Positions 1 to 37,177 of a DNA stretch of 37,177 nt are shown here, one piece after another; the stretch's first letter is position 1, and each line of letters opens with the position of its first letter. The notes under the pieces were generated by a model. That model ran no database searches. It was given only the letters and a program-made list of their open reading frames with translations, and was not told the origin of the DNA. The stretch is from NCBI GenBank assembly GCA_025354565.1, contig JANXMQ010000131.1:1-37177 (forward strand), read 5' to 3'. Source of the stretch: Akkermansiaceae bacterium (GTDB lineage Bacteria; Verrucomicrobiota; Verrucomicrobiia; Verrucomicrobiales; Akkermansiaceae). A program made the position numbers and the translations under genes.

Positions 1-167
1 GCCTTGCGCTCCGGCAGCCCAAATTCGAGTCCCTCGCCACTCCATCCTTGACCCAATATTCATGATCTCATATCAATCCGCCGCGCCCCGCACCATAGCT
101 TAGTTTAGCCACTGAGTGGTCGGATTTTCGGGGCCGCCTCAAGGTTCCATTCCAAATCTTCATACAA

Positions 168-731
168 TTACTTTGAAACCTTCTCAAGAACCTTGATAGC
201 ATCTTCTGAAGTTTCATCAACTTTGGGCCGGACGAACATCTCGTCCATATCCGCATAGGCGCGGGCAAATTCAATTTTTGCGGAAATATACGGTTCGGTG
301 GGTGCCAGCAGTCTCACTCGCATGAGAAGACTTTTTAGTTCGGAACCAATTTCAATTTCCCTGGCTGTCAGCTTCGCCTTCCGCTCGACCTGATATTTTA
401 GACCTCCAAGTGAATTCCTAATATTCCCCGTCAGATTTGCAAACTCAGGATTTCTCCCTTTAAAATCCCGAAAAGCCTCCATGAATTCTTCGTCATTTTT
501 TGATACAGTCATTTTCACGACATCATTTGAAGCTTCCTTATCGTATGAAGCGAAATAAGGAGTAGCCCCAAGCTTCATTTCTGGAACCGTTGTGGTGCCC
601 TGAGTAACGATTTGTTCCGACCGACCATCTTTCGGTTCTGCTTGTTTGGTTTTTTCGCAAGAGTTTAAAACGATTGCCGAAAAAACAATACATGTAATTA
701 TGAGGCTTTTAAGTTCTGATTTATTGTTCAT
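168..731 (-). CDS. Predicted lipoprotein of unknown function
   Basis: I do not recognise this 187-residue protein. Residues 1-24 form a signal peptide (basic start, then a hydrophobic run) ending in a lipobox-like LNSC, so Cys25 is the probable lipidated residue and the mature protein should sit on the periplasmic face of a membrane. The rest is charged and predicted helical, with no cysteine or catalytic motif that I can see. The gene is clearly more AT-rich than the chromosomal genes from 1395 onward and lies beside an inverted-repeat element and hairpins, which suggests horizontal acquisition. No partner gene is visible. The reading frame, signal peptide and lipobox are seen directly; function is unknown. 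Confidence 0.7.
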   Translation of the reverse strand: MNNKSELKSLIITCIVFSAIVLNSCEKTKQAEPKDGRSEQIVTQGTTTVPEMKLGATPYFASYDKEASNDVVKMTVSKNDEEFMEAFRDFKGRNPEFANLTGNIRNSLGGLKYQVERKAKLTAREIEIGSELKSLLMRVRLLAPTEPYISAKIEFARAYADMDEMFVRPKVDETSEDAIKVLEKVSK

Positions 732-766
732 AATACTAATTTATTGAAACTGTGTATTTCATGCTT

Positions 767-900
767 TGGGGTCCCAGATAACAGACATTAGCCTCGGACA
801 ATAAACTATTCTGGGTCCCCACTACTCGATTTCTTACGGTAATCGTCAACCTTAAGTTCATCAAAATATCTTCAATGTCTGTTATTTGAGACTGACCCCA
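767..900. repeat. 134-bp element bounded by imperfect inverted repeats (MITE-like)
   Basis: The left end (767-788) reads tggggtcccagataacagac followed by at. The right end (875-900) is its near reverse complement, starting atgtctgttat and ending gacccca, with one or two substitutions and a short insertion. The inside is AT-rich and encodes nothing convincing. Bounded terminal repeats of about 22 bp on a roughly 130-bp body fit a miniature non-autonomous transposable element. No transposase or clear target duplication is visible. A 60-codon open frame at 736-918 covers almost exactly this element and is probably fortuitous. Confidence 0.5.
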
Positions 901-1003
901 GAAGTTTACATTTTCCATACGCTTCGCCGAGATTTAATTCATCACCAGCTTGGAGCTTTGAGCGAGGGTGATGCAGGAGCCCACCATGTTGAGTTGGTTT
1001 TGG

Positions 1004-1058
1004 ATGCGTGAAGTCACGCATGGCTTGCTAGCCAAGCGAGGGCGGGCTGGCTAGCAAG
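1004..1058. repeat. Two adjacent hairpins
   Basis: Positions 1004-1021 are a perfect palindrome (atgcgtga, 2-base spacer, tcacgcat). Two bases later comes an 11-bp inverted repeat, cttgctagcca at 1024-1034 and tggctagcaag at 1048-1058, with a G-rich 13-base loop. No T-run follows either stem, so they are not standard terminators. They lie between the inverted-repeat element and the phased array in a stretch without genes, and could be part of a mobile or regulatory element. The rest of the gene-free stretch 732-1394 is described under its neighbours. Confidence 0.5.
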
Positions 1059-1148
1059 AAAGTAAAAAACTTAACAGGTAGAATTCGGCTTTTCTCGCAT
1101 TGCGTTGTAAATGATTAGCTTACGGAGTTTTCTATTGCTAGAAACAGA

Positions 1149-1394
1149 TTGTGCGGAGTGTTTGCCCGGAGGTGTAAAGCGGTTTCCCACCTGCGGGGCG
1201 GGCTGCTTGATTGTGCGGGGCGGTTTCCCGACGGTGAGCACCGGTTGCTTGGGGGTAAGAACGCGTTTCTTGCCTGGGGGAGGCGTTTCTTGACTGCGCG
1301 GGTGGATTTCCCGGATGTAAATGACCGTTTCCGCAGTGCGTGGGAGAATTTCTCCGACGTGAAAATGTGTTGCGCGGGTGTGGATGCGGGTTGC
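1149..1394. repeat. 21-bp-phased TTKC/TGYG array, 12 units
   Basis: A TTTC or TTGC box begins at 1162, 1183, 1224, 1245, 1266, 1286, 1307, 1328, 1349, 1370 and 1391, with a degenerate CTGC at 1203. Spacings are 21, 20, 21, 21, 21, 20, 21, 21, 21, 21 and 21 bp. Within each unit a second box, mostly TGTG or TGCG, lies at positions 10-13; the G at position 11 is present in every complete unit. Units often end in GG. The TGTG half-box also occurs at 1150-1153 one unit before the first TTKC. The remaining bases differ from unit to unit. Two units are 20 bp, so no reading frame runs through the array. It ends one base before the dapB stop codon. Confidence 0.75.
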
Positions 1395-2129
1395 TCAAAC
1401 AAGCCCCAGCACATCCTGCATGTCATAAAGGCCGACCGGCTGGTTTTCCAACCAACAGGCGGCCCGCACGGCACCGGCTGCGAAGGTGAGCCGGGAGGAG
1501 GCTTTGTGAGTGAGTTCGACGCGTTCGCCATCGGCCGCGAAGAGGACGGTGTGATCGCCCACCACATCGCCACCACGGAGCGTGTGCATGCCGATTTCGC
1601 GCGGCTTGCGCGGACCGATGTTGCCGAGTCGGCCATGCGCCACATCGTGCTGATAGGAGGTGCCGGTTTCTTCGTTGAGAATTTCCAACAGGCGGCGGGC
1701 GGTGCCGGATGGAGCGTCGATCTTGTGTTTGTGGTGCATCTCGGTGACCTCGATATCGAAGCGGTCCTGAGTGAGAATGCGGGCGGCGTGACGGGTGAGC
1801 CAGAAGAGTGTGTTCACGCCGACGGAGTAATTTGCAGCGTAAACGATGCGAATGGATTTGGCGGCGGCGTAAATGATTTCCCGTTCCGCATCGGTGTGAC
1901 CGGTGGTGCCGATGACGAGGTTGGTGCCGTGTTTCAAGGCTGCCGCGATCAGCGTGGAGGTGAAGGAATGAATGGTGAAGTCGATGGCGCAGGTGGCTTG
2001 GGAAATCGCAGTGTCCAGATCCTCGCCCGCATCATGGGTGGCGGCGATAGGGATGCTCGCCTGAGTGGCGGCGGCGATGACGGCCTGGCCCATACGGCCG
2101 GATTTTCCAGTAATGAGGAGTGATGGCAT
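1395..2129 (-). CDS. dapB: 4-hydroxy-tetrahydrodipicolinate reductase
   Basis: DapB reduces 4-hydroxy-tetrahydrodipicolinate to tetrahydrodipicolinate with NAD(P)H in the diaminopimelate/lysine pathway, supplying peptidoglycan and lysine precursors in the cytoplasm. The sequence shows the N-terminal Rossmann motif GKSGRMG (residues 8-14), the cofactor-binding GTTG (74-77) and the catalytic block MHHKHKIDAPSGTA (131-144) with the proton-donor His pair and substrate-binding Lys. At 244 residues it is slightly short of the usual 250-270. I chose the ATG at 2129 because the protein begins MPSLLITG there; the open frame further upstream is read-through of a 7-bp tandem repeat. No Shine-Dalgarno site precedes this start. 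The stop codon abuts the phased array at 1149-1394. Confidence 0.95.
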   Translation of the reverse strand: MPSLLITGKSGRMGQAVIAAATQASIPIAATHDAGEDLDTAISQATCAIDFTIHSFTSTLIAAALKHGTNLVIGTTGHTDAEREIIYAAAKSIRIVYAANYSVGVNTLFWLTRHAARILTQDRFDIEVTEMHHKHKIDAPSGTARRLLEILNEETGTSYQHDVAHGRLGNIGPRKPREIGMHTLRGGDVVGDHTVLFAADGERVELTHKASSRLTFAAGAVRAACWLENQPVGLYDMQDVLGLV

Positions 2130-2150
2130 GGTGGTGGGGAGGAGAGATTG

Positions 2151-2196
2151 GATTGATGATTGATGATTGATGATTGATGATTGATGATTGATGATT
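2151..2196 (-). repeat. Perfect 7-bp tandem repeat in the dapB leader
   Basis: Six perfect copies of gattgat plus a partial copy. Read in the dapB mRNA sense this is TCATCAA repeated, ending 21 bases before the ATG at 2129. The leader also holds less perfect heptads further upstream (2197-2230). Perfect copies make slippage and strain-to-strain length variation likely. Similar but degenerate heptads precede several other genes in the window. Nothing else was recognised in the 205 bp between dapB and the next gene. Confidence 0.85.
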
Positions 2197-2334
2197 TTGG
2201 ATTTGAAGAGGATGAATGAATGAAAGCTGAGATGAATTTGCCTAACGGCCAGCCGGGGAGTGCTTGGCAAATTTTCAAATGCCTGCTAGCGCAGACTCTG
2301 GATTCGCGGTCCGTTGTTGTGGGCTTCCTCTTCT

Positions 2335-4914
2335 TTAGTCCTCCCAGATCATGTGTTTGAGTTGAAGTTGGCCGGCGCGGGTGGCGGCTTCTTCTGCGCG
2401 CGGGCCTTTGAAGGAAGCGATTTTCTTGGCGACGGTGATCGCAACGGGCCAGCGTTGGGCTTTTTCCAACAGGGCGAGGGCGCGGAAACCACAGCGCTCG
2501 AAGTATTCCCACTCGACGGGAGGGGTCGTGGTTTCGAGGACGGAATGGAATGCCTGGAAGGCTTGTTTTTCGCGTTTCTTCGTAGGGTCCTTTTCGTCCG
2601 GTAGTTGCTCCAGCGTCGTGCCACGGAGGTATTGCAGACGATTGAGTAGGGCAGGTTGGTCCTTGGCGCGAACTAAAAGTCTATCATAAACCGCCAGTGC
2701 TTCGACTAAAGAGGCGGGATTGCTGCTGCCTTGGGCATAAAGCGCCTCGCCTAACAGTAATCCGGCAGGCAACTGAAGCGGGTCGTTTTCCGGTAGTTTT
2801 CGGGTCCAACCGGTGAGAAAGGCGGAGGCTTCCGGGAGGCGATACATGTCGATGAGATGGCCGGCCTTTTCCAAGGTGGCGATGGCGGCGAGTGGTCCGT
2901 TAGAGGCGATGGCTTTGTCGAAGAGGATCAGTGCTTCCTCTTTGGACTGCGGGGTGCCGCCAAGTGCTGCGGCGCGGGCCGCAAGGAGCCAAGCGGCTTG
3001 GGCTCGGGCGGGATCGGTATCGGTTACGGCGAGTTTTTCCAGCACCAGGCGGGCTGGGTTGTAGCTGCCGGTTTGGAACAGCGTCAACCCGAGCGTGAGG
3101 GCGGCTTCCGCACTAACAGGGTCGCCCGGATAGGTGGTGAGGATGGTCTGGGCGGTGGCGATGGCAGTCGCTGAGTCTTTTGCTAGAACGGCCACGCGGA
3201 GTCTGGCTAGGGCGATGCGTGGGGCGGGGAGCGAGCCGGATTTTTCTGCCGATGCGGTTAGAATGTCCAACTGGGCACGGACGAAGGTGAGGTCTGGAGT
3301 GGGGCCGCTGAGCGCCGCTTCCACCGCAGCGAGGCGGGCTTCGGCGGCGCGGTGATGCTCGGGGAAATGGGCGAGAAAGGCTTCGATCAAGGTTCTGGCG
3401 GCAGCGGGTGGCGTGGTGGAAAGGGCACGCTCCAGCTCAAGATCCGCCTCCAGCGCCGGGTCCGGTGGCAAGGGTGTTTGTTGGATGAGCTGAGTGCCGT
3501 TAGGTCCGCCGCTGTGCAAGCGGGCGATGGCGGCCTGGAGTTTTGCCGTTCTGGCGGCGGGCGCACTCAGGGTTTTTGCGGCCTCGTCGAAGAGCTGGAT
3601 CGCGGCTTTTGGATCGCCTTGCAGGTAGGTCACGCGGGCTTCGAGATAGGCGGCTTCACCCTTGAGGAGCGGGGATTTCGTGACCTCGCGAAGGCTTTCC
3701 AACATCGCTAGCGCTGGGTCGATGGAGCCATCGTCCAGCAGCCATCTAGCGGACTGATAGAGTGCGCGGCTGCTCAGAAAGTGGCCGGGATATTCGAAGC
3801 AGATGCGGTTGAACAGGCGAGCGGATTCGGCCTTGGCGTCCGGGGTGGCGAGGCGGTGGAGGCCGATGGCACGGGCATAGAGCGAGAATACTAGCAAATC
3901 CGTTTGCCCGTCTGGAGCGGGATAGGTCGGCCATGCGGAAGCGGCGGAATCATTGATGGCGATCGGGCCGATGGCGGGCAGCACCGAGGGCGTGATCCAC
4001 TGGGCGAGGCGCTCAAGGATGGGATCGGTGGCGGTGGGTTTTTCCGGCAGCCAATTGAGAATCCGCTTGAAGATGGCTTCCAGCACCGGCGAGTCCGGGT
4101 GTTCTTGGAGAAATGCGAGTAGCGAAGTCGTCGCCGTGTCAGTGTCGCCCTGAGCTTGGATGGCATCCGCGAGTCCGATGGCGGCGGCATGGTGGCGGGT
4201 GAGGGTTTGGCCCTGCGGATGGTTGACGAGGTCTTGGAAAGCAGCTTCCGCGTCCGCCGCTTTTCCCTCTTGAAGTAGCAATTGCGCTCTGAGAAATACC
4301 GCCAACGGGTGGTCTGTTAGGGCAATCTTGTCATTGGCCGGCAGGGCGAGACGGGCATCCACAGGGCGATGCAGGTCGAGCAGGATTTCCACCTGATAGA
4401 GCTGGATCTTCACCACCGTCGCCGCGTCGGATGTCGGGATGAGGTGGGTCAGGGCATCAAGCGCGGCCTCGGGTTGGTCGAGCGTGAGGAGGAGGCTGGC
4501 CTTGGTGAATCCCGCTTCGCGGCGATGCGTGGCGGTGGGATCGGTCAGCAGGCTGGAAAAAATTTCGATCGCCTCCTTCAGGCGGCCCTTACCCGCGAGA
4601 GCCTGCGCTTTCCAGAACGGCGTTTCGGGGTTTTTCGCGACGAACGACTGACCGAGTAAATCGAGTGCATCGGTGAAATTTCCTGCCCGCACCAGTGAGT
4701 CGGCAAGGCGGATGGCGAGTTGGGATTTCTGCTCCGGGGTGAGCGTGGGGCTGGCCAGGCATTGTCTGAAATGCATTTCCGCGACCTCCCAGAGTCCGGC
4801 GGCCAGCGCGTCATCGCCTTTTTGCTCAAGCTGTGAAAGTGGTTCCACCCCCTGCGCAAGCAGGACTGGCTGCCATGCCAGCAGGATCAGCGGGTAGAGA
4901 GGCCAAAATTTCAT
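2335..4914 (-). CDS. Large secreted tetratricopeptide-repeat protein
   Basis: This 859-residue protein starts with a signal peptide (MKFWPLYPLILLAWQPVLLA), so it is exported. The remainder is an almost continuous solenoid of Ala/Leu-rich helical pairs typical of TPR repeats: phrases such as ALDLLGQSFV, AIEIFSSLLTD, AEAAFQDLVNHP and ALAMLESLREV recur about every 34-40 residues from residue 30 to the C-terminus. No enzymatic domain is visible. TPR proteins of this size usually scaffold envelope complexes or bind secreted partners, which is inference here. It lies 66 bp downstream of upp and 205 bp upstream of dapB on the same strand, so co-transcription is possible, but its role does not follow from these neighbours. 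Confidence 0.85.
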   Translation of the reverse strand: MKFWPLYPLILLAWQPVLLAQGVEPLSQLEQKGDDALAAGLWEVAEMHFRQCLASPTLTPEQKSQLAIRLADSLVRAGNFTDALDLLGQSFVAKNPETPFWKAQALAGKGRLKEAIEIFSSLLTDPTATHRREAGFTKASLLLTLDQPEAALDALTHLIPTSDAATVVKIQLYQVEILLDLHRPVDARLALPANDKIALTDHPLAVFLRAQLLLQEGKAADAEAAFQDLVNHPQGQTLTRHHAAAIGLADAIQAQGDTDTATTSLLAFLQEHPDSPVLEAIFKRILNWLPEKPTATDPILERLAQWITPSVLPAIGPIAINDSAASAWPTYPAPDGQTDLLVFSLYARAIGLHRLATPDAKAESARLFNRICFEYPGHFLSSRALYQSARWLLDDGSIDPALAMLESLREVTKSPLLKGEAAYLEARVTYLQGDPKAAIQLFDEAAKTLSAPAARTAKLQAAIARLHSGGPNGTQLIQQTPLPPDPALEADLELERALSTTPPAAARTLIEAFLAHFPEHHRAAEARLAAVEAALSGPTPDLTFVRAQLDILTASAEKSGSLPAPRIALARLRVAVLAKDSATAIATAQTILTTYPGDPVSAEAALTLGLTLFQTGSYNPARLVLEKLAVTDTDPARAQAAWLLAARAAALGGTPQSKEEALILFDKAIASNGPLAAIATLEKAGHLIDMYRLPEASAFLTGWTRKLPENDPLQLPAGLLLGEALYAQGSSNPASLVEALAVYDRLLVRAKDQPALLNRLQYLRGTTLEQLPDEKDPTKKREKQAFQAFHSVLETTTPPVEWEYFERCGFRALALLEKAQRWPVAITVAKKIASFKGPRAEEAATRAGQLQLKHMIWED

Positions 4915-4980
4915 CGGACTGGCGGAAACTAAAAGGTGGAAAGGCTCAATGCCAGCCCGGATGCGCGGAAATCCGCTGGG

Positions 4981-5604
4981 TCAGCGGCAGGTCCCGAAAA
5001 GTCGATCCCCGGCGTCACCGAGGCCAGGCAGAATGTAGCCGGAACTGTTCAGGCAGCGGTCGAGGCAGGCGGTGTAAATTGCGATCTCCGGGTAGGCTTG
5101 TTCGAGAGCGAAAATACCCTCCGGCGCGGCCACCAGGCAGGCGAAGCGCAGGTGACGGGCTCCGGCTTCGCGCAGGCTGCGGACGGCCTCGATCGCAGAC
5201 CCGCCGGTTGCCAGCATGGGATCAAGGATGATGATCTCACACTCGCCCAACTCCGGCGGGTGCTTGAGGTAGTAAGGTTCGGGAACCAGCGTTTGCTCAT
5301 TCCGCGCGAGGCCGATGTGGGCGACGGAGGCCTGGGGCAACAAATCGAGGAAGCCATCAAGAAACCCAAGTCCCGCGCGTAAAATCGGCACAAGGATGAT
5401 GCCGCGCGTCACCTTGAGACCGGCGGTTAGTTCCAACGGCGTGTTGCAGGGAACGATCGTGGTTTCGAGATTTGCCGTGACGGCAGGGACCATCATCGAG
5501 GCAATCCGCCGCACCCTCTGGCGGAATTCGGGCGAGGGGCAGGCCGGGTCTCGGAGTTTCGTCAACTCCTCGGCGATCAGCGGATGTTCGACAGGGTGAA
5601 GCAT
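4981..5604 (-). CDS. upp: Uracil phosphoribosyltransferase
   Basis: Upp converts uracil and PRPP to UMP and pyrophosphate in cytoplasmic pyrimidine salvage. The 207 residues match the usual length of about 208. The PRPP-binding motif is DPMLATGGSA (residues 128-137), and the uracil-binding C-terminal segment has the family pattern YILPGLGDAGDRLFGT. The central VPILRAGLGF (72-81) is also characteristic. The ATG at 5604 lies three bases beyond the stop of the upstream regulator gene, and an AAGGA ribosome-binding site sits inside the last codons of that gene, so the two are probably translationally coupled in one operon. Confidence 0.96.
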   Translation of the reverse strand: MLHPVEHPLIAEELTKLRDPACPSPEFRQRVRRIASMMVPAVTANLETTIVPCNTPLELTAGLKVTRGIILVPILRAGLGFLDGFLDLLPQASVAHIGLARNEQTLVPEPYYLKHPPELGECEIIILDPMLATGGSAIEAVRSLREAGARHLRFACLVAAPEGIFALEQAYPEIAIYTACLDRCLNSSGYILPGLGDAGDRLFGTCR

Positions 5605-5607
5605 GTG

Positions 5608-6993
5608 TTATTCCTTGCGGGCTAGCAGTTTCCGGAGATCCCCGATGGGCAGGTTCAGGGATTTTGAGGCCTGTTTCACATCACCATCGGCGCGTTCCAG
5701 CATCCGTCCGACCACTTCGCTATTGAGCCAGCCGAGTAAATCGATGCCACTGGGCGCGGCGTTGATCAACTGGTCGATCGCAGCGTTGAAACCCGCCACC
5801 GACTTGCGCGGGGCCGAGGCCAGAGGAATATCCGCAGGCAGCAGGATTTGGGATGAGGCGAGGGCGCAGGCGCGGGCGATGGTGTTTTCCAACTCGCGGA
5901 CATTGCCCGGCCAGGTGTGGGTCTGCAACGTGGCGATGGCCTCCGCTGAGATGCGGATGCGGGCCATGCCGTTTTTGCGGGTGATGCGCTGGAGGAAATA
6001 CTCGGCTAACAGCGGGATGTCCTCCAGCCGCTCGCGCAGGGCAGGGATCTTGATCTCCACCACGTTGAGGCGGTAGTAAAGATCCTCGCGGAAACGTCCG
6101 GCCGCGACTTCATCCGTTAGATTCTTGTGCGTCGCGGCCACGATCCGCACGTCGGTGGTAAGCGTTTCATTGGCCCCGATGCGGGAAAACGAGCCGTCTT
6201 GCAGCACGCGCAGGAGTTTCACTTGGATGGATAGTGGCATATCGCCGATCTCATCGAGGAAAAGCGTACCGCCATCGGCCTGCTCGAAGCGTCCCGCCCG
6301 GCGGGCGATGGCTCCGGTGAAGGAGCCTTTCTCGTGGCCGAAGAGTTCGCTTTCTAGCAGGTTTTCCGGAATTGCGCCACAGTTGATCGTGATCATTTCC
6401 TTTTGCCGTCGCGGGCTGTATTCGTGAACCGCCTTGGCGACGAGTTCCTTGCCGGTGCCGCTTTCCCCGGCGATCAGGACCGGTGCATCCGATCGCGCGA
6501 CCCGGCCGACGAGTTTGAAAACCTCCTGCAAGGCCCGGGAAATTCCGATCATTTTCACCCGGCCATCGTGCTTCGGCAGTTCCGCGTCGGGTTGGCCCGC
6601 GCTGCGGCGGTCGTCTTGCGTTTGCAGGGCGGACTCCACCACCGGGCGCAGCTCGAAGGCCAGAGATTCCTTGCGCAGCACATCATGGGCACCGCGTTGG
6701 GTGGCCTCGATGATTTGGCCGGTGGTCGGGAAACCGGCGGTCAGCACCACCAGCGTCTGCGGGCTTTGCTGCAATATCCGGCTTAACAACTCCATCCCGT
6801 CGAAGGGTTCCATCTCCATCGCCGCCACCACCACGCTGACCGGCGTTTTCTCGATCACCTTGATCGCGTTTGCCGCATTGTCACAGCGGAGAACGCGCAA
6901 ATTCTTCGCGGAAAGATGCTTCGTCGCCCAATCCAGAAAATCGAGATCGGGATCGACTAATAACAGGGTGTCTTCTGGAGTGGTTTCCGGCAT
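5608..6993 (-). CDS. Sigma-54-dependent regulator (NtrC type) with an atypical receiver
   Basis: Three domains are visible in 461 residues. Residues 8-120 are a receiver-like domain. Residues 147-385 are an AAA+ sigma-54 activation domain with Walker A GESGTGKE (176-183), the sigma-54 contact loop GSFTGA (223-228, Ser instead of the usual Ala), Walker [12 protein letters not shown] (241-251) and WPGNVREL (361-368). Residues 426-460 resemble a Fis-type helix-turn-helix. In the receiver the acidic pocket (LVDPD, 12-16) and conserved Lys108 are kept, but the phosphoacceptor Asp aligns with Ala58, so ordinary phosphorylation is unlikely. No sensor kinase is adjacent. I favour the ATG at 6993; an in-frame GTG at 7035 would add 14 residues. 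Confidence 0.9.
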
Positions 6994-7034
6994 CGTGCGA
7001 ACGGCGGCAGTGAACAGGGACGCGGCGGAATACA

Positions 7035-7051
7035 CGATAAAAAAATTATCG
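7035..7051 (-). terminator. Possible weak terminator or hairpin
   Basis: A 6-bp inverted repeat (cgataa, aaaaa, ttatcg) lies 14 bp after the stop of the membrane protein gene at 7066. The stem is AT-rich with a T-tract as its loop on the minus strand rather than after it, so termination would be inefficient. It could equally mark the 5' leader of the sigma-54 regulator downstream. Confidence 0.3.
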
Positions 7052-7065
7052 CCCCATCACCCCAG

Positions 7066-8415
7066 CTACTCGAAAAACCGCTTCAAAGCCCGCTGCTCCG
7101 CTGGATCGAGGGCGTCCCGCCACACTCGGTCGCCGCCCTTGCCCGTCGCTTCGGTGTTACCGCCCTGCGACACGCGCGATGGCGATTTATCCACCTCGTG
7201 CTGGCCATCTTGCAGTTCGAGCAAATCACCCGGCGTGGAGCGCGACAAATCCTTGGCATCGAGACCAGTGAGTTTGCCGATTCCCACCTTATCCTTTTCT
7301 GCGCCTAGCACCGAGGGATCGTGACCCGGCCCGCGGTCCACTCCACCTTTGCCGACGCCGTCCTTGCCCTCACCTTTGCCGTCACCTTCCCCCTTGCCTT
7401 GACCATCGCCGTCACCTGCCAGCAATTCATCCGACCAATCCTCGCCCTCGCCCTTGGCCGCCTTCATGGCCTCTGCATTTTTTTTCAAATTTTCCCGCAT
7501 CTGCTCCAATTGCTCGGGGGTCAGCTTTGCCATGTCCTTCAAATCGAGCTGTTTCATTTGTTCCAGCAGCGCCGGATTCGGCTTCATCGCGCCATTTTGC
7601 AGACCTTGCAGAGCTTGGTCGAATTCCTCCATCATCCGGTTCTTTTCGGCTTGGTTGGACGAGCCAGCGTTTTTCTCCAGATCCCCCAGTGCCTTCTCCG
7701 CCCGACCCAACTCGCGCTCGACCCGGGCGGCCTCGGACTCATGCGCTTTTTTCAATGAATCCGTCGCCTCTAACGACGAGTGGCTGAACCATTGCTCCTC
7801 CGCCTGCGCTTTCAGCTCGTCGAGTTTTTTGCGCGTTTCCTCCAGATATTTTTCATCGACGACTTCCTCCTTGGTCAGTCGATCCAGCTCCGACCCCAGT
7901 TTTTTCCATGCCTGCGGCTGCTCCGGTGGGGCCACGGTATTCGTGCCAAGGGCCGAAATCGGCAGCCACAATCCCGCAGCGAAAAGCACCAGCGCCCCAA
8001 GCGGCGGCACCAGTAGCCGCGACCATTGCCAGCGCAATCCCGCATCCACCTTCGCCACCGGAGCTGGCCAAGGAGCCACGCCTGCCAGCGCCGCCGAGAG
8101 TGCATTCCGCAAACGCATCGCCGCTTCGATCCGCACCATCGACTGCGCGGGTTGTTCAAATTTCCGCACCGCCCACGCCCAGCAACCCAGCGCCAGCACG
8201 CTCATCAACCCGCCGATCGCCGCTGCCAACTGCCACGGCGCGAGATGCGGAAACTCCCGCCTCACCACCAACAAGCCAGCCGCCCCCGCGATCCCCGCGA
8301 TGAGCAGCGGCACCGACAACGTTTCCAGCCACCACGCCAGATTCACCCGCCGCGCCACCTGCCGCGCCTGCGTCTGCCAATGCTCGCGATTCGAAGTCTC
8401 CGCCCCAGATGTCAT
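7066..8415 (-). CDS. Membrane-anchored coiled-coil protein of unknown function
   Basis: I do not recognise a named family. From the ATG at 8415 the protein has 449 residues. Near the N-terminus are two hydrophobic segments (roughly residues 30-50 and 64-83) and a third at about 133-157 (LLVPPLGALVLFAAGLWLPI). After these come long charged helices with heptad character (about 180-320), then a low-complexity Gly/Asp/Lys/Glu stretch (GDGDGQGKGEGDGKGEGK), ending in WRDALDPAEQRALKRFFE. This looks like an inner-membrane protein with a large coiled-coil domain and a flexible acidic linker. I chose the ATG at 8415 because it gives a sensible cytoplasmic N-terminus; the frame is open 20 codons further. 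Its mRNA may run into the regulator gene downstream. Confidence 0.75.
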   Translation of the reverse strand: MTSGAETSNREHWQTQARQVARRVNLAWWLETLSVPLLIAGIAGAAGLLVVRREFPHLAPWQLAAAIGGLMSVLALGCWAWAVRKFEQPAQSMVRIEAAMRLRNALSAALAGVAPWPAPVAKVDAGLRWQWSRLLVPPLGALVLFAAGLWLPISALGTNTVAPPEQPQAWKKLGSELDRLTKEEVVDEKYLEETRKKLDELKAQAEEQWFSHSSLEATDSLKKAHESEAARVERELGRAEKALGDLEKNAGSSNQAEKNRMMEEFDQALQGLQNGAMKPNPALLEQMKQLDLKDMAKLTPEQLEQMRENLKKNAEAMKAAKGEGEDWSDELLAGDGDGQGKGEGDGKGEGKDGVGKGGVDRGPGHDPSVLGAEKDKVGIGKLTGLDAKDLSRSTPGDLLELQDGQHEVDKSPSRVSQGGNTEATGKGGDRVWRDALDPAEQRALKRFFE

Positions 8416-8691
8416 CGCGGGAAAATTACCCGGACCGCACGCAAAAGCGACTCGAAAACTTCCGGTGATTTTCATCGACAGCGGTCGGGTGTGATCTCGG
8501 ATTGTAACTTACTCATGATGAAATGATCGAAACCCGCAGGCAGTCGAGTTTGCCTTGTGCCTTCTCCACTCGCCCCGGCTCCAGCCGCCGCCGCTCGAAA
8601 TCGCGACTCCCCGGCCAATTCATCCTGTCTCGAAGCCATTGACGGGATGCGGCGGAGGCGTTAGGGATGAGCGATCAAAAATCCTCTCCCC

Positions 8692-9378
8692 GTGGTTTTC
8701 TTGGCCCTGATTTCCATCGTTTCCCCGTGCCTGGGCGTGCCGGACACGCTGGAAATGACGGATGGGAGCAAGCTGGAAAAAGTCACGGATGCCGTGATGG
8801 AAGCGGGAAAAGTGAAAGTGACGCACGCGGGAGGAATCGGCAGGATCGCGCCGGAGAAATTCACGGCGGAATCCCGCAAGGCGCTGGGTTTGGCCGGTGG
8901 GGAGAATCAACCCGTGCCCGTGCCGGAAATCACGCGGCTGGAGACGACGAAAGGCGAGGTTTACGAGGGAATCCGTTCCTTGAGGGTGAAGCCGAGTTTC
9001 ATCAGTTTCGTTTACAAGGATGGATCGGCCTCGGTGAGGTTTGAAAAGTTGAGCGAAAAAATGCGGGCGGATTTTTCCTACAATAAAGAAATCGCCGACG
9101 AATTTGATAAAGAAAGGGATGATGCTGAAAAGGCGATGGCAAAAATAGAGTTGGCGATGGAAAAAGCCAAACTCCGAGCAGAGGCCAAGGTGGCGCTTCG
9201 GAAACGAAGGGAACAGGCTTTCTGGGAACTGCAATTCACGTCTTTCGGTACTAATTATTGGCTGAGTGGTCCGAGAATGAGGGATCTTTCCGATGGCATT
9301 TCATTAAGAGCATTACGGGAAGGTGGATTTTCAGCGGAGGAAAGCGTTTATTATCTGAATCAGGCAAAATACCGTTGA
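8692..9378 (+). CDS. Small secreted protein of unknown function
   Basis: The 228-residue frame begins with a hydrophobic signal-like segment (VVFLALISIVSPCLG) followed by two similar beta-rich units, each with a short polar motif (LEMTDGSKLEKVTDAVM near residue 20; LETTKGEVYEGIRSLRV near 84), then a highly charged helix (about 130-185) and an aromatic-rich C-terminus. The first canonical start is GTG at 8692, but this leaves the signal peptide without a basic N-region. The frame stays open to 8671 and reads AIKNPLP before it, so the real start may be upstream at a non-canonical codon such as ATC at 8674. The 276 bp before it hold nothing I recognise. Confidence 0.65.
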   Translation: MVFLALISIVSPCLGVPDTLEMTDGSKLEKVTDAVMEAGKVKVTHAGGIGRIAPEKFTAESRKALGLAGGENQPVPVPEITRLETTKGEVYEGIRSLRVKPSFISFVYKDGSASVRFEKLSEKMRADFSYNKEIADEFDKERDDAEKAMAKIELAMEKAKLRAEAKVALRKRREQAFWELQFTSFGTNYWLSGPRMRDLSDGISLRALREGGFSAEESVYYLNQAKYR

Positions 9379-9673
9379 GGATGAACGTTCAGGCGAGGAA
9401 TGAGGCGATGTGGCAACGGGAAGATGACTTGCACGCAGCCATGCGGGCCAAGGCATTGTGGGGATGGTGAATAGATAATTTATTAAACCTAATGTGCCAA
9501 ATAACTTTTAGATAACCTGCTCCAATCAAAATCAGGCGTATCATCTCTAGGTAATAAGAGATCAATTTTCCGGTAAAGACTCAGAAAGCGGGTGGTCCGT
9601 AGTCTAAGCGTATCAAAGTCGCTCAAACCTGTAAGATCCAAGGGAGATTGGCAATACCTCTCCGCCTTGGGCA
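9379..9673. other. Gene-poor AT-rich stretch before the hsdR remnant
   Basis: This 295-bp stretch is more AT-rich than its surroundings, especially 9470-9620, and holds no gene I can defend. A 61-codon frame on the minus strand (9489-9674) has a plausible amino-acid composition, but it resembles nothing I know and starts inside the restriction-gene remnant. The sharp change of composition at about 9660 fits an insertion or deletion boundary. Confidence 0.4.
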
Positions 9674-10034
9674 ATGCTGCTGAAGAATGATTACACGGGC
9701 ATCATCGTGACGATGATCCACAAGTTCCGCGACATGCCGGCGGACCTGAACCTGCGGAAGAACATCTATGTGCTGATCGACGAGGCGCACCGGACGACGG
9801 GCGGCGATCTGGGGAACTTCCTGATGGCCGGCCTGCCGAACGCGAGCTACATCGGCTTCACCGGCACGCCGGTGGACAAGACGGTTTTGCGAAGCACCCG
9901 GCTGGAAGGACGGCGAGGCGGAGTTGCGCGAGCTGGTGACGTTTGCGGTGTTTTCGGAAGAGGAGGATTTGGAGGAGGTGACGGCGACAGTGGAGGCGTT
10001 GTTTAATCTGTTGGTGGAGGCGTTTCGGAAATGA
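9674..10034 (+). pseudogene. hsdR: Internally deleted type I restriction subunit R remnant
   Basis: HsdR is the ATP-dependent DNA translocase and nuclease subunit of type I restriction systems, normally about 1000 residues. Here 70 codons keep part of the helicase core: KNDYTGIIVTMIHKFRD, then the DEAH box in YVLIDEAHRTTGGDLG (residues 32-47) and YIGFTGTPVDKT (59-70). Right after PVDKT, near 9884, the +1 frame takes over and reads PGWKDGEAELRELVTFAVFS to a TGA at 10034, which resembles the very C-terminus of HsdR. Most of the protein between these parts, plus the N-terminal nuclease domain, is gone. No hsdM or hsdS is present. This is a dead fragment of a lost restriction locus. Confidence 0.8.
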
Positions 10035-10076
10035 GGAAAAGAAGTGGCGAGTCAGCCGTGAGCAGACAAGATTGAA

Positions 10077-10131
10077 GAGGCTCGGGGCGAGACGCCTCGG
10101 CAACGGACTGGAGCGAGACGCTCCAGCCACT
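10077..10131. repeat. Palindromic dispersed repeat, copy 1
   Basis: Two palindromes follow each other: gaggc at 10077-10081 pairs with gcctc at 10094-10098, and ctggagc at 10108-10114 pairs with gctccag at 10120-10126 around the loop gagac. The second is followed by ccact. A near copy, including the trailing ccact, lies at 10936-10960. They look like a REP-type extragenic repeat. The remainder of 10035-10264 holds nothing else I recognise. Confidence 0.65.
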
Positions 10132-10264
10132 GCTCCTATCGATCACTGGCGTGACCGGGAGGAGTTTAAGTCACGAGTGATGGAATCCGCACGGAAGCTG
10201 GAAGTAGATATGCGATGCCAAGGCTCGGAGTTGTTTTCCCCTGCGCGACGCGTAGGCTCCCCTG

Positions 10265-10801
10265 ATGCAAATTTCCGATTTGACTGCCGAATCCCCGATG
10301 GGGGTGATTCTTGAAATGCTGCCTGGCGCACGGCGGGCCATTTTCGCCCGCTATCATCTCGGTGGCTGCCAGAGTTGCGCGTTTTCCAACGAAGAAACGC
10401 TCGCGGAGCTTTGCAAGCGTTCGGAGATCCCGGTGGCCAAGGTGTTAGAGCACCTGCTTGCCAGCCATATTCACGATTCCGCGCTGTGGATGGAGCCGGC
10501 CACCGCCAGCGAACAATTTTCCCAGTTCCGCCTTATTGACCTTCGGACGCGTGAAGAACACGAGGCGGCGGTGATTCCCGGTTCGGAGTTTTTTACCCAA
10601 GAACTCCAGCAGCAACTCTTCGCCGGCCCTCCTCTAACGAAAATTCTGCTTTACGACCACACTGGCCGCAACGTCCTTGATCAAGTCGCATGGTTTCGGG
10701 GGCACGGTCTCCAAGAAACCTACGCCTTGCGTGGCGGGATCGATGCGTGGAGCCGGGAAATCGACAAGTCCATCCCACGATACCGCGTCGAGATGGACTA
10801 A
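10265..10801 (+). CDS. DUF1858-like plus rhodanese-like protein lacking the catalytic Cys
   Basis: The 178-residue protein has two parts. Residues 1-70 resemble the short helical DUF1858/ScdA-N module, with the conserved Cys35 and Cys38 in GGCQSCAFSNEETL, a domain often found with redox or iron-sulfur repair proteins. Residues 85-170 form a rhodanese fold: LIDLRTREEHEAAVIPG (90-106), then KILLYDHTGRN (126-136) and ALRGGIDAWSRE (154-165). The active-site loop normally starts with Cys after a hydrophobic strand, and here that position is Asp131, so sulfurtransferase activity is not expected and a binding or regulatory role is more likely. It stands alone between repeat-rich intergenic regions. 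Confidence 0.8.
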   Translation: MQISDLTAESPMGVILEMLPGARRAIFARYHLGGCQSCAFSNEETLAELCKRSEIPVAKVLEHLLASHIHDSALWMEPATASEQFSQFRLIDLRTREEHEAAVIPGSEFFTQELQQQLFAGPPLTKILLYDHTGRNVLDQVAWFRGHGLQETYALRGGIDAWSREIDKSIPRYRVEMD

Positions 10802-11137
10802 GATAAGGAGCGAGATTTTTATCCCTCCTTCTTTGTTCGTGCAATGAAATGACGATAAGATCGTTGCTCGAATTGCACGTAGTTACGGCTGATTTCCTGA
10901 GATGAAAACGAGGAGCGAGACGCTCCTTACACGGTCTGGAGCAGAGATGCTCCAGCCACTTTGCCGCAACTATACTGCCGCGCCTCAGGATTTGTGGAGT
11001 AAGGAGAAGGGACCTTATTGTCCCTTTCTTTCGTGTTGACGGCAAAGAGGCGACAATAAGGTCGCCACTCCTTATAAAGCAAAACCACAAATCCTGACGC
11101 GTGGCAGTATATCTGCGATTTGTCGCGACTCCTTTCC
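10802..11137. repeat. 336-bp mosaic of palindromic elements
   Basis: This gene-free stretch is packed with inverted repeats. gtgcaat (10839-10845) pairs with attgcac (10872-10878). aggagcg (10911-10917) pairs with cgctcct (10921-10927). ctggagc (10936-10942) pairs with gctccag (10949-10955). A 27-bp inverted pair, 25 of 27 matching, bounds 10971-11111. Inside it are two hairpins, at 11007-11026 (loop cttatt) and 11049-11066 (loop aataag), whose loops are complementary to each other. The early aaggag/ctcctt pair at 10805-10830 could terminate the rhodanese-like gene. Confidence 0.75.
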
Positions 11138-12364
11138 TCACTTGTGCAGGATCTTCGCAACCTTCGGCGCACGCAGGCGGTGAGGTTCAGGAAGTCCCGA
11201 GCCTAACAGCGGACGACAGTAATTGTGAAATTCCTGGGTCACGCCATTGCCCTCGGCATTGATGAAATGGTCCGGCATGTGACGAGTCTTGCCAGCGACT
11301 TTCGCGATGTCCACCAGTTCGTAATCCACGCTGTAATCAAGCACCGGGCGCTTGATGACCACTGAGCCATCGACGTTGTCCCACATCGCGTATTGGACGG
11401 CCTTTTCCCCGACCTCGCGGGACTCGCGGGCGTCGCGGTCGGACTGAATGCCCATGAACGAACGTTGCAGATAGCCAAAGGTGTCGGAGCGGACGCGTTT
11501 GATGCCGAGTCCTTTGCGGATTTCGTTGGAGAGTAGATCGCCAAGTGCGCCGGTCCCGGAGAGTTGGACGTTGCCGTGGGAGTCCCGTTCCTCGGAGCCT
11601 AGCAGTTTGACGATCATCGCAGTGCCTTCGGGATCGGAAATTCCTTCTGAAACGGCGATCGTGCAGAGGCCGTGTTGCTGATAAACTCGGTCCACATCGG
11701 CGAGGAAATTTTCCATGACGAAGTGGCGTTCCGGCACATAGACGAGGTGCGGTCCGTCATCGAAATACTTGCGTGCGAGTGACGAAGCGGCGGTGAGGAA
11801 TCCCGCGTGACGCCCCATGACGACGCCGATGTAAACGCCCTTGAGTGCGCGGTTGTCGAGGTTCACCCCGGTAAACGCCTGGGCCACAAACCGCGCTGCC
11901 GAGCCAAATCCAGGGCAGTGATCGTTTTCCTCGAGGTCGTTGTCGATGGTCTTCGGGATGTGGATGGCGCGCAGCTCGTAATTCGCCTCCTTGGCCTGCT
12001 CTTTAACGATGCGAACGGTATCCGAAGAATCGTTGCCGCCGACGTAGAAAAAGTAGCGGATGTCGTGCGCTTGCATGACCTTGAACATGCGTTGGCAATA
12101 CTCTTCATCCGGCTTGTCGCGGGTGGAGAGTAGGCCGGACGATGGCGTGCCGGCGACCTGCTCAAGATTGTGCGTGGTCTCACGGGTGAGATCGACGAAG
12201 TTTTCATCGATGATCCCGCGCACGCCGTGGACTGCGCCGTAAATCGAGGTGACTTGGCTGAATTTACGGGCCTCGAGGGCGACGCCGACGATGCTCTGGT
12301 TGATGACGGGAGTGGGGCCGCCACCTTGGGCGACGAGGACTTTTCCTTCCAAACGATTGCTCAT
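11138..12364 (-). CDS. pfp: Diphosphate-dependent 6-phosphofructokinase
   Basis: The enzyme phosphorylates fructose 6-phosphate to fructose 1,6-bisphosphate, here most likely with pyrophosphate and therefore reversibly, in glycolysis/gluconeogenesis. In 408 residues I see the phosphate-binding GGGPTPVIN (14-22), GGND (109-112) where ATP enzymes have GGDG and PPi enzymes an Asp in the last position, the catalytic PKTIDND (137-143) and the sugar-phosphate motif MGRHAGF (183-189). The GGND Asp and the PKTIDND lysine are hallmarks of the PPi-using clade; substrate choice is inferred from them. I chose the ATG at 12364 (MSNRLEGK) because the conserved fold starts there; the open frame upstream is repeat-rich leader. 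It is monocistronic, with no partner gene adjacent. Confidence 0.92.
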   Translation of the reverse strand: MSNRLEGKVLVAQGGGPTPVINQSIVGVALEARKFSQVTSIYGAVHGVRGIIDENFVDLTRETTHNLEQVAGTPSSGLLSTRDKPDEEYCQRMFKVMQAHDIRYFFYVGGNDSSDTVRIVKEQAKEANYELRAIHIPKTIDNDLEENDHCPGFGSAARFVAQAFTGVNLDNRALKGVYIGVVMGRHAGFLTAASSLARKYFDDGPHLVYVPERHFVMENFLADVDRVYQQHGLCTIAVSEGISDPEGTAMIVKLLGSEERDSHGNVQLSGTGALGDLLSNEIRKGLGIKRVRSDTFGYLQRSFMGIQSDRDARESREVGEKAVQYAMWDNVDGSVVIKRPVLDYSVDYELVDIAKVAGKTRHMPDHFINAEGNGVTQEFHNYCRPLLGSGLPEPHRLRAPKVAKILHK

Positions 12365-12413
12365 GGGGCGGCGAGAGTTGACGATCCGCGCGGAGATGCA
12401 AGCGTTTAAGAAG

Positions 12414-12440
12414 TTGATGGTGGAGAGTTGATGGTTCATG
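12414..12440 (-). repeat. Degenerate heptad repeat in the pfp leader
   Basis: In pfp mRNA sense the leader reads CCATCAA, CTCTCCA, CCATCAA, CTTCTTA, a 7-base period with the recurring ATCAA, about 50-75 bases before the ATG at 12364. It is the degenerate counterpart of the perfect heptads before dapB. Confidence 0.5.
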
Positions 12441-12490
12441 CTTGGAAGAAATTTTTAGATTCGATTTTCGAGACATTTTCTGCCTTATCC

Positions 12491-12530
12491 CGCCATCAAC
12501 TATCAACTTACCGCCATCAACTCACTTCCC
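12491..12530 (+). repeat. Degenerate heptad repeat before the ORF at 12549
   Basis: Plus-strand heptads CCATCAA, CTATCAA, CTTACCG, CCATCAA, CTCACTT follow each other from about 12493. They have the same ATCAA core and the same orientation relative to the gene downstream as in the pfp and dapB leaders. They lie 20-55 bases before the most likely coding start. Confidence 0.5.
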
Positions 12531-12548
12531 TGCCCGCACCTCCCGGAA

Positions 12549-13046
12549 ATTTCCAGGATTCACGATTTCTCGCTGACCCGGCGGCATGGCCAAGTCAGGG
12601 GAACTGCTTTTTATCAGGATGCCCTGTGCTACGCGCAATCGCAATGGCTCGCGGGCAAGCCTGCGCAGGCGATCCTCCAGCTCAACAAAGCTTGGATGGC
12701 TGACCTCACCGGTGACGAACCGGAACTCTGGACGACCCCGCCGCCTTACCGGGCGCTGGTTTGGATTCTGGAACAATCCGCCACCGGCCAATGCGGCTAT
12801 CTCGGCAACCCTGTCCGTCATTTTCAGCATCTCGCCAGCCGCATGACCGGGCCACGGGCCGAGATCCGCCGGTGGCGTGCATGGCTGTGTTTTCATCTCG
12901 CGGAAACGGCTTTAGGCGGTGGGGGATTTCCACGCGATGGGGATCAAATCGCGCGAGAGGGGTTGTGGATCCCAAGTTTTGAGCAGGCTTTGGAGAAAAT
13001 TGCCAATCTAGGATGGAAGGGTGAAATCCAAGCAACCTTTGCCTGA
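12549..13046 (+). CDS. Conserved-looking hypothetical protein without a canonical start
   Basis: From 12549 to the stop at 13046 the frame has strong coding character: SRIHDFSLTRRHGQ, TAFYQDALCYAQSQWLAGKP, AQAILQLNKAWMADLTGDEP, GNPVRHFQHLASRMTGPR and EIRRWRAWLCFHLAE. The text is rich in Trp, His and Arg and looks like a small helical Verrucomicrobia family of unknown role. The first ATG is at 12696, in the middle of a predicted helix (AWMADL), and there is no in-frame ATG, GTG or TTG between the upstream stop at 12456 and that point. Either translation begins at a rare codon (ATT at 12549 or CTG at 12573 are candidates), or the original start was lost to the repeat just upstream. Coordinates take the ATT as a working start. 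Confidence 0.6.
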   Translation: MSRIHDFSLTRRHGQVRGTAFYQDALCYAQSQWLAGKPAQAILQLNKAWMADLTGDEPELWTTPPPYRALVWILEQSATGQCGYLGNPVRHFQHLASRMTGPRAEIRRWRAWLCFHLAETALGGGGFPRDGDQIAREGLWIPSFEQALEKIANLGWKGEIQATFA

Positions 13047-13098
13047 CAGCGCCCGGTGCGTCAATGACAGCGGCCCGCTTGCGAGATGAACCAAGGTG

Positions 13099-13122
13099 TA
13101 TTATTAAGATTTCCTAATAATA
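13099..13122. promoter_or_regulatory. AT-rich inverted repeat upstream of the secreted protein gene
   Basis: tattatta (13099-13106) and taataata (13115-13122) form a perfect 8-bp inverted repeat with an 8-base spacer, about 60 bp before the ATG at 13184. It could be an operator for the secreted protein gene or overlap its promoter. The stem is pure AT, which argues against a terminator. Confidence 0.35.
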
Positions 13123-13183
13123 TATGTTTGCCAAAGACTATAAAATTTGTTCCAATCTCAGTGTTGCACCCAATTACCACCCG

Positions 13184-14155
13184 ATGAAAACGCCCAATTC
13201 CCTGAATCCCATTCTATTTCTCGCGCTGATCGCACCGCTTTCCGCCCAGAACATGGCGACTGCGGTCTCATCATCCGAGATCGTCGCCAAGCGCGGGAAT
13301 CTAGATTCCAGCCAGAATACCGGCTTTGTCGTGACGGCTCCTTTGCTCAGCAATCGAGAGCTTCCCACTTGGAAAAAGGCCAGTGGCGATGGGCCAATTC
13401 AGAAGCCGGTTTTCGCTGCGCAGGACGCCTCCACCTTGGATATGCGCCTGCCCACCCGCCGCAATGTCGATGCGGTAATCGATCTTGACCTGCTGCGCGA
13501 GCCTTCTCCTTTTCAGGAAATTTCAAAAAATTCCACCAGCGCCACGTCTGCGGACCGTGAAATTCCAACCGAGGGATTGAAAAACGGCCTCGCGCTGATT
13601 TCAGCGCTTTATCGGGAATCCGGCAGGACCGAAACTGCTACCGATTGCTCCAGGATTTCCTTGTCCGTGGAACAAAGTGTGAAACTCGACCACGCTAGAG
13701 TGCTGGAAACGGTGGCCGCCGAGGTCGGTGCTAATCCATCGTGTGCCTGTGAAATCGTCAAAGCAGCGATCAAGTCCAGTGAGGCGGATGTTGCGACGGT
13801 GGTCGCCATTGTCAGCGCTGCCATTCATGAGGCTCCGGAAACCATGCGGATCGTCTCCCAATGCGCGATCGCCGCTGACCCGGAGTCTTTCGCCGAGATC
13901 CAAGCTCTCCTTGCCAAACTCGATCCGAATGGCGGCGACTCGGGCACCAGTGCGAAAAGCTCCAAGAGCGGTAAGGATTCCAAAGTCGCGATGGAGGTTC
14001 CGAAACAAACGGTTGCGGATCAGGGGAATCCTCTCGATTTCCCTGGCCATGGCCCGATCGGGCCAAATCCGGGGACGACTGGTGGAAATCCGCTTTTTCC
14101 CATCATTCCTCCGATCATCATCGTGCCTCCATCGACGTCGATTGTGAATCCTTGA
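13184..14155 (+). CDS. Secreted protein with Pro-rich tail, unknown function
   Basis: The 323-residue protein begins with a signal peptide (MKTPNSLNPILFLALIAPLSA). A low-complexity region (about 25-150) is followed by a helical part (about 170-255) with two related segments, VLETVAAEVGANPSCACEIV and the following VATVVAIVSAAIHEAPETM, which look like internally repeated helices with Cys residues. The C-terminus (from about 290) is Gly/Pro/Ile-rich: PLDFPGHGPIGPNPG and PIIPPIIIVPPSTS. This layout resembles secreted proteins of unknown role that I associate with Luteolibacter-like bacteria; the resemblance is from memory. The ATG at 13184 is chosen over 13124 because it opens the signal peptide. 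Confidence 0.7.
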   Translation: MKTPNSLNPILFLALIAPLSAQNMATAVSSSEIVAKRGNLDSSQNTGFVVTAPLLSNRELPTWKKASGDGPIQKPVFAAQDASTLDMRLPTRRNVDAVIDLDLLREPSPFQEISKNSTSATSADREIPTEGLKNGLALISALYRESGRTETATDCSRISLSVEQSVKLDHARVLETVAAEVGANPSCACEIVKAAIKSSEADVATVVAIVSAAIHEAPETMRIVSQCAIAADPESFAEIQALLAKLDPNGGDSGTSAKSSKSGKDSKVAMEVPKQTVADQGNPLDFPGHGPIGPNPGTTGGNPLFPIIPPIIIVPPSTSIVNP

Positions 14156-14171
14156 ATCGTTTGGCACCTAT

Positions 14172-15572
14172 CTATTTCCCGCTCCAGCCACCGCCGAGAG
14201 CCTTGGCGAGGGCGGCTAGTGAAATACGCTGCTGGGCCTCGATCTGGCTGAGAGCGAGGCGGGTTTGCAGAACGGTGCGATCGGCATCTACGACATCGAG
14301 GTAGCCAGTTAAGCCCTTGTCAAAACGCTCTTGGGAAAGTTGGCGGGTATCGCGCGAACTGGCCAACGCATGGTCAAGAGCCGTGCGGGATTTGGTCAAG
14401 CCGTCGAGGTCGAGCAGGGCATCCTCCACTTCGCGCAGGGCGACTAGCAGGCTTTGGCGGTATTTGGCCAGCGCCTCATCGTAGCGGCTGCGGGCGGCCT
14501 GATAGTTGGCTTTGTTGGTCCCGCCATCAAGGATTGGCGCGGCGACCCCGGCTCCGAGTGAGAGCACGCGATTTTCCCAATCCAAGAAACGTTTGGCATC
14601 GACGGATTCAAATCCCGCACCCGCTGTGAGGCTGAAATTCGGATAGAACGCAGTCTCGGCGACGCCGATCCGGGCATTTGCGGCACGCAGGTCCTGCTCG
14701 GCGGCGCGCACGTCCGGGCGACGCCTGAGCACCTCCGCTGGCAAGCCAGCGTGGATCGTTGGCAAGGCCCGAACAGCAGAGTCTCCGGACACCGAGAAAT
14801 CCGATGGTCGGGTCCCACAAAGCACGGCGAGTGCGTGTTCCGCCGCCCCGCGCTGGCGTTGGACGATGGCGAGATCATTGTTCGCCAGTTCCACCTCGGT
14901 GCGGGCGCGGCTGGAGGAAAGTCCGTCGATCAAACCCGCGTCGGCCTTGGATTTCTGGATCTCTAGCGCGGCCTGACGACTCTTAACCGTATCATTCAGC
15001 ACCGCCTCCTGAGCATCCAATCCGCGCAGGAGAAAATACTGGCGGCAGACCTCGCTGGCAACCCCAAGGCGCAGCGAATCTAACAACGCCTCGCTGGCAT
15101 CCGCTTGCGCGGATGAAGCCTCGATCTGGCGCTTGTTCCGGCCCCAGAGATCCGGGTCGTATGCGAGATCGAAGCTACTGCGGTAGCGCTGGGCTTCCAG
15201 ATCGACACTTGCACCGGGCGGGAGATTGCCCTTCAGCGCATCGGCGGAACTGCGGGAAATACCGGCGGAACCGGACAGATCGAGGGTTGGAAAAAGTTTT
15301 GCCCGATCCACTCCTACCAGTGCGCGGGCGGTGTCCACACGGGACTTGGCGGCTGCTAGATCGTTGTTAGCGGCCAGCGCGCGTTCGACCAGACGGGTCA
15401 GGCTGCCATCGTTGAACAAGCGCCACCAGGCATCGGGCAGGCGGGTGCCGGACACCGACTTGGACTCCTTCCATTTCAGCCCGCCGGTCGCGCCGGGAAG
15501 TTTGAAATCCGAACCTAACCTGCAAGCGCCAAGCAACAAGGCGGCAGGAAAAACTAGCAGAAATGGTTTCAT
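14172..15572 (-). CDS. Outer-membrane efflux channel lipoprotein (NodT/OprM family)
   Basis: This 466-residue protein is a TolC-like outer-membrane channel of the lipid-anchored OprM/NodT group, which forms the exit duct of tripartite pumps. The signal peptide ends in LLGAC with lipidated Cys17. Two outer-membrane-factor repeats are visible, with family signatures such as WWRLFNDGSLTRLVERALAANNDL (shown by its parts at about 46-70), RRRPDVRAAEQDLRAANARIG near 285, and YPNFSLTAGAGF near 312. It starts 4 bp inside the end of the adaptor gene (ATGA overlap), so the two are one transcriptional unit. No inner-membrane pump gene is next to them. Confidence 0.92.
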   Translation of the reverse strand: MKPFLLVFPAALLLGACRLGSDFKLPGATGGLKWKESKSVSGTRLPDAWWRLFNDGSLTRLVERALAANNDLAAAKSRVDTARALVGVDRAKLFPTLDLSGSAGISRSSADALKGNLPPGASVDLEAQRYRSSFDLAYDPDLWGRNKRQIEASSAQADASEALLDSLRLGVASEVCRQYFLLRGLDAQEAVLNDTVKSRQAALEIQKSKADAGLIDGLSSSRARTEVELANNDLAIVQRQRGAAEHALAVLCGTRPSDFSVSGDSAVRALPTIHAGLPAEVLRRRPDVRAAEQDLRAANARIGVAETAFYPNFSLTAGAGFESVDAKRFLDWENRVLSLGAGVAAPILDGGTNKANYQAARSRYDEALAKYRQSLLVALREVEDALLDLDGLTKSRTALDHALASSRDTRQLSQERFDKGLTGYLDVVDADRTVLQTRLALSQIEAQQRISLAALAKALGGGWSGK

Positions 15573-16537
15573 GGGTGTTTGAGGCGGTCGGGAGCTTCGA
15601 TGAATACATCCACTTGCTGGCCGACGTAAAGTGGCGGGTCCGCCGGGCGGACGAGCGAGTAAATCACCTGCAAAACCCGGGTGTCCACCCGTTCGGTGCT
15701 GGAACCTGTGAGGGAGACCTTGGGGATGACGTAGGGCTCAACGCGAATGAATTCGAGCGGGAAGGTGACGTTGGGATCGCCTTTCAAATAACCGTGGGCT
15801 TTCTGCCCGACGCGGATGCGGGTGGCGTTCTGCTCATCGATGTCGGCCCGGACTTGCAACTTCTCGGTATCCCCAAGAATCATCGCCGGGGTTTTCGGCG
15901 AGGTGGCGGCGTATTCACCGGCGCGGATATTTACTTGAATGATCGTGCCATCACGCGGTGCTCGCACGGTCAGGCGCTCGATGAGCAGGGCGATGCGTTT
16001 CAACGAGGTCTCGGCTGCGGTGAGTTGGGCCTTGGCGGCAATGAGTTGAGCCTGGGCGACGGTCACGTCCTGCTTGCGGTTTTCCAGATCGTCACGACTT
16101 ACCGCCCGGCTGTCGCTCACGGAATTCAAGCGGGCAAGCTGGGACTCCAGTTTCGCAAGCTGGGCCTCGCTCACTGAAATCTGTGCCCGCGAGATTTCCT
16201 GCTGCGCCCGCGTGGCGAGCTGCTCGGCTAGCAAATCGCGGTCGTCGAGCTGCAGCAGCGCCTGGTCTTTTTTAACCACGTCGTTCACCTTCACGGAAAC
16301 TTCAGTGACCAAGCCGGGCAGCGGCATTCCGATGGCGACGTTTTCACTCAGAGCCTCGAGGATGCCGGTCGCCGCCACGGCTTGGGCGAACGGCTTCTGT
16401 GGCGGCATGACCGGCGGATCACCGGGAGGTGGCATCGCCCGCTCGGCTTGGATGCGCGTGACATTCACGATCATGATCACCCCGAAGATGGCGGCGAAGA
16501 TGGAACCGTAGCGGACGAGTTTTGAGAGGAGGTTCAT
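15569..16537 (-). CDS. Efflux periplasmic adaptor (membrane fusion protein, HlyD/AcrA type)
   Basis: The 322-residue protein links an inner-membrane exporter to the outer-membrane channel. An N-terminal membrane anchor (LVRYGSIFAAIFGVIMIVNV, about 6-25) is followed by a lipoyl-like half (VEVSVKVNDVVKKDQALLQLDD-type segment near 80-100), a coiled-coil hairpin (about 100-165) and the second lipoyl half VRAPRDGTIIQVNIRAGEY (near 180). A beta-barrel domain follows with DIDEQNATRIRVGQKAHGY. I chose the ATG at 16537 because it precedes the membrane anchor. It overlaps the channel gene by 4 bp. Substrate and pump class (RND, ABC or MFS) cannot be told from these genes. Confidence 0.9.
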   Translation of the reverse strand: MNLLSKLVRYGSIFAAIFGVIMIVNVTRIQAERAMPPPGDPPVMPPQKPFAQAVAATGILEALSENVAIGMPLPGLVTEVSVKVNDVVKKDQALLQLDDRDLLAEQLATRAQQEISRAQISVSEAQLAKLESQLARLNSVSDSRAVSRDDLENRKQDVTVAQAQLIAAKAQLTAAETSLKRIALLIERLTVRAPRDGTIIQVNIRAGEYAATSPKTPAMILGDTEKLQVRADIDEQNATRIRVGQKAHGYLKGDPNVTFPLEFIRVEPYVIPKVSLTGSSTERVDTRVLQVIYSLVRPADPPLYVGQQVDVFIEAPDRLKHP

Positions 16538-16786
16538 GCGGCAGTTGGATGGAAGCTGGGAGAGAGTAGTGCAAGACGCTGAGGACGCAAAGGGACGTTG
16601 AAGTAAGCGGAAGTTTTGAAAACACGATCCAGCAAACACCGGATTTCACGGGATTATACGGATGCCGTGGTCATGGGAAAGTCTTGAACCTTGCGATTAT
16701 TCCAGACAAAAATCAGCACCGCATGGACAATCCGGGCGTATGACTGCATCGCGGTCCCTTTGCGGCGCAATTCCCTTCTTCAGAAA

Positions 16787-17410
16787 ATGCTCGAAATCAA
16801 GCATCTCCCCGGACTCATCGCCTATGAAGACGGCCTGCGCATCCAGGAAGCACAGGTCGCCGCCATTCTAGCAGGTGCCGGCGGCGATACGATTTTCCTG
16901 CTAGAGCATCAACCTGTTTACACCATCGGTCGCCTGCGCGATACCTCCTCCCTCCGCGATCCGGAATCGCTGCCTTATCCAGTGCATGAAACCAACCGTG
17001 GCGGGCAGGCGACTTATCACGGTCCGGGCCAGCTCGTCGGCTATCCGATGCTTGATCTCACCCCGCGTGGCAGGGATCTTCATGCGCATTTGCGGAAACT
17101 TGAAGACGCCTTGATCCGTGCTTGTGCCTGCTTCGGCGTGAATGCTGGCCGCCGGGACGGACTGACCGGCGTCTGGGTGGAAGATCGCAAACTCGCCTCG
17201 ATCGGTGTGGGTGTTAGAAAATGGATTTCCATGCACGGCTTTGCGATCAATATCACGCCGGAATCTCTGCCGCCGTTTTTTGCCATCACTCCTTGCGGTA
17301 TCGACGGCGTGAGCATGAGTAGCTTGGAAAACGAAGCGGGACGGGCGATTGCGGTGCACGAGGCCGCTGCCGTGATCGCGGAAGAACTGCGGACCCTGCT
17401 TGAAAACTAA
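16787..17410 (+). CDS. lipB: Lipoyl(octanoyl) transferase
   Basis: LipB moves the octanoyl group from acyl carrier protein to lipoyl domains of 2-oxoacid dehydrogenases and the glycine cleavage H protein, the first step of lipoate assembly in the cytoplasm. The signature RGGQATYHGPGQ is at residues 71-82, the catalytic Lys135 lies in RKLASIGVGVRKW, and the acyl-accepting Cys170 in ITPCGIDGVSM. The 207 residues are close to the usual 210-220. The ATG at 16787 gives the normal N-terminus (MLEIKHLPG); 32 more codons are open upstream. lipA is not nearby. It is transcribed divergently from the efflux pair. Confidence 0.95.
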   Translation: MLEIKHLPGLIAYEDGLRIQEAQVAAILAGAGGDTIFLLEHQPVYTIGRLRDTSSLRDPESLPYPVHETNRGGQATYHGPGQLVGYPMLDLTPRGRDLHAHLRKLEDALIRACACFGVNAGRRDGLTGVWVEDRKLASIGVGVRKWISMHGFAINITPESLPPFFAITPCGIDGVSMSSLENEAGRAIAVHEAAAVIAEELRTLLEN

Positions 17411-17511
17411 CAATTCAAGGAGTGTGCGCGTCCGGCCCACACGTCACCGCGCTGCCAAAAGAATTTTCCGTTAATTCGCGAAAATGGTCGCGTAGTCTTG
17501 ATCCCAAGGAG

Positions 17512-17531
17512 CGGCGGACTCCGATCCGCCG
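17512..17531. repeat. Palindromic intergenic repeat
   Basis: cggcgga (17512-17518) and tccgccg (17525-17531) form a perfect 7-bp inverted repeat around ctccga, between the convergent lipB and lactonase genes. It could act as a bidirectional terminator, but no T-run follows, and it resembles dispersed palindromes elsewhere in the window. The rest of 17411-17697 holds nothing I recognise. Confidence 0.4.
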
Positions 17532-17697
17532 TGCCCATGATAAGCCAATGGGATGAGGCTTCACCGCTTTTCAGGGTCACTTCATGGGCACCGCGATTCG
17601 GAATGCAGAGCGAGCGATAGCGAGACTCCTAAAGTCGCAAAGCGCATCCCGCATGGCCGGAGGGAAATCGCCGCTCCTAGATCTCGGGCGCCGCCAC

Positions 17698-18810
17698 TCA
17701 CCGACCAAACAGCAGACAAATCGGGCTGGGAGAGGGGACCGTCAATGTCGGTTCGCCCAACATTCCGGTCTCATCATTGAGCGGCAGCACGCTGATGGTG
17801 TTAGAATCCTGATGGGCGCAGAGCAGCCATTTGCCGCTGGGATCGATTTTGAAATGGCGCGGGATCTTGCCACCACAGGGTGCGCGTTGGAGAAATTTCA
17901 GCGCGCCACTCTCACCGTCGCGCTGATAGACTACAATGCTGTCATGGCCGCGGTTAGACGCATACACGAATTTTCCGTTCGCATGGACTTCGATCTCGGC
18001 GGTGGTGCTGGTGCCTGTGAAGTCCAACGGCAGGGTGAGCGTGGTGCTGATGGGTGAAAATTTTCCGTTGCTGTAAGCGGTGGCCAGCAGTGAGTTGTCG
18101 AGTTCGTTGATGATGTAGGCGTTTTTTTCATCCGGGGAAAACGCGAGATGCCGGGGACCGGAGCCTGCCACGCAGGTGAGAGGCGGCAAAGGGGTGCCAA
18201 GCTTGGAGGTCGCTCCGTCGAAGGGATAGATGAAGATTTTGTCCAGCCCCAGATCTGGCTCGAAGAGGAGGTCGTTGTTTTTGGAAAAATAGACTCCGTG
18301 CGCGTGTGGTCCCTTCTGGCGATTTGGGTTAGGCCCACTGCCGTTGTTGGTGATCACGGTGACCGCCGCAGTGGGAATGCCATCCGCATCCAACTTCACC
18401 GTCGCCAGGCTGCCATCTCCATAATTTGCCACAGCGAGCGTGCCGCCGGTGGCATCCACGGCGACGTGGCAGGATCCTTTCCCGCACGCAGATGTCTCGC
18501 CGATCAATTTCAAGGCGTGGTCGCTACCGATGCTGAAGGCCGCGACCGAGTTTGTCCCATCCGCATAGGGCTGGGTCGGCTGACCGCAGGAGTAGAGGAT
18601 CGGCTTCGACGGATGCAACGCGAGGAAGCCGGGACTTTTGTATTCCGCCGCGAGTTCCGGGACGCTTAATTTGCCGGTGGTGGGATCGAAATCCGCCAGA
18701 TAGATGCCTTTGCTCGCGGATGCGCCGCCGGTGTTGGTGCCGATGAAAACCGGAGTCGCGTGGAGGGCGGCGGTGAAGAGAAAGAACGGGGTGAGGAGTT
18801 TGTGGGTCAT
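17698..18810 (-). CDS. Secreted seven-bladed lactonase family protein (6-phosphogluconolactonase-like)
   Basis: This 370-residue protein belongs to the beta-propeller lactonase family (Pgl/YbhE-like). Its repeated blade signatures include YVPGF-like stretches such as PVFIGTNTGGASASKGIYL near the mature N-terminus, GPHAHGVYF, GSGPRHLAFSPDEKNAYI, EIEVHANGKFVYASNRGHDS and PRHFKIDPSGKWLLCAHQDS. These conserved His/Arg patterns (GPRHLAF, PRHFKIDP) are typical of the family. A signal peptide (MTHKLLTPFFLFTAALHA) predicts export, so a periplasmic sugar lactonase is more likely than the cytosolic pentose-phosphate enzyme. It follows uxaC by 23 bp, suggesting a joint sugar-acid pathway. The ATG at 18810 is preferred because it opens the signal peptide. 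Confidence 0.85.
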   Translation of the reverse strand: MTHKLLTPFFLFTAALHATPVFIGTNTGGASASKGIYLADFDPTTGKLSVPELAAEYKSPGFLALHPSKPILYSCGQPTQPYADGTNSVAAFSIGSDHALKLIGETSACGKGSCHVAVDATGGTLAVANYGDGSLATVKLDADGIPTAAVTVITNNGSGPNPNRQKGPHAHGVYFSKNNDLLFEPDLGLDKIFIYPFDGATSKLGTPLPPLTCVAGSGPRHLAFSPDEKNAYIINELDNSLLATAYSNGKFSPISTTLTLPLDFTGTSTTAEIEVHANGKFVYASNRGHDSIVVYQRDGESGALKFLQRAPCGGKIPRHFKIDPSGKWLLCAHQDSNTISVLPLNDETGMLGEPTLTVPSPSPICLLFGR

Positions 18811-18833
18811 GATATTTGTGTTAGGAAAAAGCA

Positions 18834-20237
18834 TTAAACGTCGAAGCCGAAGTGGCGCTTGGCATTGCCGAAGCACACAGCTTCCACGAGCGCGGAGAGG
18901 GCGGCGAAGTCATCCGGTAGTTCACCCCGGTCTGCCTCGCCACCGATGAGGTTGCAGAGGATGCGGCGGAAATATTCGTGGCGCGGAAATGATAGGAATG
19001 AGCGGGAATCAGTGAGCATCCCGACGAAGCGCGAGAGCAGGCCGGTGGCCGAGAGCGCGTCGAGTTGGAGTTCCATGCCGTTTTTCTGATCGAGAAACCA
19101 CCAGCCCGAGCCGAACTGAATTTTACCGGCGCTGGTGCCATCTTGGAACGCCCCGGTCAGACAAGCGAAGAGGTAATTGTCGCGCGGGTTGAGGTTGTAG
19201 ATGACCATCTTCGGCAAGGTCCCGACGCTGACCAGCGCATCGAGATACATCAAGAGTGCGGCACCTTGGGGCGTGTCGCCGATGGTGTCATAGCCAGTGT
19301 CCGGCCCAAGTTTTCTGGCCATTTCCGAGTTCACATTCCGCGCAGCACCGAGGTGGAGCTGCTTGGTCCAGCCCTTTGCCGCGTCGAGCTGGCCGAAGAA
19401 GAGCATCAGATAGAACGAGAATTTTTCCTTCTCCTCCGGTGTGGCCGGGTGGCCTTTGCGGGCGCGGTTGAAAATCATCGCCGCCTCCTCATCGGTGCAA
19501 TACAGGGCGGGCAGCCGGTCCAGTCCGTGGTCCGATAGACGTGCGCCCACCGCGTGGAAATCATCGTGGCGTTTTTGCAGGGCAGCTAACAGATCCGAGA
19601 AATGGACAATGCTGGTGTCTGAGACGGCTTCGAGTTTATCCAACCACGAAGCGAGCAAATCGGGTCGATCCACGTGAAACGCCTTGTCCGGGCGGAAGGT
19701 CGGCACCACTTGGGTTTTTAAATTCGAGGCGGCGATGGCCGCATGGTCGTCTAACGGATCTGCGGGATCATCGGTCGTGCCCACCACACGGACGTCGAAT
19801 TTTTTCAAGATGCCGTGGGTGGAAAAATCCGGCTCGGCGAGTTTCGCATTCGCCCGCTCCCAAATCTCATCGGCGGTGGCAGGAGTGAGCAGGAGGTCGA
19901 TGCCGAAGTAGCGTTGCAACTCGATGTGCGTCCAGTGGTGGATCGGATTGCGCAGGGTGAATGGCACGGTTTCCGCCCAAGCCTGGAATTTCTCGCGGGG
20001 GGTGGTATCGCCCGTGATCAAGTCCTCGCTCACGCCGTTCGCCCGCATCAGCCGCCATTTGTAATGATCGCCGCCGAGCCAAATTTCTGCGAGATTTTCC
20101 CAGCGATGGTTGGTCGCGATTTCCCGGGGCGAGAGATGGCAATGGTAATCAATGATTGGCTGGTCCTTGGCGAGTTCATGAAAAAGCCGGCGGGCCATCG
20201 GGGAATACAGCAGGAAGTTTTCGTCGAGGTAAGCCAT
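18834..20237 (-). CDS. uxaC: Glucuronate isomerase (uronate isomerase)
   Basis: UxaC converts glucuronate to fructuronate (and galacturonate to tagaturonate), the first cytoplasmic step of hexuronate breakdown. It is an amidohydrolase-superfamily TIM barrel. Near the N-terminus the metal-binding motif DYHCHLSP is at residues 29-36, followed by WLGGDHYKWRLMRANGV. Later segments are TDDPADPLDDH, TFRPDKAFHVDRPDL and FVGMLTDSRSFLSFPRHEYFRR, all characteristic of UxaC. The 467 residues match the family. It sits 23 bp upstream of a secreted lactonase gene and is probably co-transcribed. The other hexuronate genes (uxuA, uxaB, kdgK) are not in the window. Confidence 0.95.
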   Translation of the reverse strand: MAYLDENFLLYSPMARRLFHELAKDQPIIDYHCHLSPREIATNHRWENLAEIWLGGDHYKWRLMRANGVSEDLITGDTTPREKFQAWAETVPFTLRNPIHHWTHIELQRYFGIDLLLTPATADEIWERANAKLAEPDFSTHGILKKFDVRVVGTTDDPADPLDDHAAIAASNLKTQVVPTFRPDKAFHVDRPDLLASWLDKLEAVSDTSIVHFSDLLAALQKRHDDFHAVGARLSDHGLDRLPALYCTDEEAAMIFNRARKGHPATPEEKEKFSFYLMLFFGQLDAAKGWTKQLHLGAARNVNSEMARKLGPDTGYDTIGDTPQGAALLMYLDALVSVGTLPKMVIYNLNPRDNYLFACLTGAFQDGTSAGKIQFGSGWWFLDQKNGMELQLDALSATGLLSRFVGMLTDSRSFLSFPRHEYFRRILCNLIGGEADRGELPDDFAALSALVEAVCFGNAKRHFGFDV

Positions 20238-20298
20238 TTCGGCATCATCACACTCGGTATGCCGCCGGGGGCCAAGCGCGAAAGTCGCAATTTGCCGG

Positions 20299-20598
20299 TT
20301 ATTTCAAACGGTAATGACCCGTCAGGGGAAACCGGAACAGCATGTCGTCCTCGTGCGTTCCAGCGCCGCTGTTGTGGATGACCAAGGGGACGCCGCCCGC
20401 GGTCTTGCGGTCGCTGACGAGCATGACGTGCGGCAGATTCTGCGGGACGGTGCAGGTCACGATGTCGCCGGGAAGAAATGGGCCGGGATCATAGGAAACC
20501 GTAACGCCGATCTGCTTGCGGGCGGCTGCCACCAGCTTCTCCCCAGTCTGCGCGTGCAGATGCAGCAGTGTGAGCAATAGCAAACCAAGGTAGTTCAT
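20299..20598 (-). pseudogene. Internally shortened DUF1287 family gene
   Basis: DUF1287 proteins are exported, roughly 200-residue proteins related to NlpC/P60-type hydrolases. Here only 99 residues remain. A signal peptide (MNYLGLLLLTLLHLHAQ) and the family start LVAAARKQIGVTVSYDPG are joined directly to the family end LPGDIVTCTVPQNLPHVMLV, then PLVIHNSGAGTHEDDMLFRF and PLTGHYRL. About 90 central residues, including the expected catalytic Cys region (GVCTDVV-like), are missing without a frameshift. The product is probably inactive. The deletion is inferred from my memory of the family layout. The ATG at 20598 is used because it opens the signal peptide. Confidence 0.65.
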
Positions 20599-20722
20599 GG
20601 CGGCGGATAGGCGAGACGAGTGGCAAGTATTCATGAGGGCGGGTGGGGAAGTATTGCGACGGTTGGAGGGGCAGGTCATTTACCGTAGTTCTCCGTTAGT
20701 CTTCCTCGATGTATGCCCAATG

Positions 20723-20740
20723 ATCACTCATAGGAGTGAT
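20723..20740. promoter_or_regulatory. Candidate operator palindrome upstream of the TetR gene
   Basis: atcactc (20723-20729) and gagtgat (20734-20740) are perfect 7-bp arms with a 4-base centre, extended outward by caat/attg pairing with a small offset. It lies about 90 bp before the TetR-family start at 20829, where an autoregulatory operator would be expected. A promoter-like pair, TTGAAT at 20750-20755 and TAAGAT at 20773-20778 (17-bp spacer), lies just downstream, so a bound repressor would sit directly upstream of it. Confidence 0.4.
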
Positions 20741-20828
20741 TGCCAAAGATTGAATTTGGGGCACTTGCATGATAAGATTAAAGCGTTCGTTTGACATTCG
20801 CGTTTGACCCGATTGATTGGGGGCAGCC

Positions 20829-21524
20829 ATGAGTGATATGACCTTGCCTGAGTCTGGATCGAAGCGGAAATTATTGGATGTCGCCGAGCAATTGTTTGCC
20901 GAAAAAGGCTTCGGCGCAGTTTCCATCAGGGACATCACTGGACTCGCGAAGTGCAACGTGGCCGCTGTGAACTACCATTTCGGCGGGCGGGAAAAATTGA
21001 TGGGTCTGGTGATGCAGCGCCACATGACCCCGGTCACTGAGGAGCGCCTGGTGCGGCTTGATTCGCTGGAGCGGAAATGGGCGGGTAAGGTGGTGCCGCT
21101 GGAGGAAATCATCGACGCCTTGGTGCGACCGCTGGTCAGCCAGGTAAAAAAATCCGGGCTTTCCGAACAACTTTTTTACAGGCTGATGGGGCGAATTTTC
21201 GCGCAGCAGGGCGATGGTTTGCCAGCGGTCATCGAGGCTCAACTTCAGAAAACAAATGATCGTTACATCCGATTGTTTGCTAAGTCGTTACCCACGCTCG
21301 CGACAGAAGATCTGGTCTGGCGCGTCCATTTCATCACGGGCGGGATGATCCGCTTGCTGACCCACCACGACTTGCCCCAGCGACTCACTAACGGAGCCGC
21401 TGGCACGCCGACGATGGAGGCCACGCTTGGTCGCTTCATCCGCTTCGCCGCTGCGGGCCTGCGCGAGGGGATTGAGGCCGCCGATCCGCTGAAAAAGGGG
21501 CCGCAGGCGATGTTTGATTTCTAA
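20829..21524 (+). CDS. TetR-family transcriptional regulator
   Basis: This 231-residue protein has the TetR N-terminal DNA-binding domain: LLDVAEQLFAEKGFGAVSIRDI (split here at residues 16-37) with the helix-turn-helix continuing through CNVAAVNYHFGGREKLMGLV (about 42-61). The C-terminal ligand domain (about 70-215) resembles the CecR/DUF1956-like type. TetR proteins usually repress an adjacent gene and respond to a small hydrophobic ligand. No transporter or enzyme target is adjacent in an obvious divergent arrangement; the next gene downstream is a nucleoid-associated protein 60 bp away. I chose the ATG at 20829; a TTG four codons earlier is possible. Confidence 0.88.
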   Translation: MSDMTLPESGSKRKLLDVAEQLFAEKGFGAVSIRDITGLAKCNVAAVNYHFGGREKLMGLVMQRHMTPVTEERLVRLDSLERKWAGKVVPLEEIIDALVRPLVSQVKKSGLSEQLFYRLMGRIFAQQGDGLPAVIEAQLQKTNDRYIRLFAKSLPTLATEDLVWRVHFITGGMIRLLTHHDLPQRLTNGAAGTPTMEATLGRFIRFAAAGLREGIEAADPLKKGPQAMFDF

Positions 21525-21584
21525 TTCAAAAATGCCAGAAATGGAACTGTTCAAATCATTCCGCGCTTCTAGGTTCCTGCTCCC

Positions 21585-22664
21585 ATGTCTGCCAAGATTC
21601 GTTTCACCTCCGCCACCGCCGTCGGGCTGGTGCTGGCCAAAGTTGGCCACCCCCAGCGCGATGAACCGCTCCAGACCTCCAAGGAGGTTTTTAAAATCTC
21701 GGAGCACGATCAGGAGCCGCTCGCCGCTATTTTTCTCAAGCCATTCAAGAATCTTACGGCCCACCGCTTCAGCCACCATTCGTCGCTCGATCAGCATGAG
21801 ATGAATGCCTGCGCGGCGGCGATTTTCGCTGCGGACGATGGGCTGCTAGAAAAAGGCTGCGACATCGCCAAGCGCCTCTATGCCAAGTCGAATCATCCGA
21901 ACATCAAGTCTGGCGACCTCTGCATTTCGCTCATCAAGGACATCGACATCGATGGCACGCTCACTCAGGGCTTGTGCATACTCAAGTCCGAGAGCGTCGT
22001 CCCGTTCCTCAGCATTTCCACCCGCGATGGCGATCTACAACTGCACACGGAGCAGGGGATCAACCCGGAAAAAATCGACAAGGGCTGCCTGATTCTTAAC
22101 CACCTCGCGGCCAAGGGTTATTATGTTCTAACATTCGATCGCTCGGGATCGGATTCGCGGTTCTGGGTGCGGGATTTTCTCGGCGTGGTGCCCATCACCG
22201 ATAGCCCGTTTTTGACGAACAAATATGCGAATATGGCGGTTGCCTTCATGGAAAAGGAAAAAAAGCAGCAGCCGAGCACCGCTGCCGATGCGCCACCCTG
22301 GGACAGCTCGAATGCGGCCCGCGATGCGATCACCTATTTCGAGGAAAAGGAAAATTTCAGCCTCCATGAATTCGAGGACGAGGTGCTGAAAACGCCCGAA
22401 GCCAAGGCAAAATTCGCCGCCCACCGATCGCAGATCGAGGAGGAGCAGGGGCATCGGTTAGAAGATAACTTTGAGATTTCCAAGAAGGATGTGACCAAGG
22501 CCAAGCAGAAGATTCGCTCGATGATGAAGCTCGATACGGGCGTGGAAATCCGCTTGAAGCCAGCGCTGGCAGCCAAGCCGGACACGATTTTGGAACACGG
22601 TTATGATGAGGGAAAGAAGATGAAGTTTATCAAGATTTTCTTCAACGAGGATTTGGCGGATTGA
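21585..22664 (+). CDS. Nucleoid-associated protein, NdpA/YejK family
   Basis: The 359-residue protein matches the NA37/NdpA family of cytoplasmic nucleoid-associated proteins. I recognise SGDLCISLIKDIDIDGTLTQ (its start near residue 106), the following GLCILKSESVVPFL and the conserved FWVRDFLGVVPITDSPFLTN. C-terminal segments are YFEEKENFSLHEFEDEVL and KAKFAAHRSQIEEEQGHRLE. These proteins bind DNA or are recruited in DNA-related systems, and some family members occur in phage and defence regions, but nothing here shows such a context beyond uvrA downstream. The length fits the family. The ATG at 21585 is preceded by no Shine-Dalgarno site. Confidence 0.85.
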   Translation: MSAKIRFTSATAVGLVLAKVGHPQRDEPLQTSKEVFKISEHDQEPLAAIFLKPFKNLTAHRFSHHSSLDQHEMNACAAAIFAADDGLLEKGCDIAKRLYAKSNHPNIKSGDLCISLIKDIDIDGTLTQGLCILKSESVVPFLSISTRDGDLQLHTEQGINPEKIDKGCLILNHLAAKGYYVLTFDRSGSDSRFWVRDFLGVVPITDSPFLTNKYANMAVAFMEKEKKQQPSTAADAPPWDSSNAARDAITYFEEKENFSLHEFEDEVLKTPEAKAKFAAHRSQIEEEQGHRLEDNFEISKKDVTKAKQKIRSMMKLDTGVEIRLKPALAAKPDTILEHGYDEGKKMKFIKIFFNEDLAD

Positions 22665-22788
22665 GTGTTCCGGAGGTTCCTGGATTCCGCGCTCGCCACA
22701 TGGCATCCGGCACGGCTTGCTTTGCGGCGTGGGCGCGAAACGGCAGTCTGGGAAATCGAAAAGCGACGGTCATGGGCCGCTGCTACAC

Positions 22789-22793
22789 GGAGG
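22789..22793 (+). promoter_or_regulatory. Shine-Dalgarno site deciding the uvrA start
   Basis: GGAGG at 22789-22793 lies four bases before GTG at 22798, the codon at which UvrA homology begins ([14 protein letters not shown]). It is one of only a few clear Shine-Dalgarno sites in the window and favours 22798 over the upstream in-frame TTG at 22717. Confidence 0.6.
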
Positions 22794-22797
22794 TGAT

Positions 22798-25500
22798 GTG
22801 ATTCGAATCAAGGGTGCGAGGCAGCATCATTTAAAGAACATCGATGTGGATATTCCGCGAGGGAAGCTGGTGGTCATCACCGGGCCTAGCGGGTCGGGTA
22901 AGTCGTCGTTGGCATTTGATACGCTTTATGCCGAGGGGCAGCGACGGTATGTGGAATCGCTGTCAGTGTATGCGCGGCAATTTCTCGATCAGTTAGAGAA
23001 ACCGGATGTGGATGCGATTGAAGGGCTGAGTCCGGCGATTGCGATCGAACAACGGGGCGGGGGGCTGAACCCGCGCTCGACGGTGGCGACGGCGACGGAG
23101 ATTTATGATTACCTCCGAGTGCTGTGGGCGGCGGCTGGGATTCCGCATGATCCGGTGACGGGAGAGCGGCTGGAGCGGATGGGGGCGTTGGATATTGTGA
23201 ACGCGCTGGCGGCAATGGCGGAGGGGACGAAGGTGGTGTTGTTGGCCCCGCTGCCAATGGAAGAGTTGGGAGATTCTGCTAGATTGCTAGGTGACTTGCA
23301 GCGGCAGGGATATATCCGGGTGCGGGTGGATGGTGTGGTGTTAGAAATCGAGGAAGCGGCGGCGCAGTGGCCGGAGTTTCCTACTGCGGTAGAGATCGTG
23401 GTGGACCGGTTTGTGATTCGTGCCGGGGTGGAATCGCGGTTGGCGGACTCGGTGGAAACGGCGCTGCGACTGTGTGGGGTTGAAGCGCGGGCGGCGGTGC
23501 AGGAACCCGGCCAAGATGCATGGCGGGATCTGGTTTTTCAGACGAGTTATCGGAATCCGCGCACGGGTTTCATGATCGAGGACCTCTCGCCGAAGCATTT
23601 TTCCTTCAACTCGCATCTGGGAGCATGTGAAGGCTGCGAGGGGCTGGGGACGGAGATGTTTTGCGATCCGGCGTTGTTGGAAGCAGGCGCGGATGGGGAG
23701 GGGATTTTGCGGAAATATCGGGAAGCGAAGTCAGAACTTACGCGGCGGAAACTGGCGAAATTCATGGCGCATCGGGCGTGCCGAGTTTGCGATGGGAAGC
23801 GGTTGAAGCCGGAGTGGTTGGCGGTGAAGATTGAGGGGAAGAGGCCAGAATTCAGAGACCAGAAACAAGATGAAGAAGTTATAACCGCACAGGCGCAGAG
23901 GTCACAAAGGGACGCGGAGGAAGAGGGAGATTTTTCTAACACTCAACAAAGTGGCCAGTGGCTGGGCATTCAGGATTTTTGTGAGTTGGGGGTCACTGAT
24001 GCGATGCGGTGGATCGATGGTATGACGTTTGAACCGGGGAAGGCGGAGGTATGCAAGCGGCTTGCGGACGATGTGCGGTCGCGACTGGCATTTCTAGCAG
24101 AAGTGGGGTTGGATTATCTAACATTGGAGCGGACGAGCGGGACGCTGTCAGGCGGGGAGGCGCAGCGGATCCGTTTGGCGACGCAACTTGGCGCGGGATT
24201 GTCCGGGGTGATTTATGTGTTGGACGAGCCGAGCATCGGGCTGCACGCGGCGGATACGGGACGGCTGATCGGGGCGCTGCTGCGCTTGCGGGATTTGGGA
24301 AATACGGTGGTCGTCGTAGAACACGATGAGGAAATCATCCGCGCGGCGGATTGGGTGATCGATCTTGGACCGGGTGCGGGACGCGCAGGGGGTTACGTAC
24401 TGGCAGCAGGGCGTCCGTTAGAAATTGTTTCGCCGACGGGAGAGTGGTTGAGGGGGAGAGTTCAGAGACAAGAATCCAGAATCCAGAAAGAGGATGGAAG
24501 AGGGGAGTTGGTGATCCGGGGAGCGCGGGAGCATAATTTAAAGAATCTGGATGTTGTGATTCCGTTAGGGCAGTTGGTGTGCTTGAGCGGACCGAGCGGC
24601 AGTGGAAAATCGACCTTGGCGGATTCGATCCTGCGGCGGGCCTTGGCTCGGCATTTTCACGGATCTGGCGAGACACCGGGGAAACATGATGGGATCGAGG
24701 GCTTGGAGCGAATTGAGAAATGTGTAGTTGCGGACCAGTCGGCGATTGGTCGCAGCCCGCGCTCGAATCCAGCGACATTCACCGGGGTGTTTGATCAAAT
24801 TCGCGACCTTTTCACAAAACTAAAGCTCTCCAAGCAGCGTGGCTATGGGCCTGGCAGATTTAGTTTCAATGCGGCGGGCGGTCGCTGCGAGCGCTGCCAA
24901 GGGTACGGGCGCTTGAAGATTGAGATGCATTTCCTGCCGGACGCGTGGGTGGCATGTCCGGCGTGTGGCGGTCGGCGATTCAATCGCGAGACGCTGGAGG
25001 TGACGTTCAAGGGCAAGTCGATCGCCGAGGTGTTAGATATGGCGGTGAGTGAAGCGACGGTATTTTTTCGGGCGATTCCGAAAATTTTCCACATCCTCAA
25101 TATTTTGGACGAGCTTGGACTGGGATATTTACAGCTCGGACAAGCCGCCAACACGCTATCGGGAGGCGAGGCGCAGCGGCTGAAATTGGCTGTTGAGATG
25201 GCCCGTCCGCAGGCACCGCACACCTTATATTTATTCGATGAACCGACGACTGGGCTGCACTTTGGCGATGTCGAGAAGTTGCTGGATGCCTTCCTTCGGC
25301 TCCGCGATGCGGGACATAGCGTGCTCGTCGTGGAGCACCATTTGGACGTCATCGCCGCAGCAGACTGGGTGATTGAGCTCGGCCCAGGTGGTGGGATCCA
25401 CGGTGGAAACCTTGTCGCTCAGGGGCCGCCCTCGATCATCCAGATGAATCAGATGTCGCCGACGGGTCGGGCACTGGCTGGGCGTGACAGGAAAGGTTGA
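22798..25500 (+). CDS. uvrA: Excinuclease ABC subunit A
   Basis: UvrA is the damage-recognising ATPase of nucleotide excision repair, working as a dimer with UvrB. Two ABC modules are visible. The first has Walker [21 protein letters not shown] (near residue 26), the signature [20 protein letters not shown] and DEPSIGLH. The second has [10 protein letters not shown] near 605, [15 protein letters not shown] and [11 protein letters not shown]. Zinc finger 1 (CEGC and CRVC) and zinc finger 2 (CERC and CPAC) are intact. The protein has 900 residues. Two stretches look foreign: about residues 352-388 (coding 23850-23960) and the linker coded by 24459-24500; both derive from short tandem repeats read in frame. 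uvrB and uvrC are not nearby. Confidence 0.96.
23842..23935 (+). repeat. Repeat-derived insertion inside uvrA
   Basis: From 23842 the DNA reads heptads ggccaga, attcaga, gaccaga, aacaaga, with CAGA or AAGA recurring every 7 bases. It then changes at about 23880 to a looser 8-9-base pattern (gcacaggcg, cagaggtca, caaagggac, gcggaggaa). The encoded residues ([13 protein letters not shown] and onward) have no counterpart in the UvrA family at this place, between zinc finger 1 and [15 protein letters not shown]. Confidence 0.6.
24459..24492 (+). repeat. Heptad repeat in the uvrA inter-module linker
   Basis: The heptads acaagaa, tccagaa, tccagaa, agaggat follow each other from about 24467, preceded by ttcagag, and encode [12 protein letters not shown]. 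The spot is the naturally variable linker between the two ABC modules. The repeat type is the same as that in the first uvrA insertion. Confidence 0.5.
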
Positions 25501-25591
25501 TGCATTTTAAAATTCCGGTGGACAATCCCACGCTAGGGCGATAACGAACTCGCCTCTTTGCGGGTTACATACCACCCCGTGATTGAATCCA

Positions 25592-25663
25592 GGCAGTATA
25601 GCTCAGTGGTAGAGTAGGGGACTCATAAGCCCTTGGTCGGTGGTTCGAGCCCACCTACTGCCA
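25592..25663 (+). tRNA. tRNA with CAU anticodon (elongator Met, or Ile if modified)
   Basis: A full cloverleaf can be drawn. Acceptor arm: ggcagta (25592-25598) with tactgcc. D arm: gctc/gagt. Anticodon loop: ctcataa with CAT in the middle. T arm: ggtgg-ttcgagc-ccacc. Discriminator: A at 25663. The 3' CCA is not encoded (the genome continues cta). The anticodon stem has an A-G mismatch next to the loop. It is not an initiator tRNA, because the acceptor starts with a paired G and the three G-C pairs of the initiator stem are absent. Elongator Met is the simplest call; Ile with lysidine at C34 is not excluded. Confidence 0.88.
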
Positions 25664-25702
25664 CTATTTTTCAGCTTCTCCCCCGCCGCTGACAAAAAAT
25701 AG
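25664..25702 (+). terminator. Inverted repeat after the tRNA gene
   Basis: ctattttt (25664-25671) is complementary to aaaaatag (25695-25702), with a C-rich 23-base loop, directly after the tRNA. The stem is AT-only and weak, so it may be a processing or termination element. No stronger terminator follows. Confidence 0.3.
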
Positions 25703-25723
25703 AAGAAAAAGTCAAATTAGGGC

Positions 25724-25860
25724 TTGTCAGGTTGGGATCGGCTCCTAGAGTCGCCCCCCCCACAGCGAGGACTGCTGACGTTTTAATCGAAGCAGTTCAA
25801 ATTACAGGGAAAATTTATCGGGTCCAGCTCCGGAAAAAAGCTACTACAAGGTCGCCTTGT
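25724..25860 (+). promoter_or_regulatory. Candidate promoter and structured leader of the ribosomal operon
   Basis: TTGTCA (25724-25729) and TAGAGT (25746-25751) are separated by 16 bp and could be -35 and -10 boxes. Downstream is a run of eight C (25754-25761), and further on a perfect hairpin acaagg-tcg-ccttgt (25846-25860), followed about 55 bases later by the rpsL start. A leader of about 160 nt before rpsL leaves room for control by S7 or S12, as known in str operons; this role is inference. The stretch 25501-25591 before the tRNA shows nothing definite. Confidence 0.35.
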
Positions 25861-25914
25861 CGTCGCTCCGGTTTGTCCCCAAATCTCGGGAAAATCAGAA
25901 CCACGCAGGAAATC

Positions 25915-26328
25915 ATGCCGACCATCAATCAGCTCGTTCGCAAGGGACGCCTCACTCCGGCCGAAAAGTCGAAGTCCCCCGCTCTTGTCAATTGCCCACA
26001 GCGCCGCGGAGTATGTCTTCAAGTCATGACTCGGACGCCAAAAAAGCCTAACTCGGCGCTCCGTAAAGTCGCCAAGGTGCGCCTCACCAATGGATTCGAA
26101 GTCATCGCTTACATCGGCGGTGAAGGCCACAATCTCCAAGAACACTCGATCGTCCTCGTTCGCGGTGGTCGGGTGAAGGACCTTCCAGGTGTGCGTTACC
26201 ACATCGTCCGTGGTTCGCTCGATACCCTCGGTGTCGATAAACGTCGCCAATCCCGTTCGAAATACGGCGCGAAGCGTCCGAAGCCCGGTGCCGTCGCCGC
26301 TCCTGCCAAAAAAGGCGGGAAGAAGTAA
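25915..26328 (+). CDS. rpsL: Small-subunit ribosomal protein uS12
   Basis: S12 lies at the decoding centre and monitors codon-anticodon pairing. The segment [20 protein letters not shown] is intact, with the lysines whose changes give streptomycin resistance in other bacteria, and [18 protein letters not shown] carries the Asp that RimO methylthiolates. A basic Ala/Lys/Gly tail (PAKKGGKK) extends the C-terminus to 137 residues, against about 124 in E. coli. The ATG at 25915 ([11 protein letters not shown]) is the conserved start; a weak AGGA lies just before it. First gene of the run-on str/S10/spc cluster, 33 bp before rpsG. Confidence 0.97.
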
Positions 26329-26361
26329 TTTTCAAATCAACTAACACACCATCCCAACGCC

Positions 26362-26835
26362 ATGCCACGCCGCAAGCGCATTTTCACCAAGCCAGACCGT
26401 CGCGATCCTCGCTACGACAGCGCTCTCGTTGGTCACCTTATTACCAAGGTGATGGAGTCCGGAAAACGTTCGCTCGCCCAGCGCATCGTTTACGCCGCAA
26501 TCGACCGCGCCAATGAAGGCGTCGATACCGTCGATCCTCTCGAAGTGATCACCCGCGCCGTGGAAAACACCAAACCACGCGTGGAAGTGAAATCCCGCCG
26601 CGTCGGCGGTGCGACCTATCAAGTGCCGCTCGAAGTCGCTCCGGATCGTTCCGAGTCGCTCTCGATGCGCTGGCTCGTGAACTACGCTCGCAACCGCAAA
26701 GGCACCCCGATGCACGTCGCTCTCGCCAACGAGATCAAAGACGCTGCAAACAATCAAGGCAGTGCCGTCCGCAAACGCGACGATGTGCACAAGATGGCAC
26801 AAGCCAACCGCGCCTTCGCTCACTTCCGTTTCTAA
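26362..26835 (+). CDS. rpsG: Small-subunit ribosomal protein uS7
   Basis: S7 nucleates assembly of the 30S head and lines the exit site. The 157 residues carry the family pattern MPRRKRIFTKPDRRDPRYDS at the start, then LAQRIVYAAIDRA, KPRVEVKSRRVGGATYQVPL and the KRDDVHKMAQANRAFAHFRF ending. In other bacteria S7 represses its own str operon mRNA; a candidate leader structure is upstream of rpsL, but no S7 site can be proven here. No Shine-Dalgarno site precedes the ATG. It lies 31 bp before fusA. Confidence 0.97.
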   Translation: MPRRKRIFTKPDRRDPRYDSALVGHLITKVMESGKRSLAQRIVYAAIDRANEGVDTVDPLEVITRAVENTKPRVEVKSRRVGGATYQVPLEVAPDRSESLSMRWLVNYARNRKGTPMHVALANEIKDAANNQGSAVRKRDDVHKMAQANRAFAHFRF

Positions 26836-26866
26836 TCAACTGGCAGCGCTCTAGCAATTACCGTCC

Positions 26867-29008
26867 GTGAATCCGAATAGTCCAAACCGCCAATACGTGC
26901 TCGAGCGCACCCGAAATATCGGGATCGCCGCGCATATTGACGCGGGCAAGACGACCCTCACGGAGCGGATCCTGTTTTACACAGGCATGATCCACAAAAT
27001 CGGCGAAGTCCACGATGGTGGCGCGACGACCGACTGGATGGAGCAAGAGCGCGAGCGTGGGATCACGATCACTTCTGCGGCCGTTACCACCGAGTGGTGG
27101 CAGCATGAGGAAACGGGAATGACGAAGTTGTTCCCCGGTGTGAAGCAGCGGATCAACATCATCGACACCCCCGGTCACGTTGATTTCACCGCTGAAGTCG
27201 AGCGCTCGCTGAGGGTGCTGGATGGTTGCATCGTCGTTTTCTGCGGTGTTGCTGGTGTCCAACCACAAACCGAAACCGTCTGGCGGCAAGCGACGAAATA
27301 CAATGTTCCGCGCATCGTGTTCGTCAATAAGATGGACCGCACGGGTGCCAATTTCGACAGCGTTTTCAACGAGGTGAAGGAAAAGCTCGGTGCCAACGCC
27401 GTCCGCATCCTGATCCCGATCGGTGCCGAGGACCAACTCGTCGGCCAGATCGACGTGGTGAACCAAAAGGCGATCTACTATTCCGACGACGACAAGTTTG
27501 GTTCCACCTACACCGTCAAGGATCTCGAAGGAGATCAAATCCAACTCTGTAAACTGGCCCACGACGAACTCGTCAATGCCGTTGCTGACGTGGATGACGC
27601 CGTGGGCGAAAAATTCCTCAACGAAGAGCCGATCACTCTCGAAGAGCTCAAGCAAGGCATCCGCCGCGCAACGATCAACAACCTGCTGGTGCCCGTCGCC
27701 GGTGGTTCCGCTTTCAAAAATAAAGGAGTCCAATACCTGCTCGACGCAGTGCTCGACTACCTTCCAAGCCCGCTCGACATTCCGGCGGCCATCGGCATGA
27801 ATCCCGATGACCACGAGAAACAGATCGAGGTCATCACCTCGGACAACGAAAAGTTCGTTTCTCTCGCATTCAAGCTCTGGGCAGACAAGTTCGTTGGTAA
27901 ACTGGTTTTCTTCCGCGTCTATTCCGGTGTCATCAAAAAAGGCGATACGGTTTACAATCCACGCACCCGCCGCTCCGAGCGAGTCGGCCGTTTGATTCAA
28001 ATCCAAGCGAACGAGCACAAGGACATCGACGCTTGCTACTCCGGCGACATCGCTGCTATGGTTGGCATCAAAAATGTCACCACCGGCGACACGCTGGCCG
28101 CCGACAACCACGACGTGGTTCTGGAGCCCCCGACTTTCCCGGAACCGGTCATTTCGATGGCTGTCGAGCCTAGGACCAAAGCCGACCAAGAGAAGCTTGG
28201 CATGGCACTCGGACGTCTATCCGAAGAGGATCCGACCTTCAAGGTGAAGACCGACGAGGAAACCGGTCAAACGATCATCGCGGGAATGGGCGAACTCCAC
28301 TTGGAGATCATCATCGATCGCATCCGCCGCGAATTCAAAGTCGAGGCGAACACCGGTGCCCCACAGATTGCTTACCGCGAAACGATCACCCAAGCCGCTG
28401 GCGGCGAAGGCAAGCTCATCAAACAATCCGGCGGCCGCGGCCAATACGGCCACGTCATCATCGCTATCAAGCCTAACGAAAAGGGCAAGGGCCTCACCAT
28501 CGAAAATAAAGTCATCGGTGGCACCATCCCTAAAGAATATATCAACGCCGTTTATAAAGGCATCAACGAGTCGATGACCAACGGCATCATCGCCGGTTAT
28601 CCCGTGATCGATGTTCACGTTGAAATCCTCGATGGTTCCTACCACGACGTTGATTCCAACGAAAACGCTTTCACCATGGCAGCCATTTTCGCCATGAAGG
28701 ACGGTTTCAAAAAAGCCAAGTCCATCCTCCTCGAGCCGATCATGGCCGTGGAAGTTTCCACCCCAGACGATTACCAAGGTGACGTCATGGGCGATCTGAG
28801 CCGCCGCCGCGGACAGATCCAGAACACCGAGTCCAAAGGCAAGCTCTCCATCGTCCATGCCAATGTGCCGCTCAAAGAAATGTTCGGCTACTCCACCGCC
28901 GTCCGCACCCTCTCCTCGGGACGTGCTTCCTATGCGATGACCCCATCGCATTTCGAGCAAGTCCCAACCAATATCGTCGAAGAAATCGTCAGTGACCGAA
29001 TCGGTTGA
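26867..29008 (+). CDS. fusA: Elongation factor G
   Basis: EF-G is the GTPase that drives translocation and, with ribosome recycling factor, subunit splitting. Visible motifs are G1 AHIDAGKTT (near residue 22), the switch-I segment RERGITITSAA, G3 DTPGHVDFT and G4 NKMD. The rest of the G domain and domains II-V follow to a total of 713 residues. Start is GTG at 26867 without a Shine-Dalgarno site. The gene is followed by rpsJ after 51 bp, with no tuf gene between as is usual in str operons. A long open frame antisense to it (26858-28189) is a codon-bias shadow. Confidence 0.97.
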   Translation: MNPNSPNRQYVLERTRNIGIAAHIDAGKTTLTERILFYTGMIHKIGEVHDGGATTDWMEQERERGITITSAAVTTEWWQHEETGMTKLFPGVKQRINIIDTPGHVDFTAEVERSLRVLDGCIVVFCGVAGVQPQTETVWRQATKYNVPRIVFVNKMDRTGANFDSVFNEVKEKLGANAVRILIPIGAEDQLVGQIDVVNQKAIYYSDDDKFGSTYTVKDLEGDQIQLCKLAHDELVNAVADVDDAVGEKFLNEEPITLEELKQGIRRATINNLLVPVAGGSAFKNKGVQYLLDAVLDYLPSPLDIPAAIGMNPDDHEKQIEVITSDNEKFVSLAFKLWADKFVGKLVFFRVYSGVIKKGDTVYNPRTRRSERVGRLIQIQANEHKDIDACYSGDIAAMVGIKNVTTGDTLAADNHDVVLEPPTFPEPVISMAVEPRTKADQEKLGMALGRLSEEDPTFKVKTDEETGQTIIAGMGELHLEIIIDRIRREFKVEANTGAPQIAYRETITQAAGGEGKLIKQSGGRGQYGHVIIAIKPNEKGKGLTIENKVIGGTIPKEYINAVYKGINESMTNGIIAGYPVIDVHVEILDGSYHDVDSNENAFTMAAIFAMKDGFKKAKSILLEPIMAVEVSTPDDYQGDVMGDLSRRRGQIQNTESKGKLSIVHANVPLKEMFGYSTAVRTLSSGRASYAMTPSHFEQVPTNIVEEIVSDRIG

Positions 29009-29059
29009 TTTCTCGCCCTGTAGCCCAACCACGTAAACCGTCAAACAACCTTCTCCACC

Positions 29060-29368
29060 ATGGAAAATCAGAAAATACGCATCCGCCTGCGCGCCTTCGA
29101 TCACCGCGCGATCGACCGCTCCGCTCAAGAAATCGTGGAGACCGCGAAACGCACGGGAGCCCGTGTGGCTGGCCCGATTCCACTACCGACCCGCATCGAG
29201 AAGTTCTCGGTCAACCGTTCGGTTCACGTGAACAAAAAGTCGATGGAGCAGTTCGAAATCCGCACTCACAAGCGCCTTCTCGACATCGTCGATCCAACCG
29301 CCCGCACCGTGGATGAGCTCAAGAAGCTCAACCTGCCAGCCGGTGTTGACATCACTATCCGTATCTAA
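29060..29368 (+). CDS. rpsJ: Small-subunit ribosomal protein uS10
   Basis: S10 belongs to the 30S head and also joins transcription antitermination complexes with NusB. At 102 residues it matches the usual length. Family segments are [40 protein letters not shown] and the C-terminal [14 protein letters not shown]. It normally opens the S10 operon, but here it directly follows fusA after 51 bp, so str and S10 genes appear to form one transcription unit. The ATG is preceded by cttctccacc and no Shine-Dalgarno site. Confidence 0.97.
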
Positions 29369-29385
29369 GCGGTGCTCACTCACTG

Positions 29386-29413
29386 AATCTCAAATTTCAA
29401 ATCTCAAATTTAA
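29386..29413 (+). repeat. Degenerate heptad repeat in the rplC leader
   Basis: The heptads atctcaa, atttcaa, atctcaa, atttaaa run from 29387, ending about 7 bases before the rplC ATG. aatctcaaattt occurs twice, at 29386 and 29400, 14 bases apart. Confidence 0.65.
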
Positions 29414-29419
29414 ATCGCC

Positions 29420-30055
29420 ATGTCACTCGGCCTCCTCGGTAAAAAAATCGGTATGACCCGTCTGTTCGACCAACAGGCTGGCATCATGATCCCCGTCACC
29501 GTCATCGACGTTTCCGGCAACACGATCCTGCAATCCAAGACTCCTGAAACTGACGGCTACACCGCAGTTCAAGTCGGCTATGGCGATCGCAAGGAACAGC
29601 GCGTCACCAAGCCCGCTCTCGGCATTGCCAAGAAAGCCGGTTGCGCACCGAAGCATTTCATCCAGGAATTCCGCGTCGAAAATGGCGTTGAGCTTCCAGC
29701 GGTTCATCCGGGCATGGATACTTTCACGGAAGGCCAGTGGGTTGACGTGATCGGCGAGTCCAAGGGCCGCGGTTTCCAAGGGGTTTACAAGCGCTACAAC
29801 TTCGGTGGCCTTAAGCAAACCCACGGTTCCATGATGCATCGCAGAACGGGAGCCATCGGTTGCCGTTCCACTCCAGGTCGCGTTTGGAAGAACCAAAAGA
29901 TGCCCGGTCACATGGGCACCACCCGCACCACCGTGCAAAATCTCAAGATCGTCGCCGTTCGTAAAGAAGACGGCGTGATCCTCGTCTCTGGCGCGGTTCC
30001 CGGTTCTAACGGTCACTACGTCACCGTCCGCCCAGCCAAGAAGAAGTCCGCCTGA
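29420..30055 (+). CDS. rplC: Large-subunit ribosomal protein uL3
   Basis: L3 is an early-assembling 50S protein that reaches the peptidyl transferase centre. The start SLGLLGKKIGMTRLFDQQAG, the central ESKGRGFQGVYKRYNFGG and the loop SMMHRRTGAIGCRSTPGRVW with KMPGHMG are the family signatures; a Cys and Arg replace the more usual GQSATPGRVF wording. It has 211 residues. A 7-bp-periodic repeat fills most of the 51-bp gap before it, and there is no Shine-Dalgarno site. It lies 38 bp before rplD. Confidence 0.97.
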   Translation: MSLGLLGKKIGMTRLFDQQAGIMIPVTVIDVSGNTILQSKTPETDGYTAVQVGYGDRKEQRVTKPALGIAKKAGCAPKHFIQEFRVENGVELPAVHPGMDTFTEGQWVDVIGESKGRGFQGVYKRYNFGGLKQTHGSMMHRRTGAIGCRSTPGRVWKNQKMPGHMGTTRTTVQNLKIVAVRKEDGVILVSGAVPGSNGHYVTVRPAKKKSA

Positions 30056-30093
30056 TCCGGTGGCATTTTTGAAACCTCTCACGATTCCCAGTC

Positions 30094-30702
30094 ATGTCCG
30101 CTAAGACTTTCACCGCAGAAGACGCTCAAGCCGCCAGCCTCGTGTTGGTTGGTGCCGAGAAAGGTCGCCAAGCTGTCCACGATCTCGTGGTCGCCTATCG
30201 CGCCAACCGCCGCACCGGCTCCGCTTGCACCAAGACCCGGGGCGAGGTCTCCGGTAACAACCGCAAGATCTACAAACAAAAAGGCACTGGTGGCGCACGT
30301 CACGGCGACAAGCGCGCTCCGATCTTCGTCGGTGGTGGTGTGGTCTTCGGCCCGCGCCCACGTGACTATTCGAAGAAGGTTCCTAAGACCGTCCGCAAGC
30401 TCGCCCTGCGGCGCACTCTTGGCGATTTGGTTCGTGCTGAGAAAATCATCACAGTCCCGTCTTTCTCGATCGCTGATGGCAAGACCAAGTCCTTCATCAC
30501 CGCGCTCGATGCGATGACCAAGCCAGGCAAGATCCTCGTAGTGGGAAATTCATTCGACGATAAAACCTACCTCGCTGCCCGCAACGTTGCCTATGCCCAA
30601 CTCGTCACGGGTTCGGACCTCAACGTTGAGCAACTCCTCCTCGCTAACACCGTCATCCTCGTGGGTGATGCCGTGCAAACCCTCGCGGCCCGCACCGCCT
30701 GA
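30094..30702 (+). CDS. rplD: Large-subunit ribosomal protein uL4
   Basis: L4 lines the 50S exit tunnel and in enterobacteria also represses the S10 operon. The tunnel-loop segment KTRGEVSGNNRKIYKQKGTG (residues about 47-66) and GARHGDKRAPIFVGGGVVFG, then PRDYSKKVPKTVRKLALRR, are clear. The 202 residues match the usual 200-210. Whether L4-mediated autoregulation operates here is unknown; no S10 leader hairpin of the enterobacterial type is visible before rpsJ. No Shine-Dalgarno site before the ATG. It lies 23 bp before rplW. Confidence 0.97.
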   Translation: MSAKTFTAEDAQAASLVLVGAEKGRQAVHDLVVAYRANRRTGSACTKTRGEVSGNNRKIYKQKGTGGARHGDKRAPIFVGGGVVFGPRPRDYSKKVPKTVRKLALRRTLGDLVRAEKIITVPSFSIADGKTKSFITALDAMTKPGKILVVGNSFDDKTYLAARNVAYAQLVTGSDLNVEQLLLANTVILVGDAVQTLAARTA

Positions 30703-30725
30703 ACCCCGGACCACACACCGAGATC

Positions 30726-31010
30726 ATGAAAGACATTTACCAGGTCATTAAAAACGTCCGCCTCTCCGAGAAAGCCACAATGCTTCAGGAGACCAACAAC
30801 GAGGTCACCCTTGAAGTGGATCGCAATGCTAACAAGCTTGAGATCAAACAGGCTGTCGAGCAACTCTTCGGAAAAACCGTTCTGGCCGTTCGCACCGCCA
30901 ACTACGACGGCAAACTCCGCCGCCAACGTCGCGCCGATGCCGGCCGCACGAACCACTGGAAAAAAGCCATCGTCCGTCTGAAAGAAGGCGAGTCGCTCGA
31001 TCTCATCTGA
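30726..31010 (+). CDS. rplW: Large-subunit ribosomal protein uL23
   Basis: L23 sits at the tunnel exit and docks trigger factor and the signal recognition particle. The 94-residue protein shows the family pattern KNVRLSEKATMLQETNNEVT, followed by VDRNANKLEIKQAVEQLFG and the basic loop GKLRRQRRADAGRTNHWKKA. The length is typical. It lies between rplD and rplB as in most bacteria. The start ATG is preceded by accgagatc, a sequence without a Shine-Dalgarno core. Confidence 0.96.
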   Translation: MKDIYQVIKNVRLSEKATMLQETNNEVTLEVDRNANKLEIKQAVEQLFGKTVLAVRTANYDGKLRRQRRADAGRTNHWKKAIVRLKEGESLDLI

Positions 31011-31058
31011 GCGGTTTACCCACTGTCTCTAACGTAACCACTCAACGTTCCGATTGTC

Positions 31059-31904
31059 ATGCCCCTGAAAAATTTCAAGCCAATCACGCCTTCCGCCCGC
31101 TACAAGAATCTCCCGTCCTTCGAGGAGATTACGAAGAGCAAGCCCGAGAAGAGTCTGCTCACGCCCCTCAAGCGCAGCGGCGGCCGTAATAATACCGGTC
31201 GCATCACCACCCGTCACATCGGCGGTGGACACAAGCGCCATTACCGACTGATCGACTTTAAGCGCGGTAAACTTGATGCGCCCGCTACCGTCCTCGGCAT
31301 CGAATACGATCCGAACCGCACCTGCCGCATCGCCCTCATTCAGTATGAGGACGGCCAGAAATCCTACATTCTCGCGCCACTCGGCTTGGAAGTCGGCACG
31401 ACTATCGTCGCGGGTGCCAACGTTGCCCCGAAAACGGGCAACGCAATGCCACTCAGCGCCGTGCCGCTCGGAACCTCGATTCATAACATCGAACTCATCC
31501 CTGGTAACGGCGGCAAAGTCGCCCGCGCTGCAGGTCAGCTCGCCGTGCTATCCAACCGCGATGGCGGCTGGGCGCTGGTGAAAATGCCTTCCGGTGAAAT
31601 CCGCCGCTTCAACGACCGTTGCTTCTGCACCATCGGCCAAGTCGGCAACCGCGACCACATGAACGAAACCTCGGGTAAAGCCGGCCGCACCCGCTGGCAG
31701 GGTGTCCGCCCGACGGTCCGCGGCATGACGATGAACCCCGTTGACCACCCGAACGGTGGTGGCGAAGGCAAGTCCAAGTCCGGTGGTGGTCGCCAGCACC
31801 TTACCAGCCCATGGGGCCACGCGAAGGGCGAGAAGACCCGCAACAAGCGCAAAACCACCAGTGTATTCATCGTCGAGTCCCGCCACAAGGCGAAGAAGAA
31901 GTAA
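31059..31904 (+). CDS. rplB: Large-subunit ribosomal protein uL2
   Basis: L2 is a primary 23S-binding protein needed for subunit joining and peptidyl transferase activity. The signatures are [31 protein letters not shown] and the C-terminal block [20 protein letters not shown] with [11 protein letters not shown], including the conserved His near the active centre. It is 281 residues, slightly longer than the E. coli protein (about 273) through a basic tail. No Shine-Dalgarno site. It is followed after 45 bp by rpsS; most of that gap is a 14-bp tandem repeat. Confidence 0.97.
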
Positions 31905-31916
31905 TCCCTTCTCTAT

Positions 31917-31949
31917 CTGAAATCTCAAATCTGAAATCTCAAATCTCCC
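31917..31949 (+). repeat. 14-bp perfect tandem repeat directly before rpsS
   Basis: ctgaaatctcaaat occurs twice in a row (31917-31930 and 31931-31944), each copy made of the two heptads ctgaaat and ctcaaat. ctccc and then the rpsS ATG at 31950 follow. The repeat occupies the place of a ribosome-binding site and contains no purine-rich Shine-Dalgarno core. Confidence 0.85.
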
Positions 31950-32222
31950 ATGCCACGTTCCCTCAAAAAAGGCCCTTACGTCGATCAAAAGCTGCTCGCT
32001 AAGATCGACGCCGTTGCCGATGCCGGATCTGATCGCAAGCCGATCAAGACCTGGAGCCGCAAGTCGATGATAACCCCCGATTTCGTCAGCCATAACTTCG
32101 CCGTCCACAACGGCAAAACCTTCGTTCCCGTTTACGTGACCGAAAATATGGTGGGCCACAAGCTCGGCGAATTTTCCCCAACCCGACTTTTCCGCACCCA
32201 CGGCGGTATCGGTAAGAAATAA
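31950..32222 (+). CDS. rpsS: Small-subunit ribosomal protein uS19
   Basis: S19 forms part of the 30S head near S13 and contacts tRNA and the 50S subunit through bridges. At 90 residues it has the usual length, with [20 protein letters not shown] at the start, [20 protein letters not shown] in the middle and [20 protein letters not shown] near the end. It is translated from a start codon whose upstream 30 bases are a perfect tandem repeat. The next gene, 26 bp on, is not ribosomal. Confidence 0.97.
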
Positions 32223-32248
32223 CTTCCGCGATTTTCATCTCCACACTC

Positions 32249-32971
32249 ATGCGCTCCACCTTCCATCTCACCGCACTTGCCGCCACCTTCGGGTTGCTGG
32301 CCGCTGCTGGGATGTGCGTGGCTCAAGCGCCGACGGTTGGAGAGCTTCAGGGAATCATCACCGCACTTCAGGAACAGAACCGCACCCTCCAACGCAGTTT
32401 GGTCGAGGCGAACAAGGGCGAAAAGCAAGCCTCGGAGCAACTCGCTCAAGTCCGCGAACGCCTCGAAGCGCTCGGCAAGAACCTGCTCGATGGCGGGGAC
32501 GACCGCCTCGTTCAAGCCGCCGCCGATCTGCAGCTTGCCAACGAACGCACCGCCGGCCTCGAATCCTCCGTTGCCCGCCTCGCCGCCGCTGTCAACGACT
32601 ACCTCCGCAAGGCGGTGGTTTCTGATCCTGACACCCGACTTCGTGTCGAAACTTCATTAAGAGAGCTTGACGCTGCCCTCGGACTGCGCAAGAAGCCCCG
32701 CCCCGACATCCGGACCGGCTCGCTCCAGCAGGCCCGTGTTGTCAGTCTTGATCAGGAAAGTGGCATGTTGATTTTAAATCTTGGTGAAAACCAAGGCGCG
32801 AAAATCGGCATGACCTTTCAACTCACCCGCGGGCAACAGCCCTACGGAAAAGCCATTCTCGCCGATGTCCGCAAGGGCGTATGCGGGGCCTTTGTCGAAC
32901 AACTCGACAAAGCCGCCGAATCTCCACGCCCCGGCGATCTCGCCGTTCTCGAAACACAATCCTCTCAATAA
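32249..32971 (+). CDS. Secreted coiled-coil protein embedded in the ribosomal operon
   Basis: This 240-residue protein is not ribosomal. A signal peptide (about 1-26, HLTALAATFGLLAAAGMCVA) predicts export. Residues about 30-110 are a coiled coil (LQGIITALQEQNRTLQRSLV, then QLAQVRERLEALGKN). Residues about 160-230 form a compact beta-rich domain (RVVSLDQESGMLILNLGENQ, followed by GAKIGMTFQLTRGQQPYGKA) that recalls the beta domains of MreC-like envelope proteins; this similarity is only by eye. It lies 26 bp after rpsS and 21 bp before rplV in the same direction, so it must be co-transcribed with ribosomal genes. I do not recognise the family, and its link to ribosomes is unknown. Confidence 0.85.
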   Translation: MRSTFHLTALAATFGLLAAAGMCVAQAPTVGELQGIITALQEQNRTLQRSLVEANKGEKQASEQLAQVRERLEALGKNLLDGGDDRLVQAAADLQLANERTAGLESSVARLAAAVNDYLRKAVVSDPDTRLRVETSLRELDAALGLRKKPRPDIRTGSLQQARVVSLDQESGMLILNLGENQGAKIGMTFQLTRGQQPYGKAILADVRKGVCGAFVEQLDKAAESPRPGDLAVLETQSSQ

Positions 32972-32992
32972 ACACCTCAAGTCCGACGACCC

Positions 32993-33415
32993 ATGGAAGT
33001 CAAAAGCACCACAAAATTCGTTCGTCTATCGCCGCAAAAGGCGCGTGACGTCGCTCGCGAAATCCAAGGTCTCGCCGTCTCGAGCGCCCTTGATATTTTG
33101 ACCTTCACGCCCAAGAAAGCCGCCCAGCTCATTGGCAAGACTCTCAAGACCGCCATCGCGGATGCGGAAAATAATTTTTCCCTCGACCCTGCGACCTTGG
33201 TCATCAAGGAAGCCGTGATCGGTGCCGGGCCTACGCTCCGCCGCTTCAAGCCGCGCGCGAAAGGTTCCGCCGGTCCGATCCTCAAGCGCACCAGCCATAT
33301 TTGCATCACTCTCGTCGGTTCCGCCCCCGAGAAGAAAAAGAAGGTCGCCCGCAAAGCCGCTCAACAAATCAAGGAAACCCCGGCACCTGCCGCCGCGGTT
33401 GAAGAAGTCGTCTAA
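32993..33415 (+). CDS. rplV: Large-subunit ribosomal protein uL22
   Basis: L22 lines the exit tunnel; its hairpin loop is the site of macrolide-resistance changes. Family text includes KFVRLSPQKARDVAREIQGL, AAQLIGKTLKTAIADAENNF and the hairpin GPTLRRFKPRAKGSAGPILK followed by RTSHICITL. The 140 residues include an Ala/Lys/Pro-rich C-terminal extension of about 30 residues (EKKKKVARKAAQQIKETPAP) absent in E. coli. The ATG at 32993 follows the secreted-protein gene by 21 bp, with no Shine-Dalgarno site. Confidence 0.96.
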   Translation: MEVKSTTKFVRLSPQKARDVAREIQGLAVSSALDILTFTPKKAAQLIGKTLKTAIADAENNFSLDPATLVIKEAVIGAGPTLRRFKPRAKGSAGPILKRTSHICITLVGSAPEKKKKVARKAAQQIKETPAPAAAVEEVV

Positions 33416-33448
33416 CACCCTCTCATTTAATCCAATCCCTCACCGACC

Positions 33449-34189
33449 ATGGGCCAAAAAGTAAATCCGATCGCATTCCGTCTCGCCGTCAACAAAGACT
33501 GGCGCTCGAAGTGGTATGCCAGCGGCAAAGACTACACCAACAAGCTCCACGAAGATCTCGCGATCCGTGGCTACCTGAAGAACAAGCTGATCAATGCCGG
33601 CCTCGCCCGTGTGGTCATCGAGCGCGCATGGAACAGTGTTCGCGTCACGCTTCATACCTCGCGTCCCGGTCTGATCATCGGCCGCCAAGGCAAGGAAATC
33701 GAAGTGATGACCAAGGATATCACTAGCCTTTGCAAAGGTGCCCAGGTCAAAATCGACATCATCGAAATCCGCAAGCCTGAGCTGGATGCCCAATTGGTCG
33801 CAGAACAAATCGCCGTCCAACTGGAGCGCCGGATCAGCTTTCGCCGTGCCATGAAACGGGCACTCCAAACCGCCATGGAATTCGGTGCCGAGGGCATCCG
33901 TCTCCGTTGCGCCGGTCGCCTCGGTGGTGCGGACATCGCCCGTGCCGAAGGCTACCGCGAAGGCAAGGTGCCGCTGCAAACTCTCCGGGTTCCGCTCGAC
34001 TACGGCTTCGCTGAAGCCCGCACTCTTTACGGCATCATTGGCGTGAAGTGCTGGGTCAACAAGAAAGAAGACGACGGCACCGGCAAGCAACCCCAAGGTC
34101 GTAACGACCGTGGTGACCGTGGCGGTGATCGCCGTGGCGGCGGCGGCGGAGATCGTGGAGGCGACCGTCGCCCGAACAACCGCAACTGA
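33449..34189 (+). CDS. rpsC: Small-subunit ribosomal protein uS3
   Basis: S3 forms part of the mRNA entry site and has helicase-like function together with S4 and S5. The start MGQKVNPIAFRLAVNKDWRS, the KH-domain motif RPGLIIGRQGKEIEVM (about residues 70-85) and the C-terminal RCAGRLGGADIARAEGYREG with KVPLQTLRVPLDYGFAEA are clear. The 246 residues end in a Gly/Arg/Asp-rich tail (GDRGGDRRGGGGGDRGGDRR) resembling RGG-box RNA-binding tails, not found in E. coli S3. No Shine-Dalgarno site precedes it. Confidence 0.97.
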   Translation: MGQKVNPIAFRLAVNKDWRSKWYASGKDYTNKLHEDLAIRGYLKNKLINAGLARVVIERAWNSVRVTLHTSRPGLIIGRQGKEIEVMTKDITSLCKGAQVKIDIIEIRKPELDAQLVAEQIAVQLERRISFRRAMKRALQTAMEFGAEGIRLRCAGRLGGADIARAEGYREGKVPLQTLRVPLDYGFAEARTLYGIIGVKCWVNKKEDDGTGKQPQGRNDRGDRGGDRRGGGGGDRGGDRRPNNRN

Positions 34190-34219
34190 TATTTCAATCT
34201 CTCAATTTTCAACTAACAC
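34190..34219 (+). repeat. Degenerate heptad repeat in the rplP leader
   Basis: The heptads atttcaa, tctctca, attttca, actaaca follow each other from about 34191, ending about 10 bases before the Shine-Dalgarno site of rplP. This is the weakest of the four ribosomal-leader examples. Confidence 0.4.
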
Positions 34220-34225
34220 TTTTCC

Positions 34226-34233
34226 AAGGAGGA
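34226..34233 (+). promoter_or_regulatory. Strong Shine-Dalgarno site of rplP
   Basis: AAGGAGGA lies 7 bases before the rplP ATG at 34241. It is the only canonical Shine-Dalgarno sequence I find among the roughly twenty starts of the ribosomal cluster. Confidence 0.85.
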
Positions 34234-34240
34234 CCGAGTC

Positions 34241-34660
34241 ATGCCATTGATGCCCAAACGAACCAAGTTCCGCAAGAGCCACCGCGGAAGCCGCTCTGGC
34301 AATGCCCAGCGCGGAACCACCGTCGCCTTCGGTGACTTCGGCCTGCAAACCCTCGATCGCGGTTGGATGACCAACCGTCAGATCGAAGCCTGCCGGATCG
34401 CGATCAACCGCTCCCTCAAACGGAAAGGCAAAGTCTGGATCCGTATTTTCCCACACAAGTCGATCACCTCACGCCCGCCGGAAACCCGGATGGGTAAAGG
34501 CAAAGGCGCTGTCGAAGGTTGGGTCGCTGTGATCCGTCCAGGCAACATGCTCTTCGAAATCGGCGGTGTCCCTGAGTCAGCAGCCAAAGAGGCCATGCGT
34601 CTCGCCTCCTACAAACTCGGCATCCGCACCCGCCTCGTCGCCCGCAATCCGCACGCCTGA
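34241..34660 (+). CDS. rplP: Large-subunit ribosomal protein uL16
   Basis: L16 organises the A-site region of the 50S subunit. The start [20 protein letters not shown], the segment [20 protein letters not shown] and [20 protein letters not shown] are diagnostic. It has 139 residues, the usual length. It alone in this operon has a strong Shine-Dalgarno site at ideal spacing, which may set its translation rate apart from its neighbours. Starting at M4 (MPKRTKF) is possible, but the ATG at 34241 has the better-placed site. It lies 35 bp before rpmC. Confidence 0.97.
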
Positions 34661-34695
34661 TCCGTCCGCATCATCCCATCTAACATTCTCTAACC

Positions 34696-34896
34696 ATGGC
34701 CAAAACCAAAGCCAAAGAACCTCGCCACCTTTCCGCCGACGAACTTCTAATTCGTCTCAAGGAACTCAAGCAGGAATCTCTCAATCTCCGTCTCCAACGC
34801 GCCACCGGCACCTTGGAAAACCCCGCACGCATCAAGCTGGTGCGCCGTGAAACCGCACAAATCCTCACGGCCATCACCGCGAAGAAGAGTGCCTAA
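34696..34896 (+). CDS. rpmC: Large-subunit ribosomal protein uL29
   Basis: L29 is a small two-helix 50S protein at the tunnel exit beside L23. The 66-residue sequence shows HLSADELLIRLKELKQESLN and RLQRATGTLENPARIKLVRR followed by ETAQILTAI, the standard pattern. The short length is normal for the family. It stands between rplP and rpsQ in the usual order. The ATG is preceded by attctctaacc, without a Shine-Dalgarno core. Confidence 0.95.
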   Translation: MAKTKAKEPRHLSADELLIRLKELKQESLNLRLQRATGTLENPARIKLVRRETAQILTAITAKKSA

Positions 34897-34928
34897 CCCT
34901 TGCCCCGCCGCCTTAACCAATTCCTATC

Positions 34929-35198
34929 ATGAGCGAGACCCCTACGGACGCCCAAGTCCACCTCCGCAAAACCCGCGTCGGCGTGGTCATTTCCAATAAA
35001 ATGGACAAGACCCTCGTCGTCGAACACGTTGCCCGTGTTCCCCACCCGAAGTTCAACAAGATCGTCAAGCGCTCGAAGAAATACTACGTGCACGACGAAA
35101 CGAACCAAGGCCAGATCGGCGACCGCGTCCGCATTGTCGAGACCAAGCCGCTTTCAAAACTGAAGTGCTGGACTCTCGCCGAAGTCATTTCCCACTGA
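34929..35198 (+). CDS. rpsQ: Small-subunit ribosomal protein uS17
   Basis: S17 is an early-binding OB-fold protein of the 30S body. Of its 89 residues the segments [40 protein letters not shown] and [20 protein letters not shown] are the family core. It has a short N-terminal extension ([10 protein letters not shown]). It lies 32 bp after rpmC and 49 bp before rplN, with the gap before rplN largely occupied by 7-bp-periodic sequence. Confidence 0.96.
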
Positions 35199-35213
35199 GC
35201 CAGGCTCCGCCGG

Positions 35214-35241
35214 ATTTCAAATCTCAACTCTCAAATTTCTC
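35214..35241 (+). repeat. Degenerate heptad repeat in the rplN leader
   Basis: The heptads atttcaa (from 35214), atctcaa, ctctcaa, atttctc follow each other up to about 35241, seven bases before the rplN ATG. Three of four carry the same TCAA ending as in the rplC and rpsS leaders. Confidence 0.6.
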
Positions 35242-35247
35242 CAAGTC

Positions 35248-35613
35248 ATGATTCAGATGGAAACCATGCTCGTCGTCGCCGATAATACCGGTGCCCGCAG
35301 CGCAAAAATGATAGGCGTGCTCGGCAAACGTAGCCGCACCGCATGCATTGGTGACGTGATCACCTGCCACATCCGCGATTCCATCCCGACCGCCTCCGTA
35401 AAAAAGGGCAGCGTCGTCAAGGCCGTCGTCGTTCGTACTGCCTACCCTATCCGCCGCGCCGATGGTTCAGTCCTCCGCTTCGACTCGAACGCTGTGGTCA
35501 TCATCGACAAGGACAACAACCCACGTGGCACCCGCATCTTTGGCCCCGTCGCCCGTGAGCTTCGTGAACGCTCGTTCATGAAAATCGTCTCTCTCGCCCC
35601 CGAGGTGCTCTAA
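35248..35613 (+). CDS. rplN: Large-subunit ribosomal protein uL14
   Basis: L14 lies at the subunit interface and binds the silencing factor RsfS. The protein is 121 residues, the standard length. The family signatures [20 protein letters not shown] near the start, [20 protein letters not shown] in the middle and [20 protein letters not shown] near the end are all intact. This gene opens what is the spc operon in E. coli; here it follows rpsQ after 49 bp without a visible promoter. No Shine-Dalgarno site precedes the ATG. Confidence 0.97.
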
Positions 35614-35645
35614 ACCCGGTATCAAACTCCTCACTCCCTAATTTC

Positions 35646-35879
35646 ATGAGCCGCATCAAGACCCACGTCAAAAAAGGCGATCAAGTCGAAATCATCGCAG
35701 GCAATCACAAGGGCAAGCGCGGTACCGTGCTGCTCGTGAATGCCGCCAAGGGCAAAGTCACCGTCGAAGGTGGTCGCCCGATTCAAAAGGCCGTCAAGCC
35801 AACCGAAGCTGAGCCAAACGGTGGTATCAAAACCATCGACGGCCCCGTCCATATCTCCAACGTCAAAAAAGTGGGCTGA
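35646..35879 (+). CDS. rplX: Large-subunit ribosomal protein uL24 (short form)
   Basis: L24 starts 50S assembly at the 5' end of 23S rRNA. The KOW motif is seen in [20 protein letters not shown] with [17 protein letters not shown]. At 77 residues it is shorter than the E. coli protein (about 104), because the C-terminal region after the KOW domain is reduced to [16 protein letters not shown]. Stop and spacing look normal, so this is a lineage feature rather than a truncation. No Shine-Dalgarno site. Confidence 0.95.
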
Positions 35880-35937
35880 AGCGCAAGCTTCCGCCCGCGC
35901 TTAAGCGACTAACCAATAATCGCTGACCCGCAAAAAA

Positions 35938-36522
35938 ATGAGCACTCCAACACTCCAACAACACTACAAGGATAAGGTGATCCCGACTCTCAAAAAGAAG
36001 CTCGGTTACACCAACTCCCATCAGGTCCCGCGCCTCGAAAAAATCGTGGTCACCTCCTGCATGGGCAAATCACCGGATCGCAAGGTCGCCGTCGATGACG
36101 CGGTCAACGAGATCCAGAAAATCACCGGCCAACGCCCATCCGTCACATTCTCGAAGAAGGCCGTCGCCAACTTCAAGCTGCGTGAAGGGGAAGCCCTCGG
36201 TGCCCGCGTCACCCTCCGGGGTGCCCGCATGTGGGAATTTATGCACCGCTTCATCAACGTCACCGCACCGAACATCCGCGACTTCCGGGGGATTTCCTCG
36301 AAGTCCTTCGATGGCCGCGGCAACTACGCCTGCGGTATCAGCGACCAATCCATTTTCCCGGAAATCGAAATTGACCAGATCAAGCGCACCATCGGCTTTG
36401 ACCTGATTTTTGTCACCACCGCCCCTACTGACGCCGAAGGCCGCGAGCTCCTCATGGAGCTGGGCATGCCTTTCCGCGACATGAAAAAGGCCAACGAAAT
36501 CGAGGCCGTCGCTGCCAACTAA
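35938..36522 (+). CDS. rplE: Large-subunit ribosomal protein uL5
   Basis: L5 binds 5S rRNA and forms part of the central protuberance. The 194 residues contain YKDKVIPTLKKKLGYTNSHQ, GQRPSVTFSKKAVANFKLRE and GNYACGISDQSIFPEIEIDQ, the family core, slightly longer than the usual 180 at both ends. It starts at ATG 35938 after an A-rich run (cgcaaaaaa) and no Shine-Dalgarno site. The next gene is rpsH, 33 bp on; the rpsN gene expected between them is absent. Confidence 0.97.
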   Translation: MSTPTLQQHYKDKVIPTLKKKLGYTNSHQVPRLEKIVVTSCMGKSPDRKVAVDDAVNEIQKITGQRPSVTFSKKAVANFKLREGEALGARVTLRGARMWEFMHRFINVTAPNIRDFRGISSKSFDGRGNYACGISDQSIFPEIEIDQIKRTIGFDLIFVTTAPTDAEGRELLMELGMPFRDMKKANEIEAVAAN

Positions 36523-36555
36523 CACCCCGACCCCACTTCAATAGAATCCCTTGTT

Positions 36556-36951
36556 ATGGCAGTTCTCACCGATCCAATCTCCGACTTCCTCACGCGTTTC
36601 AAAAACGCCGCCCGCGCTGGCAATGAGGAATTTTCCGCTCCTTACTCCAAGATCAAGGCGGACATCGCCCGCATTCTCCAGGAGGAAGGCTACCTCTGGA
36701 ACTACGAGGTCGTCACTGGCGACCGCACCACCCTCAAGCTCAAGCCGAAGTTCATCGACGGCCGCTCGGTCCTCACCGACCTCAAGCGCGTTTCCACTCC
36801 CGGTCGCCGCCACTACATCGGCGCTGGGGAAGTGCCTCGCGTCATGTCCGGCCTTGGCATTTCCATCCTTTCCACCTCGAAAGGCGTCATGTCCGGCGGC
36901 TCCGCCAAGAAACAAAACCTCGGCGGCGAACTCCTCGCCAACGTCTGGTAA
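36556..36951 (+). CDS. rpsH: Small-subunit ribosomal protein uS8
   Basis: S8 binds helix 21 of 16S rRNA and in enterobacteria represses the spc operon at the L5 leader. The 131 residues start MAVLTDPISDFLTRFKNAAR and end with the conserved STSKGVMSGGSAKKQNLGGE followed by LLANVW, the Ser/Thr-rich RNA-binding tip. Length is normal. No rpsN precedes it. The ATG has no Shine-Dalgarno site. It lies 28 bp before rplF. Confidence 0.97.
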   Translation: MAVLTDPISDFLTRFKNAARAGNEEFSAPYSKIKADIARILQEEGYLWNYEVVTGDRTTLKLKPKFIDGRSVLTDLKRVSTPGRRHYIGAGEVPRVMSGLGISILSTSKGVMSGGSAKKQNLGGELLANVW

Positions 36952-36979
36952 ACCCCAGCTCGAAACAGAAAATACTACC

Positions 36980-37177
36980 ATGTCACGAGTCGGACTCAAA
37001 CCAATCTCTGTCCCCGCGAAGGTCGCCGTCAAACTCGACGGCCGCACGGTGATCGTCGAAGGCCCCAAGGGCAAACTCGACTTCCCACTTCCGGAAGGCA
37101 TCTCGCTCACCAGCGAAGACGGCACCGTTGTCGTCTCCCGCGCCACCGAGCTTCGTCAACACAAAGCCCTCCACGGC
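36980..37177 (+). CDS. rplF: Large-subunit ribosomal protein uL6 (partial, cut by window end)
   Basis: Only the first 66 codons are in the window. They read MSRVGLKPISVPAKVAVKLD, GRTVIVEGPKGKLDFPLPEG and SRATELRQHKALHG, the first of the two L6 folds, which bind 23S rRNA near the factor-binding site. The order rplE-rpsH-rplF agrees with the spc operon apart from the missing rpsN. The ATG at 36980 follows aaaatactacc without a Shine-Dalgarno site. Confidence 0.94.
   Translation, partial: MSRVGLKPISVPAKVAVKLDGRTVIVEGPKGKLDFPLPEGISLTSEDGTVVVSRATELRQHKALHG

Follow-up and report, generated by a model that had tools for sequence, protein, structure and literature searches.

A phased 21-bp repeat array beside dapB in an Akkermansiaceae genome that looks like a degraded member of a two-part type of chromosomal element of related bacteria

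Described tandem-repeat systems and the array beside dapB

Iteron arrays of plasmid origins consist of short tandem units located by the gene of the protein that binds them, and CRISPR arrays carry a repeat of about 23 bp or more together with cas genes. At partition loci, each ParR dimer is described as binding a single parC iteron, and the partition genes are repressed by the super-helical assembly that results (PMC5016525). Type III toxin-antitoxin loci (ToxIN, CptIN, and TenpIN) place a repeat upstream of one gene, with a repeat sequence that is specific to each protein cluster (PMC8860590).

The array described here lies in a window of 37,177 nucleotides (the whole stretch of DNA that was analyzed), which is contig C130 of the Akkermansiaceae genome G000, an assembly of 5.1 Mb in 257 contigs. 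It looks like the degraded form of an element with two parts that is found repeatedly in the chromosomes of related bacteria, with the array as a putative docking strip for protein. The element would combine a DNA half of about 12 units of 21 bp with one gene of a family named LQN after the residues at the start of its protein, which is about 225 amino acids long.

By analogy, the closest working model appears to be an iteron or partition array. Like the arrays of parC/ParR and parS/omega systems (types Ib and II), in which up to about ten short tandem units lie beside the gene of the binder, LQN arrays have the iteron-type layout of tandem units, helical register, and a recurrent adjoining gene. 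Unlike those systems, LQN loci are chromosomal and scattered, the letters of the 21-bp unit vary by locus, no replication or motor gene was seen to recur in the flanks, and the LQN protein falls by sequence in no known binder family, so that it is on the protein family that membership fails. Type III toxin-antitoxin loci share the locus layout and an array sequence specific to the protein type, whereas LQN arrays have no nested fold signal, are built of short unequal units and in some cases lie downstream; LQN also lacks a sequence match to the toxin family, and a strict scan, whose expectation in shuffles was zero as well, returned no terminator. Regular conserved boxes with variable sequence between them recall CRISPR arrays, but the boxes of LQN arrays are about 4 bp long with a period of 21, and no recurrent neighbor family was seen beside LQN. 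Tandem units in numbers that vary between loci are likewise a property of intergenic minisatellites (VNTRs), from which LQN arrays differ in that the units diverge except for two boxes and the period is nearly fixed across unlike unit sequences. Searches of the openly licensed literature turned up no description of such arrays.

The window array and its surroundings

The following features of the window enter the analysis.

1..141, no strand: overlap with contig C171, identical to the last 141 bases of that contig
168..731, minus strand: 187-amino-acid reading frame without known family, in the inserted DNA that separates dapB from the PDZ-protein gene
955..1017, minus strand: relic of the partner gene LQN, a GTG start at 1017 and 21 codons (VTSRIQNQLNMVGSCITLAQS), beyond which the likeness ends
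1145..1394, minus strand: array of 11 complete 20- or 21-bp units and partial units at both ends, backed by its score with a sister-array profile
1183..1202, no strand: first 20-bp unit, frame-breaking
1266..1285, no strand: second 20-bp unit, frame-breaking
1395..2129, minus strand: dapB (Pfam DapB_N and DapB_C), whose stop codon at 1395-1397 abuts the array

Each unit contains two conserved boxes, one helical turn apart. On the minus strand, which also carries dapB and the LQN relic, the unit reads approximately CCCNYNYNCRCANYCRRGAAA; on the plus strand, it consists of a TTKC first box (once CTGC) and a TGYG-like second box at unit positions 10-13. An earlier note on this DNA had placed the first boxes at 1162, 1183, 1203 (as CTGC), 1224, 1245, 1266, 1286, 1307, 1328, 1349, 1370, and 1391, and each was found at its position, with spacings of 20 bp at 1183-1203 and 1266-1286 and of 21 bp everywhere else. 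The array itself, described there as 12 units, was recovered, and its count was revised: 11 units are complete, the unit at 1391 is reduced to TTGC because the bases from 1395 onward belong to dapB, and an extra half unit was recognized by eye at 1145-1161, which keeps its second box (TGTG, 1150-1153) and has lost the first. Columns T2, C4, and G11 are invariant in all 11 complete units, the last of these as the note had stated, and T1 is conserved in 10 of the 11.

The pattern lies far outside chance phasing, which the same note had named as a possible refutation: the three invariant columns compare with at most one in 5,000 within-unit shuffles. The self-match of the array was 0.44 at a lag of 21, 0.43 at a lag of 42, and 0.43 at a lag of 62. 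A profile of four sister arrays, from which the window was left out, gave the window array a score of 101.4, compared with at most 8.4 on 200 shuffles of the array's own bases and at most 18.8 in the rest of the window; this comparison is not fully independent, because the sister arrays had been found with a window-derived profile. Conservation power at 10.5 bp was 2.93, which for a single array corresponds to a p value of 0.04. The other place in the window with a period of 21, at about 15.9-16.2 kb, lies inside a 356-amino-acid frame that by eye is a membrane-fusion protein with coiled-coil heptads.

A role of dapB as the meaningful neighbor was not supported. In dapB loci of relatives that were scanned with the window-array profile, no array like that of the window was found; the gene that recurs beside such arrays is LQN, and only its beginning survives in the window. 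This remnant begins at a distance of about 128 bp from the array, whose strand it shares, and matches the protein of locus L248 at 71% over 21 amino acids (tblastn, E value of 3e-4). At the DNA level, positions 952-1004 are 91% like locus L241, and positions 952-1016 are 78% like L248 and 80% like L250. In all three loci, the similar DNA adjoins an array, and in L248 and L250, a gene of about 225 codons begins with it. With LQN truncated after about 21 codons and a base missing from each of two units, the window copy is probably a relic. A perfect inverted repeat was also seen by eye between the LQN start and the array (CTTGCTAGCCA at 1024-1034 and TGGCTAGCAAG at 1048-1058).

Of the 46 relatives in which the sequence extends far enough, 34 have a homologue of the PDZ-protein gene that starts at most 400 bp after dapB. 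This count covers loci L029-L075 and L077 wherever 600 bp or more lie downstream, and it omits L076 as well as the alphaproteobacterial loci L078-L107. The closest named dapB loci come from metagenome-assembled genomes, mostly labeled Akkermansiaceae, Akkermansia, or Verrucomicrobia. In G000, the PDZ-protein gene sits on contig C171, at the end of which a transposase (HTH_Tnp_1; rve) lies just before the 141-base overlap with the window. About 4 kb, including the array, therefore probably separates dapB from the PDZ-protein gene in this genome, by a join that is likely and not certain because the overlap falls at an insertion sequence. Within the insert, stretches of 736-918 recur elsewhere in G000, on C49 (80%) and C40 (86%), and AATGTCTGTTATTTG-like words of the kind found there also follow dapB in L032; by eye, they represent a repeated mobile-element end. 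Among known RNA families, only a tRNA was found in the window.

Arrays and LQN genes in related genomes

Relatives were searched with a dimer profile made from the window array only (R1) and with a trimer profile made from the window array and those of genomes G196, G166, G148, and G145 (R2). In G000, the window array was the sole R1 match. Within the genus, R1 identified true arrays in the four genomes that subsequently contributed to R2, and R2 led to further arrays in the genus and the order; those of L186 and L241 mix 20- and 21-bp units, while those of L188 and L190 have 21-bp units only. Among the 145 genomes of the family, 16 other than G000 had R1 matches at an E value of at most 0.1, against a chance expectation of about 14. 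Fifteen of these 16 loci were rejected on inspection as not being arrays, and one of the 16, G059:C35, gave an E value of 1e-7 with R2 and shows about four units by eye. The phylum matches of R1 outside G000 (L184 and L185) were not arrays either. Locus L242 (G145:C4) was dropped, its match to the array profile at 3763-4146 being by eye a coding 21-bp repeat (KKPAPAA) of a lysine-rich protein like those of histone H1 type. R2 matches at E values of 0.001 to 0.01 were not counted as arrays. A 21-bp array of other sequence (GATTCGGCTTCCGCAAGGAGT), which lies between two genes at L191 1290-1590 in G147, was left out of the analysis. The suggestion of the earlier note that such arrays might recur in relatives and be tracked by a gene was borne out, the gene being LQN.

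In the order, LQN is represented by 58 genes (60 rows) in 34 of the 386 genomes searched. A wider profile applied to 387 genomes of the phylum found it in five: G000 and two further genomes of the own order, plus two from a different family of the class, of which one gave a weak partial match. Outside the window, G000 carries five LQN matches, fragments among them; those on C97 and C133 adjoin arrays of other sequence. Searches of Pfam, NCBIfam, PADLOC, PHROGs, PDB sequences, plasmids, phages, and viral contigs returned no convincing match to LQN; the best PHROG match, of one member among 27 (7e-5), was to a family without a name. By sequence, LQN contains no ribbon-helix-helix, helix-turn-helix, or other known domain, and no known DNA-binding domain was detected. 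No match of Rep, ParR, TubR, or omega type was found, the Pfam RepB match in 1 of 27 members (E value of 0.085) not being significant. Likewise, none of the 27 members matched a ToxN/AbiQ endoribonuclease in Pfam or PADLOC, and a profile search of PDB sequences gave none. The proteins are mostly acidic, with a pI below 7 in 34 of 37 and a median of 5.5. The idea of LQN as a phage or plasmid gene was rejected after one protein gave no match in 72,556 plasmid and 50,697 phage records; four LQN queries against viral contigs also had no match. At L305 1501-1710, the first 70 LQN residues continue in frame into what by eye is an RHS/YD-repeat protein.

Flanks of 700 bp on either side of the LQN genes (shorter where a contig ended) were scanned for a self-similarity of at least 0.56 at 20-22 or 41-43 bp, a threshold picked after a first look at the data. 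An array with a 21-bp lag was found within 700 bp of 46 of the 58 genes, upstream of 40 and downstream of 6, while 12 had none at this threshold. Controls gave 1 match in 48 dapB flanks (24 of 30 dapB loci; the window's own and five with short flanks were dropped) and 3 in 556 tiles of the own genome; when these four were inspected, three proved to be 7-bp repeats and one had no obvious array. Arrays have 5 to 20 units (median of 12), and the median gap between an upstream array and its LQN gene is 91.5 bp (n = 40). Among the 14 largest clusters of flanking frames (1.5-kb flanks, less at contig ends), those other than LQN overlap LQN or the array, save small low-complexity ones. Analyses of strand and phase start from an assumed strand, the one running towards the gene; this strand fits a leave-one-out family consensus better in 39 of 46 arrays and the other strand in 7, three of which form one subtype with TCGTTTT units. 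The six loci with a downstream array are at odds with a simple operator at the promoter of LQN.

Spacing within the arrays is highly regular, with 466 of 498 spacings equal to 21 bp, 15 equal to 20, 8 equal to 22, and 9 that skip a unit. Within-unit conservation was analyzed inside each of the 42 arrays with at least seven units, without aligning arrays to each other. The 10.5-bp harmonic reached 3.06, compared with 1.06 in shuffles (0 of 2,000 as high), and was the only one raised; 3-base periodicity (harmonic 7) was absent in the same arrays, at 0.92 versus 1.05 in shuffles. The signal held in 22, 16, and 12 representatives at less than 70, 50, and 40% protein identity, and in the last set, power was 2.78 versus 1.06, with 0 of 4,000 shuffles as high. 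Little of it is seen in the sister arrays L186, L188, and L190 (1.15 to 1.39), while L243 reaches 2.38. Together, these data uphold the proposal of the earlier note that selection acts on DNA geometry, with boxes one helical turn apart. Its fixed TTKC/TGYG motif did not hold beyond the window: unit sequences range from GGTACGACCATTTAGGTGCCT to GGAAATCGACTCAGCAACTCT, and the letters vary between loci, tracking the LQN protein type. A weak phased motif is nevertheless shared family-wide (summed information of 4.6 to 5.3 versus at most 2.68 in 40 column-shuffled controls).

Array similarity tracks LQN protein identity across 41 loci (Mantel r of 0.60, p of 0.0005), and in all 13 usable comparisons, seven of them from one genome, the array of a relative in another genome was closer than that of a paralogue in the same genome. 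Array type thus follows LQN type, and we conclude that array and gene travel and change together. Such co-travel is no proof that one binds the other, and co-inheritance alone would be sufficient to make array type follow protein type.

Proposed function and rival explanations

Our leading reading, to which we assign about an even chance, is an iteron-like strip, probably tied to LQN, that would let protein bind cooperatively along one face of the helix. A protein would bind the boxes cooperatively along that face, as at iterons or an operator array, and in the bound state may coat about 250 bp. The likeliest binder would be the LQN product, perhaps as an oligomer, with a putative role in the control of its own gene or in anchoring of the site; the window copy may still serve as a target for products of the remaining LQN genes of G000. 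More tentatively, and with distinctly less than even confidence, we propose that the loci constitute an unnamed two-part system of the Verrucomicrobiales, in which lineages of an orphan family co-evolved with their own phased arrays and the addresses of paralogues are private and distinct. If the two-part reading is true, bacterial chromosomes would carry self-addressed nucleoprotein filaments of a new class, and possibly an unrecognized mode of organizing or marking chromosome sites. Boxes that vary by locus, recur with each helical turn, and change in step with one protein would also provide a natural experiment in protein-DNA recognition. As an unknown family, LQN gains a candidate ligand, and its function is therefore directly testable.

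Readings of the array as a coding or an RNA element were weighed against this docking strip. A unit of 21 bp corresponds to seven codons, and the array could encode a leader protein of variable heptapeptide repeats near LQN; the window copy, with its two 20-bp units and also a truncated LQN, would then be a frameshifted pseudogene. Spacings are exclusively multiples of three in 29 of 46 arrays, at least one forward frame is open through the inner units in 37, and L260, L261, and L263 are among the loci where an open frame runs from a start ahead of the array to a stop beyond it. Against this, 17 arrays have spacings that are not multiples of three, 15 of them next to an LQN frame whose match covers 200 positions or more; nine arrays have no open forward frame; and every phased frame is interrupted by stops in some of the arrays, inner-unit stops occurring in 29, 22, and 22 of the 46 arrays for the three phased forward frames (32, 23, and 23 with edges). 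The C97 array of G000 cannot keep a frame, because spacings of 21 and 22 partly alternate and its best self-match is at 43 bp. The stops and the 20- and 22-bp spacings argue against peptide coding, as does the lack of 3-base periodicity in conservation, and the coding-heptad alternative raised in the earlier note fails for the family; we regard a leader protein as unlikely. A repeat RNA that neutralizes LQN, in the manner of a type III toxin-antitoxin pair, would agree with a tandem array by one gene, usually upstream, whose sequence tracks the protein type. Nested structure, however, did not exceed that of shuffles, with mean z scores of 0.23 and -0.19 on the two strands (46 arrays, 12 shuffles each; pseudoknots are outside the model) and z below -2 in three arrays on each strand, which argues against an RNA with nested folds. 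Units differ strongly within many arrays, six arrays are downstream, and the 10.5-bp rhythm points to double-stranded DNA. A terminator (perfect 6-bp stem with T-rich tail) was found in 0 of 40 array-gene gaps, where the shuffle expectation was also 0.0. An RNA antidote seems improbable. A Rho-utilization site was rejected as well: C exceeds G on the reference strand in 33 of 46 arrays, but six arrays are downstream and were taken on the opposite strand.

Mobility and neutral turnover account for other aspects of the loci. The array could mark the site where a mobile gene cassette recombines or inserts, in keeping with the scattered loci, with two arrays of one genome (L186 and L187) that share an outer flank, and with the window itself, where the array stands in the dapB/PDZ-protein gap, which spans at most 400 bp in 34 of 46 relatives, and a transposase lies in the same insert. 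No recombinase recurs, however, among the clusters of flanking frames (1.5-kb flanks, less at contig ends), and array type tracks LQN type; a cassette site is unlikely in our view, and the recombination or packaging site suggested in the earlier note was not supported. Alternatively, a neutral, aging minisatellite may hitchhike with LQN, as the variable unit number (5 to 20) and the recent homogenization of some arrays would allow, yet unit length stays near 21 while unit sequences diverge, and conservation peaks lie one helical turn apart. Neutral drift predicts neither a fixed length nor helical peaks, which counts against this explanation and makes it very unlikely in our view.

Further repeats and shared segments were noted during inspection. 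The arrays at L186 4784-5142 and L241 1876-2214 come from two species of the genus; about 200 bp of their LQN-distal flank is common to both, even though the remaining genes nearby differ. Just before dapB, the window carries a perfect 7-bp tandem repeat (GATTGAT, 2151-2203), and more 7-bp runs occur at window positions 29386 and 31915, elsewhere in the own genome (L020 and L014), and at L152.
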